NCBI RefSeq assembly: GCF_021391675.1 | Contig: NZ_CP090096.1 | Span: 868,001 to 932,000 of the forward strand | DNA: 64,000 nucleotides | DNA from: Neorhizobium galegae | GTDB taxonomy: Bacteria; Pseudomonadota; Alphaproteobacteria; Rhizobiales; Rhizobiaceae | Reading direction: 5' to 3' | In this document: piece by piece, positions 1-64,000 of the stretch | Layout: every line of letters starts with the position of its first letter | Numbering within the stretch: the stretch's first letter is position 1 | Program-made: the position numbers and the translations under genes | Notes under the pieces: generated by a model | Told to the model about the DNA's origin: nothing | Database searches by the model: none | The model's input: the letters and a program-made list of their open reading frames with translations, nothing else

Positions 1-124
1 ATTGCGTCGCACCGTCACGGGCGCTTTCGCGCATCTCAATGACGCCCTCGAACAGCAGTGCCGCCACGAGCTGGCGGATGACGCGATCGCGAGGTTCTCC
101 CGCGGCTTCAAGAGGCAATGGCAT
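1..124 (-). CDS. IucA/IucC-family siderophore synthetase, N-terminal fragment (partial)
   Basis: Minus-strand gene that starts at the ATG at 122-124 and runs off the left edge, so only about 41 residues are visible. It starts inside the end of the preceding synthetase gene (17-bp overlap), so the two are probably translationally coupled. The visible N-terminus contains RVIRQLVAALLFEGV, which resembles the start of NIS (NRPS-independent siderophore) synthetases of the IucA/IucC family. Aerobactin- and rhizobactin-type pathways use two such enzymes to condense citrate with two amines, so a second synthetase next to the first is expected. The assignment rests on a short stretch plus context. A different siderophore gene is possible. 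Confidence 0.55.
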   Translation of the reverse strand, partial: MPLPLEAAGEPRDRVIRQLVAALLFEGVIEMRESARDGATQ

Positions 125-1892
125 GGCCGGTCCTCGGTGCTGCAAGCGCGATCGGAACCCTCAGCGGGTTCGGGATCGGCCGATACAGGGAATGCACGCT
201 GCTCGACTGCAGTTCGTCGACATCGAAAAGGCGGGTCGTGAGATTGGCCTTCGACGTGATCGTCGGCAGATCGAGAACATGCCTTGCAAAATCCCGGCCG
301 GCGCCGGACATCGTTTCGGCGCAGTGTTCGAGATGCGCCCGCAGGGCAAATAGAAGGACAGCCTCGTCGCAAACTCCGTCATGGCCCATGCGGCTGATGA
401 CGGAAAAGACCTGGTTGACGATCAGGTAATAGGCGAACCGGTCACGGATTTCGGCATCCGCGAAATAGAGCGAGGCGATCGTTTCCGTTTCCGGCGCATG
501 CCCGGCAAGCAGGCTGCGGTAGCGCTCGGAGAGATAGAAACCCTGGTTGTCGCGATAGTAGCTGGCGGTCGGATAACCCATGCCGATATCGAGGAGAGTA
601 TTCTGCTGGTGGGCTTCGAGCGCCACCCCGTAGTCATCGTAGAGTCGGATCAATGGCTCCACGGCACAGCCGAGATAACGGCGGAACCATGCAAGCGAAG
701 TATTTGAAATACCGTCGCCGCCTCTTGCTGCGAGCTTGCGGATGGTCCGCTCCAGTCTCGACAGGTCGCCAGGAAGCGGGTCGGCGGTCAGGGCGGCGAC
801 CGTCACGACGCCCTGTGCCCTTGCGCCCTTGAATGGATTCTCGCGCAAGATGACTTCGAAACCGCTTTCCTCGCGACCCGGTATATCGAGGGTGATGTAG
901 GCGGGATCCTGGATGATGTGGAAATTTTTGGAGCGCTCGGCAAAGCCGATGCCCTTTATCAGTTTTGCCATCGCTACCCCGGCTTCAAGCTCCGGCCGGC
1001 GATTGATGCGGACGGAATTGGTGATGCGCACGGGAAGCGAGAACTTCAGCATCCAATCGGAATGAGGGCTGTAGACGGTACGTACCGATGACGTCGCGGT
1101 GAAGAGAGACCCGGCGGGGCCGAGATGACGCAGGCGGCCGTCGCGCTGCATCGCCTGGATGCTCGGATCGAGAAGCAGCGCTTCAGCCTGCAGCGGATGC
1201 ATGGGTATGAGGCACTCGTCCGGGTCGATGCCGAGATCGGCTCCGGATGCGCCAAGTTCGGAGCGGATGATTTCGTGCGCCTGCATCGTTCGCGCTGAAG
1301 CCTCGCGGACATGTTCGGTCTTGGCGGCGAAATACTGCAGCTGGAATTGTCCGCGCAGTTCCGGGGCATATCGCTCCTGCTGCCAGAATGTCATGCCCTG
1401 CCGGCTCTTCGGCGTCGGATGCTGCCAGTGGCCGAAGACGAGCGATTGTTCCGCCTCGATGAAATGTCCCTCGTCCGGCGGCGCGGGAGAGGCCTTTTCA
1501 AGGTAGAGCGTCATCTGCTGGTAGCTGTCGAGAACACGCACCAGCAGCTCCAGTTCAAAGCTGCGCAGGGCATCGGACCGGTCGCCCTCCATTTGCCGGT
1601 AGGCTTCCTGGAGGAGGAGATGCAGCGCCGACATCGGCTCGACCGCCCGCCAGGACATATCGGATGCGGTGCGCGTCCACAACCTGCCGAAATGCTGCGG
1701 TCCGCAGACGGACGCGGAGACGATCTCCGCGCGCAAGAGAATCTGCTGCTGCGGCAGTGGCCATTCGATGGCATCGACCGCTCCGCTGATGCTGCGGTGG
1801 ACAATCCGGGTGCCGGAACTGACCTCCCGCAGATAGCAGTTCGCAAAACTCTGGAATGTCGCCGCTTCCGCGGTCTGCCTTGACGATTGCAT
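108..1892 (-). CDS. NIS siderophore synthetase, IucA/IucC family
   Basis: A 594-residue protein, the usual length for this family. NIS synthetases are cytoplasmic enzymes that adenylate a carboxylate of citrate (or a derivative) and condense it with an amine or hydroxylamine to build hydroxamate siderophores. Family hallmarks are visible: the HPLQ segment in LIPMHPLQAEAL, the ATSSVRTVYSP nucleotide-binding region, and KFSLPVRITNSVRINR. The C-terminal half is the FhuF-like part with conserved aromatic and acidic residues. The ATG at 1890-1892 was chosen because GGAG lies about six bases upstream. A longer reading frame upstream lacks a ribosome site. It overlaps the next synthetase gene. Probably belongs to a rhizobactin-like operon whose other genes lie outside the window. 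Exact product unknown. Confidence 0.88.
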   Translation of the reverse strand: MQSSRQTAEAATFQSFANCYLREVSSGTRIVHRSISGAVDAIEWPLPQQQILLRAEIVSASVCGPQHFGRLWTRTASDMSWRAVEPMSALHLLLQEAYRQMEGDRSDALRSFELELLVRVLDSYQQMTLYLEKASPAPPDEGHFIEAEQSLVFGHWQHPTPKSRQGMTFWQQERYAPELRGQFQLQYFAAKTEHVREASARTMQAHEIIRSELGASGADLGIDPDECLIPMHPLQAEALLLDPSIQAMQRDGRLRHLGPAGSLFTATSSVRTVYSPHSDWMLKFSLPVRITNSVRINRRPELEAGVAMAKLIKGIGFAERSKNFHIIQDPAYITLDIPGREESGFEVILRENPFKGARAQGVVTVAALTADPLPGDLSRLERTIRKLAARGGDGISNTSLAWFRRYLGCAVEPLIRLYDDYGVALEAHQQNTLLDIGMGYPTASYYRDNQGFYLSERYRSLLAGHAPETETIASLYFADAEIRDRFAYYLIVNQVFSVISRMGHDGVCDEAVLLFALRAHLEHCAETMSGAGRDFARHVLDLPTITSKANLTTRLFDVDELQSSSVHSLYRPIPNPLRVPIALAAPRTGHAIAS

Positions 1893-2376
1893 ATGTCTCC
1901 ATCCCCGTTGCGCAAGCCGATGGCCACGCAATGGCTTTCCAGTCAGCGTCAAGCGGCCGACAGCCTGTGCCGGTTTTCAGCCAGGCCACCGCCGACAGTG
2001 ATCTGGCTGCTTTCTCTGGTTTGCCGGCTGCAGCGCCGGGGCAGGGGACTGTTTGACGTTTGGCCCTGCAGGAAGAGCAGGAGCCGAACGCCCCGCATTG
2101 CCGCGATGCGACGGGCTCGTTGCGGTCTGCGATGCCTGAAGCTGTGATCTCATGGCGGCGAACCCGTCCCTGTCATCCGTTTTTGCACGCCTTGCTCTTG
2201 CTCTGCAGGCGCTCGGCAACAAGGACGATCTGTCCGCTCCTTTTTTTCATCGCTTTCAGAATTTTTGATCTGCGCCGGCAGGCTCCGCTTTGATGATTAT
2301 CCTGTGGGCGACAAAATAGCGGGTCTTGCCTTACCAAAGGCCAAGGCCTGTGGTTGAATTCGCAAGGGAGGCAGCA
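1893..2376. other. Intergenic region between divergent siderophore and enolase-superfamily genes
   Basis: A 484-bp stretch separating the minus-strand siderophore genes from the plus-strand enolase-superfamily gene. It must hold promoters for both directions. Short open frames exist (for example a minus-strand frame of about 58 codons within 1977-2150), but none has recognisable similarity or a convincing ribosome site, so none is called. A T-rich run near 2240-2270 could belong to the siderophore promoter, where an iron-responsive operator would be expected. No clear Fur, Irr or RirA box was seen by eye. Confidence 0.4.
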
Positions 2377-3579
2377 ATGAAGATCACCAAGCTTGAAACT
2401 GTGCGCGTCGCAGAGCGTGCGAACCTGTTGTGGGTACTGGTCCACACCGACGAGGGTATTACCGGCCTCGGCGAAACCTTTTTCGGGGCAGAGACCGTGG
2501 AGAGCTATATCCACGAATACGTGGCTCCGCGGGTCATCGGCCGCGACCCGCTCCAGATCGACCTCCTGGCGCAGGAACTGGTCGGGTATATCGGGTTTCG
2601 TTCATCAGGCGCGGAGGTTCGGGGCAATTCCGCGTTCGATATCGCCCTTTGGGACCTTTTCGGAAAGGTCACGAACCAGCCCATCGCCCAGCTGCTGGGG
2701 GGCTTCAGCCGCAGGGAAATCCGCACCTACAATACCTGCGCCGGCACGGAATATATCAAGAAGGCAACCGGCCAGGCGACAGCCAACTACGGTCTGACCG
2801 GGGGCACCACTTATGACGACCTGAACGGCTTTCTGCATCGTGCCGACGAACTGGCCGAATCGCTGCTCGAAGAGGGCATCACGGCGATGAAGATTTGGCC
2901 GTTCGACGCGGCTGCGGAGAGGACGAAGGGCCAGTATATCTCGATGCCGGACCTGAAACTTGCGCTTCAGCCTTTCGAGAAGATCCGCAAGGCCGTGGGC
3001 GACAGGATGGATATCATGGTCGAGTTCCACTCCATGTGGCAACTCCTGCCGGCCATGCAGATCGCCAAGGCCCTGACACCGTACCAGACCTTCTGGCATG
3101 AAGACCCGATCAAGATGGACAGCCTGTCGAGTCTCAAGCGGTATGCGGAAGTTTCGCCGGCGCCGATCTCAGCCTCCGAGACGCTCGCGACCCGCTGGGG
3201 TTTTCGCGATTACCTGGAAACCGGCGTTGCCGGCATCGTCATGCTCGACATATCCTGGTGCGGGGGCCTTTCGGAGGCCCGCAAGATCGCGTCCATGGCG
3301 GAAGCCTGGCATCTGCCGGTCGCGCCGCACGACTGCACCGGTCCCGTGGTCCTCTGCGCCTCGACGCATCTGTCTCTCAACGCGCCGAACGCGCTGGTGC
3401 AGGAAAGCGTGCGCGCATTCTACAGGACATGGTACCGGGACCTGGTGACGGCGCTGCCGGAGGTAAGAAACGGCATGATCACCGTGCCGCCAGGTCCGGG
3501 TCTTGGGCTGGAGCTCAACCCCGAGCTCGATCGAGCCTTCACCGTCAGCCGGCGGACGTCCGACGCCTCCATTCTCTAA
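2377..3579 (+). CDS. Enolase-superfamily (mandelate racemase/muconate lactonizing) enzyme
   Basis: A 400-residue soluble enzyme. The start at 2377 follows AAGGGAGG by five bases. The N-terminal capping domain (about 1-125) begins KITKLETVRV and contains the TDEGITGLGE pattern typical of sugar-acid dehydratases. The barrel domain carries the three acidic metal ligands in VEFHSMW, WHEDPI and SASETLA, and a C-terminal basic residue in APHDCTGPV. The usual KxK motif at the end of the second barrel strand is not present; the equivalent segment reads AMKIWPFD. The family abstracts the proton next to a carboxylate, so the likely substrate is an aldonate or other sugar acid. A DMT permease follows 11 bases downstream, probably in one transcript. 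The exact substrate cannot be read from the sequence. Confidence 0.85.
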   Translation: MKITKLETVRVAERANLLWVLVHTDEGITGLGETFFGAETVESYIHEYVAPRVIGRDPLQIDLLAQELVGYIGFRSSGAEVRGNSAFDIALWDLFGKVTNQPIAQLLGGFSRREIRTYNTCAGTEYIKKATGQATANYGLTGGTTYDDLNGFLHRADELAESLLEEGITAMKIWPFDAAAERTKGQYISMPDLKLALQPFEKIRKAVGDRMDIMVEFHSMWQLLPAMQIAKALTPYQTFWHEDPIKMDSLSSLKRYAEVSPAPISASETLATRWGFRDYLETGVAGIVMLDISWCGGLSEARKIASMAEAWHLPVAPHDCTGPVVLCASTHLSLNAPNALVQESVRAFYRTWYRDLVTALPEVRNGMITVPPGPGLGLELNPELDRAFTVSRRTSDASIL

Positions 3580-3590
3580 GGTGCAATGAA

Positions 3591-4505
3591 ATGACGATAT
3601 CCTCGGCGACCGTGCTCAAGACCGCGAGCATGACCGGCCCGATGCTGATGCTTCTCGGCATGCTGATGTTTGCCTTGAACGATGCCATGGGCAAATGGCT
3701 CGTTGCAAACTACGGGCTCGGTCAGGTTGTCCTGATCCGCAGCCTTGCAGCACTGATCCTCCTCGTGCCGATGGTCTGGAAGGCGGGTTTTGGCAATCTG
3801 CTGGCCGTCGAACGGCCCGGCATGCAGTTCTTCCGCGTGGCGTTTTCGACGGCTGAAGTGTTCTGCTTCTATTATGCGGTCATGTACCTGCCGCTCGCCG
3901 ACGTCATGACCTATTGGCTGGCGGCGCCGATCTACGTTGCGGCGTGCTCGCCCTTCCTGCTCGGTGAAAAGGTCGGCTGGCGGCGCTGGACGGCGATCGC
4001 CGTCGGTTTCGTCGGCGTCATCATCACGCTCGAACCCTCGAGCGCCATGTTCAGCATGCCGGCCGTCATTTCGATCGTCGGCAGCGCCGCCTTTGCCTTC
4101 ATGCTGATCTCCGGGCGTTTCCTGCGCGGCACGCCGGATAGTGCGCTGGTCTTTTTCCAGGTCGTGGGCGCCGGTATCGCCGGCCTTGCCTTCGCGCCCA
4201 TGGACTGGTCACCGATCGCATCGAGCCGCGATCTTCTTCTGCTCGGGCTGCTCGGTATCGTCGCAATGGCGGCGCATATGCTGGTCAACCGCGCCCTGAA
4301 GATTTCCGATGCCGCGACCGTGGCACCGCTTCAATATACGCTGCTGCTCTGGGCGGTGATCTTCGGCTGGATGTTTTTCGGCGACATCCCACGGTTCGGC
4401 ATGATGGTCGGGGCGGCCCTGATCGTCGCGTCCGGCCTCTTCATCTTCATCCGAGAGCAGATGCTCAAGAAGCGCCAGAGCGTGCTTCCGGCTGTTCCGG
4501 AATGA
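3591..4505 (+). CDS. DMT-superfamily permease (EamA domains)
   Basis: A 304-residue inner-membrane protein with about ten hydrophobic segments arranged as two EamA repeats of five. Landmarks are the first segment MLMLLGMLMFALNDAMGKW, the GEKVGWRRW linker after the fourth helix, and GFVGVIITLEP. The second repeat ends with ALIVASGLFIFIREQ. The family exports or exchanges small metabolites such as amino acids, purines or sugar acids. The start at 3591 is 11 bases after the stop of the enolase-superfamily gene, so the two are probably co-transcribed. A strong hairpin terminator follows at 4509. Direction of transport and substrate are unknown. Context suggests a metabolite of the sugar-acid pathway. 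Confidence 0.85.
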   Translation: MTISSATVLKTASMTGPMLMLLGMLMFALNDAMGKWLVANYGLGQVVLIRSLAALILLVPMVWKAGFGNLLAVERPGMQFFRVAFSTAEVFCFYYAVMYLPLADVMTYWLAAPIYVAACSPFLLGEKVGWRRWTAIAVGFVGVIITLEPSSAMFSMPAVISIVGSAAFAFMLISGRFLRGTPDSALVFFQVVGAGIAGLAFAPMDWSPIASSRDLLLLGLLGIVAMAAHMLVNRALKISDAATVAPLQYTLLLWAVIFGWMFFGDIPRFGMMVGAALIVASGLFIFIREQMLKKRQSVLPAVPE

Positions 4506-4508
4506 AGT

Positions 4509-4541
4509 AACCCGCGGCGCCTTGGGGCACCGCGGGTTTTC
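4509..4541 (+). terminator. Rho-independent terminator after the permease gene
   Basis: A nine-base stem (4509-4517 AACCCGCGG pairing with 4530-4538 CCGCGGGTT) with a 12-base loop and a TTTT run immediately after. It lies three bases past the permease stop and between two convergent genes. The stem is AA-rich on its other side, so it may also work for the minus-strand TRAP operon. Confidence 0.8.
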
Positions 4542-4582
4542 ATTCCTCAGACGGGCTACATCCGGGATACGGGCGCGTTCCG

Positions 4583-5587
4583 TTACTTGCGGACTTCCTT
4601 GAGCTCGGCGACGATGGCGTCGACCACCTCGGCGCCAATTGCAGCCTTGTGCTTCTCATAGACGACCGCGGACTTTTCGCGGATGCGCTGCTGCTCTTCC
4701 GGCGAAAGCGTGTTGACCTGCAGGCCGGCCGCCTTGATCTTCTCAAGCGACTTCTTGTTGAGATCGCCGATCACCTGGCGTTCCACATCCCGGCCGACGA
4801 CCGCGCAAGCGCGAAGGGCAGCCTGCTCGTCCGGGGCATAGGTGTTGAAGATTGCCTTGGAGAACAAGAAGAGGAACGGCGTGTAGGCGTGGTTGGTCTC
4901 GGTGACGTATTTCTGGACCTCGAAGAACTTCGAGGTATCGATCGTCACATAGGGATTTTCCTGTGCGTCGATCGCCTTGGTTTCGAGCGCCGAGAAGACC
5001 TCGCCGAAGGCCATCGGGGTGGCGTTGGCACCGAGGTTCTGGAAGGTGTCGAGGAAGATGTTGTTCTGCATGACGCGAACCTTCATCCCCGAGAAATCTT
5101 CCCATTTGGTGACCGGGCGAACCGAGTTCGACAGGTTACGGAAGCCGTTTTCCCAGTAGGCGAGGTTGACAAGGCCGGCGGCATCCAGCTTCTGGTTCAT
5201 CATGTCGCCGAACTTGCCGTCGAGCACCTTGTAGGCTTCCTGCGAATTGCCGAACAGGAAGGGCAGGTCGAAGACGCCGAGTGCCGGAACGATGCCGACC
5301 AGAGGCGACGACGACGTCACCACGGCTTCCTGGACGCCGGAGCGCAGGGCCTGGGTGGCCTGCAGGTCGCCGCCGAGCGCCCCGCCCCAGAAGGCTGTCA
5401 GCTTCATCTTGCCGCCGGACTTCTCGTCGAGGCACTTCTGCATGGCGGCGATGCCGTTGCCGACCGGATGGTCGGCGTTGATGCCGTTCGAAACGCGGAT
5501 GTTGCGCGTCTTGAATTCGGCAAAGGCCGGTGCGGCCGATGCGCAAGCGATGGCAAGTGCGGTGGTTGTGAGCAGCAGTTTTCTCAT
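4583..5587 (-). CDS. TRAP transporter periplasmic solute-binding protein (DctP family)
   Basis: A 334-residue exported protein. The signal peptide MRKLLLTTTALAIACASA ends near residue 23 (PAFA-EF). DctP-family features include NGINADHPVGNGI near the mature N-terminus, the ligand arginine in GMKVRVMQN, the FGEVFSALETKAIDAQENP segment that closes over the substrate, and a long C-terminal helix rich in Lys/Glu. These proteins bind organic acids, classically through a salt bridge between that arginine and the ligand carboxylate. It is the last gene of the minus-strand TRAP operon and sits 32 bases after the large permease. Neighbouring dehydrogenases point to a sugar acid or 2-hydroxy acid as ligand. 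This is inference. Confidence 0.93.
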   Translation of the reverse strand: MRKLLLTTTALAIACASAAPAFAEFKTRNIRVSNGINADHPVGNGIAAMQKCLDEKSGGKMKLTAFWGGALGGDLQATQALRSGVQEAVVTSSSPLVGIVPALGVFDLPFLFGNSQEAYKVLDGKFGDMMNQKLDAAGLVNLAYWENGFRNLSNSVRPVTKWEDFSGMKVRVMQNNIFLDTFQNLGANATPMAFGEVFSALETKAIDAQENPYVTIDTSKFFEVQKYVTETNHAYTPFLFLFSKAIFNTYAPDEQAALRACAVVGRDVERQVIGDLNKKSLEKIKAAGLQVNTLSPEEQQRIREKSAVVYEKHKAAIGAEVVDAIVAELKEVRK

Positions 5588-5619
5588 ATTATCCTCCCAT
5601 GGATGAGCTTGAGACAGGT

Positions 5620-6897
5620 TTAATGGAGCCAGCGTGCAGGCACGAGCACGAGGTCTGGAAACAGGACCAGCAGAAACAGCACAATCGTCTCAGCAATCAG
5701 GAACGGCCAGACCCCGGCCGTCACCTTGCCAAGCGGAATACGCGCTACGCCGCTGACCACGTTCAATACTACGCCGACCGGCGGCGTGATAAGGCCGATG
5801 GAATTGTTCATGATGAAGAGCACGCCGAAATAGACCGGGTCGATGCCAGCCTGCTTGACGATCGGCATGAGGACCGGCGTCAGGATCAGGATGGTCGGCG
5901 TCAGGTCGAGCGCAGTGCCGACGACGAGCACCAGGATCATGATGGCGAACATCAGCAGCATCGGGCGGTCGATCAGTGGCTCGATGTAACCGACGATCTC
6001 GGCCGGGATGTTGGCCGCGGTGATCAGCCACGAGGAGACCAGCGCCGCCGCGACCAGGAACATGATGACCGAGGTGGTCTTGGCGGCCTGCAGGATGACG
6101 TGCGGCAGGTGGCTTGGCTTCAGCTCCCGATAGATCACCATGCCGACGAAGAGCGCGTAGGCAGCGGCGACGACGGCGGCCTCGGTCGGCGTCATGATGC
6201 CGGCCTTGATGCCGCCGAGGATGATCACCGGCATGCCGAGCGCCCAGGCGGCACGGCCGGTGACGCGCAGGCGTTCGCTCGTCGACGCCTTCGGCAGCGG
6301 CTGGACATTGTCCTTCCGCACGACGATGAGCCAGGCGATGATCAGTGACAGGCCCATCAGGATGCCGGGGAAAATGCCGGCAAGGAAAAGCTGGGTGATC
6401 GAGACGTTGCCGGCAACGCCGAAGACGATGAAGGCCATCGATGGCGGGATGACCGGTGCAATGATGCCGCCTGCGGCGATCAGGCCGCCGGAACGCGGAA
6501 CGTTATAGCCAGCCTTGGCCATCATCGGGATGAGGATGGCGGCAAGCGCGGCGGTATCGGCCGCGGCCGAGCCCGAGATACTCGCCATGATGATTGCCGC
6601 CATGATCGCGACAATGCCGAGGCCGCCGCGGATATGGCCGACGCAGGCAATCGCGAAATCAATGATCCGGCGCGACAGGCCGCCCGAGTTCATCAGTTCT
6701 CCTGCGAGGATGAAGAACGGAATGGCGAGCAGGGTGAAGGTATCGACACCTGCGATCATGTTCTGAGCGATGATCTGGGTGTTGAACATGTCCATGTACC
6801 ACATGAGCACGACACCGCAGAACATCAGCGAAAATGCGACCGGCACGCCGATCGCCATGGCGCCGAGAAGCGATACGATGAAGACGATCAGGGTCAT
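5620..6897 (-). CDS. TRAP transporter large permease (DctM family)
   Basis: A 425-residue inner-membrane protein with about a dozen transmembrane helices. It is the ion-coupled transport subunit that works with the small permease and the periplasmic binding protein. Typical DctM sequence is seen: IPFFILAGELMNSGGLSRRI, the GSAAADTAALAAILIPMM segment, VIPPSMAFIVFG, and near the C-terminus NNSIGLITPPVGVVLNV. Length fits the family. Its ATG shares one base with the TGA of the small permease gene (TGATG), a sign of translational coupling. Confidence 0.95.
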   Translation of the reverse strand: MTLIVFIVSLLGAMAIGVPVAFSLMFCGVVLMWYMDMFNTQIIAQNMIAGVDTFTLLAIPFFILAGELMNSGGLSRRIIDFAIACVGHIRGGLGIVAIMAAIIMASISGSAAADTAALAAILIPMMAKAGYNVPRSGGLIAAGGIIAPVIPPSMAFIVFGVAGNVSITQLFLAGIFPGILMGLSLIIAWLIVVRKDNVQPLPKASTSERLRVTGRAAWALGMPVIILGGIKAGIMTPTEAAVVAAAYALFVGMVIYRELKPSHLPHVILQAAKTTSVIMFLVAAALVSSWLITAANIPAEIVGYIEPLIDRPMLLMFAIMILVLVVGTALDLTPTILILTPVLMPIVKQAGIDPVYFGVLFIMNNSIGLITPPVGVVLNVVSGVARIPLGKVTAGVWPFLIAETIVLFLLVLFPDLVLVPARWLH

Positions 6898-7430
6898 CAG
6901 GTACGCTCCGCCATCTGCTCGATCGTCAGGTTTTCACCGGCAAAGATGCTGATCTCCTCCGCCGTCGCCCGCCCGGTGACATAGCGGAACAGCCGCTCCA
7001 GCGCGATCAGCGACAAGCCGGCGCCGGTAAACAGGCCGATGCCGTAGACCCAGATCATCGAAATGCCGGTCACCGGCGCGCTCATGCTGGCGTTGATCTC
7101 GAACTGCTGCCAAGTCCCCCAGAAAAAGATCATCGAGCAAGCGAGGATGACGAGGTTAGCCAGGATCATGCAGACGAGCCGGCCCTTGCGGCCGAAAAGC
7201 GCCACGACGCTTTCGACGCCGAGGTGACCATGTTCGCGAAATGCGACGACTGCGCCGACGAAGCTCAGCCAGACGAAGAAGTAGCGGGAAAGTTCCTCAG
7301 AGACGGACATGCCCGAATTGAAGGCGTAGCGAAGAACCACATTGGCAAACACCATGATCGCCATTGCTGAAAGCAGCAGGATCAATAGGACTTCCAACGC
7401 CTTAAAAAAAAGATCGATTGCCTTTTGCAT
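6897..7430 (-). CDS. TRAP transporter small permease (DctQ family)
   Basis: A 177-residue membrane protein with four predicted helices, starting with LFFKALEVLLILLLSAMAI and containing VSEELSRYFFVWLSFVGAVV, the conserved DctQ core between helices two and three. Start at 7428-7430 follows GGAGGGGA by two bases in the minus direction. A longer frame upstream has no ribosome site. DctQ is a small subunit that forms the membrane domain with DctM. It is the first gene of the QMP operon. The 338-bp region upstream contains an operator-like inverted repeat (7639-7657), so expression is probably controlled by the GntR regulator encoded just beyond. Confidence 0.93.
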   Translation of the reverse strand: MQKAIDLFFKALEVLLILLLSAMAIMVFANVVLRYAFNSGMSVSEELSRYFFVWLSFVGAVVAFREHGHLGVESVVALFGRKGRLVCMILANLVILACSMIFFWGTWQQFEINASMSAPVTGISMIWVYGIGLFTGAGLSLIALERLFRYVTGRATAEEISIFAGENLTIEQMAERT

Positions 7431-7768
7431 GTTCCCCTCCCGAATTCTTACAAGAGCCCGCGCCAAGCGAAGGTCTTCGTCACCGCCGACAACCTCAAAT
7501 TCCGCTCCGGGCGTTTGCCCCGATGATCCGCTTCATCGACCAGCGGCTCAAGCGGCAGGCTGGACGTCACGATGCGGTTTCCTATTTGGTATGCGATCAG
7601 ACTCTCCTCCGTCGCAAAGATCTCTCCCGCGCTCCCTCAATTGTCAGGATGTCTGACAACCCTCCACCGGCGGTATTTCTAAAGAGAGTTTTACTCGCTG
7701 TCCAGCGGCCCCTTGGCCGCTTTCGGGAAATCCGCTGGATCGATCTAACGAGGCGGCTGACTGGAAGC
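7431..7768. other. Promoter region of the TRAP operon and 3' end of the regulator transcript
   Basis: A 338-bp gap between the GntR regulator and the TRAP operon, both minus strand. It contains the inverted repeat at 7639-7657 and a GC-rich hairpin (7704-7710 AGCGGCC pairing with 7715-7721 GGCCGCT, loop CCTT) that could end the regulator transcript, though no T-run follows in the minus direction. No gene was recognised. Confidence 0.5.
7639..7657. promoter_or_regulatory. Candidate GntR/FadR operator upstream of the TRAP operon
   Basis: Inverted repeat TTGTCAG-N5-CTGACAA. Its right half contains the 11-mer ATGTCTGACAA (7647-7657). A near-identical 11-mer, TTGTCTGATAA on the minus strand, lies at 10066-10076 between the divergent dehydrogenase and denD-like genes. 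Both places are promoters of the block that encodes a FadR-type regulator. FadR-type regulators bind short palindromes of this size. Assignment to this regulator is inference. Confidence 0.55.
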
Positions 7769-8485
7769 TTAATAAACTTTCAATTGAAGGTCGAGACGGC
7801 TTGCCGCACCGTGAAGATGATGGCGCATCGCCTCCCGGGCGCGGATGGGATCGCGGCTCGCAAGGGCATCGCGGATTGCGACATGTTCCGCGATCGTCAC
7901 TTCGACGATCTCGGTCAACACGGCTGCCTCCCTGGCCGTATTGATGGCCAGATGAATTCGCTCCGCGATAAAACCGAGGAATAGCAGGAAGTACTCGTTA
8001 TGCGTGGAGGCCGCGATCTGGCGATGGAAGGCAAGGTCGGCGAGGACGCCCTTCTCGGTCCACTTTTCTCCGCCCGTCATCTGCTCGAGCGCTTCGTCGA
8101 GTTTCACAAGGTCTTCGGCGGTGTGATTGACGGCTGCGAGACCGGCCGCCTCGATCTCGAGGGGCAGCCGAAGCTGAAACAGGCTTTGAAAACTCGCGTG
8201 GTCGGCAAGATTGCCCTGTTCGATGCGAATCGACTGCCTGTGCTCAAAATCGGTGGCGAACGCTCCCACACCTTGCCGCGTCTCGACCAGACCCTCATTG
8301 CGAAGCTGTGCGATCGCTTCGCGCACGACCGATCGGCTGACGCCAAAGGTCTTTGCCAGAATGTGTTCCGTCGGCAGCTTTTCGCCGGGCGCAATCCGGC
8401 CATCACTGATCTCGCGTCCGATCTGCGACGCGATCCGTGCGGGCAGATGCTCGTTTCGTCTGATCTGGCTGAAGTCCATTACCAA
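7769..8485 (-). CDS. GntR-family transcriptional regulator, FadR/FCD subfamily
   Basis: A 238-residue regulator. The N-terminal winged helix (about 10-75) has the GntR signature LPTEHILAKTFGVSRSVVRE followed by AIAQLRNEGLVETRQGVGAF. The C-terminal part is an all-helical FCD domain ending in EHVAIRDALASRDPIRAREA and MRHHLHGA, whose His residues usually bind a metal that helps hold an organic-acid ligand. The TTG at 8483-8485 has GGGAGGG eight bases upstream; an ATG two codons later (8477-8479) is also possible. It is 28 bases downstream of the FAD-linked dehydrogenase gene, so the two share a transcript. It probably represses the TRAP and dehydrogenase promoters until the substrate appears. 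Confidence 0.9.
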   Translation of the reverse strand: MVMDFSQIRRNEHLPARIASQIGREISDGRIAPGEKLPTEHILAKTFGVSRSVVREAIAQLRNEGLVETRQGVGAFATDFEHRQSIRIEQGNLADHASFQSLFQLRLPLEIEAAGLAAVNHTAEDLVKLDEALEQMTGGEKWTEKGVLADLAFHRQIAASTHNEYFLLFLGFIAERIHLAINTAREAAVLTEIVEVTIAEHVAIRDALASRDPIRAREAMRHHLHGAASRLDLQLKVY

Positions 8486-8513
8486 GGCGCCGGCCCTCCC
8501 TTGTGACGCTCTT

Positions 8514-9959
8514 CTATGACTTCCGAATAAAATTCAACTGGCAGCCCGGGTTCATCACCATGTCGGGATCGACGGCATTCTTGATAGCCGTCAGCAACCG
8601 ACGCTTGGTGTCCGGAAGGCGCGCATCGAAATCCGCCCGCTTGAGGCGGCCGATGCCGTGCTCGGCGCTGAGGCTTCCCTGGAAGCGGTCAAGCACCTGG
8701 TTCAGGATGGTTTTCGATTGGTAGATCCTGTCGAGCCGCTGCTCATAGGGCAGTTCCACGGATGGCAGAACGTTGAGATGGACATTCCCATCGCCGACAT
8801 GACCGTAGGAGACGCAAGCGCAGTCGGGCAACGCCCCGTGGATCGCCTTTTCGGCCTCGGCGACAAAGGCGGGTACCTTGGAGAGCGGAACCGAAACGTC
8901 GCTGCGCATGTGGACACCACGTTTCGCCTGGCCTTCGTTCATTCCTTCGCGGATCAGCCACAGGTTTCGCGCCTGCGCCTGTGATGAGGCGATCGCGCCG
9001 TCGAGGACGATTCCGTCTTCCATGACGCCTTCGAGGAACCGCTGCATCAGGTCGCCGATATCGACGAGGCCGGAGCCGGAAACCTCCATGAGAACATAGC
9101 AGGGATAGTCGGTGGCCATCGGGATCGGCAGGTCCGGGATGGCTTCCCGGGCGAGCGTGAAGGCAAGGGGCGGCATGAATTCGAAGGCGGACATCAAATC
9201 GCTGCAGTCGCGCCGGGCACGGCGATAGAGGGTGATTGCGTCCTCCAAGGAGGCAAGGCCGACAAGGGCGGTCGCCACCTGATCGGGGTTGGGCGTTAGC
9301 TTGATCGACACGGCGGTGACGATGCCGAGCGTGCCTTCGGCGCCGATGAAGAGCTGTTTCAAGTCTATGCCGCGATTGTCTTTCCGGAGCGTCGAGAGGC
9401 CGTCGAAAATCGTACCGTCCGGCAGCACGACCTCCAGGCCCAGCACCAGTTCGCGTGTCATGCCGTATCGAAGCACGTTGATGCCGCCGGCATTGGTCGA
9501 GACGTTGCCGCCTATACGGCAGCTTCCCTGCGCACCGAGCGCCAGCGGGAAGAACATTCCCTCTGCGGCGATCGCTTCCTTCAGCTCCCACAGGATGCAG
9601 CCCGCCTCGACGACGGCTGAGAAGTCGTCGACATCGATCTTGCGGATACGGTTCATGCGTTCCAGACTGAGAACAACCTGACGCTCCGGCGCATCGGGAA
9701 TGCCGCCCAACACGAGGCCCGTATTGCCGCCCTGCGGGACAATCGTGAGGCCGAGGTCACGGCAGCCTTTCACGCAAGCCACCACGTCATCCGTCGACCG
9801 AGGCCTCAGGACGGCGACCGCAGCACTGGTCACGTCGCCGTGCCAATCGCGACAGTACCGCGCCATCGCATCTATGTCGGTCAGGACAAGGTCCTCGCCA
9901 AGCATCGATCGCAGGAGATGGCGACGCTCTCCGGCCGGGTCATTTTGCAGGCTCGTCAT
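8514..9959 (-). CDS. FAD-binding 2-hydroxyacid dehydrogenase (GlcD/D-lactate dehydrogenase type)
   Basis: A 481-residue flavoenzyme of the vanillyl-alcohol-oxidase fold. The PCMH FAD domain spans about residues 40-220, with VPQGGNTGLVLGG for the pyrophosphate and GGNVSTNAGG. The C-terminal FAD-oxidase domain carries the conserved YGHVGDGNVHLNV metal/substrate motif and ends with SAEHGIGRLKR. Relatives oxidise D-lactate, glycolate, D-2-hydroxyglutarate or D-aldonates and pass electrons to quinone or cytochrome. Start at 9959 has AAGGA ten bases upstream. A longer frame to 10016 lacks support. It is divergent from the DenD-like gene and co-directional with the GntR gene. The co-occurring TRAP importer suggests the imported acid is oxidised here or by the DenD-like enzyme. 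Confidence 0.9.
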   Translation of the reverse strand: MTSLQNDPAGERRHLLRSMLGEDLVLTDIDAMARYCRDWHGDVTSAAVAVLRPRSTDDVVACVKGCRDLGLTIVPQGGNTGLVLGGIPDAPERQVVLSLERMNRIRKIDVDDFSAVVEAGCILWELKEAIAAEGMFFPLALGAQGSCRIGGNVSTNAGGINVLRYGMTRELVLGLEVVLPDGTIFDGLSTLRKDNRGIDLKQLFIGAEGTLGIVTAVSIKLTPNPDQVATALVGLASLEDAITLYRRARRDCSDLMSAFEFMPPLAFTLAREAIPDLPIPMATDYPCYVLMEVSGSGLVDIGDLMQRFLEGVMEDGIVLDGAIASSQAQARNLWLIREGMNEGQAKRGVHMRSDVSVPLSKVPAFVAEAEKAIHGALPDCACVSYGHVGDGNVHLNVLPSVELPYEQRLDRIYQSKTILNQVLDRFQGSLSAEHGIGRLKRADFDARLPDTKRRLLTAIKNAVDPDMVMNPGCQLNFIRKS

Positions 9960-10065
9960 TCTCGGTGGTTCCTTCGGATGATCCGTTCCCCGGCTGGATA
10001 GTTTCGTTTGCCCCACGCCTTGTCCCGGCGCACAACTATCCTGTTTTCAAAGGAAGCATATAAGG

Positions 10066-10076
10066 TTATCAGACAA
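10066..10076 (-). promoter_or_regulatory. Candidate GntR operator in the divergent dehydrogenase/denD-like promoter
   Basis: The minus strand reads TTGTCTGATAA, differing at two positions from ATGTCTGACAA at 7647-7657. It lies in the 179-bp space between two divergent genes, about 63 bp upstream of the plus-strand start and 107 bp upstream of the minus-strand start, a position that could control both. Confidence 0.5.
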
Positions 10077-10138
10077 CCGTACAATATAAATCTGGCGTAT
10101 CCGGGCAGTCATGTGCTTCGGTCGAAATGGGAGGAAGC

Positions 10139-11122
10139 ATGCATATCCTGATCATAGGCGCGGCCGGGATGGTGGGCCGCAAATTGACGGCGCGGCTCAT
10201 CGCGGAGGGCGGCGTACTCGGCAAGCCGATCAACAGGCTGACCCTCGTCGACGTTGTGAAGCCGGATCATCCGGAGGGGTTTTCCGGATCCGTGGCGACG
10301 AGCGACGCCGACCTCTCGATGCCGGGCGAGGCCGAGAGGCTCATCGGGTCCCGCCCCGACGTGATCTTCCACCTTGCCGCGATCGTCTCGGCGGAGGCGG
10401 AGCTCGATTTCGAAAAGGGCTACCGGGTCAATCTGGATGGCACCCGCTACCTTTTCGATGCGATCCGCCTCGCGAACGGCGAGGACGGTTACAGGCCACG
10501 GGTCATCTTCACGTCGTCCATCGCCGTCGCGGGTGCCCCGCTACCGTTCCCCATTCCCGATGATTTTCATCTGACGCCGCTCACCAGCTATGGCACCCAG
10601 AAGGCCATTTCGGAGCTGCTTCTTTCGGACTACACCCGCCGGGGTTTCTTCGACGGCATCGGCATCCGGCTGCCGACGGTGTGCATCAGGCCAGGCAAAC
10701 CCAACAAGGCTGCATCCGGCTTCTTCTCGAACATTCTGCGGGAGCCGCTGATCGGGCAGGAGGCGATCCTGCCCGTGTCGGATGACGTTCGTCACTGGCA
10801 TACATCGCCTCGTTCGGCTGTCGGATACCTCGTCCATGCGGCGAATATGGATTTCGAGCGGGTCGGCCCGCATCGCAATCTTTCCATGCCGGGCGTCAGC
10901 GCGACCGTCGGCGATCAGATCGATGCGCTTCGCCGCGTGGCGGGCGAAAGGGCGGTAAACCTCATTCGTCGCATACCGGACGAGATGATCATGAGAATGG
11001 TTGCGGGCTGGGCACCTGGTTTCGAGGCAAAACGCGCCACCGCCCTCGGCTTTACCGCGGAGAAAAATTTCGACGAGATCATTCGGGTCCATATCGACGA
11101 TGAGCTTGGAGGTCGCCTGTGA
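10139..11122 (+). CDS. denD: NAD-dependent sugar-acid dehydrogenase, DenD-like (SDR family)
   Basis: A 327-residue extended short-chain dehydrogenase. The N-terminus MHILIIGAAGMVGRKL carries the GxxGxxG dinucleotide motif. Catalytic residues are the Ser of SSIAVAG and the YGTQK motif (YxxxK). Substrate region RLPTVCIRPGKPNKAASGFF and the HTSPRSAVGYLVHAA segment fit the D-erythronate dehydrogenase (DenD) group, which oxidises four-carbon sugar acids at C2. In the known tetronate pathway DenD is followed by a kinase and decarboxylating or isomerising enzymes (OtnK, OtnC, OtnI). None of these is in the window. Start at 10139 follows GGAGG by four bases. The promoter carries the shared 11-bp operator. 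The symbol is by resemblance, not by a search. Confidence 0.75.
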   Translation: MHILIIGAAGMVGRKLTARLIAEGGVLGKPINRLTLVDVVKPDHPEGFSGSVATSDADLSMPGEAERLIGSRPDVIFHLAAIVSAEAELDFEKGYRVNLDGTRYLFDAIRLANGEDGYRPRVIFTSSIAVAGAPLPFPIPDDFHLTPLTSYGTQKAISELLLSDYTRRGFFDGIGIRLPTVCIRPGKPNKAASGFFSNILREPLIGQEAILPVSDDVRHWHTSPRSAVGYLVHAANMDFERVGPHRNLSMPGVSATVGDQIDALRRVAGERAVNLIRRIPDEMIMRMVAGWAPGFEAKRATALGFTAEKNFDEIIRVHIDDELGGRL

Positions 11123-11316
11123 TGAGAAATCCACGAGTGGACTGAGGGGGCTTGCCTCAAAAACGAACGGCGATCCTCGCCCAGGTGTCGGAATGCCTTG
11201 GAGCGAGGCCGCGTCATTCATATGCGGCGTTTGAACTTTAGCGATTTATTTTATTCTTGTCGCGTATCCTCCATCCGTAGATTTTTCCCAGGCAGATTGG
11301 CGGTGCTTGAGGGGCT

Positions 11317-12900
11317 ATGCTTGGTGCGGAAGTGATGACCCTGCTGGAATCCTGTCCGCTCGCCGCGCTCATTGTGAACGCAGCGGGCTTCGTCACCTTT
11401 GCGAATGCCGAGGCAAGAGTACTGTTTCGAGCAGCCGACACTTTGCAGGGCACAGACATAACCGATCTTCTGCCCGGGTGGCCGCTTGACAATCCCGAGG
11501 GTTCGTCGGTTCTGTTGAGCGGCAGGGCAGGGGAAACCCGGACCTGCAATATCAGAGTTTCGCCATGTCCCGGCTCGGACGAGCCGCTCACCGTGGTCTG
11601 GATCGATGCCGACGGCCAGGAGAAGTCCGCGGGGCTCGCCGCTCGGGAAGCCAATCTTCGTCTGCGATATGTCATCGAGATGTTGCCGCAGGCGGTCTGT
11701 GTCTTCGACGCCAAGGACCGTTACGTCCTTTGGAACCAGAAATACGCCGATCTCTATGCCGATATCGCCGAATACCTGACGCCCGGAATTCCGTTCGAGG
11801 AGATTTTGAAAATCAGCCTTGCGGGCGGCAGCATCCAGGAGGTGGTGCCGGACCAGGACGTCTGGCTCAGCGAGCGCATGGTGAAGTTTCGACAGCCCGT
11901 TTCTCAGGAGGAGCGGCAAATGAAAGACGGGCGATGGTTGCGCTATGACGATCGCCGCACGCCGGATGGCGGCGCCATCGGGATGCGCATAGACATTAGT
12001 AGCCTCAAGCAACGGGAGGAATGGCTTCGGCAACTGTTCGACGCCAACCCGATGCCGATGCTGCTTTGTGACGGGGACAGCCTTGCGATCCTTGAAGCCA
12101 ATCACGCGGCGCTTCAGTTCTATGGCTACGAGAGATCGGTCCTTCTTGCCAAAGCCGTTTTCGACATGCACGCCGAAGGCCAGGGTGAAGAGTTCGCCGC
12201 GAGGCTCCGCAATCTCGATGGCGACTGCGAAGCCCGCACCGTCTGGCGCCAGCGAACAGCGGAGGGCCGGGAACACCACGTCCTCATTTATGTCCGGTTG
12301 CTCTACGACGGTGGCGATCGACGGCTCCTGCTGACGATCGCGGATGTCAGCGACCGGGTGCTGGCGGAGGCGGAGGCCAACAGGTTGGCGCATCATGATA
12401 TTCTGACGGGCCTGCCGAACCGTATGCAGTTCTACAAAGCGCTCGATGAGGCATTCAAGACTGAAGCGACCGAGGGCGCGGTCATCGTCTACTGCCTGGA
12501 TCTCGACGGATTCAAGCCGGTCAATGACACATTCGGCCATGCCGCCGGCGACGAGGTCCTGAAGCTTGCCGGTGAGCGATTGCGTTCGGCCGCAAGCGGA
12601 CATCTGGTGGCCCGCCTCGGCGGCGACGAATTCGCAATCCTCGTGAAAACCGAAGACCAGGCGGATAGCGGCCTTGCCGATCGGTGCATATCGGCCTTGA
12701 ACCCACCTTTCCGGATCAAGGGATTGTCGATCAGCATCGGGGTCAGCATAGGCATAGCCGCTGCAAGCGTTGCCGCCGGCGATCGAGAAACGCTTGTCCA
12801 GGCCGCGGATCGTGCGCTGTATCGGGCAAAGTCGGCCGGCCGCAACACCTGGCGGATGGCCGAAGACGAGATTATGCCGTTGGCTGTCACGGTTCGCTGA
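11317..12900 (+). CDS. PAS-domain diguanylate cyclase (GGDEF)
   Basis: A 527-residue signalling protein with no obvious membrane segment. Three PAS-like modules are seen at about 1-105, 115-235 (with VCVFDAKDRYVLWNQKYADLY-like PAS-7 core) and 240-350, then a GGDEF domain at about 360-515. The active-site GGDEF is intact at residues 435-439 and LTGLPNRMQFYKALDEA marks the domain start, so it should make cyclic di-GMP from two GTP. No RxxD inhibitory site is seen five residues before GGDEF, and there is no EAL domain. It is a single-gene unit between the sugar-acid block and the glycan operon. An ATG at 11335 is an alternative start. The sensed signal is unknown. Confidence 0.88.
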   Translation: MLGAEVMTLLESCPLAALIVNAAGFVTFANAEARVLFRAADTLQGTDITDLLPGWPLDNPEGSSVLLSGRAGETRTCNIRVSPCPGSDEPLTVVWIDADGQEKSAGLAAREANLRLRYVIEMLPQAVCVFDAKDRYVLWNQKYADLYADIAEYLTPGIPFEEILKISLAGGSIQEVVPDQDVWLSERMVKFRQPVSQEERQMKDGRWLRYDDRRTPDGGAIGMRIDISSLKQREEWLRQLFDANPMPMLLCDGDSLAILEANHAALQFYGYERSVLLAKAVFDMHAEGQGEEFAARLRNLDGDCEARTVWRQRTAEGREHHVLIYVRLLYDGGDRRLLLTIADVSDRVLAEAEANRLAHHDILTGLPNRMQFYKALDEAFKTEATEGAVIVYCLDLDGFKPVNDTFGHAAGDEVLKLAGERLRSAASGHLVARLGGDEFAILVKTEDQADSGLADRCISALNPPFRIKGLSISIGVSIGIAAASVAAGDRETLVQAADRALYRAKSAGRNTWRMAEDEIMPLAVTVR

Positions 12901-12972
12901 GGCCAAGGGCTCCATGGTCGCTTGGCACCCGATCTTGAGAACGCGGCGGTTCCGGCGGGTTTAATGTCATTC

Positions 12973-14766
12973 TCACGATTGGCTGCCATACGATATCTCA
13001 TGTTCGTAAAGCTGTTCCATGCTCAACGATGCAACCTCGGCAAAGGGCGTCTGATTGCGGACGCGGCCGGCACCGAGAATGACAACCTCGTCGCAGAAGG
13101 AGATGGTGCTGTGATGATGGCTGACAACGATTGTGGTGCGGCGCCCGGCTCTTAATTTCAAAGTCTCCACGATCGATGCCTCGGACAAACCGTCCATGGC
13201 ATTCGTGGCCTCGTCCAGGATCAGGATTTCCGGATCGCGGACCAGAGCTCTTGCCAGTGCGATCCGCTGTCGTTGACCTGCCGACAGGCTCGCTCCCCGG
13301 TAACCGACGACAGTTTCATATCCGTCAGGGAGCTTCTCGATAAATTCATGCGCTTCGGCAAGTCTGGCCGCGCTTTCCGCCTCAGGGAGTGAGGTATCGT
13401 GGCCGTAGACGATGTTCTCGAAAATGGTGCCGTCCACCAGTTCAAGATCCTGGCTGGCAAGCGCAATCTGTCGGCGCCACTCAGCGGGATCGATTTGGTC
13501 GAGTGGAATGCCGTCGACAAGGATATTCCCCTGATCCGGCTCCACAAACCGGCATAGGAGATTGACGATCGTGCTCTTGCCGGCGCCCGACCGTCCGATA
13601 ATTGCGGTCGAGCGGCCCTGGCGAATGTCGAAGCTTACCGAACGCAGAACCACGGGCCGTGTGCTGGAACCCGGATACCTGAAGGTCACCTGGTCGAACT
13701 TGATCTGCTGGCGGAGCCCCTGGATCGGACGACTACCCTGGGGCGCCGCTGGTTTGTCGGAGGAATCCAGTAGCCATCCGACCTCTTCCAGCGCTCCACT
13801 CCACCCCTGGATCTGGCTCCAGGCCATCTGCAGCGCGCGGACATGCGGTTGCAGCCTATAAAGCAGGACGACGAAAGCCACGATGACCGGGAAGCCGACC
13901 CCGACCCGCCATGCGCTGACAACCACGCCCAGAAAGAGGGCGGAATGCAGCACTTCGGTTAGTGGCGGGAGAGCTGCCTGGCGGCTGTTAAGGACGAAGC
14001 CCGCCTTTCGCACGGCATTCGAAGCCGTGTCGAAGATCGTTCTTTCACGCAGTTCCTGTCCGAATGCGCGGATCAGGCGCCCGGCGTGAACGAGGTGAAG
14101 CATCCTCGCCGCAAGTTCACTGTTGAACGATGTGACGTTGCGGCTCGGGCCCTTCAGGCCTGCCGACAGCAAGGCATGGATGGCTTGGATGAGGACAAGC
14201 CCAAGTGTGACGCACAGCGACATTTGCCACGAAAGTAGCAGCAAAAATGCGAGCAGGATAACAGCCGCCGATGCATTCACGATCGCTGCAAGGATGGTCT
14301 GGACAGCATCCGAGGCACGCCAGGACTCGTTGGAGATGATGTTCAGCAGCCGCCCCGGGCTTTGCTGCAGGAAGAACGGGTAGCCGATCGTCAAGAGCTG
14401 GTCGGCGAGACGGTGCCGGATCGAATGACCGGCCTTGCCATATATGAAATTGGCAAGCACCGCGTTGGCAAAAGCCAGCACGTTCTTCACGGTGATCAAT
14501 CCGAGAATGGCGGCCGCGATGACGATCAGCCGCGTCTGATCGTCCAATCCGGTTCCCACCCGCTGAAAGACGGCGGAAAGGCCGGCCATTCCCGAAGCGT
14601 CGTTTTCACCGGCAATGATGCTGAGCATCGGGATGACAAGACCGATGCCGGTGCCCTCGAGCACGGCGCTGCTCAGTCCCAGGATGACTACGATCACCAA
14701 CAGGCCGGTGTTTTTCCCCAGAGCCTCGCGCAGGAGGTGAGAACTCGATGTGAGGAAATCTAGCAT
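12973..14766 (-). CDS. ABC exporter, fused membrane and ATPase domains (MsbA/HlyB-like)
   Basis: A 597-residue half-transporter. The membrane domain (about 1-320) has six helices starting LLVIVVILGLSSAVLEGTGIG-like sequence. The nucleotide-binding domain has Walker A GRSGAGKST, signature LSAGQRQRIALARAL, Walker B EILILDEATNAMD and the switch His in VVSHHHST. Such proteins work as dimers and flip lipids, glycolipids or polysaccharide precursors. It is the last gene of a four-gene operon. Its ATG (14764-14766) overlaps the stop of the upstream glycosyltransferase gene by seven bases. The context suggests export of a glycan or glycolipid made by the three upstream enzymes. A peptide or toxin cargo cannot be excluded. 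Confidence 0.88.
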   Translation of the reverse strand: MLDFLTSSSHLLREALGKNTGLLVIVVILGLSSAVLEGTGIGLVIPMLSIIAGENDASGMAGLSAVFQRVGTGLDDQTRLIVIAAAILGLITVKNVLAFANAVLANFIYGKAGHSIRHRLADQLLTIGYPFFLQQSPGRLLNIISNESWRASDAVQTILAAIVNASAAVILLAFLLLLSWQMSLCVTLGLVLIQAIHALLSAGLKGPSRNVTSFNSELAARMLHLVHAGRLIRAFGQELRERTIFDTASNAVRKAGFVLNSRQAALPPLTEVLHSALFLGVVVSAWRVGVGFPVIVAFVVLLYRLQPHVRALQMAWSQIQGWSGALEEVGWLLDSSDKPAAPQGSRPIQGLRQQIKFDQVTFRYPGSSTRPVVLRSVSFDIRQGRSTAIIGRSGAGKSTIVNLLCRFVEPDQGNILVDGIPLDQIDPAEWRRQIALASQDLELVDGTIFENIVYGHDTSLPEAESAARLAEAHEFIEKLPDGYETVVGYRGASLSAGQRQRIALARALVRDPEILILDEATNAMDGLSEASIVETLKLRAGRRTTIVVSHHHSTISFCDEVVILGAGRVRNQTPFAEVASLSMEQLYEHEISYGSQS

Positions 14767-15782
14767 GGCGGCGATTCCCGTTGCGGGCGGCGGGGCAGAT
14801 GGCTGGTCGTGTGGGCATCCGCCTGTTTTGGCCATCGAATGGCGAGCAAGGCAAACTTGGCTGCTCCGACCAGGTTCATGGCGACGATCGTCAGGTGGGA
14901 CAGGGAAATCTCCGGATCAAAACGGTAGCCGCCGAACAGTTCCCGCCAGGCCGATCGGGTCGTCCAGCAGAAGTGACGAAGCAGCCAGGGGGCCTTGAAC
15001 GCATGCTTGACGCAAAGGCCGCCGTTTCCAAAGCTGTAATCCCGGTGAAGCTGTTCGATTGCATCGCGTGTGGTTCGGCCGTGAAAATGCTGGACCGTCA
15101 TGTCGGGAACATATTCGATGGGAATGCCGAGCTGATAGGCACGAACGAGGTAATCCGTATCTTCTGCGGACCGCAACGGGCCCCCGGCCCCGAACCGTTC
15201 GTCAAAGCGCCCGATGCGGGCTGCCGCTTCACGATGCATGGTCATGTTGCAGCCGAGCACGAACCCGCCCGGATGAACATCCGGCGTGAAACGGGCCCGG
15301 AATCGCGACCGTTTGATTGTGAAAGGAAGATCGTGCGGGCTGCCGAGATCGACGCGGCCACCCCGGACAATACACCGCTCACCTGCCGAATAATGCCGGT
15401 TGAGATCCTGGAGGTAGGAGCTCTCGATGATGCAGTCATCATCGATAAAGATCAGAAGCCTGCCTCGCGCCCGCTCCATTCCCGTATTGCGCGCGGCAGC
15501 GAGGCCAGGCCGCAGTTCCACCATCCACCTGACGGCAACAGCGGATTTCGCCGCGATACGGGATAAACGCGCGGCTGTATCGTCGGTGGATCCATTGTCG
15601 ACCACCACCAATTCGCAGCTTAGGGAACCGGCTTCGCAGGCGGCTTCGATCGAGCTGATGCATGCCTCGAGCGCGGCTGCCCTGTTGCGGGTGCAGACGA
15701 TAAAGCTTGCATCGATGGAGTGACGCCCGTCGGGGGACAAGGGGGGACCGGCGTGTAGGGCCTGCTTGTGCTCCCGGGACAT
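14760..15782 (-). CDS. Family 2 glycosyltransferase
   Basis: A 340-residue GT-A fold enzyme. It opens DASFIVCTRNRAAALEACIS, has the nucleotide-sugar motif VVDNGSTDDTAARL, the metal-binding IFIDDDCIIESSY, and a later acceptor/catalytic region RSAEDTDYLVRAYQLG with conserved acidic residues. It should add a sugar from a nucleotide donor to a glycan acceptor on the cytoplasmic side. Start at 15780-15782 shares a base with the TGA of the preceding glycosyltransferase gene (TGATG), a coupling arrangement. A longer upstream frame is the shadow of that gene. Donor and linkage cannot be predicted. Confidence 0.88.
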   Translation of the reverse strand: MSREHKQALHAGPPLSPDGRHSIDASFIVCTRNRAAALEACISSIEAACEAGSLSCELVVVDNGSTDDTAARLSRIAAKSAVAVRWMVELRPGLAAARNTGMERARGRLLIFIDDDCIIESSYLQDLNRHYSAGERCIVRGGRVDLGSPHDLPFTIKRSRFRARFTPDVHPGGFVLGCNMTMHREAAARIGRFDERFGAGGPLRSAEDTDYLVRAYQLGIPIEYVPDMTVQHFHGRTTRDAIEQLHRDYSFGNGGLCVKHAFKAPWLLRHFCWTTRSAWRELFGGYRFDPEISLSHLTIVAMNLVGAAKFALLAIRWPKQADAHTTSHLPRRPQRESPPC

Positions 15783-16885
15783 CAGGCGAGCCCTCGAAGC
15801 GGTAACACCGTCTTGGCCGGCACCGATTGATAGTACCGTGCCAATCCATCGAGCCTCCGGATCGCCTCTTCCGACATGCGGCTCAACCAGGGCGCAGCGA
15901 CGGCGGCTCGAAGGCCGTAGCGTTCCCGCCGCCGGATGACATCCCATTTTCCCGTTCGCATAAGAAATGCGTGGGTCAACTCCGGACGTTGCTCGTCAGC
16001 AATGAATTGGTAGAGGAAATAGAAGAAGCACAGGGCTCCTTCTGCGTAGCTGCGGGCGCTCGTACCCACTTGCTCGGCGACCTTTCCTTCGATCGCGAGC
16101 ATGCAATCGGCGGCTCGGCGCACCGTATCCGGCGTAACGGCCGCGCCGATAGCGAGAAGAGCGTCGGGATCGTGGTTAAGAGCCTGCCGTTCGAGGTTCT
16201 CGGCGACGATCTTCAGGTGGGTTCGGCGCATTTGCCGCCTGTGCTTGTTGGTAACGCTGTCGCTGTGGATACGATAGGCGATCAGGCTCTCCTCGATCAT
16301 CGCCGCCGGAAACTCGCGGGTAATGCGCCTGAAGAGATCGAAGTCTTCCGCGTGGACATAGCTTGCGTCATAGACCAGCATATCCTCGGGAATGATCTTG
16401 CGATTGTACATCACCGTCGAATGCAGGAAGATCGTGAAGAACAGCGACAGTATGTGCCAATCCCCCGACTGATAAATGGGATTTGGCGTGCTGCGCACCA
16501 CGCGGCTGCCGAGAAGCCGATCGACCTCCGTTCCGCAGATCGCAAGCTGAGGCTGATGCTCAAAGAGCGCGATTTGACGGGAAAAGCGGGTTGGATAGGA
16601 GATATCGTCCGCGTCCATTCGGGCGATCAGGTCACCTCTGGCCAGGGCAATGCCTTCGTTCAAGGTTGCGATCAGCCCGCGGTTCTCGCGTGAGACGATG
16701 CGGACGCGATCGTCAAGCTTCTGATATCGGTGCAGAATATCCAGCGAGAGATCGTTCGAGCCATCGTCGATGGCGACGATCTCAAAGCGCTTGTAGTCCT
16801 GGCGCAGGATGCTCTCGACCGCGGCAGCGAGATAAGGTTCGCCGTTGTAGACGGGCAATACGACGGAGATCAGCGGGGAGGACAT
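15782..16885 (-). CDS. Family 2 glycosyltransferase
   Basis: A 367-residue GT2 enzyme with the classical N-terminus SPLISVVLPVYNGEPYLAAA, then VAIDDGSNDLSLDIL and the metal-binding ARMDADDISYPTRFSRQ segment. The C-terminal 150 residues are helical and probably membrane-associated or acceptor-binding. It overlaps the acyltransferase gene by 16 bases upstream and the next glycosyltransferase gene by one base in TGATG, so all four genes of the operon are coupled. It is distinct from its neighbour, sharing only the GT2 core, so at least two sugar transfers are encoded. Specificity unknown. Confidence 0.9.
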   Translation of the reverse strand: MSSPLISVVLPVYNGEPYLAAAVESILRQDYKRFEIVAIDDGSNDLSLDILHRYQKLDDRVRIVSRENRGLIATLNEGIALARGDLIARMDADDISYPTRFSRQIALFEHQPQLAICGTEVDRLLGSRVVRSTPNPIYQSGDWHILSLFFTIFLHSTVMYNRKIIPEDMLVYDASYVHAEDFDLFRRITREFPAAMIEESLIAYRIHSDSVTNKHRRQMRRTHLKIVAENLERQALNHDPDALLAIGAAVTPDTVRRAADCMLAIEGKVAEQVGTSARSYAEGALCFFYFLYQFIADEQRPELTHAFLMRTGKWDVIRRRERYGLRAAVAAPWLSRMSEEAIRRLDGLARYYQSVPAKTVLPLRGLA

Positions 16886-18042
16886 CGTTCGACTCGCAAT
16901 GGCGTGGCAAATTGAAGTTCCTGCATTTGCGCAGCCTCCGAAATGGCTGTGGCAGACGGCGCGTCATGCGTCGCGTCAGGCCTTCTTGGCCGGACGTATG
17001 GGAAATAGCGCTTGAGCTGGTTGAGTGGTTTTTCGAACGCCAGCCATGAGATCGCGGCCAATGCCAACGTTCCCGTGGTCGCTACGATGAGGCGTCCGAG
17101 CCCCTGTTCCGAGACGTTGAACGGAATCCACGGCTGTGCGCTTACCACGAAGGAGAGGACGATCGGATGGAACAGGTAAACCCCGTAGCTGACACGTCCG
17201 ACAGCTGTGATCGGGGGCAATGCCAATAGACGGCCGGGAGCTCCCCGCAGACCCGACGAACAGTATCCGACCAGGGCCGTGAGCGGTACAAGAGGAAGAA
17301 CCTCCAACCCGATCCAATTCATCCAGGCAAGTGTCGGTGACAGGGGCAGGGGTTTCAGCCACATCAAAATGGCTGTTGCTACAAGCAAGGGTGCCGAAGT
17401 CAGCCGCATCCAGTGCGGCAATGTCCGTGACCGCGCGCGATGGAGCGCAAGGAGCGCGCCCGCCACCAGCGCGTCCATCGACGCCGGGGGAAGAAGATCC
17501 CGCGCGAGCGAAGGTGTCCCCGTGAACGGCCAGTAGAACCGATAGGCGAGCGAGCACCCGATGAGAGCAATGCAGATCGGCTCAAGCCAACGACGCGGGG
17601 CGAGCAGGATGACGAGCGGCCACGCGATATAGAACTGCTCTTCGATACTCAGGCTCCAGGTGTGGCAGAGTACCCAGGGCGTCCATTCCTCGCGAAGGGC
17701 ATACCAGAAATTCGAGAGGTAAAGGGCATGCCATTTGATGCTGCCGCGGGCCTGCTCAAGGTTGACCAACCAGACGAAGCTCAGCACCGCAAAGTACGGG
17801 GGGAATATGCGCAGGGCCCGGCGAATATAGAACGATCTTATCGCGGTGCCTGGTTCGAACTGAGTGGTCGAGCGCGCCTCCAGCAAAAGCCGAGTTATCA
17901 GGAAGCCGCTGAGAACGAAGAACAGGCGTACGCCGATATGGCCCCAGTGCGACCCGTCGGCCGCGAAAAAATGCGCGTATAGAACCATCGAGACGGCAAG
18001 GGTTCTAAGGCCATCCAGTTGTCGGTCGCGTGAATGAAGCAT
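16870..18042 (-). CDS. Membrane acyltransferase 3 family (OafA/ExoZ-like)
   Basis: A 390-residue integral membrane protein with about ten helices. The family signature is visible: RDRQLDGLRTLAVSMVLYAH with the catalytic His of the first helix, followed by HIGVRLFFVLSGFLITRLLL. A later conserved SIEEQFYIAWPLVILL marks the second half of the fold. These enzymes O-acetylate or acylate sugars of exopolysaccharide, lipopolysaccharide O-antigen or Nod-factor-like molecules using cytoplasmic acetyl-CoA. Start at 18040-18042 has a run of G (GGGGGG) four bases upstream. It is the first gene of the glycan operon. The promoter lies in the 477-bp region shared with the divergent redox locus. Confidence 0.9.
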   Translation of the reverse strand: MLHSRDRQLDGLRTLAVSMVLYAHFFAADGSHWGHIGVRLFFVLSGFLITRLLLEARSTTQFEPGTAIRSFYIRRALRIFPPYFAVLSFVWLVNLEQARGSIKWHALYLSNFWYALREEWTPWVLCHTWSLSIEEQFYIAWPLVILLAPRRWLEPICIALIGCSLAYRFYWPFTGTPSLARDLLPPASMDALVAGALLALHRARSRTLPHWMRLTSAPLLVATAILMWLKPLPLSPTLAWMNWIGLEVLPLVPLTALVGYCSSGLRGAPGRLLALPPITAVGRVSYGVYLFHPIVLSFVVSAQPWIPFNVSEQGLGRLIVATTGTLALAAISWLAFEKPLNQLKRYFPYVRPRRPDATHDAPSATAISEAAQMQELQFATPLRVERCPPR

Positions 18043-18519
18043 GGAGCCCCCCAGTTGCGCAGAACTTGTGATAACTCCCGCCTCGCTCGAATTTTGCCGC
18101 CGTGCTTTTGTTTGGAACCCCAAAAAATTACTTTTGCACTCCGAAAAGTTCAGGTGGAATCCGACCAAACTGTGGCCGCCCAAGCCGCTTCAGACTTTAG
18201 CCCCGCAGCAGGGCGGCCTTTAGTCCTATTCGCAGGCGCAGGGTTTTCGACTGCACGTTGTGCAGGCCTGTTTGGGACCATTGCCCGGTGAGCCGCCAGA
18301 GTGCCGGTGCGGCTTGATCGACAAGATCGCACGCTCAGCAACCGTGCCTGGTGGTCGCATCAGCCGTTTCAATGACGCGTGCAGCGATACACTTTTATAC
18401 AAATTCGGACGCCCGCGGCACATCTGTGCGACAAACCTCCGGTAGGTCTTCCATGTGATCGGTGGTGCCGAAGCAATAACGTGCTGGCGCCGGTGACAAC
18501 TCAACATGGGAGAGGTTTC
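18043..18519. other. Divergent promoter region, glycan operon versus molybdenum-hydroxylase locus
   Basis: A 477-bp region with no convincing gene. It holds the 18-bp box at 18416-18433 and an 11-mer GATACACTTTT (18386-18396) that recurs at 25622-25632 upstream of the two-component system. The left half near 18120-18180 is relatively AT-rich and could hold the glycan promoter. Confidence 0.5.
18416..18433 (-). promoter_or_regulatory. Shared box TGTCGCAC-N5-TGCCG upstream of the redox locus
   Basis: The minus strand reads TGTCGCACAGATGTGCCG. It matches 25385-25402 at 16 of 18 positions and shares TGTCGCAC-N5-TGCCG with 36250-36267. It includes the inverted repeat GCACA-N2-TGTGC. It lies about 90 bp upstream of the start of the molybdenum-hydroxylase small-subunit gene. 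It may be the target of the response regulator encoded at 25690 or of its paralogue. This is inference. Confidence 0.55.
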
Positions 18520-18978
18520 ATGGCTCGGCTTTCTATAAACGATATCATCCGTGACGTTGACGTCGAGCCTGACACACCGCTGCTGTGGGTCATCCGCGAA
18601 CAGGTCGGGTTGACCGGTACCAAATACGGGTGCGGCATTGCGCAATGCGGTGCCTGTACGGTGCATATCGACGGAGTTGCGACGCGCTCCTGCGCCATTC
18701 CGGTCTCCAGCGTCACCGATCAGCAGAAGATCGTCACCATTGAAGGCCTTTCTCCGGACCTGACGCATCCTGTTCAAAAGGCATGGCTGGAGCTTGACGT
18801 GCCGCAATGTGGCTACTGTCAGTCCGGCCAGATCATGGCAGCGACAGCCCTGCTGAGCGCCAATCCCAGGCCAACCGAGCAGCAGATCCGTGATGAGATG
18901 ACCAACATCTGCCGCTGCGGCACCTACAATCGGATCAAGGCCGCGATCGAGCTTGCATCCAACACGATGGCCGGCTGA
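18520..18978 (+). CDS. [2Fe-2S] small subunit of a molybdenum hydroxylase (IorA/CoxS type)
   Basis: A 152-residue protein with two [2Fe-2S] cluster sites. The plant-ferredoxin-type motif is YGCGIAQCGACTVHIDG with a fourth Cys at SCAIPV. The second, helical site is PQCGYCQSGQI plus ICRCGTYNRI. It passes electrons from the molybdenum subunit to an acceptor. Start at 18520 has GGGAGAGG five bases upstream. The large-subunit gene follows after 11 bases. The closest known type is isoquinoline 1-oxidoreductase or a related aldehyde dehydrogenase, in which a separate FAD subunit is absent and a cytochrome c can take the electrons. That fits the downstream cytochrome gene. Likely periplasmic by co-export with the Tat-bearing partner. 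Confidence 0.93.
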   Translation: MARLSINDIIRDVDVEPDTPLLWVIREQVGLTGTKYGCGIAQCGACTVHIDGVATRSCAIPVSSVTDQQKIVTIEGLSPDLTHPVQKAWLELDVPQCGYCQSGQIMAATALLSANPRPTEQQIRDEMTNICRCGTYNRIKAAIELASNTMAG

Positions 18979-18989
18979 GGGAGGACACC

Positions 18990-21170
18990 ATGACCATGAT
19001 CACTGTTTCCCGCCGCGGCTTCCTTGCCAGCGGCGCTGCCGCCGCCGCGGGCCTCACAATCGGCTTTCACGTACCTTTTGCCGGTGACGCTTCTGCACAG
19101 TCCGTTACACCCGAGATCAATGCCTGGGTGGTTATCAAGTCCGACGACACCGTGGTGGTCCGCGTCGCACGCGTCGAAATGGGGCAGGGCACGCTGACGG
19201 GTCTCGCGCAGCTCGTTGCCGAGGAGCTTGAGTGCGACTGGGACAAGGTCACCTGGGAGTATCCGACGCCTGGCGAGAATGTCAGACGCGGCCGGGTCTG
19301 GCAGAATTTCGGCACTGCCGGCAGCCAGGGCATACGCCAGTCCAACGACTATGTGCGCAAGGGCGGCGCGGCGGCGCGCATGATGCTGGTTCAGGCCGCG
19401 GCGAATGAATGGAAGGTGCCGGTCGGCGAATGCACCGTCGCCAAGGGCGTCATCACGCATGTGGGTACGAGCCGCTCGACCAGTTATGGCAAGGTTGCAG
19501 CGGCGGCTTCCTTATTGACGCCGCCCGCGGCCGACGGCATCACGCTGAAAGATCCGAAAACCTGGACGATCGCCGGCCGGCCGTTGAAGCGTCTGGACAC
19601 GGCGGAGAAATTGAACGGCCGCCAGGTCTACAGCATCGATATGAAGCTGCCGGGCATGCTAAATGCCGCGCTGAAGGTCTGTCCGGTATTCGGCGGCAAG
19701 ATCAAGGGCTTCGATGTCACCCAGATCGAGAAGATGCCCGGCTTCAAGAAAGCCGTAAGGCTGGGGGATACCGGCGTCGCCGTGATCGCCGACACCTGGT
19801 GGCGCGCCAAGACGGCACTCGACGCCTTGCCGATCGAATGGGATGACGGTCCGAACGGCAAAGTGCAGCAGGCCGATATTCTTGCGGCACAGGAAGAAGG
19901 CCTGACGGCCCGCGAAGCCATTCTGGGCAGCAAGAACGGCGATGTAGCGGGGGCTCTCGCGAGCGCCACGCGTACCGTCGAGGCCGTCTATGCCGTACCG
20001 CACCAGCACCATGTCACGATGGAGCCGATGAACGCGACAGCGCTCTGGACGGCTGAGAAATGCGAGGTCTGGACGGCCACCCAGAACGCCGAGGCAGCTC
20101 TCGCAACCGCCGCGGAGGTTTCCGGCCTGCCGATCGACAAGAACGAGGTCTATCGGCTGCATCTCGGCGGCGGATTTGGCCGACGTTCGTCGAGCCACGA
20201 TTTCGTGCGCTACGCAGTGTTGATCGCGAAGGAGATGCCGGCCACGCCGATCAAGACGATATGGTCGCGCGAAGAAGACATGACCCATGGCTGGTATCAT
20301 CCCTCCACGCAGTGCCGCTTGGTCGCAGGATTTGACGAGCAGGACAACCTGAGCGCGTTGCACATGAGAATTTCCGGCCAATCCATCCTTGCAACCCTCA
20401 GTCCTGACCGTCTGCAAAATGGCCGCGATGCGGCAACATTCCAGGGTCTCAACCCCCAGGGGCCAGAAAGCCAGTTGGGTTATACCGTTCCGAACCTGCT
20501 GATCGAGCATGCGATGCGGAACCCGCACGTACCCGCGGGCTTCTGGCGCGGCGTCAATAATAACCAGAATGCCATCTATCTGGAATGCTTCCTGGATGAA
20601 CTCGCGCATTCGGCAAAACAGGATCCGCTGGAGTTTCGCCGCAAGTTGATGGCGAACCATCCCAAACATCTGGCGGTGCTCGACGCTGTCACAGAAAAGG
20701 TAGGATGGGGTACGCCTGCGCCTGCCGGTGTCTATCGCGGCATTGCACAGCAGATGGGTTTTGGCAGCTACGTCGCGGCCTGCGCCGAAGTCTCGGTAAG
20801 CGACGCCGGCATCTTGAAGATCCATCGCATCGTCGCAGCGACCGATTGCGGCCATGCCGTCAATCCGCAGCAGATCGCAGCGCAGGTCGAAGGCTCCTTC
20901 GTCTACGGCCTTACCGCAGCACTCTATGGCGAGATCACCGTCGCCAATGGCCGGGTCGAGCAGGAAAATTTCGATACCTACCAGATGCTGCGCATGGACG
21001 AGATGTTCGACGTCGAAACGATAATCATGCCGTCAGGCGGCTTTTGGGGCGGTGTGGGCGAGCCGACGATTTTCGTCGCGGCGCCGGCGGTACTGAACGC
21101 CATCTTTGCTGCAACCGGCATAAGGGTGCGGCAGGTTCCGCTGTCGAAAACCAGTCTGAAGAAGGCGTAG
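18990..21170 (+). CDS. Molybdopterin-binding large subunit, xanthine dehydrogenase family, Tat-exported (IorB type)
   Basis: A 726-residue catalytic subunit. The N-terminus has a Tat signal with SRRGFLASGAAAAAGL, so the folded cofactor-loaded protein is probably exported with its iron-sulfur partner. Family segments include EMGQGTLTGLAQLVAEEL, LGGGFGRRSS (cofactor contact), PAGFWRGVNNNQNAIYLE and, near the end, GGFWGGVGEPTIF with the Glu at the position of the catalytic base of the family. Such enzymes hydroxylate N-heterocycles or oxidise aldehydes using water as the oxygen source. The downstream order is cytochrome, flavoprotein and Sox proteins, so the electrons may enter the same periplasmic cytochrome pool. 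Substrate not predictable. Confidence 0.92.
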   Translation: MTMITVSRRGFLASGAAAAAGLTIGFHVPFAGDASAQSVTPEINAWVVIKSDDTVVVRVARVEMGQGTLTGLAQLVAEELECDWDKVTWEYPTPGENVRRGRVWQNFGTAGSQGIRQSNDYVRKGGAAARMMLVQAAANEWKVPVGECTVAKGVITHVGTSRSTSYGKVAAAASLLTPPAADGITLKDPKTWTIAGRPLKRLDTAEKLNGRQVYSIDMKLPGMLNAALKVCPVFGGKIKGFDVTQIEKMPGFKKAVRLGDTGVAVIADTWWRAKTALDALPIEWDDGPNGKVQQADILAAQEEGLTAREAILGSKNGDVAGALASATRTVEAVYAVPHQHHVTMEPMNATALWTAEKCEVWTATQNAEAALATAAEVSGLPIDKNEVYRLHLGGGFGRRSSSHDFVRYAVLIAKEMPATPIKTIWSREEDMTHGWYHPSTQCRLVAGFDEQDNLSALHMRISGQSILATLSPDRLQNGRDAATFQGLNPQGPESQLGYTVPNLLIEHAMRNPHVPAGFWRGVNNNQNAIYLECFLDELAHSAKQDPLEFRRKLMANHPKHLAVLDAVTEKVGWGTPAPAGVYRGIAQQMGFGSYVAACAEVSVSDAGILKIHRIVAATDCGHAVNPQQIAAQVEGSFVYGLTAALYGEITVANGRVEQENFDTYQMLRMDEMFDVETIIMPSGGFWGGVGEPTIFVAAPAVLNAIFAATGIRVRQVPLSKTSLKKA

Positions 21171-21202
21171 GCACACCAACCGTCGCAAAGTGAGTGGCAT
21201 CG

Positions 21203-21523
21203 ATGAAGTGGGTGCGGCGCATGAGGGAAGTTTGCATCTCGATCGGTCTTGTAATGGCGTCGTCTCCCGCGATGGGGCAACCGGCGGTTAGTCCGCCTGC
21301 GGCGCCGCCGGGCGCGTCATCCTGCTCGGGTTGCCATGCACCGTCAGCCGTCGGTCATTCGATCGGTGCGCTGCAGGGTCTTTCTGCGCCAGACATCCTT
21401 GATGCGCTGCAAGCCTTCCGCAATGGCGAACGCGAAGCAACCGTGATGGGCCGTATTGCAAGGGGCTTTAGCGATGGCGAGATGCGAGCCATCGCGGAAT
21501 GGCTGGCAAGGGGAGACGAATGA
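21203..21523 (+). CDS. Small periplasmic cytochrome c (flavocytochrome c subunit-like)
   Basis: A 106-residue exported cytochrome. A signal peptide with a basic N-terminus (KWVRRMREV) and a cleavage site near MGQ-PA is followed by a proline/alanine linker and one haem motif, SCSGCHAP. The residues after it (LSAPDILDALQAFRNGEREA and the later MRAIAEWLA) match the class of cytochromes paired with sulfide dehydrogenase flavoproteins. Its stop overlaps the ATG of the flavoprotein gene by ATGA, supporting a heterodimer. A Met in VMGRIARGFSDGEM could be the sixth haem ligand. The GTG at 21194 is an alternative start. Confidence 0.82.
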   Translation: MKWVRRMREVCISIGLVMASSPAMGQPAVSPPAAPPGASSCSGCHAPSAVGHSIGALQGLSAPDILDALQAFRNGEREATVMGRIARGFSDGEMRAIAEWLARGDE

Positions 21524-22788
21524 CCCGAGCTTCCTTCAATCGTCGCGCAGTGCTTCAGGCTGGCGCGGCTCTCAGCGCGGCCGCGGCACTAGCGCGGCCC
21601 GCGATTGCGCAGTCGGCTGGCCGCGTCGTGGTAATCGGCGGCGGCTTTGCCGGGGCAACCTGCGCGCGCGAACTCAAGCGCGGCGGTTTCGACGTGACAC
21701 TCGTGGAGCCATCGGCAATCTACACGGCATGCCCGTTCAGCAATGGAGTCCTTGCCGGTTTGCGACCGCTGTCGCGGCAGCAATTCACCTATGACGCACT
21801 CAAGACGGACGGGTTGGCGGTTGTCGCGCAGCGTGCGACAAAGATTGACGGGCAGCAGAAGCGCGTCTCGTTGTCGGATGGCACAATACTCGGGTACGAC
21901 CGCCTCGTGCTGGCGCCGGGCATCGACCTGCGCTTCGACGCACTGCCGGGCTACTCGGAAGACGTCGCGCAGATCATGCCGCACGCCTGGAAGGCCGGCG
22001 AGCAGACCTCGCTGCTGCGCAGCCAGATCGAGGCGATGCCGGATGGCGGTACCGTGATAATCTCGGTGCCGGCAAATCCCTATCGGTGCCCGCCGGGACC
22101 GTATGAGCGGGCGAGCCTGATCGCATATTATCTCAGAACCCAAAAGCCGCGCGCAAAGCTCATCGTTCTCGACGCCAAGGACACGTTCTCGAAGCAGGGG
22201 CTGTTTCAGGCGGCGTGGAAGGCGCTTTATCCAAACCTTGAATGGGTCTCGATGTCGTCGGGCGGCAAGGTCATCGAGGTCGATGTCGGGCAAAGGGTGC
22301 TCGTCACCGAGTTCGGCCGCCACAAGGCCGACGTCGCCAATGTCATTCCGCCGCAGCGCGCGGGCGAAATTGCCGCGCTTGCCGGCGCCACCGACCGCAG
22401 CGGTTGGTGTCCGATCGATCCGGTAACCTTCGAGTCGCGACAGCAAGCCGGCATTCATATCATCGGCGACGCCTGCATCGCCGGCGGCATGCCGAAATCG
22501 GCGTTCGCGGCGAATGCGCAAGCGAAAGTCTGCGCCGCGGCGATCGCAAGTCTGCTCGGCGGCCAGGCACCGCAGACGCCGAAATTGATCAACACCTGCT
22601 ACAGCCTCGTTGCACCCGATTACGGCATTACGGTTGCGGGTGTCTATCGACCCGTCAACGGCGTGCTGACAGACGTGGAGGGGGCAGGCGGTGTCAGCCC
22701 GGCCGATAGTTCGCCCTCCTTCCGCTCGCTGGAAGCCTCGCACGCCGATGCCTGGTTCCGCACCATCACGGACGAAGTCTTTGGTTAG
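21520..22788 (+). CDS. FAD-dependent sulfide-dehydrogenase-like flavoprotein (FccB type), Tat-exported
   Basis: A 422-residue flavoprotein. The N-terminus NRRAVLQAGAALSAAAALA is a Tat signal. The FAD site GRVVVIGGGFAGATCAREL follows at about residue 35. In YTACPFSNGVLAGL, Cys71 sits where the flavin-linked Cys of flavocytochrome c sulfide dehydrogenase is found. A later GDACIAGGMPKSAFAANAQA segment is the second FAD contact, and the C-terminus has the FccB-type dimerisation part. In known systems the enzyme oxidises sulfide to sulfur and reduces the partner cytochrome. The partner gene lies directly upstream with an ATGA overlap. The soxX gene starts inside or right at its end. Confidence 0.88.
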   Translation: MTRASFNRRAVLQAGAALSAAAALARPAIAQSAGRVVVIGGGFAGATCARELKRGGFDVTLVEPSAIYTACPFSNGVLAGLRPLSRQQFTYDALKTDGLAVVAQRATKIDGQQKRVSLSDGTILGYDRLVLAPGIDLRFDALPGYSEDVAQIMPHAWKAGEQTSLLRSQIEAMPDGGTVIISVPANPYRCPPGPYERASLIAYYLRTQKPRAKLIVLDAKDTFSKQGLFQAAWKALYPNLEWVSMSSGGKVIEVDVGQRVLVTEFGRHKADVANVIPPQRAGEIAALAGATDRSGWCPIDPVTFESRQQAGIHIIGDACIAGGMPKSAFAANAQAKVCAAAIASLLGGQAPQTPKLINTCYSLVAPDYGITVAGVYRPVNGVLTDVEGAGGVSPADSSPSFRSLEASHADAWFRTITDEVFG

Positions 22789-23224
22789 ATGGCCGTTCCT
22801 CATTGCTGCGTTGTTCGTCGCCCCGCCGGCGATAGCACAATTGCGCGCCTTCACTGTGGTCGGCGACGCCATTCCGCAATCGCTGACCGGACACGCCGGC
22901 GACGCGGCGCGGGGCCGCACCGTCGTCACCGACCGCCAGAAGGGGCTTTGCCTTCTGTGCCATACCGGACCGTTCCCCGAACAGCGGTTTCAGGGCAATC
23001 TCGCGCCGGATCTTCGCGGCGCCGGCAGTCGGTGGGACGAGGGGCAGTTGCGATTGCGTCTGGTGGACAGCAGCAAAGTGAACCCGCCGACGATCATGCC
23101 CGCTTATTATCGTCTCGATGGCCTGACACGGGTCGGAGGTGCTTGGCAGGGTAAGCCCGTGTTGTCGGCTGACGAAGTCGAGGACGTCGTGGCCTTCCTG
23201 CTGACGTTGAAGGATATGCCATGA
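22748..23224 (+). CDS. soxX: SoxX-like monohaem cytochrome c
   Basis: About 158 residues. Signal peptide core WPFLIAALFVAPPAIAQ, one haem motif LCLLCHTGPFPEQRF, and the axial-Met segment PPTIMPAYYRL, followed by a C-terminal EVEDVVAFLLTLKDM helix. This is the SoxX pattern. SoxX pairs with SoxA in the cytochrome complex that oxidatively links a sulfur substrate to SoxY. The start is uncertain: ATG 22748 overlaps the flavoprotein gene by 41 bases; a TTG at 22781 would give a shorter, more typical signal peptide. Neither has a strong ribosome site. The last bases overlap the soxY start by four (ATGA). Confidence 0.85.
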   Translation: MPGSAPSRTKSLVRWPFLIAALFVAPPAIAQLRAFTVVGDAIPQSLTGHAGDAARGRTVVTDRQKGLCLLCHTGPFPEQRFQGNLAPDLRGAGSRWDEGQLRLRLVDSSKVNPPTIMPAYYRLDGLTRVGGAWQGKPVLSADEVEDVVAFLLTLKDMP

Positions 23225-23679
23225 CGGAGAGATCGTTCCAACCAAAGCTTTCTCGCCGCGCCGCACTTGTCGGCTGGCTTGCACTGATTGCGGCGCGGCC
23301 GGCGCGTGCCACGCCGGAGACTATGCAGGATGCCATCCGCGATTTCATCGGAGGTGCCGCGGTCAGGGCCGGTCGTGTGAGGATGGACATTCCGCCACTC
23401 GTTGAGAACGGCAATTCCGTGCCGCTTGCGATCACCGTCGAAAGCGCGATGACAGAAGGTGACTTCGTCAAGGCGATTGCGATCTTCAACGAGAAGAACC
23501 CGCAGCCGAACATCGGCGTATTCCATCTGAGCCCTCGATCCGGTCGTGCGTTCGTATCGACACGCATCCGGCTCGGCGATTCCCAGAACATCACGGCGAT
23601 CGCCCATATGAGCGACGGCAGTTTTTGGTCCGGCTCGGTTGAATTGATCGTCACCCTTCCGGCATGTGCGGAGAATTGA
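23221..23679 (+). CDS. soxY: SoxY-like sulfur carrier protein with a non-canonical C-terminal arm
   Basis: A 152-residue exported protein with a twin-Arg-type N-terminus (KLSRRAALVGWLALIA). The mature immunoglobulin-like fold has the SoxY pattern: FIGGAAVRAGRVRMDIPPLV, ENGNSVPLAITVES and IAHMSDGSFWSGSVELIVT. Standard SoxY ends with a flexible GGCGG arm whose Cys carries the sulfur intermediate. Here the chain ends TLPACAEN, keeping a Cys (residue 149) near the C-terminus but without the glycines. It may still carry substrate on this Cys, with altered mobility or partners. Gene order X-Y-Z-A with ATGA-type overlaps supports the identification. Confidence 0.87.
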   Translation: MTERSFQPKLSRRAALVGWLALIAARPARATPETMQDAIRDFIGGAAVRAGRVRMDIPPLVENGNSVPLAITVESAMTEGDFVKAIAIFNEKNPQPNIGVFHLSPRSGRAFVSTRIRLGDSQNITAIAHMSDGSFWSGSVELIVTLPACAEN

Positions 23680-23680
23680 T

Positions 23681-23998
23681 ATGGCTCGCGTCTTGATCAA
23701 TCTGCCAAAGGCGAAACGGGGCGAGATCGTCGAGATCAGGACGTTGATCCAGCATCCGATGGAAACCGGCTATCGCCCGAAAGGGGATGGCACGTCGGTC
23801 CCGCGCGACATCATTCGGGATTTCGTCTGCAAGCTGAACGACATCGAGATTTTTCGAGCCGATCTATTCCCGGCGATTGCAGCAAACCCGTTCATCGCGT
23901 TCACGATCAAGGCAGAAGAGGGCGGCACCATGACCTTCTCGTGGATCGATGACCGCGGCACGTCGCAGACGGAAATCGCAGATTTCATCGTCGAATGA
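23681..23998 (+). CDS. soxZ: SoxZ sulfur-carrier partner protein
   Basis: A 105-residue protein without a signal peptide, as usual for SoxZ, which is exported with SoxY. It has the typical start ARVLINLPKAKRGEIVEIRT, then HPMETGYRPKGDGTSVPRD, and ANPFIAFTIKAEEGGTMTF near the C-terminus. SoxZ forms a heterodimer with SoxY and supports loading of the carrier Cys. It starts one base after the soxY stop and its own stop overlaps the soxA start (ATGA at 23995-23998). Confidence 0.93.
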   Translation: MARVLINLPKAKRGEIVEIRTLIQHPMETGYRPKGDGTSVPRDIIRDFVCKLNDIEIFRADLFPAIAANPFIAFTIKAEEGGTMTFSWIDDRGTSQTEIADFIVE

Positions 23999-24778
23999 TG
24001 CCCTCGGTCGCCTTCACCTGGATGCTGCTCTGCGCGGTGGCGGTTTCAACCGTGATTGCCGCCGCCCAGACACGAGACCCCCGGCGGTCGGGGTTTGAAG
24101 ACATGAGCCGCGAGTCGCAGGGTAATGCAGCGCGATGATACTGCCAACCCAGGCATGTTTGCCGTATTGGAGGGCGAGGAATTATGGAGGGAGAAAGTCG
24201 GCAGCCGGAAAACATCTTGCGCCGACTGCCACCAGAATGCCGAGGTCAGCATGAGAGGCGTCGCCGCGCGCTATCCGTCCTTCAGCACGGCACGGAATGC
24301 GCCGGTCGATCTGCAGGGACAGATCAATCTCTGCCGCGAGACCCGCCAGAACGCGCCGCCGCTTCCGCTTGAGGGGCCTGAATTGCTCGCGCTATCGGCC
24401 TATGTCGGCAAGCAGTCGCGGGGTATGCCCATCACGCCGCCGGACGATGCGCGGCTCGAGCCGTCGCGCAGGCAAGGCGAAGCGCTCTACAACATGCGGC
24501 AGGGACAGCTCAACTTCTCCTGCGGCAACTGTCATGAGGATCATTCAGGGCAGCGCCTGGCCGGCTCGCTCATCCCCCAGGGGCATCCGACCGGTTATCC
24601 GCTCTATAGACTGGAGTGGCAGAGTGTCGGATCTTTGCAACGGCGGCTGCGAGGCTGCCTGATCGGGGTTCGCGCGGAGCCCTACGCCTATGGTGCAGAG
24701 GAATATATCGCGCTCGAGTTGTTTCTGATGTCTCGGGCGAGAGGCATGCCTATCGAGACGCCCGCCATCAGGCCATAG
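23995..24778 (+). pseudogene. soxA: SoxA dihaem cytochrome, interrupted by a frameshift
   Basis: The intended product is about 260 residues. The ATG at 23995 opens a signal peptide (SVAFTWMLLCAVAVSTVIA) and the conserved start DPRRSGFEDMSRESQ, then runs into a stop at 24136-24138. The rest continues in the +1 frame from about 24123: MQRDDTANPGMF, haem motif CADCH, haem motif CGNCH, and the active-site Cys in RGCLIGVRAEPY. Removing one G from the GGG at 24120-24122 joins both parts in frame with family-like sequence across the join. All functional residues are present on both sides. It is either a recent loss-of-function mutation or a sequencing error. Internal initiation at ATG 24125 would give a product without a signal peptide. 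Confidence 0.85.
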
Positions 24779-24839
24779 TCGTCCCAGACGAAACATGCTC
24801 GACCCGCGTTCGAGGCAACGACACGCCACCCGACAACGG

Positions 24840-25289
24840 CTACTGTCTTTTGCCAGATGCGTCGAATTGCTTCAGATAGGCGATCAGGTTGGTGATCTGG
24901 TCGGGATTCTTGATCCCCGCATAGATCATTTTGGTGCCTGGGATCTTTGCCCTTGGGTTGGTTACAAATTCACGAAAGCTTGCATCGGTCCAGGTGATGC
25001 CGGCATTCTTGTTTGCCTCCGTATAGGCGTAGCCCTCCACGCTGCCGCTCGTGCGTCCGAAAAGCCCGTTGAGGTGGGGACCGGTAACATTGCGGGCGGT
25101 CTCGCCGACCTGGTGGCACGCCCGACATTGCACGAAAACACGCTCACCGGCTTCGGGGCTCTGCGCCAATGCGCTGCCCGGCTGTAGGAGAAGTCCGAGA
25201 ATCGAAACAACAGCCAGCCGCTGCGTGCCTTCATGTGCGGTGTTTCGGTGTGCAGCGCCCGGGCGTTCCGTATATTTTGGGTGTGCCAT
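24840..25289 (-). CDS. Class I cytochrome c, exported
   Basis: A 149-residue protein. A long basic N-terminus precedes a hydrophobic segment LAVVSILGLLLQPGSALA, then the mature cytochrome with the haem motif QCRACHQVG, GPHLNGLFGRTSGSVEGYAY and, near the end, the axial-Met segment PGTKMIYAGI and the C-terminal helix DQITNLIAYLKQF. This is the mitochondrial-like c2/c550 type that shuttles electrons from periplasmic dehydrogenases to terminal oxidases. It faces the sox genes from the other side, 61 bases away. The upstream region shares the 18-bp box with the molybdenum-hydroxylase promoter, so both may be induced together. ATG 25287-25289 was chosen; the ribosome site is weak. Confidence 0.88.
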   Translation of the reverse strand: MAHPKYTERPGAAHRNTAHEGTQRLAVVSILGLLLQPGSALAQSPEAGERVFVQCRACHQVGETARNVTGPHLNGLFGRTSGSVEGYAYTEANKNAGITWTDASFREFVTNPRAKIPGTKMIYAGIKNPDQITNLIAYLKQFDASGKRQ

Positions 25290-25689
25290 GTTTGCTCTCT
25301 GTTTAGCTTGGGAAACAATGCGTCGGGGCGCGTCAGAACAAACACTCGCCCTTCCGGCTGGTCTGCCGACTGATACTTTACCCCTGTCGCACAACTGTGC
25401 CGTCTGGCAGGAAATTTGTCGCAAGATGTCGCAAAACAAGGTCTCTGGTCTTGCGCCTCTGCAACGTTCTCCGATCCGCAAAGCCGCGCATGACTGCCTA
25501 AAAGAACGATAAAGCCCTCCAAAGGGGCGGACGAAAGCATTCCGGAACGTTCCGTAAGGTCATCGGAAGCATCGGAAGGTCAACGGAACGTCGCCGCCGG
25601 ACAGCAGGCTTGCGAAACTTTGATACACTTTTCTTGGTGCGGGGTAGGGGGATGTTCTTATATAGAATGCTGAACAGAGGTTACGCAAA
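25290..25689. other. Divergent promoter region between cytochrome c and the two-component system
   Basis: A 400-bp region with no gene recognised. It holds box 25385-25402 with a second pair at 25417-25433, a perfect palindrome CGGAACGTTCCG at 25543-25554, further CGGAA copies at 25564, 25573 and 25584, and GATACACTTTT at 25622-25632. The concentration of repeats suggests a regulated double promoter. Confidence 0.5.
25385..25433 (+). promoter_or_regulatory. Double box: TGTCGCAC-N5-TGCCG plus TGTCGCA direct repeat
   Basis: TGTCGCACAACTGTGCCG at 25385-25402, then TGTCGCA at 25417 and again at 25427 (10-bp spacing, typical of OmpR-family direct-repeat sites). The first and second parts start 32 bp apart. 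The same 32-bp architecture is found at 36250 and 36282. Located 96-144 bp upstream of the minus-strand cytochrome gene and 257 bp or more upstream of the response regulator gene. Confidence 0.6.
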
Positions 25690-26409
25690 ATGCATGACTT
25701 GGCGCATGTCGTGGTCGTCGACGATCACAGCGATATCCGGGATCTCGTTCGACAATATCTCGAGCAGCAAGGCTACAAGGTCAGCGTCGCCGAGAGCGGC
25801 TCGGTGCTACGGCGGGTGCTCGAACACCACACCGTAGATCTCATCATTCTCGACATCATGATGCCGGGTGAGGATGGGCTGTCGGTCTGTCGGCAGGTTC
25901 GTGCCACTCTGGACGTTCCCATTATCTTCCTGACGGCGATGGCCGAAGATACCGACCGGATCCTTGGCCTCGAACTGGGGGCGGACGACTACCTCGTGAA
26001 GCCATTTAATTTCCGCGAACTGCTGGCGCGTGTTCGGGCCGTCCTGCGCCGGGCTGCCAATCCCGCGACCCCGGCGGCGGCACGGCAGTCCAAAAAGCTG
26101 CGCATCGCGGGATGGCGGGTCGATATGGGGCGTCAGGAAATTTCCGGAGAAAACGGGGTCGGCATACCTTTGAGCACGGCGGAGTTTCGCTTGCTGAAGG
26201 TCTTCATCGAACGGCCGGGCATGATCTTGAGCCGCGAACAACTTCTGGACCTCACCACCGGAAGAAGTGCCGATATCTTCGATCGCAGCATCGACAACCA
26301 AGTGAGCCGCCTGCGGAAGAAGATCGAGGAAAATCCAAAAAATCCTTCAATCATCAAAACCCATTGGGGCGGCGGGTACAGCCTGTCGGTCGAGGTGGCA
26401 TTCGAATGA
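25690..26409 (+). CDS. OmpR/PhoB-family response regulator
   Basis: A 239-residue regulator. Receiver domain 1-125 has the acidic pair in VVVDDHSD, the phospho-acceptor Asp in LIILDIMMPGEDG, the Thr switch in FLTAMA and the Lys in DYLVKPF. The C-terminal winged helix (about 145-235) ends with DNQVSRLRKKIEENP and THWGGGYSLS. It is coupled to the kinase gene by an ATGA overlap. The regulator encoded at 34938-35660 is a close paralogue, nearly identical in the recognition region, so both may bind similar sites. Context next to the sox locus suggests it controls that locus. Confidence 0.95.
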   Translation: MHDLAHVVVVDDHSDIRDLVRQYLEQQGYKVSVAESGSVLRRVLEHHTVDLIILDIMMPGEDGLSVCRQVRATLDVPIIFLTAMAEDTDRILGLELGADDYLVKPFNFRELLARVRAVLRRAANPATPAAARQSKKLRIAGWRVDMGRQEISGENGVGIPLSTAEFRLLKVFIERPGMILSREQLLDLTTGRSADIFDRSIDNQVSRLRKKIEENPKNPSIIKTHWGGGYSLSVEVAFE

Positions 26410-27944
26410 TCAAGCTATGGAAAAAGAGCCTCGCGGCGCAGTTCATCGGGCTCATGCTTGCCGCCCTGATCATCTCGCAAGCGTTGGCATTTCTGATCTC
26501 GTGGGACGAGCGCACGATGGCGTTGAGAGCCGCGGCGAAAAGCGAATTCTTCAGCCGGGGCGCGTCCATAACCCGATTGGTCGAGTTGATACCGCCGCAG
26601 ATCCGCGCCCAGGCTTTTTACGCCAGCGAAACCAACTACTCGAAAATCTGGCTGACAGACCAGGAACCGGAGAAAGCAAGCGCCTGGCGTCTGCAGGCGG
26701 TAGGTCAGCTTTCCCGTCAACTCGAAAACTTCGTCGATCTTTCAAAGCAGGTCGACTGGACCGCTCCCTCCAAGCCGCAATTGCCCGATCCGAAGGAAGT
26801 CGCGCGTGAAAATACGGACGAGGAATGGACGAACCCGCCGCCGATCTTGTGGAACCTGCCGCAGCCCGCGAAATTCGCCTATTTCGACCGACGCAGAGGA
26901 TTCGGTCTTGCGGTCCAGCTCAGCGACGGACGCTGGCTGAACTTTGCTTCGTACCAGGAGAACACCGGCCGATGGTGGAATTCCAAGTCGCTGACCTCGG
27001 TTGGATTGACAGCGCTGATCCTGGCATTGATTGGGGTCTTCATTGCAAGCCGCATTTCCCGCCCCTTGCGCAATCTCGCGCGATCGGCCGAGGCGCTCGG
27101 GCGGGGAGAAAACCTTCCGCCTATTCCCGAGGGAGGGCCGGGAGAGATCCGGCGCACGGCGGAAGCCTTCAACAGGATGCAAAGTCGCCTCCACCGGTTT
27201 GTCGAAGACCGGACCAAAATGCTTGCGGCGATCGGCCACGATTTGCGGACCCCGCTGACCTCGCTTCGTTTGAGAGCAGAATTCGTCAAGGATCAGGAAA
27301 CTCAACAGAAGATGCTGTCTACCATTGACGAAATTCAGGCGATGACGGAAGCCGCCATTGCGTTTGCGCGAGGGGAATCGACGGTAGAAGAAACCCGTAA
27401 CATCGAACTCGATGCGCTTATCGGCAGTATCTGTGACGACCAGTCGGACCTTGGACATCCGGTAAATTACATGGAGGCCGAACAGACGCCTTATCGCTGT
27501 CGGCCGGAAGGGCTCCGCCGTGCGGTCCGAAACGTCGTGGAGAATGCCGTACGATATGGCGGCGAGGCCAAGGTCTTCATCCGGCACACGGCAACGACAG
27601 TCGATATCGTCGTCGAGGACCGCGGTCCGGGAATACCCGAGGCCATGAAGGAAAAGGTTTTTGCTCCGTTCTTCCGTCTTGAAGCATCGCGGAACAAGGA
27701 TACGGGCGGTATCGGCCTGGGGTTGTCGATCGCCCGTGCCATTATACGGCAACATGGCGGCGACATCTCGTTCCTCTGCAGTGCAGGGGGAATGCAAACA
27801 GTCATCTCCCTTCCACGAGAAGGAATAGTCGATCCGGTACCTCTTCACCAAGGCCGCGGTTGGAAACTGACGCGAGCGCCGGCTTCCTCGCAAACCGCGG
27901 GAATACCCGGTAAAATTGCTTCCCCGTCACGGCGGTCCGCCTAG
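26406..27944 (+). CDS. Membrane sensor histidine kinase
   Basis: A 512-residue kinase. The first membrane helix (about 8-30, SLAAQFIGLMLAALIISQA) is followed by a periplasmic domain of about 170 residues, a second helix (about 198-218, SVGLTALILALIGVFIAS), then HAMP with SRPLRNLARSAEALGRGE. The H-box is LAAIGHDLRTPLTSLRLR, the N-box VRNVVENAVRYGG, and the G-boxes EDRGPGIP and TGGIGLGLSIAR. It phosphorylates the response regulator encoded just upstream. Its periplasmic domain resembles that of the kinase at 33457-34941 (shared FLISWDER, KSEFFSR and ASET.Y patterns), so the two may sense related signals. The last 40 residues past the catalytic domain are unconserved. Confidence 0.93.
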   Translation: MIKLWKKSLAAQFIGLMLAALIISQALAFLISWDERTMALRAAAKSEFFSRGASITRLVELIPPQIRAQAFYASETNYSKIWLTDQEPEKASAWRLQAVGQLSRQLENFVDLSKQVDWTAPSKPQLPDPKEVARENTDEEWTNPPPILWNLPQPAKFAYFDRRRGFGLAVQLSDGRWLNFASYQENTGRWWNSKSLTSVGLTALILALIGVFIASRISRPLRNLARSAEALGRGENLPPIPEGGPGEIRRTAEAFNRMQSRLHRFVEDRTKMLAAIGHDLRTPLTSLRLRAEFVKDQETQQKMLSTIDEIQAMTEAAIAFARGESTVEETRNIELDALIGSICDDQSDLGHPVNYMEAEQTPYRCRPEGLRRAVRNVVENAVRYGGEAKVFIRHTATTVDIVVEDRGPGIPEAMKEKVFAPFFRLEASRNKDTGGIGLGLSIARAIIRQHGGDISFLCSAGGMQTVISLPREGIVDPVPLHQGRGWKLTRAPASSQTAGIPGKIASPSRRSA

Positions 27945-28022
27945 TCCCGCACGAGGACCGTTGCAGATGCAGGAGCCGGTGTTCTCAAGCTCTTGGGTGG
28001 CACCGGCGGGATCGATCTGTAA

Positions 28023-28038
28023 AGCGGATTGCTCCGCT
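28023..28038. terminator. Possible hairpin between convergent kinase and LacI genes
   Basis: AGCGGA (28023-28028), loop TTGC, TCCGCT (28033-28038). No clear T-run follows in either direction. It lies between two convergent genes, where a terminator is expected. Confidence 0.3.
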
Positions 28039-28050
28039 GGGGTTGTTGCA

Positions 28051-29100
28051 TCAAAACGGCGATGGTGGGAGCGTACGAGACGTACTTTCCCGGGCAATAA
28101 GCTCCCATTCCACGAGTGTCGTATAAGGCGTGACGTCATTGATGCGCGAGACGATCGCCTCGGCCGTCATTTTGCCGATGCGTTCGCGGTCTGGGCGAAC
28201 TGTCGTCAGCGAGGGGGTGACACAGCTCGCCGCCTCGTTGTCGCCGAATGCGATGACACCGATATCTTCGGGTACGCGCCTGCCGAGTTTCCTAAGCGCG
28301 CGCAACACGCCGAATGCAACCGCATCGCTGTTGCAGGCGATCGCGTCGATCTCCGGATGGCTTTGCAGAAGCTCGGTTGCGAGCCGCTCTCCGAGTTCCG
28401 GATTGCCGCCCCGCTGCGCCGTGTGCTTGACGACGTCAGGAAGAGAGGCCTCGGCTGCTGCGGCTTCCAGCCCGCTCAGGCGCTTCTGGGCCCGTTTATC
28501 GTTTTCGCGGACACTGCCGACGAAGGCGAAGCGCCGATATCCTTGAGCTATCAGATGGTTGGCCTGGGCCGCCCCGACGCTTGCGTGGTCGAAACCGACA
28601 GCGGTATCGATCACGTCTCCGCCCGTGTCCCACATCTCGACGATTGGGATGCCGGCTGCCTTGAGAAGCTCGACGACTTTCGGAGGATGATCGACGCCGA
28701 TGATGGCAACCGCCGCGGGGCGCCAACTCAGGATGGACCGGACGAGCCGCAGCTCCTGGTCGGCATTGTACCTGGTGTTGGCGAGCATGACCTGCAGGTC
28801 GTGCTCCAGCAAAGCCATTTGCAGCGAATCGATGATGTTGGCGAATTCCGAATAGTAGAGCGAAGTTACGACGACCCCGACAATATCCGACCGCGTCCCG
28901 GAAAGTCCGCCGGCAAGCCGGTTCGGCACGTAGTTCAGCTCTTCCATGGCGGCATTGATCCGGCGGCGTAGTTCGATGCGGACCGTGTTCGGAGCGCGCA
29001 GCGCGCGCGAGACCGTATTGACCGAAACGCCCACACGCTCGGCGATCGAAGCAAGGGTCGGGACGGTGCGCCCCGCACCCTCGGAAAGGTCAACTGTCAT
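28051..29100 (-). CDS. LacI-family transcriptional regulator
   Basis: A 349-residue regulator. The DNA-binding domain (about 12-70) reads TLASIAERVGVSVNTVSRAL, then a hinge with NYVPNRLAGGLSG. The C-terminal periplasmic-binding-like domain (about 75-340) has IGVDHPPKVV, the DTAVGFDHASVGAAQANHL segment and AFGDNEAASCVTPSLTTVRP. It is divergent from the sulfatase/ABC genes and should control them in response to the imported compound or its product. The 154-bp region between carries a LacI-type near-palindrome with central CG (29134-29145). The start at 29098-29100 gives the normal family length. Confidence 0.92.
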   Translation of the reverse strand: MTVDLSEGAGRTVPTLASIAERVGVSVNTVSRALRAPNTVRIELRRRINAAMEELNYVPNRLAGGLSGTRSDIVGVVVTSLYYSEFANIIDSLQMALLEHDLQVMLANTRYNADQELRLVRSILSWRPAAVAIIGVDHPPKVVELLKAAGIPIVEMWDTGGDVIDTAVGFDHASVGAAQANHLIAQGYRRFAFVGSVRENDKRAQKRLSGLEAAAAEASLPDVVKHTAQRGGNPELGERLATELLQSHPEIDAIACNSDAVAFGVLRALRKLGRRVPEDIGVIAFGDNEAASCVTPSLTTVRPDRERIGKMTAEAIVSRINDVTPYTTLVEWELIARESTSRTLPPSPF

Positions 29101-29133
29101 TCGGCTTTAAAAAATCCTGTGAGTGATCGTTGC

Positions 29134-29145
29134 GTTAGCGATAAC
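29134..29145. promoter_or_regulatory. Candidate LacI operator at the sulfatase promoter
   Basis: GTTAGCGATAAC: GTTA and TAAC arms around a centre with the CG step typical of LacI/GalR operators. It lies 34 bp upstream of the LacI start and 110 bp upstream of the sulfatase start. By position it could mediate repression in both directions. Confidence 0.45.
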
Positions 29146-29254
29146 TTTATGCCATCGTTTTGAGGGAGAGGCAAGCGAAAGACCGAACGCTGGCGGTTTC
29201 TTTGAATGGAAAGCGACGGCACGGAGGGCAATCGGCGGCGCGGAGGCGGGACAT

Positions 29255-30691
29255 ATGGCTGAAAAGCCAAACATCATTCTCATTATGACGGACCAGCAGC
29301 GCTACGACTCGATCGCCGCGCTCGGATACCCTTATGCCGTGACGCCGAATATCGACGCGCTCGTCGAGAAGGGCGTGGCGCTCACCAATTGCCACATCAC
29401 CGCACCGAGCTGCGTTCCGTCTCGTGCGAGTCTGTTCACCGGTTATTATCCGCACACGACGGGTGTTCTGGCGAACGGTCAGAAATGGCAGCATACTTGG
29501 GTCGAGCAGCTCCGCGATGTAGGCTATCACTGCGTCAACGTCGGCAAGATGCACACGATTCCATACAATTCGGATTCCGGTTTCCATGAGCGCTATGTCG
29601 TGGAAAACAAGGACCGCTACATGGAAGGCCGCTGGTATTTCGACGAGTGGGACAAGGCGCTTGCGGCCAACGGCCTCGTCAAGCAGCAACGCGAGCTTTA
29701 CCGCGAGCTCGAGGATTACCGTGACCGGTTGGGCTGCTTTGAATGGGAACTGCCTGAGGCGCTGCATTCCGACGCCTTCGTCGGCAATATGGCGAAGTGG
29801 TGGGTCAACACCTATCCGCCGACCGAGCCGCTGTTCCTTCAGGTCGGTTTTCCAGGCCCCCATCCGCCGTTCGATCCGCCTGCGCGCTATGTAGAGCCCT
29901 ATCTCAAGCGTAACGACCTGCCGCTGCCGAAACCGACCAGGGAGGAACTGGATTCGCTTCACCAGGAGCTGAAGGAAAAACGCCAGCACGACGTCGAGGT
30001 TGATCATGACTCCGTCGTCTGGAGCCTTGATCCGAGAGAAGACCAGATGCAGCGGCTGTGGGCGCATTATCTCGGCAATGTCACGCTGATCGATGAAAAG
30101 GTCGGCGAATTGCTCGAAGCGCTCGAAGCGCGCGGCTATCTGGAGGATGCAATCGTTATCTTCACCTCCGATCATGGCGAATGCCTCGGCGAACACGGAC
30201 TGATTCAAAAATGGTCGATGTACGACATAGTCACCCGCGTGCCGACCGTCATCTGGTCGACGGCGAACCGGTTCGAGGGCGGTCGCACCGTAGATGGACT
30301 CTGCCAGCTCTTCGATCTCGGCCCGACGATCCTGGAATATGCCGGCATCACGCCGCCGATATCCTTCGAAGCGCAAAGCCTGAAGCCGGCGCTGGAGGGG
30401 GAGAACTGGAAACCGCGATCCCATGTGTTCTGCGAGCAGATCGGCGATGTAGCGATGGCAGGCAGTGTCGAGTTCATGACCGGCGTCAGAAGCGACCGGT
30501 GGAAGCTCGTTCACTTCAAGGGCTCAAGCGACGGGCAGCTCTTTGACCTCGAAAACGATCCGAAGGAAGTGAAGAACCTCTGGAACGATCCAGGCTGTGT
30601 TGAGCAGAAGCGCGAGCTTTTGGATGTGATGCGCGACTGGTTGATCGAATCGAATTTCAAGACACGCGACGTCACGGTCGGGATGCGGTGA
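29255..30691 (+). CDS. Sulfatase, type I Cys-modified
   Basis: A 478-residue alkaline-phosphatase-fold enzyme. The N-terminus [19 protein letters not shown] has the metal-binding Asp pair. The sulfatase signature [11 protein letters not shown] places Cys53 as the residue converted to formylglycine. A later [20 protein letters not shown] gives further metal ligands. Such enzymes hydrolyse sulfate esters, for example choline sulfate, aryl sulfates or sulfated sugars. No signal peptide is seen, so it acts in the cytoplasm on imported substrate. No maturase gene is nearby, so activation must come from elsewhere. Start at 29255 follows GGAGGCGGG. The ABC importer genes follow in the same direction after 43 bases. 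Confidence 0.92.
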
Positions 30692-30734
30692 ACCACCGAT
30701 ATCAGCAGAACCGGCAAGTTTTCGCGAGGGAGGC

Positions 30735-31547
30735 ATGACCTTGTCAATTTCAACGATTGAGGAAAAGCCCGAACGAGGTCCGCGGCGCTCTTTGCTGTCG
30801 CACCCGATGGGCATGCTGACGGTGAATTTCGCGGCAGTCATGTTCGGTGTTCTGGTCTGGGCCACCGTAACGGCCCAAGGCATCGTCGGCCTGCCCACAC
30901 CACTTGCCGTAGCGACGCAAGCGGTGATCCAGGCAAAGAGCGGTCTCCTGTGGTCCGACGCCCTGGCGAGCCTCGGACGCGTTTTTACCGGTTTTGCGTT
31001 CGGCATTGCGCTGGCAATCCCGGTCGGTTTCCTGATGGGCTGGTACCGCATCGCCCGCGGCATCATCGAACCCTATGTCCAGTTCTTTCGGACCATCCCG
31101 CCGCTTGCCATCATTCCCCTGGCGATCGTTACCATGGGTATTGACGAAACTCCCAAGATCTTCGTCATTTTCCTGGCGTCTTTCCTGTCGAGCGTTGTCG
31201 CGACATATCAAGGCGTCGTCAACGTGGACAAGACGCTGATCAATGCCGCCCGTGTGCTCGGTGCCAACGATTTGACCATCTTCCGGCGGGTCATCGTCCC
31301 GGCATCGCTGCCCTATATCATGGTCGGCGTCCGCGTCGGCCTCGGTTCGTCATGGGCGACCGTCGTTGCGGCGGAGCTGATTGCTGCGCAGTCTGGCCTC
31401 GGTTTCCGAATGCAGCAGGCGCAGCTCTATTACGATCTTCCGACAATCTTCGTCAGTCTCATCGCGATCGGCGTGCTCGGTCTCATCATGGACCGCATCG
31501 TCATCGCATTCGATGGCGTTCTGACCGCATGGCAGGAAAAGCTATGA
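30735..31547 (+). CDS. ABC transporter permease, sulfonate/nitrate/taurine type
   Basis: A 270-residue inner-membrane protein with about six helices. The family pattern [15 protein letters not shown] near the first loop, the conserved [17 protein letters not shown] segment and the coupling helix [20 protein letters not shown] (EAA motif) are seen, as in SsuC/TauC. Two copies form the channel. Start at 30735 follows GAGGGAGGC. It overlaps the ATPase gene by ATGA. Placement behind the sulfatase suggests the importer takes up an organic sulfate ester, as in the aryl-sulfate (Ats) systems. Confidence 0.93.
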
Positions 31548-32314
31548 GCATCAAGATTTCGTTCCAGAACGTCGCCAAGACGTTCACCATCGCCGGGCAG
31601 ACATCCTTCAACGCGCTGCAGGGTCTCAACCTGGACATCGAAGACGGAGAGTTCATCACGGTGGTCGGTCCGTCCGGTTGCGGCAAGTCTACGGCCATGA
31701 ACATTGCCGCAGGCCTCACAGGTCCGTCTTCAGGGCAGGTCCTGGTCGACGGCGTGCCGGTCAAGGGGCCTGGTCCCGAGCGCGGCGTGATCTTCCAGCA
31801 ATATGCGCTTTTCCCCTGGCTGACGGTCCGCGAGAACGTCGAGTTCGGGTTGAAGATCGCCAGATACCCGAAGGCGGACCGCCGCAGGATCGCGGACCGC
31901 TTTGTGGACCTCGTCGGGCTCTCCGATTTTGCTGATTCGCTTCCGAAGACATTGTCCGGCGGCATGAAGCAACGATGCGCCATTGCCCGCGCCTATGCCG
32001 TCAATCCGAAGATTTTGCTGATGGACGAGCCATTCGGCGCCCTGGATGCTTTGACCCGCGTGCAGCTTCAGGGCCAGTTGCTGGCCACCTGGAGCAAGGA
32101 GCGGCGTACGGTGATGTTCATCACCCACGATGTAGACGAGGCGGTCTATCTCGCGAGCCGCGTCGTCATCATGGCCGCTAGGCCCGGCCGGCTTCACAGG
32201 ATCATTCCGGTCGATTTGCCCTATCCGCGCACTGAGGAGATGCGCCTTTCGCCGGAGTTCACGGCTTTGCGCAATGAGGTGTGGCGGTCGGTCTACCACC
32301 CGGCCGTGGCCTGA
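31544..32314 (+). CDS. ABC transporter ATP-binding protein, sulfonate/nitrate/taurine type
   Basis: A 256-residue ATPase of the SsuB/TauB group. Walker [16 protein letters not shown]-loop [12 protein letters not shown], signature [16 protein letters not shown], Walker [14 protein letters not shown] and the switch His in [12 protein letters not shown] are all present. It powers the permease dimer. Start at 31544 is coupled to the permease gene by ATGA. No C-terminal regulatory domain. Confidence 0.95.
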
Positions 32315-32354
32315 AACCTGCAATCAGACCGGCTGTTACAAGGAGGAGATGAAC

Positions 32355-33332
32355 ATGCTGACGAGACGAAATCTGGTGAGGACGACAGCGGCCTTCGCTG
32401 CCGCGAGCGCTTTTTCTATCGGAGGAAAGGCAAGCGCCCAATCTGCCGAAATGACCATCGGATATATTGCCGACTTTCCAAATGCCAGCGTGCTGGCGAT
32501 CGCTCAGGACCAGAAACTCTGGGAGGCGGAAGGCATCACGCCGTCCGTCAAGGTCTTCACCAACGGCCCGATCCAGATCCAGGCGATGGGCGCTGGCAGC
32601 CTGAATTTTGGCACGATCGGGCCCGGCGCGCTCTGGCTGCCCGCCAGCGGTCGGGCCAAGGTGATCGGCGTCAACGATATCGGCTTCTCCGACCGCGTCA
32701 TCGTCCAGGGCGGGATCGCCTCGATCGCGGATCTGAAGGCCAGGAAGGTCGGCGTCCCGCAGGGCACGTCCGGCGACATGATACTCCGGATGGCACTGAC
32801 CAAGGCCGGCATGACCATCGGCGACATCCAGGTCGTGCCCATGGATCCGTCCACGGTGGTTGCCGCCTTCACTTCCAAGCAAATCGATGGCGCCGGCATC
32901 TGGTATCCGCTGATCGATACGATCAAGCCGCGCGTGCCGGATATGAAGGAGCTGGCTTCGAACCAGGATTTCTACCCGCAGACCTCGTTCATCAACACCT
33001 TCGTCGCCCGCAACGAGATCGTCCAGCAGAACCCGGATCTTGTGAGGAAATTCTTGCGTGTCATGAAGAAGGCAATGGACTATCGCGTTGCAAACCTCGA
33101 TCGATCCATCCAGATCACCACCGCATTCCTCAACGCTCCGGTGGAGGCGACCGAGAAGGTGGCGCGCAGCCGCAAGATGCTGACGAGCAAGGAACTGGAC
33201 GCCTTCACGAAAGACGGCACCGTGAACAAGTGGCTGACGGAATTCAACAGGATGTTCCAGGAGTTCGGCACCATCAAGGAGCCGTTGCCGCCGGCACAGT
33301 TTTACACCGGCGATCTCTTCACCAGCGCCTGA
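32355..33332 (+). CDS. ABC transporter substrate-binding protein, NitT/TauT type
   Basis: A 325-residue exported protein. The N-terminus LTRRNLVRTTAAFAAASAF is Tat-like, ending near ASA-QS. The mature part starts EMTIGYIADFPNASVLAIA and has LWEAEGITPSVKVFTNG, then QGTSGDMILRMALTKAG, which match NMT1/TauA proteins. The binding cleft for a sulfonate or sulfate ester is expected between the two lobes. The ATG at 32355 lies eight bases after AGGAGG; an ATG two codons earlier is too close to it. It is the last gene of the importer operon. Confidence 0.92.
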   Translation: MLTRRNLVRTTAAFAAASAFSIGGKASAQSAEMTIGYIADFPNASVLAIAQDQKLWEAEGITPSVKVFTNGPIQIQAMGAGSLNFGTIGPGALWLPASGRAKVIGVNDIGFSDRVIVQGGIASIADLKARKVGVPQGTSGDMILRMALTKAGMTIGDIQVVPMDPSTVVAAFTSKQIDGAGIWYPLIDTIKPRVPDMKELASNQDFYPQTSFINTFVARNEIVQQNPDLVRKFLRVMKKAMDYRVANLDRSIQITTAFLNAPVEATEKVARSRKMLTSKELDAFTKDGTVNKWLTEFNRMFQEFGTIKEPLPPAQFYTGDLFTSA

Positions 33333-33350
33333 TCGTTAGACCTTCACTTT

Positions 33351-33366
33351 CCGCCGTTAACGGCGG
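33351..33366. terminator. Palindromic hairpin between convergent operons
   Basis: CCGCCGTTAACGGCGG is a perfect 16-bp palindrome between the importer operon and the convergent kinase gene. As RNA it forms a six-base stem with a four-base loop. T-runs are weak. It may work as a bidirectional terminator. Confidence 0.45.
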
Positions 33367-33456
33367 GAAGTTCTCCTCGCTGAGGCTTACGGGAAACCAC
33401 TGTGCTCGAGCAACTGGTTGCGATCGTCGATACTGATATTCGCCCGCGGGCAAGAG

Positions 33457-34941
33457 CTAGAGCGTCCATTGGGCCGCGATGTTTTCTCGTGGACGTCGAG
33501 CCGCTTGCGATAGTTCAGGTCGCTCTATGACGGGAAGAGAGATCGAGGCTCTCAAGCCCGGATTGTTCGAGGCAAGAACGATATCCCCGCCATGGTGCCG
33601 AACGATCGCTCTTGCAATTGACAAGCCCAGACCGACACCGCCCGTTTCACGGTTGCGAGACTTCTCCAGGCGGAAGAAGGGAGAGAAGACCTTCTCGCGC
33701 ATCGCCTCAGGTATGCCGGGGCCGGGATCCTCCACGACGATTTCAGTCGCCGATGGCGATTGGCGCACGAAGACTCTGGCCTGCCCGCCATAGCGGATCG
33801 CGTTTTCGATGAGATTGCGGACAGCGCGGCGTAGCCCGTCCGGGCGGCACCTGTAGGTTATCTTCCTGCTTTCGACATACTCAACCCGTTGGCCCATCTC
33901 TTCCAGATCGGCACACAGGCTCTCCACCAATGCATTGAGATTGACGGTTTTTGTTTCCTCGACCGTCGCCTCGCCCTTTGCGAAAGCGATCGTCGCCTCA
34001 GTCATGACCTGGATCTCGTCGATCGTGACCAACATCTTCTGCTGGAGTTCCGGATCTCCGACAAACTCGGCGCGCAAACGCAAGGATGTCAGCGGAGTGC
34101 GCAGGTCATGGCCGATTGCTGCCAGCATCCGGGTCCGGTCTTCCACGAAGCGGTGAAGGCTCTGCTGCATGCGGTTGAATGCCTCTGCGGTCCGTCGGAT
34201 ATCGTCGGGTCCTTCTTCCGGCAGGGGCGGGAGCGATTCTCCGCGGCCTAGAGCCTCCGCCGACACGGCAAGCCGTCGAAGCGGTCTTGCGATACGGTTT
34301 GCTGTCAACACCCCGATGACCGAGAGGATGAGGGCCGTTATCGACAAGGTGAAGAGGGATTGTGAGGTCCACCAGTTGTTGGGAATGACTTTGTAATAGG
34401 CGGAGTTCAGCCACAGTCCGTCTTGAAGCTGGACCGCAAGGCCAAACCCGTCCGACTGGCCTATATAGGCGAACTTCGCCGGCTGTGAGAGGCTCCACAA
34501 ACCAGAGGCGGGCGTGACCCAGGCTTCGCCGGCGTTTTTCGCGGCAATCCTCCTGCGTTCCTCGGGCCTGTCGATGGCTGCCGGCTGGACGCGCCATTCT
34601 GGCGGAAAGTTCGGGAGGTTTGGCAGGGGACGTGCAAGCTCTTCGACGGCCCGTCCCCGCCAGGTATCGGCGTCATCTGGAGCCTGCTCGCTTAGCCAGA
34701 ACCGGGCATAGCTGGTTTCGCTGGCGACGAGGGCGTCCTGCCTCAGATTGAGCGGAATCGACTCCATGAGCCTGGTAATGGTCGCCGTGCGGCTGAAGAA
34801 CTCGCTTTTTGATACCGCCTTGAGCGCCTTGTCGCGTTCGTCCCAGGAGATCAGGAACGACAGTGCCTGGGAGCTCGCGAGCGCGAGGAGCATGAAACCG
34901 ATAAACTGCGCAGCGAGACTTCTGGTCCAAAACCTTATCAT
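33457..34941 (-). CDS. Membrane sensor histidine kinase, paralogue of the kinase at 26406
   Basis: A 494-residue kinase with the same architecture as the one at 26406-27944. First helix SLAAQFIGFMLLALASSQA, periplasmic domain of about 165 residues with FLISWDER, KSEFFSR and ASETSYARFW, second helix LFTLSITALILSVIGVLTAN, HAMP, H-box LAAIGHDLRTPLTSLRLR, N-box VRNLIENAIRYGG, and G-boxes EDPGPGIP and TGGVGLGLSIAR. It is coupled to the upstream regulator gene by ATGA. Similarity extends through the sensor domain, so a duplication with related input is likely. Confidence 0.94.
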   Translation of the reverse strand: MIRFWTRSLAAQFIGFMLLALASSQALSFLISWDERDKALKAVSKSEFFSRTATITRLMESIPLNLRQDALVASETSYARFWLSEQAPDDADTWRGRAVEELARPLPNLPNFPPEWRVQPAAIDRPEERRRIAAKNAGEAWVTPASGLWSLSQPAKFAYIGQSDGFGLAVQLQDGLWLNSAYYKVIPNNWWTSQSLFTLSITALILSVIGVLTANRIARPLRRLAVSAEALGRGESLPPLPEEGPDDIRRTAEAFNRMQQSLHRFVEDRTRMLAAIGHDLRTPLTSLRLRAEFVGDPELQQKMLVTIDEIQVMTEATIAFAKGEATVEETKTVNLNALVESLCADLEEMGQRVEYVESRKITYRCRPDGLRRAVRNLIENAIRYGGQARVFVRQSPSATEIVVEDPGPGIPEAMREKVFSPFFRLEKSRNRETGGVGLGLSIARAIVRHHGGDIVLASNNPGLRASISLPVIERPELSQAARRPRENIAAQWTL

Positions 34942-35660
34942 TGCAGCACCACATCGGTGGAAAGACTGTAGCCGCCGCCCCAATGGGTTTTGATGATTGT
35001 CGGGTTCTTGGGATCGGCTTCGATCTTCTTGCGCAAGCGGCTGACCTGGTGGTCGATGCTGCGGTCGAAGATCTCCGCGGCTTTGCCGGCAGTCAGATCA
35101 AGGAGTTGATCGCGCGTGAGAACGAACCCGGGATGTTCGAGAAAAGCTTTGAGCAGACGGAATTCCACGGTGCTCAGTGACACGACAACGCCGTCTTCGT
35201 CGGTCAGTTCTTGCCGGCCGACATCCAGCCGCCATTGGTCGAACCTGATGACTTTTGCCTTGATGTTGTCGCGCTGCTGCGTTGGCAGGGTGGTTGCTCG
35301 CCGCAAGACGGCGCGGACGCGGGCGAGCAATTCCCTGGGATTAAACGGCTTTACGACATAGTCGTCCGCTCCCAATTCCAAGCCTATGATGCGGTCGGTA
35401 TCATCCGCCATGGCGGTCAGGAATATGATGGGCACATCCGTCGTGCTGCGTATGTGTCTGCAGACCGAGAGGCCGTCTTCACCGGGCATCATGATGTCGA
35501 GAATGATGAGGTCAAGGACGTTCCGCTCGAGGATCTTGCGCAAGGCGGCGCCGCTGTCGGCGGAGCTGATGCGATAGCCTTGCTGTCCGAGATATTTCCC
35601 GACCAGATCCCGGATGTCCTGATGGTCGTCGACAACTGCGATATGGGATGATGCCTGCAT
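34938..35660 (-). CDS. OmpR-family response regulator, paralogue of the regulator at 25690
   Basis: A 240-residue regulator. Receiver: IAVVDDHQDIRDLVGKYLG, phospho-Asp in LIILDIMMPGEDG, DYVVKPFNPRELLARVRAVL. The winged helix ends IDHQVSRLRKKIEADP and IIKTHWGGGYSLS, almost identical to the paralogue, implying similar DNA sites. Start at 35658-35660 has GAGGG six bases upstream; a longer frame has no support. Next gene upstream encodes the small exported protein at 35921-36190, whose promoter carries the same type of box as the redox locus. Confidence 0.95.
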   Translation of the reverse strand: MQASSHIAVVDDHQDIRDLVGKYLGQQGYRISSADSGAALRKILERNVLDLIILDIMMPGEDGLSVCRHIRSTTDVPIIFLTAMADDTDRIIGLELGADDYVVKPFNPRELLARVRAVLRRATTLPTQQRDNIKAKVIRFDQWRLDVGRQELTDEDGVVVSLSTVEFRLLKAFLEHPGFVLTRDQLLDLTAGKAAEIFDRSIDHQVSRLRKKIEADPKNPTIIKTHWGGGYSLSTDVVLQ

Positions 35661-35920
35661 GAACTGCCCTCTAGACCTGGAAATTATAGCATTGCATCGG
35701 CAAGCCCTTCCATCGAATTCTGTAGCAAGTTCCCAGGCCCGGCTCCCATGACGTGCCGCGGGATTGGGCGTGGGATGGCATAGGGCGGGGTGGGACTGCA
35801 GCGAAATTGATAACTTTGGTTCCCGCTCATCCGCCTGAATACCCCTCAGACGGGAGAGGGGCCGCCGCGGCAATATTTGCGACCTTGCCGCGGACGGTGC
35901 CTTGAATGAACTGCGAGCTG

Positions 35921-36190
35921 TTAGTTCGGACGGTTGGCACCCTCATAATAGTCGCCGCTCTCGAACGGGCGACGATCATCGCGGGTGGTCTTGCCAAACA
36001 GCGACTGGCCGGACTGGTTCGGATAACCGAAGGTCCTGGTGCTTTCGGCCCGCAGAGGATCGGCAGAACGCGGCGAAGCGCCGCTCTTGGAGGCGCCTTC
36101 ATAATAGTCACCCTCGGCAAGTGCCGGGACAGCGAACGTGGCCGAAGCCAGCAGAGCAGCGATAGCGGTGGATAGGAAGATCTTGGTCAT
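35921..36190 (-). CDS. Small exported protein of the EGDYYEG family
   Basis: An 89-residue protein with a clean signal peptide (MTKIFLSTAIAALLASATF, cleavage near ALA-EG). The mature part begins EGDYYEGASK, has LFGKTTRDDR near residue 63-72, and repeats the opening motif at the end as ESGDYYEGANRPN. Two other genes in the window (46973-47203 and 47289-47516) encode similar proteins. No function is known to me. The promoter has the TGTCGCAC-N5-TGCCG double box, suggesting control by the neighbouring two-component system. GGAG precedes the ATG by six bases. Likely periplasmic or surface-exposed, strongly polar, no Cys. Confidence 0.85.
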   Translation of the reverse strand: MTKIFLSTAIAALLASATFAVPALAEGDYYEGASKSGASPRSADPLRAESTRTFGYPNQSGQSLFGKTTRDDRRPFESGDYYEGANRPN

Positions 36191-36249
36191 GAGTTTCTCC
36201 TTCAGTTTCAAAAGCGTCTCCTTGACGCATCCCGAACATAGAAGGTGTT

Positions 36250-36298
36250 TGTCGCACGCGTATGCCGCAAAACAGGGAAATTGTCGCAAAGTATCGCA
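36250..36298 (+). promoter_or_regulatory. Double box: TGTCGCAC-N5-TGCCG plus TGTCGCA/TATCGCA direct repeat
   Basis: TGTCGCACGCGTATGCCG at 36250-36267, then TGTCGCA at 36282 and TATCGCA at 36292 (10 bp apart). The two parts begin 32 bp apart, the same as at 25385/25417. It lies 60-108 bp upstream of the minus-strand small exported protein gene. Confidence 0.55.
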
Positions 36299-36468
36299 TC
36301 GCAACATTCCATACCTGAATGTGGAGACAGACGATTTTATGCACGCCGACTTGCATGTTGGTCCAGGCTGAGAGACGCAGCCAGGCTGCCCGTGAGGCCT
36401 CAAGAGCGGTCTGTCCGCTCCATTTAGTGGGGGCCGCGCATCTTGAGGACCTGAGGCACGAGCGTGCC

Positions 36469-36484
36469 GTAACATTTCTTAATG
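36469..36484 (+). promoter_or_regulatory. Tandem TAACA-N5-TAATG site at the RND pump promoter
   Basis: GTAACATTTCTTAATG: half-sites TAACA (36470) and TAATG (36480), 10 bp apart. Closely related sites lie upstream of the response regulator (41056) and of the histidine kinase (43093), and a related inverted copy faces the MipA gene (43044). The spacing and TTAAT core resemble PmrA-type direct-repeat boxes. It is 87 bp upstream of the pump start. Confidence 0.6.
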
Positions 36485-36570
36485 TGACTACACAGTGCGG
36501 CTCCTCCCCATCGCTATCGTGTGACCCAACAAGCCAGGGCGCTCGGCGGCCCACTTAAGAGGTCCACTCA

Positions 36571-37806
36571 ATGATCGCATTATCAACCGCATCATCCACG
36601 TTTCAACGCTGCTGCGCGCTTGTCGGTAAAGCGGCGGTGCTCGCATGCGTGTTTTCGACAGTGGCGTCCGCAGACGCCCAAATGCCGGTAACGACGGTCG
36701 TCGCCAAGCGAGGTGCGCTGACGGAAAGGATCGAGGTGGTTGGTTCGCTCGCGGCGCGGGAAGAGATCGAGGTCTATCCCGCGGTCCTCGGCAAGGAGGT
36801 GCGGCAGATCTTGGTAGAGGCTGGGCAACATGTTGAACGCGGCCAGGCGCTCGCGGTCCTGGACACGACCGAAGCCCTGATGTCGCTGGACAAGAATGCG
36901 GTGAGCCTCCTTCGCGCGCATGCTGCCGTGGCCGTTGAGAGCAGCAAGATAGACGTGGCAACGGTCACCGAAGCCGAAGCGCGCAAGAAGCTGGAACGCA
37001 GCCGCTCGCTACAGCCAAAAGGTGCGATCGCCGACAACGTCCTCGAGGAAGACCTGAACGCTCACGCCCGAGCCGTCGCGGAGTTGCGACTGGCGCGCCA
37101 GTCGTTGGAGCTCGCCAACGCAGATCAACAGTTGATCGCCAGCGAGCGGCGGGAAATCGAACTGACTGTTCAGAGAAGCATCCTGCGGGCGCCAAGCTCG
37201 GGTCGGATCTTGAGCCGGAAAGCGCGTGTCGGCGCGATGACATCGAGTTCCGCCGGGCCTCTTTTTGTCATCGCTGAGGATGATGATATCGAGTTCGTAG
37301 CGCAGGTGACGGAGACAAGCTTCGTTCGGCTGCGCGAAGGTATGAGCGCCGAAATTACCTTGCCAGGACGCGACCAAGCCGTCGCGGGAACCGTCCGGCT
37401 GAATGCCGCGCAACTGGATCCGAAGACAAGAAGCGGGACGGTGCGGATCGAACTTGCAGACAAGGCCAGACTTGTCCCAGGCGTCTTTGCGCGCGGTAGC
37501 ATCAGTGTCGAAGACCGGCAGAATGTTCTCCTCCCGGGGACGGCCGTCAAAAGCACAGCGGCTGGCCACAACGTTTACGTCGTTTCAGACGGGCTCGTGG
37601 ATATACGCCCGGTCCGCATCGGATCCCAGCAAAGCGGCTTTGTGGAAATCGTCGACGGCATCCGGGAGGGTGAGGAGGTCGTCCTGAAATCGGGTGCCTT
37701 CCTGAAGGCACAGGAGCGGGTGAGGCCGGTAGTGGCCGCGACGCCGGCAACGCGCGCCGACGCATCCACATCTAACCAAAATCGGCTCGGAGCTCGACTT
37801 CAATGA
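36571..37806 (+). CDS. RND efflux periplasmic adaptor (membrane fusion protein)
   Basis: A 411-residue adaptor. Signal segment AAVLACVFSTVASADAQ, then a lipoyl-like half-motif GSLAAREEIEVYPAVLGKEV and GQHVERGQALAVLD, a helical hairpin (about 105-200), second lipoyl half RSILRAPSSGRILSRKARVG, and a beta-barrel domain with PGVFARGSISV. It links the inner-membrane pump to an outer-membrane channel. No lipobox Cys is evident. No TolC-type gene is nearby, so a channel encoded elsewhere is probably shared. The last bases overlap the pump gene by ATGA. Start ATG 36571 has GAGG eight bases upstream. Confidence 0.92.
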   Translation: MIALSTASSTFQRCCALVGKAAVLACVFSTVASADAQMPVTTVVAKRGALTERIEVVGSLAAREEIEVYPAVLGKEVRQILVEAGQHVERGQALAVLDTTEALMSLDKNAVSLLRAHAAVAVESSKIDVATVTEAEARKKLERSRSLQPKGAIADNVLEEDLNAHARAVAELRLARQSLELANADQQLIASERREIELTVQRSILRAPSSGRILSRKARVGAMTSSSAGPLFVIAEDDDIEFVAQVTETSFVRLREGMSAEITLPGRDQAVAGTVRLNAAQLDPKTRSGTVRIELADKARLVPGVFARGSISVEDRQNVLLPGTAVKSTAAGHNVYVVSDGLVDIRPVRIGSQQSGFVEIVDGIREGEEVVLKSGAFLKAQERVRPVVAATPATRADASTSNQNRLGARLQ

Positions 37807-40800
37807 ACATATCGGCCTGGGCGATTCGTAATCCGCTTCCCTCGATCCTCCTATTCCTAGTCCTTGTCGCCGCAGGTCTCTACAGCTTTTCACGGCTGCC
37901 CGTTACTTACTTCCCGACTATCGACGAGCCGGCTGTGAATGTGATTGTCGACCAACCCGGCGGGGCGCCGAGCGAGTTGGAGACTGAAGTTACTCGTCTT
38001 GTCGAAGACGCGGTAGCCTCTCTTGCAGGCGTAGAAGAGATCAAGTCGACCGTCACTCAAGGCCGTTCCGTTACCGCTGTCGAATTCGAGTTGGGCGTCA
38101 TTTCGCCAGACCGCGCCATGGGTGACGTCCGCGACGCAGTTGCGAAAATCCGCAGCGATCTTCCCGACGGAATAGATGAGCCTGTGATCGAACGGGCTGA
38201 GGAGGAAGCGCAAGCGGTCGTGACCTATGCCGTGACAAGCCCGGACATGACCGTTGCAGAGCTTTCGTGGTTCGTCGACGATGTTGTTTCCCGGAATTTG
38301 CAGGGTCTGAAGGGCGTTGGCCGCATTGATCGTGTCGGAGGTGCTGACAGGGAGATCCATGTCGAACTCGATCCTTCGCGATTGCAGGCTCTCTCCCTGA
38401 CGGCGAATGCCGTTAACGAAAGCCTCATCGCAAGCCAGATGGATCGTTCTGGTGGCCGCAGCAACCTGAATGGCAGAGAACGGACGCTGACGGCCGTCGC
38501 GGCGGCGCAGACGATCGCCGAACTTGGTGATTCTCGCATCCTCCTGTCGGATGACGCCAGTGTGAAACTGGAAGATGTCGGCAGCGTCCAGGATACGATC
38601 GCCGAAGCCCGCGCCTTTGCTACTTTGGATCAGGAGGACGTCGTAGGTTTCGCGGTGTATCGCGCAAGGGGTTCAAGCGAGCTCGCTGTTGCGGAGGAAG
38701 TGGCCACCGCACTGGAGAAGTTAAATCTCGAACAGTCGTCGATCCGCTTCAAGCTGGTCGACGACAATATGTCCTACACGGCAGGCAACTACAACTCGGC
38801 CATGCATACCCTCTATGAGGGGGCGGCATTGTCAATCGTCGTCGTATTTCTATTCCTGCGCGACTGGCGGGCCACGGTCGTAGCCGCAATCGCGCTTCCG
38901 CTTTCGATCATCCCGACCTTTTTTGCCGTCGATCTCCTGGGCTTTTCCCTCAACATCCTCAGTTTGCTTGCGATCACCCTGGTGACAGGAATTCTCGTGG
39001 ACGATGCGATCGTTGAAATTGAAAACGTGGTGCGTCACCGCGACATGGGCAAATCCGCCTTCCGGGCTGCATTGGACGCCTCTGATGAAATAGGGCTTGC
39101 TGTCATAGCCATATCTGCAACGATCATGGCTGTCTTCACACCTGTGGGCTTCATGAGCGGGGTGGTCGGGCTGTATTTTCGAGAATTCGGGCTGACCGTT
39201 GCGATAGCGGTGTTCTTTTCACTTCTGGTGGCCCGGTTGATCACCCCTATCATGGCTGCATACATCATGACGAACGCTCCTCTGTCGCACATTCGCAGAG
39301 GGCGTCTGGTATCGGCCTATGAGGGGCTGCTGAAGGTCAGTCTGCGGTGGCGATGGATGACAGTCGGATGCGCATTTGCGGCCTTTGCACTGGCTTTATA
39401 CGCCCTGATCTCGCTGCCAACCGCCTTTTTGCCGGAAGAGGACACGGGGCGGTTGACCCTCTCGGTGGAGTTGCCCCCTGGAGCGGCTTTGCACGAAACA
39501 AGGGCGGCGACGGACGAAATAGCCGCCCTGATCCGGCGGGATCCCGCGGTGGAAGGCGTATTCGTCAGGGCAGGGTCGAGTACGGCCGGACAGGAAGACG
39601 TACGATATGCGGTCGTCCTGATCGATCTGCTCCACAAATCCGAGCGCGGCCGTTCATCGTTCTTGATACAGGCCGATCTTGAAAAGGCGCTTTCCTCCAT
39701 TTCGGACGTCAGGCTGCGCTTTCTCAACACCCGCGGTGGGCGGGACATATCTTTCGCTGTCCTGTCCGCGGATGGCGTTCTGGCTCAGCGGGCCGCAGAT
39801 AACATACTGCAGGAGCTTACCGTCGACGAAAACTTCGTCAACCCGACCGCCGACAACGCGGCAACGCGACCAGAACTGCGGGTGAAAATCGACGCGGACA
39901 AGGCTTCAACGATCGGCGTATCGCCGGCAGAACTCGCGCGCACGATCCGGGTATCGACGGTGGGCGACGTCGACAGCCGACTGCCCAACTTCATCGACGG
40001 GGGTCGACAGGTTCCAATCCGTGTGCTGCTCCAGAGGCATGCTCGCGACGATTTGCCAACCCTTGAAATCTTGTCAGTACCGACGACGAGAGGGACATCG
40101 GTTCCGTTGTCTTCCGTCGCCGACGTCAGCTTCGATGAGAGGGTCGCCGCCATCGAGCGATTTGATCGCCAGCGTCGTATCGAAATCTCTGCGGACATGG
40201 CTGACGGCATGACGTCGGGCCAGGGTCTCGACAGGCTGGCACAGCTCGATAGCGTCAAGAACCTGCCGGCGGGCGTGCGCATTCAAGCGACCGGGGATTC
40301 CGATACCGAAGGCGAGGTGTTCTCAAGCTTTGCGGTGGCGATGGGATCGGGTGTCATGCTTGTGCTTGTCGTCCTCATCCTCCTCTTCGGAAGCGTGCTG
40401 GCGCCCTGGACCATTCTGGCCTCCCTTCCCCTGTCGATCGGCGGCGTAGCAGCCGGCCTCATGTTAAGCGGAAACGCCGTTTCGCTTCCTGTCGTCATCG
40501 GTATCCTGATGCTGATGGGGATCGTGACGAAAAACGCCATCATGCTCCTGGACTTCGCCATTGAACGCGAAGCCGATGGGCTGTCTCGGGTCGATGCAAT
40601 CGTCGAAGCCTGCTCGGAGCGGGTTCGCCCCATCATCATGACCACGTTTGCTATGATCGGGGGAATGGCCCCCTCCGCGCTCGCGGTAGGGGACGGAGGC
40701 GAGTTCAGGGCACCCATGGCGATCGCGGTGATCGGCGGTCTGCTGGTGTCTACGGTTCTATCATTGGTCGTCATCCCGTCGCTCCACCTGATCGTTTCCG

Positions 40801-40859
40801 ACTTTGGCGATCGTACCGCTCGGATCTTCAAGCCCTTCCTCCAGTCGGCCGAGATCTGA
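37803..40859 (+). CDS. RND efflux pump inner-membrane transporter (HAE1 family)
   Basis: A 1018-residue pump with twelve membrane helices and two large periplasmic domains. It begins NISAWAIRNPLPSILLF. The proton-relay residues are visible: paired Asp in LVTGILVDDAIVEIENVV (helix 4) and the Lys in MGIVTKNAIMLLDFA (helix 10). FLPEEDTGRLTLSVELPPGA marks the second porter domain. It trimerises and expels drugs, bile-like or cationic compounds by proton antiport. It is co-transcribed with the adaptor gene. The two-component genes that follow probably control it, since they share the TAACA-N5-TAATR promoter element. Cargo unknown. Confidence 0.95.
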   Translation: MNISAWAIRNPLPSILLFLVLVAAGLYSFSRLPVTYFPTIDEPAVNVIVDQPGGAPSELETEVTRLVEDAVASLAGVEEIKSTVTQGRSVTAVEFELGVISPDRAMGDVRDAVAKIRSDLPDGIDEPVIERAEEEAQAVVTYAVTSPDMTVAELSWFVDDVVSRNLQGLKGVGRIDRVGGADREIHVELDPSRLQALSLTANAVNESLIASQMDRSGGRSNLNGRERTLTAVAAAQTIAELGDSRILLSDDASVKLEDVGSVQDTIAEARAFATLDQEDVVGFAVYRARGSSELAVAEEVATALEKLNLEQSSIRFKLVDDNMSYTAGNYNSAMHTLYEGAALSIVVVFLFLRDWRATVVAAIALPLSIIPTFFAVDLLGFSLNILSLLAITLVTGILVDDAIVEIENVVRHRDMGKSAFRAALDASDEIGLAVIAISATIMAVFTPVGFMSGVVGLYFREFGLTVAIAVFFSLLVARLITPIMAAYIMTNAPLSHIRRGRLVSAYEGLLKVSLRWRWMTVGCAFAAFALALYALISLPTAFLPEEDTGRLTLSVELPPGAALHETRAATDEIAALIRRDPAVEGVFVRAGSSTAGQEDVRYAVVLIDLLHKSERGRSSFLIQADLEKALSSISDVRLRFLNTRGGRDISFAVLSADGVLAQRAADNILQELTVDENFVNPTADNAATRPELRVKIDADKASTIGVSPAELARTIRVSTVGDVDSRLPNFIDGGRQVPIRVLLQRHARDDLPTLEILSVPTTRGTSVPLSSVADVSFDERVAAIERFDRQRRIEISADMADGMTSGQGLDRLAQLDSVKNLPAGVRIQATGDSDTEGEVFSSFAVAMGSGVMLVLVVLILLFGSVLAPWTILASLPLSIGGVAAGLMLSGNAVSLPVVIGILMLMGIVTKNAIMLLDFAIEREADGLSRVDAIVEACSERVRPIIMTTFAMIGGMAPSALAVGDGGEFRAPMAIAVIGGLLVSTVLSLVVIPSLHLIVSDFGDRTARIFKPFLQSAEI

Positions 40860-40898
40860 AGGTTGCAGGCGCCGCAAGGACGCTTGCACTACCAGCGG

Positions 40899-40926
40899 AG
40901 GGCCGGCCAACCACCTGGCCGGCCCT
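40899..40926 (+). terminator. Strong hairpin after the RND pump gene
   Basis: An 11-base perfect stem, AGGGCCGGCCA (40899-40909) with TGGCCGGCCCT (40916-40926), loop ACCACC. It starts 39 bases after the pump stop. No T-run follows, so it may act as an RNA-stability or partial-termination element. Confidence 0.55.
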
Positions 40927-41055
40927 GCCGTACAGCGCAGCGTTTTTCCCAGCGCCGCCACTCTGTCGGTCACGTCAATTCTGCGTAGCGGTGCGAGCGG
41001 TTGCAGCGCTTATCGCCATGGCTGGGCGCGTTTGGTATCACTGCGTGTAGTGACC

Positions 41056-41071
41056 GTAACAAAACTTAATA
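41056..41071 (+). promoter_or_regulatory. Tandem TAACA-N5-TAATA site at the response regulator promoter
   Basis: GTAACAAAACTTAATA: half-sites TAACA (41057) and TAATA (41067), 10 bp apart. It is 63 bp upstream of the regulator start and matches the kinase-promoter site at 43093 with one difference (GTAACAAAACGTAATA), suggesting autoregulation. Confidence 0.65.
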
Positions 41072-41133
41072 AAGCGAAATATTCGAGGACCAGCAGCCGG
41101 CCCATTGTAGGGTCCTCAAACAGGAAAAGACCC

Positions 41134-41856
41134 ATGCAGCCCAATTCAGCATCCGCGAAGATATTGATCGTGGAAGACGATTTCGAAATCGGCAATCTTC
41201 TGGCGTCGACAATTCAGGAAAGCGGGATGCTGCCGACCGTGGCTGAGGACGGAAACGTGATGCAGTCCCTGCTTCGCAGCAATTCCTATGACCTGATCAT
41301 CCTCGATGTCATGCTGCCGGGCGAAGATGGCCTAAGCATTTGCAAACGCATCCGCTCGGAAAGAACGATCCCGATAATCCTGCTGACGGCACTCGGAGAG
41401 GAAGTCGACCGGATCGTGGGGCTGGAAGTCGGCGCCGATGACTATATTACAAAGCCCTTCAGCCCAAGAGAAGTGGTCGCACGGATTCGCAGTCTCCTGC
41501 GTCGCGCCTCTTACGGCCTGACAAGTAGCTCTGCTCAAAGGAAGCTGCGTTTTGACGGATGGGTAATCGACCCAATGCGGCGCCGGCTTCACGACCCCAG
41601 CAACGCTCGCATCGCTTTGACAACAACGGAATTCGATCTTCTGCTGGCGTTCTGCAGAAATCCGGGCCGGGTCATCACCCGCGAGGAACTGCTCTTGTTT
41701 ACCCATTCCGGGCTGGCTGGGCCGATCGAGCGCAGTATTGATGTGCATATCAGCCGCCTCCGTCAAAAGATCGAGGCTGATCCTCGCGAGCCAACGCTCC
41801 TGCAGACGGTCAGGCTGGGAGGATATACTTTCACCGCGTCGGTGGAGGAAGTCTGA
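41134..41856 (+). CDS. OmpR-family response regulator of the efflux two-component system
   Basis: A 240-residue regulator, different from the paralogue pair. Receiver: KILIVEDDFEIGNLLASTI, phospho-Asp in LIILDVMLPGEDGLSICKRI, LLTALGEEVDRIVGLEVGAD, KPFSPREVVARIRSLLRRA. Winged helix with ALTTTEFDLLLAFCRNPGRV and SIDVHISRLRQKIEADP. Start at 41134 has AGGA 11 bases upstream. It is downstream of the RND pump and separated from its probable kinase (43213) by the inverted MipA gene. It likely binds the TAACA-N5-TAATR sites. Inference from position. Confidence 0.94.
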   Translation: MQPNSASAKILIVEDDFEIGNLLASTIQESGMLPTVAEDGNVMQSLLRSNSYDLIILDVMLPGEDGLSICKRIRSERTIPIILLTALGEEVDRIVGLEVGADDYITKPFSPREVVARIRSLLRRASYGLTSSSAQRKLRFDGWVIDPMRRRLHDPSNARIALTTTEFDLLLAFCRNPGRVITREELLLFTHSGLAGPIERSIDVHISRLRQKIEADPREPTLLQTVRLGGYTFTASVEEV

Positions 41857-42104
41857 AACAGAGCCTCAATCCTTCTCCGGCGCCGCAACTGCCATGCGGC
41901 CGCGGTTGCAGGGCCAGCACAAATAACCGAGCACGATCGTTTGGTGCAAGCCCGATGACTGGGAACCGGCGCTTGGACGCCGCTCCCAGCTGCCACGGCA
42001 TAACATCTGGCAGTCAAAAATATTGCGCACGGGCAACGCGTGCCGCCTTATGGATCGGAAGCGATCCGTGCAGGCGACACGCCCTTTATTTTCTCTGCCC
42101 GGCT

Positions 42105-42953
42105 TCAGAACTTGTAGCCGACAAAAGCAGAAACGGAAGGCTGGATCTTCTTCTCGACGATCGGGCTATCCGCGGCATCTCCGGTGAGCACTCCGATGCC
42201 TGCTTCACCACGCACCAACCAATGATCGCTCAGAGCGTATGTGGCAGAGGCAGAAAAATCGACACGCTTCAAGCCTGCTTCTGCTTTATATTCAGGCAGG
42301 CCTGAACGTGCCGACTGAGCGGCATCGACGCCAAAATAAGCCTGCATGTGCTTGTCATCGGCCACGGTGGCTTCGGCGCGTGCGCCCAGAATGAGACGCT
42401 CCGTGACCGGGGCCGAGTACTCCACCCCAAACTTTCCAATCAGGCTTTCGCTGCCACCGATGGTCTGGTCGACGCTCGCATAGATTTCGACCGGACCCCA
42501 ATCATAGCCGACTTTCGCGCCGACTGTTGCGGCGAAGTCGATGTCGCCGAGGCCGCGGAGGCGATCGCCGTCACCCTCATCCCGCCCTGATTCGTAGCCC
42601 ACCGCAGCGGAGATGGAAAATCCGTCTTGATCCAAGACAGTGACGCTGATGCCACCTGGATCGATTTCCAACCATTCGCCATAGGTGAACACCACGAAGG
42701 GAATGGGGCTGACTTCAAATTCATCGCTCCCTTCGTATTTGGGGTCATAAGAAGCGCCGGCACCAATGATCAGGCTCCAATTGCGCTCCGGTTGGCGTTT
42801 ATCGAAACGCTGCTTGTCGAAAGGTGGCTCCGGCGTCTGCTCCGTGGCGGTCTGGTCGGCGCCATAGGCGTTTGGAGAAAATCCCGCAACGCTGAATGCG
42901 GCGCATAAGGCGAGGGGCGAAAGACGCCGCTTGGCTTTTTTAAGATGTAGCAT
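42105..42953 (-). CDS. MipA/OmpV-family outer-membrane protein
   Basis: A 282-residue outer-membrane beta-barrel protein. It has a basic start (KKAKRRLSPLALCAAFSVAG), a mature N-terminus rich in acidic/polar residues, then WSLIIGAGASYDPKYEGSD, the MipA/OmpV signature, PIPFVVFTYGEWLEIDPGG, and many alternating strands ending in the terminal aromatic FVGYKF. Family members act as a scaffold for murein synthesis proteins or as porin-like proteins and are often induced by envelope stress. It is inverted between the regulator and kinase genes. A site related to theirs faces it at 43044-43058. Start ATG 42951-42953 has GGAG six bases upstream. Confidence 0.9.
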   Translation of the reverse strand: MLHLKKAKRRLSPLALCAAFSVAGFSPNAYGADQTATEQTPEPPFDKQRFDKRQPERNWSLIIGAGASYDPKYEGSDEFEVSPIPFVVFTYGEWLEIDPGGISVTVLDQDGFSISAAVGYESGRDEGDGDRLRGLGDIDFAATVGAKVGYDWGPVEIYASVDQTIGGSESLIGKFGVEYSAPVTERLILGARAEATVADDKHMQAYFGVDAAQSARSGLPEYKAEAGLKRVDFSASATYALSDHWLVRGEAGIGVLTGDAADSPIVEKKIQPSVSAFVGYKF

Positions 42954-43043
42954 AAGGGCTCCAGAACAGGTTATCAGTCCCCCCAACAGAGGAGCCTGTG
43001 ACGGCTTGTGTTTCATGCCGTAGCCCACCGGTGCATGTTTTTT

Positions 43044-43058
43044 TGTTACGCTTTGTTG
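43044..43058 (-). promoter_or_regulatory. Tandem CAACA-N5-TAACA site facing the MipA gene
   Basis: Minus strand reads CAACAAAGCGTAACA, half-sites 10 bp apart. It is about 90 bp upstream of the MipA start. The second half-site is TAACA rather than TAATR, so it is a looser match than the other three sites in this block. Confidence 0.45.
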
Positions 43059-43092
43059 CAGCCCGAGCGATCGGCAAAGAGGCAGCCCTGCC

Positions 43093-43108
43093 GTAACAAA
43101 ACGTAATA
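43093..43108 (+). promoter_or_regulatory. Tandem TAACA-N5-TAATA site at the histidine kinase promoter
   Basis: GTAACAAAACGTAATA: half-sites TAACA (43094) and TAATA (43104), 10 bp apart, 104 bp upstream of the kinase start. Differs at one base from the site at 41056. Confidence 0.6.
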
Positions 43109-43212
43109 ATCGCGCAGCAGGAAACGCGGGATCTTGTGAGGGAATTCGCCTATATTTCTGCTTCGCCGATCGACCTCGGCTCAAGCGCGCTTCACAAGCC
43201 AAACGGGTGCTC

Positions 43213-44568
43213 ATGTTTTTCCGCCGGCTTCCAGGCCTATCGACGATCCATAGCCAGATCACGGGCGTTATTGTTCTCGGCCTCACCATCACCGTTTTAG
43301 GCGGCTCTTTTCTCGAGCAGCGTGTTGGAAATGGATATCCGATGGTTGACGTTGAGGAACTCGCCGATAGTGTGTTTACGATAGGTTCCATCCTCAAAAC
43401 TGCCACACCCGAAGAGCGCGACATCGTTCTTCGTGCAGCCAATCGTGCCGGTTGGGATCTCAATCTGCGACCGCGCGCCTTGGCGGAAACGTTCAAGAAC
43501 TCATCACCGCAGGAAAGCGTCCTGGACGCGACGATAGATTGGCTTTTTTCCCCCGACGGGAGGCAGACGCCACTCGGTGGCTGGCAAACCTTTGTCGATG
43601 ACAAGCGCGTCCTCTCAACCGAGGTTGACGATAAAACAATCCTCGTTTTGGGCGGTCTTCCAAGCGCGGCGTTCTGGAGCGAGGTCCTCGTCCGGGGGCC
43701 ACACTATCTACTGGCGCTCATCACCTTGATCGTACTGTTCTCGTCGTTCGGGGTCCGGGCAATCACGCGACCGCTGCGGAAGATTGCTTCAGCGGCTGCG
43801 AATGCCGACATCACGTCCGGCCGGGTAATCTTCGACGAGGAAGGCAGCGTGGAAATTGTCGCTGTTGCACGCTCCTTGAACGGGATGAGCGATCGTATCA
43901 CCGATATGATCCAAGGCAGGACGCGGATGCTGCGCGGGGTGAGCCACGATCTGCGCACGCCATTGACGAGACTGAGACTTCGAGTGGAGCGGGTCGGCGA
44001 CGCGCAATTGCGCGATATGTTGCTGGCGGATATCTCTCGCATCGATAGCCTCCTCAAAGAGAGCCTCAGCTATCTGCGTGACGACCATCATCGAGAGCAG
44101 GTCGAAACGATCGACCTGGCAACAACGCTGCAGACGATCTGCAGCGAGTTTGACGATGTGGGCCATAAGATCAATTATATCGGCCCCAATCATCTGTCCG
44201 CCAATTGCAAGCCTCTCGCGATAACGCGAGCAGTGACCAACCTTTGCGAAAACGCTGTGAAATTCGGCGACAGGGCCGCCATCGAGCTCAAGCGAAGTGG
44301 AGACAAGGTGGTGGTCGACGTGTCGGACAATGGCCCCGGGATACCGAAGCAATCACGTGCGCAGGTGTTGGAGCCATTCTTCAAACTGAATGCGGCGAGG
44401 ACTGATGGCAACGCTGGGTTCGGGCTGGGATTGTCCATCGTTGCGGAAATCGTGCAAGCTCACCGGGGAACGCTGGAACTGTTGGACGGGGAGCCATCCG
44501 GGCTCTTGGCGCGGTTAACGTTTCCAGCAGATCTCCCGGCGGACGGAGTCGCCGCACAGTTTCGGTGA
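43213..44568 (+). CDS. Sensor histidine kinase of the efflux two-component system
   Basis: A 451-residue kinase. First helix TGVIVLGLTITVLGGSFLEQ, periplasmic domain of about 130 residues, second helix YLLALITLIVLFSSFGVRAI, HAMP ITRPLRKIASAAANADIT, H-box LRGVSHDLRTPLTRLRLR, N-box TNLCENAVKFGD, G-boxes DNGPGIPKQ and GFGLGLSIVAEIV. It should phosphorylate the regulator at 41134, from which it is separated by the inverted MipA gene. ATG 43213 was chosen over a GTG two codons earlier. Signal unknown; the small periplasmic domain could sense cationic peptides or envelope stress. Confidence 0.92.
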   Translation: MFFRRLPGLSTIHSQITGVIVLGLTITVLGGSFLEQRVGNGYPMVDVEELADSVFTIGSILKTATPEERDIVLRAANRAGWDLNLRPRALAETFKNSSPQESVLDATIDWLFSPDGRQTPLGGWQTFVDDKRVLSTEVDDKTILVLGGLPSAAFWSEVLVRGPHYLLALITLIVLFSSFGVRAITRPLRKIASAAANADITSGRVIFDEEGSVEIVAVARSLNGMSDRITDMIQGRTRMLRGVSHDLRTPLTRLRLRVERVGDAQLRDMLLADISRIDSLLKESLSYLRDDHHREQVETIDLATTLQTICSEFDDVGHKINYIGPNHLSANCKPLAITRAVTNLCENAVKFGDRAAIELKRSGDKVVVDVSDNGPGIPKQSRAQVLEPFFKLNAARTDGNAGFGLGLSIVAEIVQAHRGTLELLDGEPSGLLARLTFPADLPADGVAAQFR

Positions 44569-44745
44569 ACGCCTGGGCGAATGGCTTTAATCAGCCATGT
44601 GAAAGCGTATACGCCGGACAACTGCAGCGGTATCGAAATGAATCCGTTCGATTGTCTTCGCCTGGACATGAACGACGATCTCGTAGTCGATGATCGGCCT
44701 GCGGGCGCGTTTTCTGGCTTTGCCTATCTGTGCGGTAAGGCAACC

Positions 44746-45636
44746 TTAGCCATGGCTATAACTCGGCGAGCTTGCCCGCTCTGCGCCGGCATTTGCCGTG
44801 GAGGCATGGGCGCCCGCCTCGAAATTGTCTGCAGCATTGGCGAGGGAAGCCAACATCGCGTCCGCCTGATTGAAATATTGTTTGATCCATGGGACGGGGC
44901 CGACGCCAAATCGCCTTTTCGATCCCCAGCGCTGGCCTTTTTCGACCATCGTATCCCAGGGCCTTGGCTTTCCGTGGAAGACGATGATTTTCGCGTTCCG
45001 CGGCTGCTTGATCCTCGGCAGGAGCAGATTGATCGGAAAGTATTTCGTGCAGCTTCTCTTGAAGCTGACGCAGAAACCTGCCGGCCAGTAACTTTTTTGC
45101 CGCACCGCATGCGTCAGGTAGGATTGGTCGTTCTTGAATTGCGCGATGATCGCGTCGGCCTTGCTTACGAAGTCGTGGTAAATTCCATCGACATTTCCTG
45201 CATGAAATCCAAAGACGGATGACTGAGCACCCCTGTCCGGCCTGAAGTTATTTGGGAGCAGGCTCCAGAGATCCGGATTCCATTCCCGTTGGATCACAAA
45301 ATGACGGCGCTCCCGAAGCAAACCGATCAGCGGGGCGAGTGATCGTTGGACCATGACGTCGAGATCGAGGAAAAGCACGACGTCTCCGGGCGGGAAAAGA
45401 CCCGGTGCAAACACTCCGATCTTGGGCCAGCACCCTCGTCTCCACGCCTGCTCAGGCAGGCCGAGGTTCGGGATATGACGAGCGAGAATGCTGGAAGCAA
45501 GGCCGCGACGATCGTCCGTCAGGCAGACAAAGTCGAACGGCTCCTCCATGTTACGCAATACACCGGCATAAAGAGCATTGACATGGCTGGCGGTGAAAGC
45601 CGTGCCCCATTTCATGCAAACAATCGTAACCATCAT
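44746..45636 (-). CDS. Probable glycosyltransferase, unassigned family
   Basis: A 296-residue protein of GT-A type by its features: MVTIVCMKWGTAFTASHVNA at the start, FDFVCLTDDRRGL, and a DxD-like metal site in VVLFLDLDVMVQRSLAPLIG. The middle has GFHAGNVDGIYHDF and the later KIIVFHGKPRPWDTM, typical of transferases that act on surface glycans. Cytoplasmic, no signal or membrane helix. GGAG precedes the ATG at 45634-45636. It stands alone between the kinase and modA. Donor and acceptor unknown. The C-terminal 40 residues are Ala/Ser-rich and probably disordered. Confidence 0.65.
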   Translation of the reverse strand: MMVTIVCMKWGTAFTASHVNALYAGVLRNMEEPFDFVCLTDDRRGLASSILARHIPNLGLPEQAWRRGCWPKIGVFAPGLFPPGDVVLFLDLDVMVQRSLAPLIGLLRERRHFVIQREWNPDLWSLLPNNFRPDRGAQSSVFGFHAGNVDGIYHDFVSKADAIIAQFKNDQSYLTHAVRQKSYWPAGFCVSFKRSCTKYFPINLLLPRIKQPRNAKIIVFHGKPRPWDTMVEKGQRWGSKRRFGVGPVPWIKQYFNQADAMLASLANAADNFEAGAHASTANAGAERASSPSYSHG

Positions 45637-45791
45637 GTCGCTCCATCAATAATCTGGAAGACGGTTAAGCGACTTTGGTGCGGATGATTGTTTATAGTTG
45701 TTATATGATGTTGCCGAAGATTGTCCTTGATGTCGGCGGTGCGGATGACCGCCAGTGCCCCGGCTCAGTTCTGCGTGAAAATCAACAATCA

Positions 45792-45856
45792 AGATATCCT
45801 GTGGAATATAACGCTAGTCAAAACCTCGCGATCGAGATATCCAAAGGAATATCTCG
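45792..45856 (+). promoter_or_regulatory. Two palindromic boxes upstream of modA (GATATCC-N3-GGAATAT)
   Basis: GATATCCTGTGGAATAT (45793-45809) and GATATCCAAAGGAATAT (45836-45852) are identical except for the central three bases. The second is extended to CGAGATAT-N8-ATATCTCG (45833-45856), a perfect inverted repeat. A diverged copy lies before modB (47682-47697). Position at mod genes suggests molybdate-responsive (ModE-type) operators. The second box lies 23 bp upstream of the modA ATG, so binding should block expression. Confidence 0.6.
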
Positions 45857-45878
45857 CTCAAGGATCGAAGAGGAAATC

Positions 45879-46673
45879 ATGAACATTGATCGTCATTCCT
45901 GGATCAGGCTCGCGGCGACGTCGGTGGTAGCCGCCTTCGTATCGTTCGCCTCGTTCGCGGCTCCTGCCGCGGCGCAGGAAAAAGTCACCGTCTTTGCAGC
46001 AGCCAGCATGAAGAACGCGCTCGACAACGCCAACAAGGCATGGGCCGCCCAGGGTGGCGGGCAAGTTACCGTTTCCTACGCCGCGAGTTCGGCGCTCGCC
46101 AAGCAGATCGAAAGTGGCGCGCCGGCGGATATCTTCATTTCGGCCGACCTCGACTGGATGAAATATCTCTCCGACAAAAAGCTCGTGCGGGAAGACACCA
46201 GGCTCAACTGGCTCGGCAACCGGATCGTGCTGGTCGCCGCCAAGGACACCGCCAAGCCGGTCGACATCAGGCCGGGCGTCGATCTCGCGGGCCTGCTCAA
46301 GGGCGGCAGGCTCGCGATGGGTGAGCCGAACGCGGTTCCGGCCGGTAAATACGGCAGGGCCTCGCTCGAAAAACTTGGGCTCTGGTCGTCGGTCGAAAAG
46401 AGCCTAGCAAGTGCGGAAAGTGTCCGCGCAGCACTCGCGTTTGTCTCGCGCGGAGAAGCGCCCTACGGCATCGTCTACCAGACGGACGCGGCGGCCGATC
46501 CGGGTGTCGCTATCGTCGGCACGTTCCCGGCCGACACCCACCCGCCGATCATCTATCCGATCGCCACCCTGTCGGAATCGAAGTCCAAGGATGCGCCCGC
46601 CTATCTCGGCTATCTGACGTCGGACAAGGCAGCGCCATTCTTCGAAAAGGAAGGTTTTACGGTTCTGAAGTAG
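45879..46673 (+). CDS. modA: Molybdate ABC transporter substrate-binding protein
   Basis: A 264-residue exported protein. Signal peptide about residues 1-33 (RLAATSVVAAFVSFASFA, cleavage after AAAQ). ModA features: KVTVFAAASMKNALDNANKAW, SYAASSALAKQIESGAPADIFISAD, NRIVLVAA, GEPNAVPAGKYGRASLEKLG and YGIVYQTDAA. The oxyanion-binding serines are in AASM and SYAASSALA. It delivers molybdate for cofactor synthesis, needed by the molybdenum hydroxylase at 18990. Start at 45879 follows GAAGAGGA. It ends with a strong terminator, so modBC must have their own promoter. Confidence 0.95.
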   Translation: MNIDRHSWIRLAATSVVAAFVSFASFAAPAAAQEKVTVFAAASMKNALDNANKAWAAQGGGQVTVSYAASSALAKQIESGAPADIFISADLDWMKYLSDKKLVREDTRLNWLGNRIVLVAAKDTAKPVDIRPGVDLAGLLKGGRLAMGEPNAVPAGKYGRASLEKLGLWSSVEKSLASAESVRAALAFVSRGEAPYGIVYQTDAAADPGVAIVGTFPADTHPPIIYPIATLSESKSKDAPAYLGYLTSDKAAPFFEKEGFTVLK

Positions 46674-46702
46674 CCGCAAGCACTTCGGCAACACTCATCG
46701 AA

Positions 46703-46726
46703 ACGGCCCCTTTCGGGGCTGTTTTT
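46703..46726 (+). terminator. Rho-independent terminator after modA
   Basis: Eight-base stem (46703-46710 ACGGCCCC with 46715-46722 GGGGCTGT, one G-T pair), loop TTTC, then TTTTT at 46722-46726. It begins 30 bases after the modA stop and separates modA from the downstream small genes and modBC. Confidence 0.85.
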
Positions 46727-46972
46727 CGTTTCCGGCCGAACCGTTCTTACCGGCGAGCCTCTCCGCCCAGCCCGGTCCCAATCTCGATTTCAACCGGTCT
46801 CACGCGATCGTTTGTTCTCGAATCCCGAACATTCCGTTTGGAAATCGTGCCCTAGCGACCTCGATCGGGCTCCCCCATCTCCATGACCGGAAGCAGACAA
46901 CGCGCTTCCGCAATACCACCGAGCGGGCGCCGGCTCCCAAACGGCCCCGTTTAGCAACCGAGGAATACGACA

Positions 46973-47203
46973 ATGAAAACCATTCTCTCCACTTTTGCCG
47001 CCGCCATGATCGCTTCGGCTTCCTTCGCCGGCGTCGCCCTTGCAGAAGGCGATTATTATCAGGGTGCGACCAAGGGACAGGCAGCGGTGCAGACCAACGA
47101 CAAGATCGACAATGTCAGGACCGGCAGCATCGATCAGATTCGCGCCGACGACAATCGCGGCGACCAGCCGATCTTCAAGCATGAAAGCCGCGACAATCGC
47201 TAA
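46973..47203 (+). CDS. Small exported protein of the EGDYYEG family
   Basis: A 76-residue protein. Signal peptide KTILSTFAAAMIASASFAGV, cleavage near ALA-EG. The mature part begins EGDYYQGATKG and ends HESRDNR, with a middle segment DNVRTGSIDQIRADDN. It resembles the adjacent product at 47289 (DDVRTGSIQIRDNDR in the middle, TTRDNR at the end) and the one at 35921. Polar, no Cys, no recognised domain. ATG 46973 has GAGG about ten bases upstream. It lies between modA and modBC with no evident link to molybdate. Function unknown. Confidence 0.8.
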   Translation: MKTILSTFAAAMIASASFAGVALAEGDYYQGATKGQAAVQTNDKIDNVRTGSIDQIRADDNRGDQPIFKHESRDNR

Positions 47204-47288
47204 CCGCAGCTCATTCAAGATACCGAACATCGTCCGGCAGGCAGGTCGCAAACTAAAGCCGCGGGCGAACTCTGAAAGGACTAGGACA

Positions 47289-47516
47289 ATGAAGACTTCC
47301 ATCTCCGCTATCGCCGCCATGATCGCCGCCGCTTCCTTCGGAGGCTCGGCTCTCGCTGAGGGCGACTATTATGAAGGCACCTCGAAGACGCATGCTTCCG
47401 CCCGGATCAACGGCGGGAATGTGGACGACGTCCGCACCGGCAGCATCCAGATCCGCGACAACGATCGCCAGGAAAGCCAGTCGATCTTCGGCAACACGAC
47501 CCGCGACAACCGTTAA
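47289..47516 (+). CDS. Small exported protein of the EGDYYEG family
   Basis: A 75-residue protein with signal peptide KTSISAIAAMIAAASFGGSA and mature start EGDYYEGTSK. The middle reads VDDVRTGSIQIRDNDR and the end SIFGNTTRDNR, which matches LFGKTTRDDR of the product at 35921. It follows the similar gene at 46973 by 85 bases, a likely tandem duplication. A Rho-independent terminator follows at 47587. Function unknown. The window holds three such genes. Confidence 0.82.
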   Translation: MKTSISAIAAMIAAASFGGSALAEGDYYEGTSKTHASARINGGNVDDVRTGSIQIRDNDRQESQSIFGNTTRDNR

Positions 47517-47586
47517 CCGTCGCGCATGAGAACCGAGGCTCCAGGGGCCTTCGTTCAGCAAACCATCTTGTGAATGCGATGGTGTA

Positions 47587-47628
47587 GGGAGAGCAGCGGT
47601 AGGCCGGCGCTCTCCCACCGCCTTTTTT
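47587..47628 (+). terminator. Rho-independent terminator after the tandem small genes
   Basis: Stem GGGAGAGC (47587-47594) with GCTCTCCC (47609-47616), GC-rich loop, then CCGCCTTTTTT ending at 47628. It closes the transcript of the small exported protein genes ahead of modB. Confidence 0.8.
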
Positions 47629-47681
47629 AGAACCTTCCAGTAACTTTTCCACCAGGACCTAGCCATCAGATCCGTCTCGAT

Positions 47682-47697
47682 ATATCCAATGCGATAT
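47682..47697 (+). promoter_or_regulatory. Diverged mod box before modB
   Basis: ATATCCAATGCGATAT matches ATATCC-N3-GGAATAT of the modA boxes except for two bases in the right half. It lies 32 bp upstream of the chosen modB start and is embedded in the longer TCCAA...TTGGA inverted repeat. Candidate molybdate-responsive operator. Confidence 0.45.
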
Positions 47698-47728
47698 ATT
47701 GGATGGCGACTGCGGATGGGATCGGCGT

Positions 47729-48430
47729 TTGGACTGGCTGGCATTGAGCGACGAGGAATGGACCGCGATCAGGCTCAGCCTGAAGGTTTCCGCCGTCGCG
47801 ATGATCGTCAGCCTGCCGTTCGGCCTTCTCGTCGCCTATCTGCTCGCCCGCGGAAAATTCTGGGGCAAGTCGGTCCTGAACGGCATCGTCCACCTGCCGC
47901 TCATCCTGCCACCGGTCGTCACCGGCTTTCTGCTGCTGATACTGTTCGGACGACGCGGCGTCGTCGGCGCTTTTCTCAACGAATATCTCGGCATCGTCCT
48001 CTCCTTCCGCTGGACGGGCGCAGCACTTGCCTGCGGCGTCATGGGCTTTCCGCTGATGGTGCGCTCCATCCGGCTGTCGATCGAATCCGTCGACCGCAAG
48101 CTGGAGGAGGCGGCCGGCACGCTCGGCGCGGGACCCACGTGGGTTTTCATCACCGTGACGCTGCCGCTCATCCTGCCGGGCGTGATCGCCGGCATGATCC
48201 TCGCCTTCGCCAAGGCAATGGGCGAATTCGGCGCGACGATCACCTTCGTCTCCAATATTCCCGGTGAAACCCAGACCCTTTCGGCGGCGATCTACACATT
48301 CACGCAGGTGCCGGGCGGCGACGCCGGGGCGATGCGGCTGACGCTGGTCGCGATCGCCATCTCGTTTGCAGCGCTACTCGCCTCGGAGTTCCTGGCCTAT
48401 CTGGTCGGCAGGAGGGTCAATATCGAATGA
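47729..48430 (+). CDS. modB: Molybdate ABC transporter permease
   Basis: A 233-residue inner-membrane protein with about five helices. It starts [20 protein letters not shown], then [19 protein letters not shown], and the coupling motif [20 protein letters not shown] and [19 protein letters not shown], standard for ModB. No ATG is available in the right place: the TTG at 47729 was chosen because it gives the family's usual start and GGATGGG lies upstream; a TTG ten codons earlier is the alternative. It overlaps modC by ATGA. Confidence 0.93.
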
Positions 48431-49488
48431 CCCTCGTCGTTAAGGCACGGCAGACGCTGGGAGAGTTCGTTCTCGACGCGGGCTTCACGTCGGATGGCGG
48501 CGTGACCGCGCTGTTCGGGCCTTCGGGCTCCGGCAAGACGTCGCTGGTGCGGGTGATTGCAGGACTGTCGAAGCCGGATCACGGGTGGTTGGTGGTCGAT
48601 GGCGAAACGCTGCTCGACACCGAAAGCCGTATTTTCGTGCCAAAGCACAGACGACGTTTCGGCTACGTCTTCCAGGAGAGCCGGCTTTTCCCGCACCTCT
48701 CTGTGCGTCAGAACCTCGCCTACGGCCGCTGGTTCGCACCCAAGACAACGCGGCCGGAAAATTTCGATCGGATTGTCGAACTGCTGGGCATCAGCCTGCT
48801 GCTAGACCGGCGGCCGGGGAAGCTTTCAGGTGGGGAAAAACAGCGCGTCGCGATCGGTCGGGCGTTGCTCTCCGCTCCGCGTCTCCTTCTGATGGATGAA
48901 CCGCTCGCCGCACTCGACGACCAGCGCAAGGCCGAGATCCTGCCCTATCTCGAGCGCCTGCGCGACGAAACCTCGACGCCGATCGTCTATGTCAGCCATT
49001 CGGTCTCGGAAGTGGCGCGGCTTGCCGACAAGGTGGTGACAATGAAGGCCGGCCGGGTCGAGGCCGTTGGTACACCGTCCGAGGTCCTGTCTCTGCCATC
49101 GGCGGATCGCCGCGATGCCGGCGCGGTGCTGACCGGCGTGGTCGAGGTTATCGATATCCCGCACCGGTTGGCGACGGTCCGGCTTTCGCAGGCGCAGATC
49201 GTCGTGCCGAATGCGCATGCCGAAGAGGGGAGAAGCGTCCGCGTGCATATTCCCGAACGGGACGTGATGGTCGCCACCCGGCGGCCGGAGGGCCTTAGCG
49301 CCCTCAACATCCTCGAAGGCGCGATTGCCGCGATCGAGCCGGACGGCGACGGCATGGTGCGCATCCGCATTCGCTGTGGTGGAGACGTCGTGCTCGCCCG
49401 CATAACTGCGCTTTCCGTCGAACGGCTCGACCTGAAGCTGGAAAAGCCGGTTTTTGCGGTGATCAAGACGGTCGCGCTGGAACGGTAG
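48427..49488 (+). CDS. modC: Molybdate ABC transporter ATP-binding protein
   Basis: A 353-residue ATPase. Walker [15 protein letters not shown]-loop [13 protein letters not shown], signature [16 protein letters not shown], Walker [17 protein letters not shown], switch His in [14 protein letters not shown]. The C-terminal 65 residues ([44 protein letters not shown]) form the Mop/TOBE molybdate-binding domain, which allows feedback by molybdate. Start at 48427 is coupled to modB. With modA it forms the importer. Confidence 0.96.
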
Positions 49489-49530
49489 GCGGGCATTGAT
49501 CTTACGTCGAGTGTGAACTATAGATTACAT

Positions 49531-49818
49531 ATGGTCGAAGTTCGCAGAACGGCAGCCTTCTCAAAGTGGTTCAATTCGCTCAAGGACATTCGCGCTCAGG
49601 CCCGCATACAAACGCGGATCGACCGTCTCGGGCTTGGGCTGCTCGGGGATGCGAAATTCTTCGACGGTATCGGCGAGCTTCGCATCGACTACGGTCCCGG
49701 CTACCGCCTCTACTTTGTGAAGCGAGGTAGTGAGATCATCCTCCTCCTTTGTGGCGGCGACAAGAGCGCGCAGAGGAAGGACATCCAACAGGCCATCGAA
49801 ATGGCGAAGGAGATCTGA
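49531..49818 (+). CDS. RelE/ParE-superfamily toxin (addiction-module killer protein)
   Basis: A 95-residue protein. It has the pattern VRRTAAFSKWFNSLKDIRAQ, RIDRLGLGLLGDAKFFDGIG, LRIDYGPGYRLYFVKRGSEI and LLLCGGDKSAQRKDIQQAIE, which fits the putative killer-protein branch of the RelE/HigB fold. Such toxins cleave mRNA at the ribosome or otherwise halt growth. The gene comes before its antitoxin gene, separated by one base, as usual for HigBA-like modules. Start ATG 49531 gives the normal length. Confidence 0.88.
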   Translation: MVEVRRTAAFSKWFNSLKDIRAQARIQTRIDRLGLGLLGDAKFFDGIGELRIDYGPGYRLYFVKRGSEIILLLCGGDKSAQRKDIQQAIEMAKEI

Positions 49819-49819
49819 C

Positions 49820-50116
49820 ATGGCGATTGAAACGACCAAATGGGATCCGACCGAATTCCTCACCAGCGAAGAAGCAATCGCCGCCTATCTAGAAGCCGCC
49901 TTCGAGGATGGGGACCCGGCGGTCATCGCTGTTGTTCTTGGAAACATTGCGAGAGCCAAAGGCATGACCAATGTCGCCAAGGAAGCGGGCATTACTCGCG
50001 AGGCGCTCTACAAGGCGCTGAGCGATAAGGGAGATCCGAAGCTTTCCACACTGCTCGGTGTCTTGAAGGCCCTCGGACTCCGAGTCACGGTCGTTTCCGC
50101 CAACGAAGCGGCATAG
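49820..50116 (+). CDS. Antitoxin with XRE-like helix-turn-helix (addiction-module antidote)
   Basis: A 98-residue protein. N-terminal segment WDPTEFLTSEEAIAAYLEAA, then a helix-turn-helix NVAKEAGITREALYKALSDK and the end LSTLLGVLKALGLRVTVVSA. This fits the antidote family paired with the killer-protein branch. It should bind the toxin and repress its own operon. The module sits between modC and a sugar importer without obvious relation to either. Start ATG 49820 is one base after the toxin stop. Confidence 0.88.
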   Translation: MAIETTKWDPTEFLTSEEAIAAYLEAAFEDGDPAVIAVVLGNIARAKGMTNVAKEAGITREALYKALSDKGDPKLSTLLGVLKALGLRVTVVSANEAA

Positions 50117-50298
50117 GGTTCGCAGGCGGCAGAACTGTCCTGCGAAGAAATTTTGCACACGCGTACATTTTGTCATCCGGGTGTTATGGAGCCCCGCTAG
50201 ACCGCTTCCTGTTGATGATCTTCAGCGCTTCCGCAGCCTTGGGCCGACCGGTCTTTCAGGGTTCGGAAGAAGCCATTTCGCTCTTCGGGGAGTAAACC

Positions 50299-51645
50299 AT
50301 GACTGTTCTTCCGACACTCAAGTCCGCCACGCTCGCGGCCGTTCTCCTGGCCTCGACCGCCGTCTTCGCGTCCGCCAAGGATGTCACCATTTCCGTCTGG
50401 TCCGGCGGTTCCGGGCCGAACGACAACTACCGCACCGATGCCTTCGATATCGCTGCCGATATTCTCGAGCGCGAAGCCGCCATCCGCGGTCAGCAGCTCA
50501 ACATCATCGTCCAGAAGACGCCCTATTCCGGCTGGGAAGATTTCAAGCAGGCGCTGACGCTGGCCGCCGAAGCCAAGAAGGCTCCGAACATCGTCGCCAC
50601 CGGCCATGAAGACATCGGCCCCTGGGCGCAGGCTGGCCTCATCGTTCCGGTCGAGAAGTTCATCGACCTCGACTCGTGGCCGATCAGCGACATCTATCCG
50701 AACCTGATGGAGATCACCTCCTTCAACGGCTCCGTCTACGGCATCCCGCAAGACGCTGAGTCCCGTCCGTTCTTCTTCTGGAAGCCTTACATGAAGGCGA
50801 TCGGCTATTCGGAGGCCGATATCGAGGCTCTGCCGGCCAAGGTCGAAAAGGGCGAATATACGCTCAAGAACGTGCTCGAAGACGCCAAGAAGATGCAGGA
50901 CAAGGGCCTCGTCCAGGCCGGCTACGGCTTTTATCCGCGCACCAATAACGGCCCGGACTACTGGCAGTTCTACACGTCTTTCGGCGGCGTGATGGAAGAG
51001 GAAGGCAAGCTCGTCTTCGATAAGGCCGCGATGAAGCGCACCTACCAGTATTTCGCCGATCTCGTGAAGGCCGGCGTCACCAAGAAGAACCATATCGGCA
51101 TGCCGGGCGACCAGTGGTGGAAGGAAGTTGCAACCGGCAAGGCCGGCATCTGGCACGGCGGCACCTGGCATTATGCCCGTCTCGTCAACCAGGAAGGCCT
51201 GAAGGACTTCTTCACCAACGTTCAGTTCACGCTCGTACCGGCCGGCGAAGGCGGCAAGGCCAACACACTGACCCATCCGCTTGCTTACCTGCTGATGGCC
51301 GGCCATACCGAAGAAGAAACCCAGATCGCGGCCGACCTGATCAAGATCGCCTCCGAGCCACGCATCAATGCGCTGCATGCGATCAAGTCCGCCCATCTCG
51401 GTATCTCGCCTTCCGAAACCAAGGTCGACCTCTATGCGGCCGACCGCTGGGCTTCGGAAGCCACCGAACGCCTTCTGCCGCATGCCAACGCCATGCCGAA
51501 CAATGCCGATTTCGGCAAGTACTGGACGATCATGTGGAAGAACTTCGAAGCCTCCTGGACGGGTGCCAAGACCGCCGATGCCGCGGTCAACGATGCCGAA
51601 GCCGAGCTGAAGTCGACACTCGGCGCGGCGATCATCATCCGCTGA
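50299..51645 (+). CDS. ABC transporter substrate-binding protein, carbohydrate family (CUT1 type)
   Basis: A 448-residue exported protein. Signal peptide SATLAAVLLASTAVFASA, then KDVTISVWSGGSGPNDN at the mature N-terminus. Domain 1 has NIIVQKTPYSGWEDFKQAL, domain 2 IPQDAESRPFFFWKPYMK and KAGIWHGGTWHYARLVN, the pattern of MalE/UgpB-like proteins of CUT1 importers. Aromatic residues (FFFW, QWW, GTWHY) line the site. It is the first gene of the operon that includes two permeases, an ATPase, the GDPD-LacI fusion and an inositol-monophosphatase-like gene. Likely ligand: a glycerophosphodiester or related polyol phosphate. GGGGAG precedes the start by seven bases. Confidence 0.92.
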   Translation: MTVLPTLKSATLAAVLLASTAVFASAKDVTISVWSGGSGPNDNYRTDAFDIAADILEREAAIRGQQLNIIVQKTPYSGWEDFKQALTLAAEAKKAPNIVATGHEDIGPWAQAGLIVPVEKFIDLDSWPISDIYPNLMEITSFNGSVYGIPQDAESRPFFFWKPYMKAIGYSEADIEALPAKVEKGEYTLKNVLEDAKKMQDKGLVQAGYGFYPRTNNGPDYWQFYTSFGGVMEEEGKLVFDKAAMKRTYQYFADLVKAGVTKKNHIGMPGDQWWKEVATGKAGIWHGGTWHYARLVNQEGLKDFFTNVQFTLVPAGEGGKANTLTHPLAYLLMAGHTEEETQIAADLIKIASEPRINALHAIKSAHLGISPSETKVDLYAADRWASEATERLLPHANAMPNNADFGKYWTIMWKNFEASWTGAKTADAAVNDAEAELKSTLGAAIIIR

Positions 51646-51650
51646 CGCCG

Positions 51651-51689
51651 AGCGACTTACCCTGCTCGCACAGGGCGGGATAAGTCGCT
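51651..51689 (+). other. Stable hairpin between the binding-protein and first permease genes
   Basis: Stem AGCGACTTA (51651-51659) with TAAGTCGCT (51681-51689), inner pair CCCTG with CAGGG, small internal loop. It lies six bases past the binding-protein stop. Such hairpins commonly protect the upstream mRNA and attenuate expression of the permease genes. No T-run, so not a full terminator. Confidence 0.6.
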
Positions 51690-51777
51690 GACTGTAACCG
51701 GGCGAAACTCCTCGCCTCGAACTGTGGGCGGCGCTCGCTCCGCCGCCCACACCCATCCGTCTCCCAAGGCTTCACCC

Positions 51778-53079
51778 ATGCGAACGTCCCGAACGCTCGG
51801 ACTGGTGATGATCGCGCCCGCTGCGGTCATGATCGTCCTGTTCTTCCTGGTGCCGGTCGTCCTGACCGCCATCTTCGCCATGACCAATATGAGCACCGCG
51901 ACCGGCATTTCCGGCGGCGCCTGGCAGGTCACGCAAGGCGCCATCAACCGCCTGAAGGCAGACATGCCGGACCTTGCGGGCGGCATTGCCGAGCCGCGTT
52001 TCGTCATCGACGAGGAGGGGCTTGCAGCGCTGGAGGCCCTGAAGCTCAAGGCAGGTTTCAGCACTGAACTGCGCACCAGCCACATGGGCGAGGTCTTTCC
52101 CTCGCGTCGCGAGGCCGAACGCATGATCAAGGCGCTGAAGGACCGGCCCTCGACCCGCGAGGTCAAGCAGCTCTCCGACCTCTTCAACCGCTCGGTTCTG
52201 AATACCCGTTTCGAGACCCGCGACGGACTGATGGCGAGCCTCAAGAAGCTCGGCTTTAAACTGACGCCGGCCGAACAGGAGACGGTCGCCACGGCCACCT
52301 ATACCGGCTGGGTGTGGACGACGGAAAATTTCAGGATCATCGGCAACTCGCCGGACATGGCGCAGATCTTCCTCAACACCGCCTTCTACGTCTCGGTGAC
52401 GCTGCTCGTGTTCAACGTCAGTTACGCGCTCTTCCTCGCCATCACGACCCACTACATGCCGGCTTCGACCGCATCCGTCTTCCGCGCCATCTGGCTGCTG
52501 CCGCGCATCACGCCGGTCGTCATCTACGTGCTGATGTGGAAATGGCTGACCTGGGATAGCGGCTTCATCTCGATGTTCATGGGCCAGTTCGGTTACCCAG
52601 CGAAAAACTACCTGCTCGACAGTGCCTACAACGCCTGGTTCTTCGTGATCCTGATCAACGGCTTCATCGGCGCTTCGATGGGTATGCTGGTCTTCTCTTC
52701 CGCCATCAAGGCGATCCCGCAGACGCAGTTCCATGCAAGCGAGGTCGATGGCGCCAGCCGCTGGCAGCAGGTCCGCCACGTCATCCTGCCGCAGCTTCGC
52801 TGGCCGATCCTGTTCGTCACATGCTACCAGACCCTGTCGCTTCTCGCCTCCTTCAACGAAATCCTCCTCTCGACCCGCGGCGGGCCGGGGCGGGCGACCG
52901 AAGTATGGTCGCTCGCCGCCTACCACACCGCGCTCAACAACTATACCGGCAATCTGGAATACGGGCTGGGCGCCGCCATGGCGCTGGTGCTGGTGGTTGT
53001 CGGCATCGTCCTGTCGCTCATCTACCTGCGCATCTTCCGTTACGATACGCTGATCTCCAAGCCGCTGATCGAGGATTGA
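51778..53079 (+). CDS. ABC transporter permease (CUT1 type) with an extra periplasmic domain
   Basis: A 433-residue permease, about 130 residues longer than typical UgpA/MalF-like subunits. The first helix is LGLVMIAPAAVMIVLFFLVP. A soluble stretch of about 160 residues (roughly 45-190, rich in charged residues and containing RFVIDEEGLAALEALKLK) precedes the second helix near IFLNTAFYVSVTLLVF. The remaining core is normal, with the coupling helix EVDGASRWQQVRHVILPQLR and TRGGPGRATEVWSLAAYHTA. The extra domain must lie in the periplasm and could contact the binding protein, like the P2 loop of MalF. ATG 51778 was chosen; a GTG earlier has no support. Confidence 0.9.
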   Translation: MRTSRTLGLVMIAPAAVMIVLFFLVPVVLTAIFAMTNMSTATGISGGAWQVTQGAINRLKADMPDLAGGIAEPRFVIDEEGLAALEALKLKAGFSTELRTSHMGEVFPSRREAERMIKALKDRPSTREVKQLSDLFNRSVLNTRFETRDGLMASLKKLGFKLTPAEQETVATATYTGWVWTTENFRIIGNSPDMAQIFLNTAFYVSVTLLVFNVSYALFLAITTHYMPASTASVFRAIWLLPRITPVVIYVLMWKWLTWDSGFISMFMGQFGYPAKNYLLDSAYNAWFFVILINGFIGASMGMLVFSSAIKAIPQTQFHASEVDGASRWQQVRHVILPQLRWPILFVTCYQTLSLLASFNEILLSTRGGPGRATEVWSLAAYHTALNNYTGNLEYGLGAAMALVLVVVGIVLSLIYLRIFRYDTLISKPLIED

Positions 53080-53081
53080 GC

Positions 53082-53939
53082 ATGGCCGAAAAACCGCAAA
53101 TTTCGTCAAACACGACCTCGGCGAATTTCTCGAGCCTCCCGGTTATCCTGCTGCTCGGCCTTTTCAGCCTGCCGCTGCTGGTGATGTATGCCTATCTCTT
53201 CATCGATACGATCAGCGACACGGAAGTCGGCTCGCTGATCCCGAACGAGTTCACGCTGCGCCACTGGAGTTTCCTTTGGGAGACCAAGACCGGCAAGCCG
53301 AACATCTGGCTCGTCACGCTCAATACCTTCATCTTCGCAAGCTGCATCACCGGCGTCATCCTCACGGTCTCGTCGATGGCGGGTTATGTCCTGTCGCGCC
53401 TCAACGTGCCGGCACGCGGCTTTTTCCTCGCCGGCGTCATGGTGCTGCACGCCTTCCCGTCGGTGACGCTGATCATCGCCATCTTCATCGTGCTGCAGTG
53501 GATCGGCCTCTACAATTCACTGATCGGGGTGATCCTGGTGAAGGCTGCGGTCGAACTTCCGCTCGGCATCTGGCTGATGAAGGGTTTCTACGACACGGTG
53601 TCCTGGGAAATCGAGATGGCCGGCATCGTCGACGGCGCGTCGCGCTTCACGGTCTGGCGCCGGCTGGTGCTGCCGCAGATCAAGCCGGCGGTGATGGCGC
53701 TTGGCCTCTTTTCCTTCCTCACCGGCTGGAGCGAGTTCATCATGCCGCAGGTGCTGGCGCCAGGCGCGAAGGTGCAGGTCCTGTCGGTCTATCTGGCGGG
53801 CCTGATCATCGACGACAACAATTTCGATTTCGGCACCTTCAAGGCCGTCGGCGTCTTCTACGTCGTGCCGGTGCTGATCCTCTATGTCTTCTTCCAGAAG
53901 CATCTCATGAACATCTATGGCGGAGGCACCAAGGGCTGA
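53082..53939 (+). CDS. ABC transporter permease (CUT1 type)
   Basis: A 285-residue permease of MalG/UgpE type. First helix LPVILLLGLFSLPLLVMYAY, second VILTVSSMAGYVLSRLNVPA, coupling helix EMAGIVDGASRFTVWRRLVL and last helices VFYVVPVLILYVFFQKHLM. It pairs with the permease at 51778. Start is two bases after that gene's stop. Its own stop overlaps the ATPase start (TGATG). Confidence 0.94.
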   Translation: MAEKPQISSNTTSANFSSLPVILLLGLFSLPLLVMYAYLFIDTISDTEVGSLIPNEFTLRHWSFLWETKTGKPNIWLVTLNTFIFASCITGVILTVSSMAGYVLSRLNVPARGFFLAGVMVLHAFPSVTLIIAIFIVLQWIGLYNSLIGVILVKAAVELPLGIWLMKGFYDTVSWEIEMAGIVDGASRFTVWRRLVLPQIKPAVMALGLFSFLTGWSEFIMPQVLAPGAKVQVLSVYLAGLIIDDNNFDFGTFKAVGVFYVVPVLILYVFFQKHLMNIYGGGTKG

Positions 53940-54994
53940 TGCGTATACTGCTCGACAAGTTTTCTAAGAGTTTTGGCTCCACCAAGATCATCGAGGACAT
54001 GGACCTCGAGGTCGGCTCCGGCGAAATGCTGGCACTGCTCGGGCCTTCCGGCTGCGGCAAGTCGACGACGCTGTTTGCCGTCTGCGGCATTCATCGGCCG
54101 ACCTCGGGCCGCATCTTGTTCGGCGACCGGGACGTCACCCATCTGCCGAGCCAGGAACGCAATGTCGGCGTCGTCTTCCAGTCCTATGCGCTTTATCCGC
54201 ATATGACGGTGGAGGAGAATATCGGCTTCCCGCTGATGGTGAAGCGGGTTGCCTCCGCCGATATCAAGAGGCAGGTCTCCGATATCGCGGCGCTTGTCCA
54301 TATCGAAGATCTCCTGGGGCGGCGCCCGGCGCAGCTTTCCGGCGGCCAGCAGCAGCGCGTGGCGCTCGCCCGTGCCTTGATCCGCCGCCCGGACGTGCTG
54401 CTCCTCGACGAGCCGCTCGCCAATCTCGACGCAAAACTCCGCCTCGAAATGCGCTCGGAAATCCGCCGGCTGCAGAAGGAGACGGGTATCACCGCCATCC
54501 TCGTTACCCATGACCAGGTCGAGGCGATGTCGATGTGCGACCGCATCGCCATCATGAAATCGGGCGAGATCGTCCAGATCGCCACCCCGTCGGATATGTA
54601 CAAGGATCCTCGGACGTCCTTCGTTGCCAGTTTCCTCGGCAATCCGCCGATCTCCTTCCTCAAGGGCCGGGCCCAGCAGGGGGTTTTCGTGCTCGGTGAA
54701 AACGGCCTGCGCCTGCCGCTTGCCGCGGTTTCGGGTATTTCCGACGGCACCGCGCTCAGCCTCGGTGTCCGTCCCGAGCATTTCGGGACGGCAGGCGGTG
54801 TGCCCGTCGAGGGCAAGGTCGTGTTTGCGGAAACGCAAGGCCGCGAGAACCTTTACGACGTCGTACTGCCGGACGGCTCCGTGCTGCGCTCGATCCAGCC
54901 GGTGCGCGACGACGTGAAGCCGGGCGACAGCGTGCGCTGGAACCTCGACAGCGCCTCGACCTTCGTTTTCGCCGAAGACGGACAGAGATTGTGA
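53939..54994 (+). CDS. ABC transporter ATP-binding protein (MalK/UgpC type)
   Basis: A 351-residue ATPase. Walker [15 protein letters not shown]-loop VFQSYALYPHMTVEENIGF, signature [16 protein letters not shown], Walker B VLLLDEPLANLDAKLR, switch His in LVTHDQVEAMSM. The C-terminal TOBE/OB region (about 240-351) contains FLGNPPISFLKGR and LGVRPEHFG. It powers the two permeases. A single ATPase usually suffices as a dimer. The stop lies 11 bases before the chosen start of the GDPD-LacI gene. Confidence 0.95.
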   Translation: MRILLDKFSKSFGSTKIIEDMDLEVGSGEMLALLGPSGCGKSTTLFAVCGIHRPTSGRILFGDRDVTHLPSQERNVGVVFQSYALYPHMTVEENIGFPLMVKRVASADIKRQVSDIAALVHIEDLLGRRPAQLSGGQQQRVALARALIRRPDVLLLDEPLANLDAKLRLEMRSEIRRLQKETGITAILVTHDQVEAMSMCDRIAIMKSGEIVQIATPSDMYKDPRTSFVASFLGNPPISFLKGRAQQGVFVLGENGLRLPLAAVSGISDGTALSLGVRPEHFGTAGGVPVEGKVVFAETQGRENLYDVVLPDGSVLRSIQPVRDDVKPGDSVRWNLDSASTFVFAEDGQRL

Positions 54995-55005
54995 CGGAGG
55001 CTTCG

Positions 55006-56745
55006 ATGCGCGACTTTTCCGCCTTCTTCGGCAAATTCGGCTGGCCGGAAGGGAAGAACCGGCTGCCATTCTGCATCGGCCATCGCGGTGCAAGCGGCCA
55101 TGAACGGGAAAACACGCTCACCGCCTTCCGCCGCGCTGCCGAACTCGGCGCCGAAATGTGGGAACTCGATACCCAGATGACCTCGGACGGCGTGGTCGTT
55201 GTCTCCCATGACGATCACCTGCAACGGGTCTTCCAGAAGGACCTGCACATTTCGCAGATGACGTTTGCGGAGCTGCGCGCGGCGGTACCGGATGTGCCGA
55301 GCTTTGCGGAAGTCGCAGCGCTCGGGCGGGAGACCGGTTGCGGCCTTTACGTCGAGCTGAAGCGGCCGGGCACCGGCCCGCTCTGCTGGCAGCACCTGAA
55401 GGACATGGACCAGCCGTTCGCCTGTCTCGGTTCCTTCGATACCGCCCAGGTGCGCGAGTTGCGCGAGATGGGCTGCGACTATCCGCTTTCGGTGCTGATC
55501 CGTGTCGGCCACGATCCGCATGCGGCAGGGGAGGCGGCCGGCGCCGATATCCTGCATCTGTGCTGGGAAAAGGCGAGCGATACGCCGCAGGAATTCGTCA
55601 CCGAGGAACTGATCGACAGGGCTTTTGCCGAGGGCAAGGAGCTCGTGCTCTGGCACGAGGAGCGACCGGATGTGCTGAAAGACATCATGGCACTGCCGGT
55701 GCTCGGCATCTGCACCGATCTGCCGGACCTGATGCGGTCAAGGGAAACGAACAGCGTTTCCCGCGAGCCCCGCCGCGTCACCTCCTTCGACGTCGCCCGG
55801 GCGGCCGGCGTCTCCCGTGCCGCCGTGTCGCGCGCCTTCACACCGGATGCCAGCGTTTCGGAAAAAACCCGGCAGAAAGTGTATCAGGCTGCCAAGGAGC
55901 TCGGCTACCGGGTCAACTATCTCGCCCGCAGCCTCACCAACAAGCGGTCCGATTTCGTCGGCCTGGTTGCGGCGGGCCTCGACAACCCGTTCCGCACCCA
56001 GCAGCTCGAAAATCTCGCCCGTGCGCTGATCGCCCGCAACTACCGGCCGATCCTGCTGCCGACCTCCAAGGAAGCGGACAGCGCCACCGTTATCGGCCAG
56101 TTGCTGCATTACGCCGTCTCCGGGGTCATCATCACCTCGGATGCGCCGCCCTCGCATATTTTCGAGGAATGCGCGGTCGAGGGCGTGCCGATCGTGCTGG
56201 TCAACAAGGGCGAGGATTTTCCCTTCGTCGACCGGGTCGTCTCCGATGACCGGATGTCGGGTTACACCGCCGTCGACCATCTCGTCGAAGCGGGCGCCAA
56301 GAGGCTCGCCGTCATCGCCGGTAAGGCCGTCTCCTATTCCTCGCGCCGCCGCGCCGAGGCGTTTCAGAGCCGCTGCCAGATGCTCGGGCTCGATGCACCA
56401 CTGATCCCGGTCGCCATCAATGATTACGCCCATGGGCACGAGGCGGCGCGGGCGCTGATCGACATCGGCATAGACGGGGTGTTTTCGGTCAACGACTACA
56501 TGGCCTGCGGCGTGCTCGACGGGCTCGCCAAGGCCGGCCGGAGCTACGGTTCGGTCAAGGTGATCGGTCATGACGACATCCCTCAGGCAAGCTGGTCGGC
56601 CTATGACCTCACCACCTTCGTACAGCCCTGCGACGTCCAGGCGGAACAGGTGATCGATCTCCTGACCAGCCGGATGTCCGAACCGGACGCGGTCGCGCGG
56701 GTGGAATTCACGCCGGTGACGCTGATCAAAAGAAGAAGTGCATAA
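55006..56745 (+). CDS. Fusion protein: glycerophosphodiester phosphodiesterase + LacI-family regulator
   Basis: A 579-residue single reading frame with two complete modules. Residues about 20-245 are a GDPD TIM barrel with HRGASGHERENTL (His26), Glu53 and Asp55 in WELDTQMTSDG, His68 in VVSHDD, and VELKRPG (Glu117, Lys119): all catalytic and metal residues intact. It ends with the usual ICTDLPDL. A short linker leads to a LacI helix-turn-helix from residue 258 (TSFDVARAAGVSRAAVSRAF), hinge and sugar-binding domain to the end. No stop, frameshift or ribosome site with start codon separates them; an AAGGGA at 55740-55745 may be a relic. The enzyme should cleave glycerophosphodiesters; the LacI part should control this operon. 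ATG 55006 follows GGAGG by five bases. Confidence 0.9.
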   Translation: MRDFSAFFGKFGWPEGKNRLPFCIGHRGASGHERENTLTAFRRAAELGAEMWELDTQMTSDGVVVVSHDDHLQRVFQKDLHISQMTFAELRAAVPDVPSFAEVAALGRETGCGLYVELKRPGTGPLCWQHLKDMDQPFACLGSFDTAQVRELREMGCDYPLSVLIRVGHDPHAAGEAAGADILHLCWEKASDTPQEFVTEELIDRAFAEGKELVLWHEERPDVLKDIMALPVLGICTDLPDLMRSRETNSVSREPRRVTSFDVARAAGVSRAAVSRAFTPDASVSEKTRQKVYQAAKELGYRVNYLARSLTNKRSDFVGLVAAGLDNPFRTQQLENLARALIARNYRPILLPTSKEADSATVIGQLLHYAVSGVIITSDAPPSHIFEECAVEGVPIVLVNKGEDFPFVDRVVSDDRMSGYTAVDHLVEAGAKRLAVIAGKAVSYSSRRRAEAFQSRCQMLGLDAPLIPVAINDYAHGHEAARALIDIGIDGVFSVNDYMACGVLDGLAKAGRSYGSVKVIGHDDIPQASWSAYDLTTFVQPCDVQAEQVIDLLTSRMSEPDAVARVEFTPVTLIKRRSA

Positions 56746-57570
56746 ATGGTATCTGCATTCGATCTCTCCTCCCTGCAATCCCGCGAAAAGATCGCAATCG
56801 AGGTCGCCCGCCGGGTCGGCATGGAGGCCGCTGCCTTCCGCGCCGAAGCGCTTCCCGAAACGCTCGGTGTCGAGAACAAGGGCCTGCAGGATTTCGTCAC
56901 CGTCGCCGACAAGCGGGCTGAAAAAGCGATCCGCGCATCCCTGCTCGGCGAATTCCCTGACGATTCCTTCATGGGCGAGGAGGGTGGGGGGCAGTCCGGA
57001 GACCGCGGTACCTGGGTGGTCGATCCGATCGACGGCACCACCAATTTCATCCGCGGCTTCCGCCACTGGGGTGTCTCGATCGCCTTCGTCTCCGGCGGCG
57101 AGATCCTGGTGGGCGTGATCTACGACGCCGCGCAGGACCGGGTTTTTCACGCGATTCGGGGTGAGGGCGCCTTCAAGGAAGGCAAGCCGATCGCGGCGGC
57201 CAAGACCAGCGATCCCAACCAAGCGATCGCCATTCTCGGCCATTCCCGCCGCACCGATTTCGAGGACTACCTCGCGATCTCCCGAAAACTCTACGAGCGC
57301 GGCATCGACTACCGCCGCATGGGGGCCGCCGCGATCGGCCTCATCCGCGTCGCCGAGGGTGTATCCGATCTCTATTACGAACGGCACCTTTCATCCTGGG
57401 ACATGCTGGCCGGGGTGCTGATCGCCTCGGAGGCCGGCGCAACGATCGCCGTGCCGCCGCTCGAGGAACTGCTTTCACGCGGTGGGCCAGTGGTCGCCTG
57501 TTCGCGCGGGCTTGCCAGTGAATTCGCCTTCCTGATGGAAATGGAAGGCCTGTTCGTCGCGGCTGAATGA
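56746..57570 (+). CDS. Inositol-monophosphatase-family phosphatase
   Basis: A 274-residue enzyme of the IMPase/CysQ/histidinol-phosphatase superfamily. Metal-binding residues are in MGEEGGG (Glu pair), WVVDPIDGTTNFIRGF (Asp, Asp) and SSWDMLAGVLIASEAGA. LQDFVTVADKRAEKAI is the conserved start. It should remove phosphate from a sugar or polyol phosphate. Its start codon directly follows the stop of the GDPD-LacI gene. Together with GDPD this suggests cleavage of a glycerophosphodiester, then dephosphorylation of the released alcohol phosphate. Histidinol-phosphate or nucleotide phosphates are alternative substrates of the family. Confidence 0.9.
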   Translation: MVSAFDLSSLQSREKIAIEVARRVGMEAAAFRAEALPETLGVENKGLQDFVTVADKRAEKAIRASLLGEFPDDSFMGEEGGGQSGDRGTWVVDPIDGTTNFIRGFRHWGVSIAFVSGGEILVGVIYDAAQDRVFHAIRGEGAFKEGKPIAAAKTSDPNQAIAILGHSRRTDFEDYLAISRKLYERGIDYRRMGAAAIGLIRVAEGVSDLYYERHLSSWDMLAGVLIASEAGATIAVPPLEELLSRGGPVVACSRGLASEFAFLMEMEGLFVAAE

Positions 57571-57621
57571 GGTGAAGATGGCAGGTGCATTGACCGCGCA
57601 GATGTCGAGGTCGATGTATAG

Positions 57622-57638
57622 AGGGACCCCTTCGGGTT
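57622..57638 (+). terminator. Weak hairpin after the phosphatase gene
   Basis: GGACCCC-TTC-GGGTTCC with one mismatch, located 52 bases after the stop of the phosphatase gene and 27 bases before the next LacI gene. No strong T-run. May be a partial terminator. Confidence 0.35.
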
Positions 57639-57664
57639 CCTGATACCTCTGCTAAGTGATTTTG

Positions 57665-58696
57665 ATGCCATTCGAAGACAAAAAGAAAAGCCGTGTGACG
57701 CTTCTCGACGTAGCGCGGCGCGCCAATGTTTCCCGCGCCACCGCCTCGCTCGTCATCCGCAAGAGCCCGCTGGTCGGTACTGAGACGCGGGCGCGTGTCG
57801 AGGAAGCGATGCGCGAGCTCGGCTATGTCTACAACATGGGGGCCGCCCGGCTCCGGGCCGAGCGCAGCCACACCGTCGGCGTCATCGTACCCAATCTGAC
57901 GAACCCGTTCTTCGCCGAACTGCTGTCCGGCATCGAGGCGGTGATCGATTCGGCCGGCATGGTGGTGATCCTTGCCAATAGCGGCGATCTCGTCGAACGG
58001 CAGGACATGGTGATGCGGCGCATGCGCGAACACGGCGTCGATGGCGTTATCGTCTGCCCGGCGGCCGACACCGAACCCGCGTTCCTTCACCGGCTCGCCG
58101 AATGGAATCTACCCTTGGTGCAGGTGCTCCGCCAGATTTCCGAAGAAGTCGATTATGCCGGTTCCGATTATGCGGCGGGCATGCGCCAGGCGGTGGATTA
58201 TCTCGCTTCGCTCGGCCACCGGACGATCGCTTTTGCCGTCCATGGGCCGATCCATTCCGCCTATCGCGAGCGCGTCGAAGGATTTTGCGATGCCATGCAG
58301 TCGCGCGGGCTCGATCCGAGCATGATCGTGCGCCTGCCGATCCAGATCGGCGAGATCGCCGATGCGGCGCATCTCCTGTTCGGCGAGGGCGAACAGCCGA
58401 CGGCGGTGATCTGCTTCAACGACGTGATCGCACTCGGCCTTTCCGCCGGCCTCTACGATCGGGGCCTGAAGGTCGGCGAGAACTTTTCGCTGATCGGTTT
58501 CGACGACGTGACGGACGCGGAGGCTATGCGACCAAGGCTCACCTCCGTTTCCACCGCACCGGTGACGATCGGCGCGAATGCCGCGAGGCTTCTCCTCGAC
58601 CGGCTGACCGATCCCACCCACCCGTCTCGCAAGGTTGTGAATGAAACGGTTTTGCATATCCGCCAATCCTGCGGGCCAGTGGCCATTTCGGCCTGA
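57665..58696 (+). CDS. LacI-family transcriptional regulator
   Basis: A 343-residue regulator. DNA-binding domain (about 10-65): RVTLLDVARRANVSRATASL, hinge GYVYNMGAARLRAERSHTVG. The effector domain has VPNLTNPFFAELLSGIEAVI, the YAGSDYAAGMRQAVDYLASL segment, ICFNDVIALGLSAGLYDRG and FDDVTDAEAMRPRLTSVST. It is followed by the amino-acid-type ABC operon, with a perfect palindrome (58739-58754) in between, so it probably controls that operon. LacI control of such an importer is uncommon. ATG 57665 was chosen over a GTG three codons earlier. Confidence 0.93.
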   Translation: MPFEDKKKSRVTLLDVARRANVSRATASLVIRKSPLVGTETRARVEEAMRELGYVYNMGAARLRAERSHTVGVIVPNLTNPFFAELLSGIEAVIDSAGMVVILANSGDLVERQDMVMRRMREHGVDGVIVCPAADTEPAFLHRLAEWNLPLVQVLRQISEEVDYAGSDYAAGMRQAVDYLASLGHRTIAFAVHGPIHSAYRERVEGFCDAMQSRGLDPSMIVRLPIQIGEIADAAHLLFGEGEQPTAVICFNDVIALGLSAGLYDRGLKVGENFSLIGFDDVTDAEAMRPRLTSVSTAPVTIGANAARLLLDRLTDPTHPSRKVVNETVLHIRQSCGPVAISA

Positions 58697-58738
58697 CAAC
58701 AATCCGGCGGCTTGCGGTTGACGTCCGGACCAAAAGCT

Positions 58739-58754
58739 TTTAGATCGATCTAAA
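58739..58754. promoter_or_regulatory. Perfect 16-bp palindrome, candidate LacI operator
   Basis: TTTAGATCGATCTAAA, perfectly symmetric with a central CG step as in LacI/GalR operators. It is partly overlapped by AAAAGCTTTT (58732-58741). It lies 43 bp after the LacI stop and 57 bp before the start of the importer operon. Confidence 0.65.
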
Positions 58755-58810
58755 TGAACAGGCGCCGCAGAGGAGTGGCGCTCTTTCGACATCATTGGGG
58801 AGGTCCCAAG

Positions 58811-59479
58811 TTGTACAATTTCAATTTCGAACCCGTATTTGCGGGTTTCGACCAGCTTCTGCTCGGCGCCTGGCTGACGATCCAGCTTTCGGTGGCGGCG
58901 ATGATCGTCGGCCTGATCGTCTCGATCGCCTGTGCCGCGGGCAAGACCTCGGGCATTGCGCCGCTGCGCTGGGTCATCGACGCCTATATCGAGATCATCC
59001 GCAACACGCCGTTCCTAGTGCAGATCTTCTTCATCTTCTTCGGTCTGCCGTCGCTCGGGATTTTCCTGACGCCGAACAGTGCGGCGCTCGTGGCGCTGGT
59101 GGTCAATTTCGGCGCCTATGGCACGGAAATCATCCGCGCCGGCATCGAGTCGATCCAGAAGGGGCAGATCGAGGCCGGCACCGCGCTCGGCCTCTCGAAG
59201 CTGCAGATCTTCCGCTACATCATCATGAAGCCGGCGCTGCGCACCGTCTATCCGTCGCTGACCAGCCAGTTCATCTACCTGATGCTGACCTCGAGCGTCG
59301 TCTCGGCGATCTCGGCCGACGACCTCGCCGCTGCCGGCAACAATCTGCAGTCGCAGACCTTCGCGAGCTTCGAGGTCTATATCGTCATCACGATCATGTA
59401 CCTCGTCATGTCGGTTGGTTTCTCGACGATCTTCTCGGTGATCGAGAAGGCCGCCTTCAAATATCCGCTGAGCCGATAG
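58811..59479 (+). CDS. ABC transporter permease, polar amino acid type
   Basis: A 222-residue permease of the HisM/GlnP group. It begins YNFNFEPVFAGFDQLLLGAW, with the family motif DAYIEIIRNTPFLVQIFFIF and the coupling segment GTALGLSKLQIFRYIIMKPAL. Start is the TTG at 58811, with GGGGAGG eight bases upstream; a longer frame has no ribosome site. It pairs with the permease at 59490. Substrate of this system is unknown; the adjacent 2-hydroxyacid dehydrogenase suggests a hydroxy or keto acid rather than an amino acid could be involved. Confidence 0.92.
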   Translation: MYNFNFEPVFAGFDQLLLGAWLTIQLSVAAMIVGLIVSIACAAGKTSGIAPLRWVIDAYIEIIRNTPFLVQIFFIFFGLPSLGIFLTPNSAALVALVVNFGAYGTEIIRAGIESIQKGQIEAGTALGLSKLQIFRYIIMKPALRTVYPSLTSQFIYLMLTSSVVSAISADDLAAAGNNLQSQTFASFEVYIVITIMYLVMSVGFSTIFSVIEKAAFKYPLSR

Positions 59480-59489
59480 GAGCCTGGCC

Positions 59490-60152
59490 ATGCCATTGAT
59501 CAGACCTTTCGGCATCAACGAGTTCTGGATCATCGTGCTTGCGGCGCAGTGGACCATCGCGCTGTCGGCGATCGCCTTTGCCGGCGGCGGCATCGGCGGC
59601 CTGCTGATCGCGCTCATGCGCGTTTCGGACGCGAAATGGCCGCGGTTGATTGCCACCGGCTTCATCCGCGTCTTCCAGGGAACGCCGCTGCTCATGCAGC
59701 TCTTCCTGGTATTCTTTGGCATGAACATCCTCGGTTTCGCCATCAATCCCTGGCTTGCCGCAACCGTCGCCCTCACGCTGCATGCTAGCGCCTTTCTCGG
59801 CGAAACCTGGCGCGGCTGCATCGAGGCCGTGCCACCCGGCCAGCGGGAGGCCGCGACCGCGCTTGGCCTGCGCTATTTCAACCGTATGCGATACATCGTG
59901 CTCCCACAGGCCTCCAAGATCGCGGTGGCGCCGACGGTCGGCTTCCTGGTGCAGCTCATCAAGGGCACTTCGCTTGCGGCGATCATCGGTTTTACCGAAC
60001 TCACCCGCCAGGGCCAGATCATCAACAACGCAACATTCAGCCCGTTCATGGTGTTCGGCACGGTGGCCGCGGTCTATTTCGTCCTTTGCTGGCCGCTTTC
60101 GGTGCTGGCACGACGCATGGAACTGAGATTTTCCCGCGCAACGGCACGTTGA
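59490..60152 (+). CDS. ABC transporter permease, polar amino acid type
   Basis: A 220-residue permease, second membrane subunit. It has EFWIIVLAAQWTIALSAIAF, the motif TGFIRVFQGTPLLMQLFLVF and the coupling segment ATALGLRYFNRMRYIVLPQA. Starts 10 bases after the first permease stop. The C-terminus ends with a basic stretch LARRMELRFSRATAR on the cytoplasmic side. Confidence 0.94.
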   Translation: MPLIRPFGINEFWIIVLAAQWTIALSAIAFAGGGIGGLLIALMRVSDAKWPRLIATGFIRVFQGTPLLMQLFLVFFGMNILGFAINPWLAATVALTLHASAFLGETWRGCIEAVPPGQREAATALGLRYFNRMRYIVLPQASKIAVAPTVGFLVQLIKGTSLAAIIGFTELTRQGQIINNATFSPFMVFGTVAAVYFVLCWPLSVLARRMELRFSRATAR

Positions 60153-60204
60153 CGGGACCCGAGCCGGAGGGAGGAAAACCGGCACAACAGAAAAGGGTAG
60201 GAAA

Positions 60205-61005
60205 ATGAACATTTCTAGACGCATGGTTATGGCCGTCATCGGCGCAGGCCTGATGATGGGCGCAGGCGCCTCCACCGCATCGGCACAGACCGTCGAAAGC
60301 ATCAAGTCCGCAGGCACCGTCAAGATCGGCATGCTGGTCGATTTCCCGCCCTTCGGTATCATGAACACCTCGAACGAGCCGGACGGTTATGACGCCGACG
60401 TGGCAAAGCTGCTCGCCAAGGAATTCGGCGTGAAGGTGCAGATCGTTCCGGTCACCGGCCCCAACCGCATTCCCTACCTGCAGAGCAACCAAGTCGACCT
60501 GCTCGTCGCCTCGCTCGGCATTACCGAAGAGCGCGCCAAGAGCGTCGACTTCTCGCAGCCCTATGCCGGCATCTCGATCGGCGTTTTCGGCGCTAAGGCG
60601 ACCGCAGTCTCCAAGCCGGAAGACCTTTCCGGCAAGACGATCGGTGTCGCCCGCGCCTCGACGCAGGATACCGGCGTCACCAAGATCGCCCCGAAGGATG
60701 CCAAGATCCAGCGTTTCGACGACGATGCCAGCGCGGTGCAGGCCCTGCTGTCCGGCCAGGTTCAGCTGATCGGCGTCTCGAACGTCGTCGCTGCCCAGAT
60801 CGAAAAGGCCGCTCCGGGCCGGTTCACCCAGAAACTGCAGCTCAGCCAGCAGGTTCAGGGCATCGCCGTCCGCAAGGGCTCGACCGAACTGCTGACGGCT
60901 GTCAACGCCTTCATCGCCAAGGTCAAGGCCAATGGCGAACTCGGCAAGATCCATGAAAAGTGGCTCGGCGCTCCGCTGCCGGACTTCGTCGCCAACGCCA
61001 AGTAA
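60205..61005 (+). CDS. ABC transporter substrate-binding protein, polar amino acid type
   Basis: A 266-residue exported protein. Signal peptide [20 protein letters not shown]. Mature part: [71 protein letters not shown]. These are the ligand-contact segments of the family; the Arg in GPNRIPYL normally pairs with a substrate carboxylate. Starts 52 bases after the second permease gene, with its own AGGGTAGGA ribosome site. Confidence 0.95.
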
Positions 61006-61040
61006 GACCAGAACCACGCTTTAAAAGGGAGTTCCTCGTG

Positions 61041-61820
61041 ATGACTGAGGTGAACGCAAACGCATCGGCCGCGGCCACGCGAGGAACTTCCGAACTCGCC
61101 GTGCGCATGGAAGGCGTCAACAAGTGGTATGGCGGCTTTCACGCGCTGAAGGACGTCGACCTGTCGGTCAACCGGGGGGAGCGGATCGTCATCTGCGGCC
61201 CTTCCGGCTCCGGCAAGTCGACGCTGATCCGCTGCATCAACCAGCTGGAGACGATCCAGAAGGGCAAAATCGTCGTCGATGGGCATGACCTCACCGCCGG
61301 GGCTAAGAATGTCGATATCGTTCGCCAGGAGACCGGCATGGTCTTCCAGCAGTTCAACCTCTTCCCGCATATGACGGTTCTGGAGAACTGCACGCTGGCG
61401 CCGATGAAGGTGCGCGGCATTTCCAAGGTGGAGGCGGAAAAGACCGCCCGCAAATACCTGGAGCGGGTGCGCATTCCCGAACAGGCGGAAAAATATCCCG
61501 CCCAGCTTTCCGGCGGCCAGCAGCAGCGCGTGGCGATCGCCCGGGCGCTGTGCATGAATCCCAAGATCATGCTGTTCGACGAGCCGACCTCGGCGCTCGA
61601 CCCGGAAATGGTCAAGGAAGTGCTCGACACCATGATCGACCTCGCCAAGGAGGGCATGACCATGCTCTGCGTCACCCATGAAATGGGCTTTGCCCGGCAG
61701 GTCGCCGACCGGGTGATCTTCATGGATCGCGGCGAGATTCTCGAAACCGCCGCGCCGGAAGAATTCTTCGGCAATCCCAAGAACGAGCGCCTGAAGATCT
61801 TCCTCGGACAGATCTCTTGA
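61041..61820 (+). CDS. ABC transporter ATP-binding protein, polar amino acid type
   Basis: A 259-residue ATPase of the GlnQ/HisP group. Walker [18 protein letters not shown]-loop [13 protein letters not shown], signature [16 protein letters not shown], Walker [17 protein letters not shown], switch His in [11 protein letters not shown]. The first 25 residues are a low-complexity Ala/Asn/Thr leader before the domain. ATG 61041 follows AAGGGA by ten bases. Completes the importer. Confidence 0.95.
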
Positions 61821-61858
61821 ACGCTGCTGCCACTCATTGAAATTAAGGAGTTCCGGAC

Positions 61859-62794
61859 ATGAAACCAGATATCCTGCTTGTGGAACCGCTGATGCAGTTC
61901 ATCGAGGATCAGCTCGATGCCATCTATACCGTGCATCGGCTGTACGACCCGGCACAGAAGGAAACGCTGGAAGCGGCGTTGCCGAACATCCGCGCCGTTG
62001 CGACAGGCGGCGGTTCCGGCCTCTCCAACGAATGGATCGAGAAGCTGCCGGCGCTCGGTGTCATCGCCATCAACGGTGTCGGCACCGACAAGGTCGACCT
62101 CAAGTTCACCCGCGGCCGCAATATCGACGTCACCACCACGCCCGGCGTGTTGACCGATGACGTCGCCGACATGGGCATTGCGCTGATGCTCGGCGTGCTG
62201 CGCCATATCGCCAAGGGCGACGCCTTCGTGCGCGCCGGCAAGTGGGGCAAGGAAGGATTCCCGCTCGGCAATAGCCCGAAAGGCAAGCGCCTCGGCATTC
62301 TCGGCCTCGGCCAGATCGGCAAGGCCTTTGGCCGTCGCGCCGAAGCCTTCGGCATGGACATCCGCTTCTGGAACCGCTCGCCGGTCAAGGACACGACCTG
62401 GAAGTCCTGCGCCTCGCCGGTGGCACTGGCGGAAGACAGCGACGTGCTGTGCGTCATCGTCGCGGCGAACGCTGCGACCCAGAACATCGTCAACACCGAG
62501 GTCCTGAAGGCGCTGGGGCCGAAGGGTATTTTGATCAATATCGCCCGCGGCAGCGTCGTCGATGAAGACGCACTGCTGGCAGCCCTGAACGACGGCACGA
62601 TCGGCGCCGCCGGTCTCGATGTCTATCTCAATGAACCGCGCATTCGCGAAGACTTTTTCACCGCGCCGAATACGGTACTGATGCCGCACCAGGGCAGCGC
62701 CACGGTCGAGACCCGCGTCGCCATGGGCGAGTTGGTGCTTGCCAATATCGCCGCGCATCTCGCCGGCGAAAAGCCGCCGACCACCGTCAATTGA
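61859..62794 (+). CDS. D-isomer 2-hydroxyacid dehydrogenase
   Basis: A 311-residue NAD(P)-dependent dehydrogenase. The nucleotide-binding motif is GILGLGQIGKAFGRRA. The catalytic residues are the Arg in NIARGSVVDEDAL, the Glu in VYLNEPRIRED and the His in LMPHQGSATVET. Relatives reduce glyoxylate, hydroxypyruvate or 2-ketogluconate. AAGGAG precedes the start by five bases. It follows the ABC operon by 38 bases and probably metabolises the imported compound or its product. A rhizobial palindromic repeat begins directly at its stop codon. Confidence 0.93.
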   Translation: MKPDILLVEPLMQFIEDQLDAIYTVHRLYDPAQKETLEAALPNIRAVATGGGSGLSNEWIEKLPALGVIAINGVGTDKVDLKFTRGRNIDVTTTPGVLTDDVADMGIALMLGVLRHIAKGDAFVRAGKWGKEGFPLGNSPKGKRLGILGLGQIGKAFGRRAEAFGMDIRFWNRSPVKDTTWKSCASPVALAEDSDVLCVIVAANAATQNIVNTEVLKALGPKGILINIARGSVVDEDALLAALNDGTIGAAGLDVYLNEPRIREDFFTAPNTVLMPHQGSATVETRVAMGELVLANIAAHLAGEKPPTTVN

Positions 62795-62838
62795 GCAATT
62801 CCAGGAAAAGTGTGAAGCGGTTTTCCGTTCGGAATTGC
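62795..62838. repeat. Palindromic intergenic repeat of rhizobial type
   Basis: Nested inverted repeat: GCAATTCC (62795-62802) with GGAATTGC (62831-62838), inner GGAAAA (62804-62809) with TTTTCC (62821-62826), loop with GTGTGAAGCGG. Sequences of this kind (AATTCC-GGAAAA-GTGTGAAGCGG-TTTTCC) are, from memory, very common between genes in Rhizobium and relatives. It starts directly after the dehydrogenase stop codon and could work as a terminator or mRNA-stability element. No second copy was noticed in the window. Confidence 0.75.
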
Positions 62839-62867
62839 GCAGCGCAAAAGTGAGCCGGAGAAACAAG

Positions 62868-63191
62868 ATGATCATCCGTCAGGCCTTTTTCGAAGGCACG
62901 ATCCATGCCGGCCTGGAAGAGGCGTTCAAGGCTTATGTGGCCGAGAAGCTGATGCCCATGTGGCTCGCCTTTCCGGGCATCAAGGAAGTCCGCGTGCTCT
63001 ATAATATCGAGCGGGACGAGGGCGCTCCGTCCTACCCGATGGTGCTGTCGACAATGTACGAAAGCCGCGAGGCGCTGGCCGCGGCCCTTGAATCGCCGGT
63101 GCGTTACGAGAGCCGGGACATGACCAAGGGTCTGCTCACCATGTTCGACGGCCACATCCATCACCACGTCTTCGACCTGGCGCTGTCCTGA
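62868..63191 (+). CDS. Small dimeric alpha/beta-barrel-like protein of unknown function
   Basis: A 107-residue protein. It contains FFEGTIHAGLEEAFKAYVAE, then PGIKEVRVLYNIERDEGAP and VLSTMYESREALAAALESPV. The strand-helix pattern and conserved aromatic/His content suggest the dimeric alpha-beta barrel fold of EthD or antibiotic-biosynthesis monooxygenase families. The C-terminus is His-rich (DGHIHHHVFD). It is probably co-transcribed with the dehydrogenase, 73 bases upstream, across the repeat. A functional assignment is not justified. Confidence 0.6.
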   Translation: MIIRQAFFEGTIHAGLEEAFKAYVAEKLMPMWLAFPGIKEVRVLYNIERDEGAPSYPMVLSTMYESREALAAALESPVRYESRDMTKGLLTMFDGHIHHHVFDLALS

Positions 63192-63207
63192 GTTCATCGA
63201 CCGCCGG

Positions 63208-63630
63208 TCAACCGTCGGCGGTCTTGGTGCCTGAGCCGGGCGCGCGATAAGCGGGCGTGTTCGGCTCGAACAGTTCGATCAGGTTTCCGGACGGATCTTC
63301 CAACAAAATCTGCTTGCCGCCCGTCCCCTGGATGATCTCGTTGCGGAAGCGGCAGCCGGCCAGTTTCAGGCGCTCGACCATCCCATCGAGGTCGTCGACG
63401 GTCAGATGGATGCGGTTCCAGCCGCCGGGTGCCTGCTGCTCTCCGGACGGCATCGGCGCACCACCGCCACCCCGCGGGTTCGGCTGGGACAGATAGAGAT
63501 GCATGTCGCCGCGCGAAATTTCCGCGAAGGGCGGGGCAGGGTGCATCTCGAGCTTGAAGGCAAGGTGTGCGGTGTAAAAATCGATCGCTGCCTTTACATC
63601 GTTGACGATATATCTGAAGCATGCGGACAT
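63208..63630 (-). CDS. VOC-family (glyoxalase/dioxygenase-like) protein
   Basis: A 140-residue protein with the paired beta-alpha-beta modules of the vicinal oxygen chelate fold. It starts ACFRYIVNDVKAAIDFYTAH, has HLTVDDLDGMVERLKLAGC in the second half and ends with the family signature LLEDPSGNLIELFEP. The usual metal residues would be Glu and His on opposite strands. Substrate unknown; possible roles are detoxification of methylglyoxal-type compounds or antibiotic resistance. Convergent with the small protein at 62868 (16 bases apart). The last ten residues are unconserved. Confidence 0.88.
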   Translation of the reverse strand: MSACFRYIVNDVKAAIDFYTAHLAFKLEMHPAPPFAEISRGDMHLYLSQPNPRGGGGAPMPSGEQQAPGGWNRIHLTVDDLDGMVERLKLAGCRFRNEIIQGTGGKQILLEDPSGNLIELFEPNTPAYRAPGSGTKTADG

Positions 63631-63703
63631 GGTCTGCGCCCTCCCGACGTCAGGTGGATATCCGAAACACGGAGCTTAATACTCCCACAACAGAGGGCAA
63701 GCG

Positions 63704-64000
63704 TCATCCCCCTTCCTCAGCAAGGCCGTTGAACGCTCGCCGCGGACGCACTGAAACCGCATAAAGGTGCGGGGAAAGCCCGAAATTGCGGGTGAAGATG
63801 CGGGTCATGTGGCTCTGGTCGGCAAAACCGCTGGCCAGCGCCGCCTCCGCAAGTCCCGCTCCGCCGGCGACCAGTTTTCGCGCCAGCTGGATGCGCCGCT
63901 GGATCAGGTAGGCATGCGGGGTAAGCCCCATTGCCTTGTCGAAAGCGCGCAGGAGCTGGAATTGGCTAAGGCCGGCGAGGTGGGCCAGATCGGCAAGGTT
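63704..64000 (-). CDS. AraC-family transcriptional regulator, C-terminal part (partial)
   Basis: The gene enters from the right edge, so only the last 98 codons are seen. The visible part is the double helix-turn-helix DNA-binding domain: ADLAHLAGLSQFQLLRAFDK (first recognition helix), MGLTPHAYLIQRRIQLARKL, and AEAALASGFADQSHMTRIFT with FGLSPHLYAV (second). This is a standard AraC/XylS module. The N-terminal sensing domain is outside the window. It lies upstream of the VOC gene on the same strand (73 bases) and may control it. Confidence 0.9.
   Translation of the reverse strand, partial: NLADLAHLAGLSQFQLLRAFDKAMGLTPHAYLIQRRIQLARKLVAGGAGLAEAALASGFADQSHMTRIFTRNFGLSPHLYAVSVRPRRAFNGLAEEGG

Follow-up and report, generated by a model that had tools for sequence, protein, structure and literature searches.

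A glycerophosphodiesterase and a LacI-type repressor in one reading frame: a probable enzyme-repressor fusion in Neorhizobium and its relatives

In the stretch of Neorhizobium galegae DNA analysed here (64,000 nucleotides, referred to as the window), a glycerophosphodiesterase (GDPD) and a LacI-type repressor share one reading frame. The locus raises the question of whether the two form a single genuine protein and, if so, what the joining of a catabolic enzyme to a repressor does for the operon in which it lies. The frame runs from ATG to stop with no internal stop codon, and in the chain that it encodes a short flexible linker connects a GDPD barrel to a complete LacI repressor:

55006-56745, + strand: 579-aa GDPD-LacI fusion gene; frame open at all 26 fused loci
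55081-55728, + strand: GDPD barrel, residues 26-241 (PF03009; AlphaFold block)
55741-55773, + strand: flexible linker, residues 246-256 (pLDDT below 50; length variants are multiples of three)
55789-55917, + strand: LacI helix-turn-helix, residues 262-304 (PF00356; dN/dS 0.006-0.032 over residues 258-305)
55954-56739, + strand: LacI effector-binding/dimerisation domain, residues 317-578

The gene starts after the stop, at 54994, of an ABC ATPase gene, and a GGAGG at 54996-55000 lies 5 bases 5' of its ATG at 55006; an alternative in-frame GTG at 54991 would add five residues. All Pfam matches on the fused protein were above the gathering score: GDPD at residues 26-241 (PF03009, 92.9 bits against a cutoff of 23.6, E 4.5e-26, with 1-243 of the 244 profile positions covered), LacI helix-turn-helix (HTH) at 262-304 (PF00356, 50.7 against 27 bits, E 1.5e-13), Peripla_BP_3 at 423-578 and Peripla_BP_1 at 317-518; in the LacI half, PF13377 scored 83.7 against 26.5 bits. 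His26, Glu53, Asp55, His68, Glu117 and Lys119, which we take to be the catalytic and metal residues of the GDPD, are invariant across all 26 fused loci. An earlier note, made from the sequence alone, had described an uninterrupted frame holding a complete barrel with these six residues and a complete repressor with HTH and effector domain, both in one chain if translated, and on these points it was borne out. Since no stop separates the halves, ribosomes translating the GDPD must run on into LacI, and the fused chain must be a translation product.

In the AlphaFold model used (pLDDT 85.0, pTM 0.49; it supersedes an earlier one with a pLDDT of 75.2), residues 21-240 form a GDPD block with pLDDT values of 79-97, and the linker, residues 246-256, falls below 50. 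The predicted structure consists of two folded parts with a disordered linker between them. Structural matches of the LacI half were LacI, PurR and RbsR; the VIA-align rows are LacI-type and sugar-binding only, a list by which the GDPD part is barely tested, and GDPD structures were found among the structural matches in a separate listing. A weak match of the GDPD part to an AvrBs2 model (21.1 bits against a cut-off of 1000) was set aside as the shared GDPD fold. LacI/GalR proteins usually begin with the HTH, at a free N terminus. Here the HTH match begins at residue 262, C-terminal to the GDPD barrel; this internal position is a departure from the usual layout and not a defining exclusion from the family. 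By frame and Pfam, one protein holds both an enzyme domain and a DNA-binding domain, which is the architecture of a trigger enzyme.

The full fused frame, free of stops, was found in 25 of the 57 genomes of the genus-level group, the window's own genome included. Matches were fewer in the family-level sample (9 of 297 genomes: 3 fused, all of the same genus, and 6 with two separate matches) and in the order-level sample (16 of 297: 2 fused, the others with separate or single matches). Two order-level genomes (G460 and G467) gave one long match containing one stop, which precedes a separate LacI ORF; judged by eye, a second GDPD domain stands before that ORF. A scan of named genomes returned 46 loci, of which 25 (L038-L062) are fused in one frame, making 26 fused loci with that of the window. 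In a large protein database, at least 36 proteins carry both the GDPD and the LacI Pfam domains (among the best 120 of 619 matches); 34 of these 36 are 522-588 aa long and 77-95% identical, and two shorter ones stand at 95%. JGI automatic protein names combine the GDPD and LacI names. We found no published description of such a fusion among the ranked open-access full texts, which for some searches were fewer than the matching papers, a coverage that takes in little of the subscription literature; in the main text of PMC4052901 the words 'fusion' and 'fused' do not occur.

Outside the fused clade, a base-by-base reading of 13 relatives (a set that includes near-duplicates, and in which the LacI starts are our own reading of the sequence) found GDPD and LacI as separate, overlapping genes out of frame with each other in 13 of 13. 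This agrees with the earlier view that the two domains are normally separate proteins, and the alignment of homologues that had been proposed as a check gave a clade that keeps the fusion and relatives, read outside it, that keep two genes. In R. johnstonii 3841 the two are annotated as separate genes with a 17-base overlap, and the LacI start is TTG. Between fixed points, most fused loci have a junction of 102 bases, and the four closest sisters have one of 118. In the alignment this net difference of 16 bases is split into a 4-base and a 12-base gap, and the 12-base gap lies between the LacI start and the GDPD stop of the sister. The fused genes have neither the GDPD stop nor the LacI start of the sister genes. 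In both domain trees (43 rows, 26 fused and 17 separate; midpoint rooting, some outgroups on long branches; L030, whose junction is the same as that of L069, L074, L075, L080 and further copies of loci used were left out), the fused set lies on one side of a single branch, with support of 100/99 and 99/95. A single origin of the fusion is most likely, because the fused loci form one clade in both trees and share a shorter junction that lacks the GDPD stop and the LacI start; several independent fusions are unsupported by the two trees. In Roseibium and Pelagibacterium, the GDPD ORF beside a separate LacI gene has two in-frame GDPD stretches by Pfam (L072:6962-8443 and L077:6923-8431, 493 and 502 aa). 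Two loci of the same order (L097, L098) have a similar double GDPD by eye, the first domain lying only partly inside the stretches taken.

Whether the junction still carries a trace of the lost gene start depends on a short motif and on the codons around it:

55740-55745, + strand: AAGGGA, possible relic of the LacI ribosome-binding site; alignment-dependent
55732-55734, + strand: Met243 codon, the RefSeq LacI start in relatives; Shine-Dalgarno (SD) energy at background

The earlier note placed AAGGGA correctly and was right that a start codon is missing after it: in the window no in-frame ATG, GTG or TTG occurs 3' of the motif before residue 274, which is inside the HTH. An internal start after AAGGGA is thereby ruled out for the window. 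Its reading of AAGGGA as a relic of the ribosome-binding site of a once-separate LacI gene is plausible and varies with the alignment. Aligned pairwise with R. johnstonii 3841, the motif falls on the AAGGAA that precedes the TTG start of LacI under 4 of 5 scoring schemes; in a multiple alignment (MAFFT) it does not fall on the sister's AAGGAA, and in pairwise comparisons with L026 and L027 its placement varies, sometimes onto a similar hexamer near the GDPD stop. Of the 26 fused loci, only 17 keep a similar core at this position.

Both halves and the linker are under purifying selection, as estimated from the coding sequences. Over the 26 fused loci, where dS is high, dN/dS was 0.12 for the GDPD (residues 20-242), 0.34 for residues 243-257, a linker with few sites, 0.03 for residues 258-305 and 0.13 for the LacI core. 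Over 11 close loci the values were 0.085 for the GDPD, 0.23 for the linker, 0.006 for residues 258-305 and 0.07 for the LacI core. Linker length departs from the mode in 5 of 26 fused loci, each time by a multiple of three.

What the protein may do is suggested by its surroundings, which form an apparent transport and cleavage operon:

50153-50168, no strand assigned: predicted operator TTGCACACGCGTACAT of the LacI half, a LacI-type palindrome 5' of the operon
50299-51645, + strand: extracellular solute-binding protein (SBP) of an ABC importer (PF13416)
51724-53079, + strand: MalF-like ABC permease, exact start uncertain
53082-53939, + strand: MalG/UgpE-like ABC permease (profile match)
53939-54994, + strand: UgpC/MalK-like ABC ATPase (profile match)
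56746-57570, + strand: inositol-monophosphatase (IMP) family phosphatase (PF00459, E 1.5e-53), beginning directly after the fused gene

The order SBP, permease, permease, ATPase, GDPD, LacI, IMP is kept at 33 of 33 loci (L038-L070), 8 of them unfused, and the IMP gene, which follows LacI at all of these, does so at 3 of 7 more distant loci (L072-L077, L079). Seven fused loci (L049, L051-L054, L060, L062) have a rather different importer, with an SBP 57-59% identical, and keep the fused gene at 75-84% domain identity despite that difference. The best match of the SBP to a solved structure (E 3e-10) is to no close relative. Just 5' of the operon, at 49730-50113, lies a gene for an HI1420-type addiction-module antidote; in the flanks examined, 3 of the 25 named fused loci (L039, L041, L059) have a match to it, and in N. 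galegae VafX2 it is annotated beside a RelE/ParE toxin gene. A second, separate LacI gene lies at 57656-58693, 3' of the phosphatase gene. Within the flanks examined, 13 of the 25 named fused loci have such a gene further downstream in the same orientation, and L063-L070 all lack it.

From palindromes common to the regions upstream of the SBP gene we derived the consensus TTGYACRCGYGTRCAA. The predicted operator differs from it by one mismatch, and no other site in the 64-kb window comes within three mismatches. Of 41 loci, 40 have a site with at most two mismatches, located 48-259 bases 5' of the SBP gene (L071 is the exception), and R. johnstonii 3841 has an operator-like site with two. Among 500 shuffles of the window's upstream region, 0.2% gave a site with at most one mismatch. 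A variant of the pattern, ending in W, matches exactly at one place in the whole genome, namely 50153-50168, and with one mismatch at one other, beside another LacI-type gene. No consensus promoter was found at the predicted operator. The motif is also present at loci without a second LacI gene and, because it persists there, most likely belongs to the GDPD-linked LacI. It is no independent evidence of binding, because it was learned from these same loci. As the palindrome is the sole good site in the window and is kept at 40 of 41 loci, the LacI half most likely still controls its own operon. Thus the LacI half is very probably, as the earlier note proposed, the repressor of that operon, a view to which the conserved predicted operator lends support.

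The explanation that best fits the whole, and in which we have good confidence, is that of a genuine enzyme-repressor fusion, formed once and long maintained, that acts in a product-induced operon. The ABC importer would bring in a phosphodiester nutrient, the cytosolic GDPD half would cut it, and the phosphorylated product, or a derivative of it made by the phosphatase, would bind to the LacI half of such a fusion protein. The ligand-bound LacI half would then leave the operator at 50153-50168, and importer, enzyme and phosphatase would be induced. A single chain fixes the ratio of enzyme to repressor at 1:1; in uninduced cells the few repressor molecules would always carry the inducer-making enzyme along, and induction, by also raising the repressor, could allow a quick shut-off of the operon once the substrate is gone. 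The sequences themselves show the single frame, its one origin, purifying selection along the whole chain, the conserved catalytic residues and the conserved predicted operator; DNA binding, enzyme activity, product rather than substrate as ligand, feedback, and any coupling of turnover to induction that goes further than the 1:1 dosage, as the earlier note envisaged it, are what we infer from the locus. A physically fused trigger enzyme is the reading of the protein that we prefer.

We infer that the GDPD product, or its dephosphorylated form, would be the ligand and would relieve repression. The closest precedent by function is that of agrocinopine, where, as described, AccR binds the AccF product and not agrocinopine itself (PMC4526662). 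The acc system (AccF phosphodiesterase, AccG phosphatase, AccR repressor) resembles the present one in import, cleavage, a phosphatase and a product-sensing repressor (PMC4526662). Importer, phosphodiesterase, phosphatase and repressor are all in our operon too, a likeness by gene content only; the acc proteins are separate, in contrast to the enzyme-repressor fusion here. The xanthosan system is an analogue only, being described with a 2H phosphoesterase and a ROK-type regulator (PMC12807533).

As to the substrate, glycerophosphoinositol or another sugar or polyol phosphodiester is weakly indicated. An inositol or sugar phosphodiester is suggested because the phosphatase adjoins the fused gene and an inositol dehydrogenase gene lies near one distant cluster. 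In that cluster, from an Anaerolineae MAG (L080:4021-5034, - strand), genes for an ABC ATPase, a GDPD, a LacI and an inositol 2-dehydrogenase lie together; the dehydrogenase scored 462.9 against a curated cut-off of 355 bits, and the GDPD is a 493-aa frame with a long N-terminal extension. No inositol 2-dehydrogenase match was found at the other loci among the 83 in the search database, and inositol as the substrate is a lead only.

It is less clear that the fusion confers anything. A deletion could have removed the GDPD stop and LacI start and left two halves that work as before, with no gain over overlapping genes; we regard this, the main rival to our preferred explanation, tentatively as a real possibility, somewhat short of probable. 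It shares most of the preferred explanation and denies only the gain, so that confidence in the one does not exclude the other. The fusion may add little because the relatives' separate genes already overlap and are probably translationally coupled, and these relatives retain both the operon and its operator. Few parts of the protein are less conserved than the linker, whose length varies, and the pTM of 0.49 gives no sign of a fixed interface between the domains. Against a neutral history, however, the 26 fused loci show no re-splitting and no in-frame stop between the halves. At the other extreme stands a self-contained sensor-enzyme, in which the GDPD half would make inducer beside the pocket of its own DNA-bound repressor, or in which the substrate-bound state would alter DNA binding, so that induction would report turnover at the operator and not the cell-wide inducer level; this seems to us rather unlikely.

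Enzyme-repressor fusion, as we prefer to read the locus, could still be accompanied by a LacI-only protein started at Met243 or, in some relatives, at a later ATG in the linker. Met243, encoded by the in-frame ATG at 55732, lies 8 bases 5' of AAGGGA and was overlooked in the earlier note; no other start codon near the junction is conserved throughout the 26 fused loci. RefSeq uses Met243: of 8 LacI-only database proteins at 80-93% identity, 6 start there, and in N. petrolearium OS53 (L086:7227-8240) the RefSeq LacI starts at Met243 with no GDPD gene before it in the table, where one missing locus tag presumably stands for a pseudogene omitted from the gene table. Six of the 8 LacI-only proteins come from contigs equal in length to those carrying loci read here as fused. 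RefSeq proteins of the fused clade thus often begin LacI at Met243, which hides the fusion. Met243 is, however, a GDPD residue, already present in the four closest unfused sisters. Its mean anti-SD energy was -2.68, versus -2.79 for 262 internal ATGs and -6.45 for assigned gene starts, the last a value that understates true starts because 6 of the 26 assigned starts are mis-set (L040, L051-L054, L062; the match begins at residue 2). Because predicted ribosome binding at Met243 equals the background of internal ATGs, a separate LacI product is improbable. The linker length variants cannot by themselves tell the fusion from a start at Met243, because they lie 3' of it. A further ATG later in the linker occurs in 6 of 26 loci (L038, L039, L040, L057, L058, L061), is not conserved and is lacking in the window. 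In L038, L040 and L058 (N. vignae and two N. galegae) it lies close to the expected site of the lost LacI start, and a LacI-only product could therefore have re-arisen there.

That the frame is an assembly artefact or a decaying pseudogene can be dismissed almost entirely: complete plasmid records of N. galegae VafX2 (L084) and Neorhizobium EC2-8 (L085) do have single-base indels in the LacI half, but of 12 genes compared these records show indels in 5 and 8, respectively, the linker has none, and the indels are likely assembly errors; the symbiont N. galegae HAMBI 540 has indels in 2 of 12 genes compared and 0 in the fused gene, the frame is intact at 26 loci, and dN/dS is well below 1. Because 25 other named loci keep the frame open, it is no product of chance or misassembly, and together with the indel comparison this rules out an assembly error.

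To our knowledge, few catabolic enzymes are a physical part of their own repressor. PutA is one likeness, a single chain that serves both as a catabolic enzyme and as the repressor of its own operon; it carries a ribbon-helix-helix domain and is redox-responsive, in contrast to the LacI-type repressor with its own effector domain found here. Because the LacI half has this domain, enzyme and sensor sites in the fused protein are distinct. In an account of such proteins, E. coli PutA, a proline dehydrogenase, is named as a DNA-binding transcription factor, and the GDPD GlpQ of M. pneumoniae is proposed as a trigger enzyme (PMC3178575). GlpQ offers a second likeness, a glycerophosphodiesterase that is linked to gene control and has a palindromic target motif, but is proposed there to bind DNA itself or via an unknown factor (PMC3178575), whereas the fused protein carries a complete LacI repressor. 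The orthologous operon of Rhizobium (R. johnstonii 3841 plasmid pRL9, RL_RS27160 and RL_RS27155) has the same gene order, overlapping genes and a similar operator; it makes two proteins and has the stop and start codons that are missing from the fused lineage. Fused clade and unfused sisters, with the same operon and a similar predicted operator, thus provide a natural comparison for the effect of tethering. The locus also illustrates that automated annotation can hide the enzyme, by trimming a genuine protein of two domains to its C-terminal half. The fused GDPD-LacI protein probably extends the trigger-enzyme idea in a new form, that of a catabolic enzyme joined to the repressor of its own operon. 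Judged from the genomes, a small deletion most likely joined the two long ago in soil bacteria related to Neorhizobium, in which one protein probably both consumes a nutrient and senses it.
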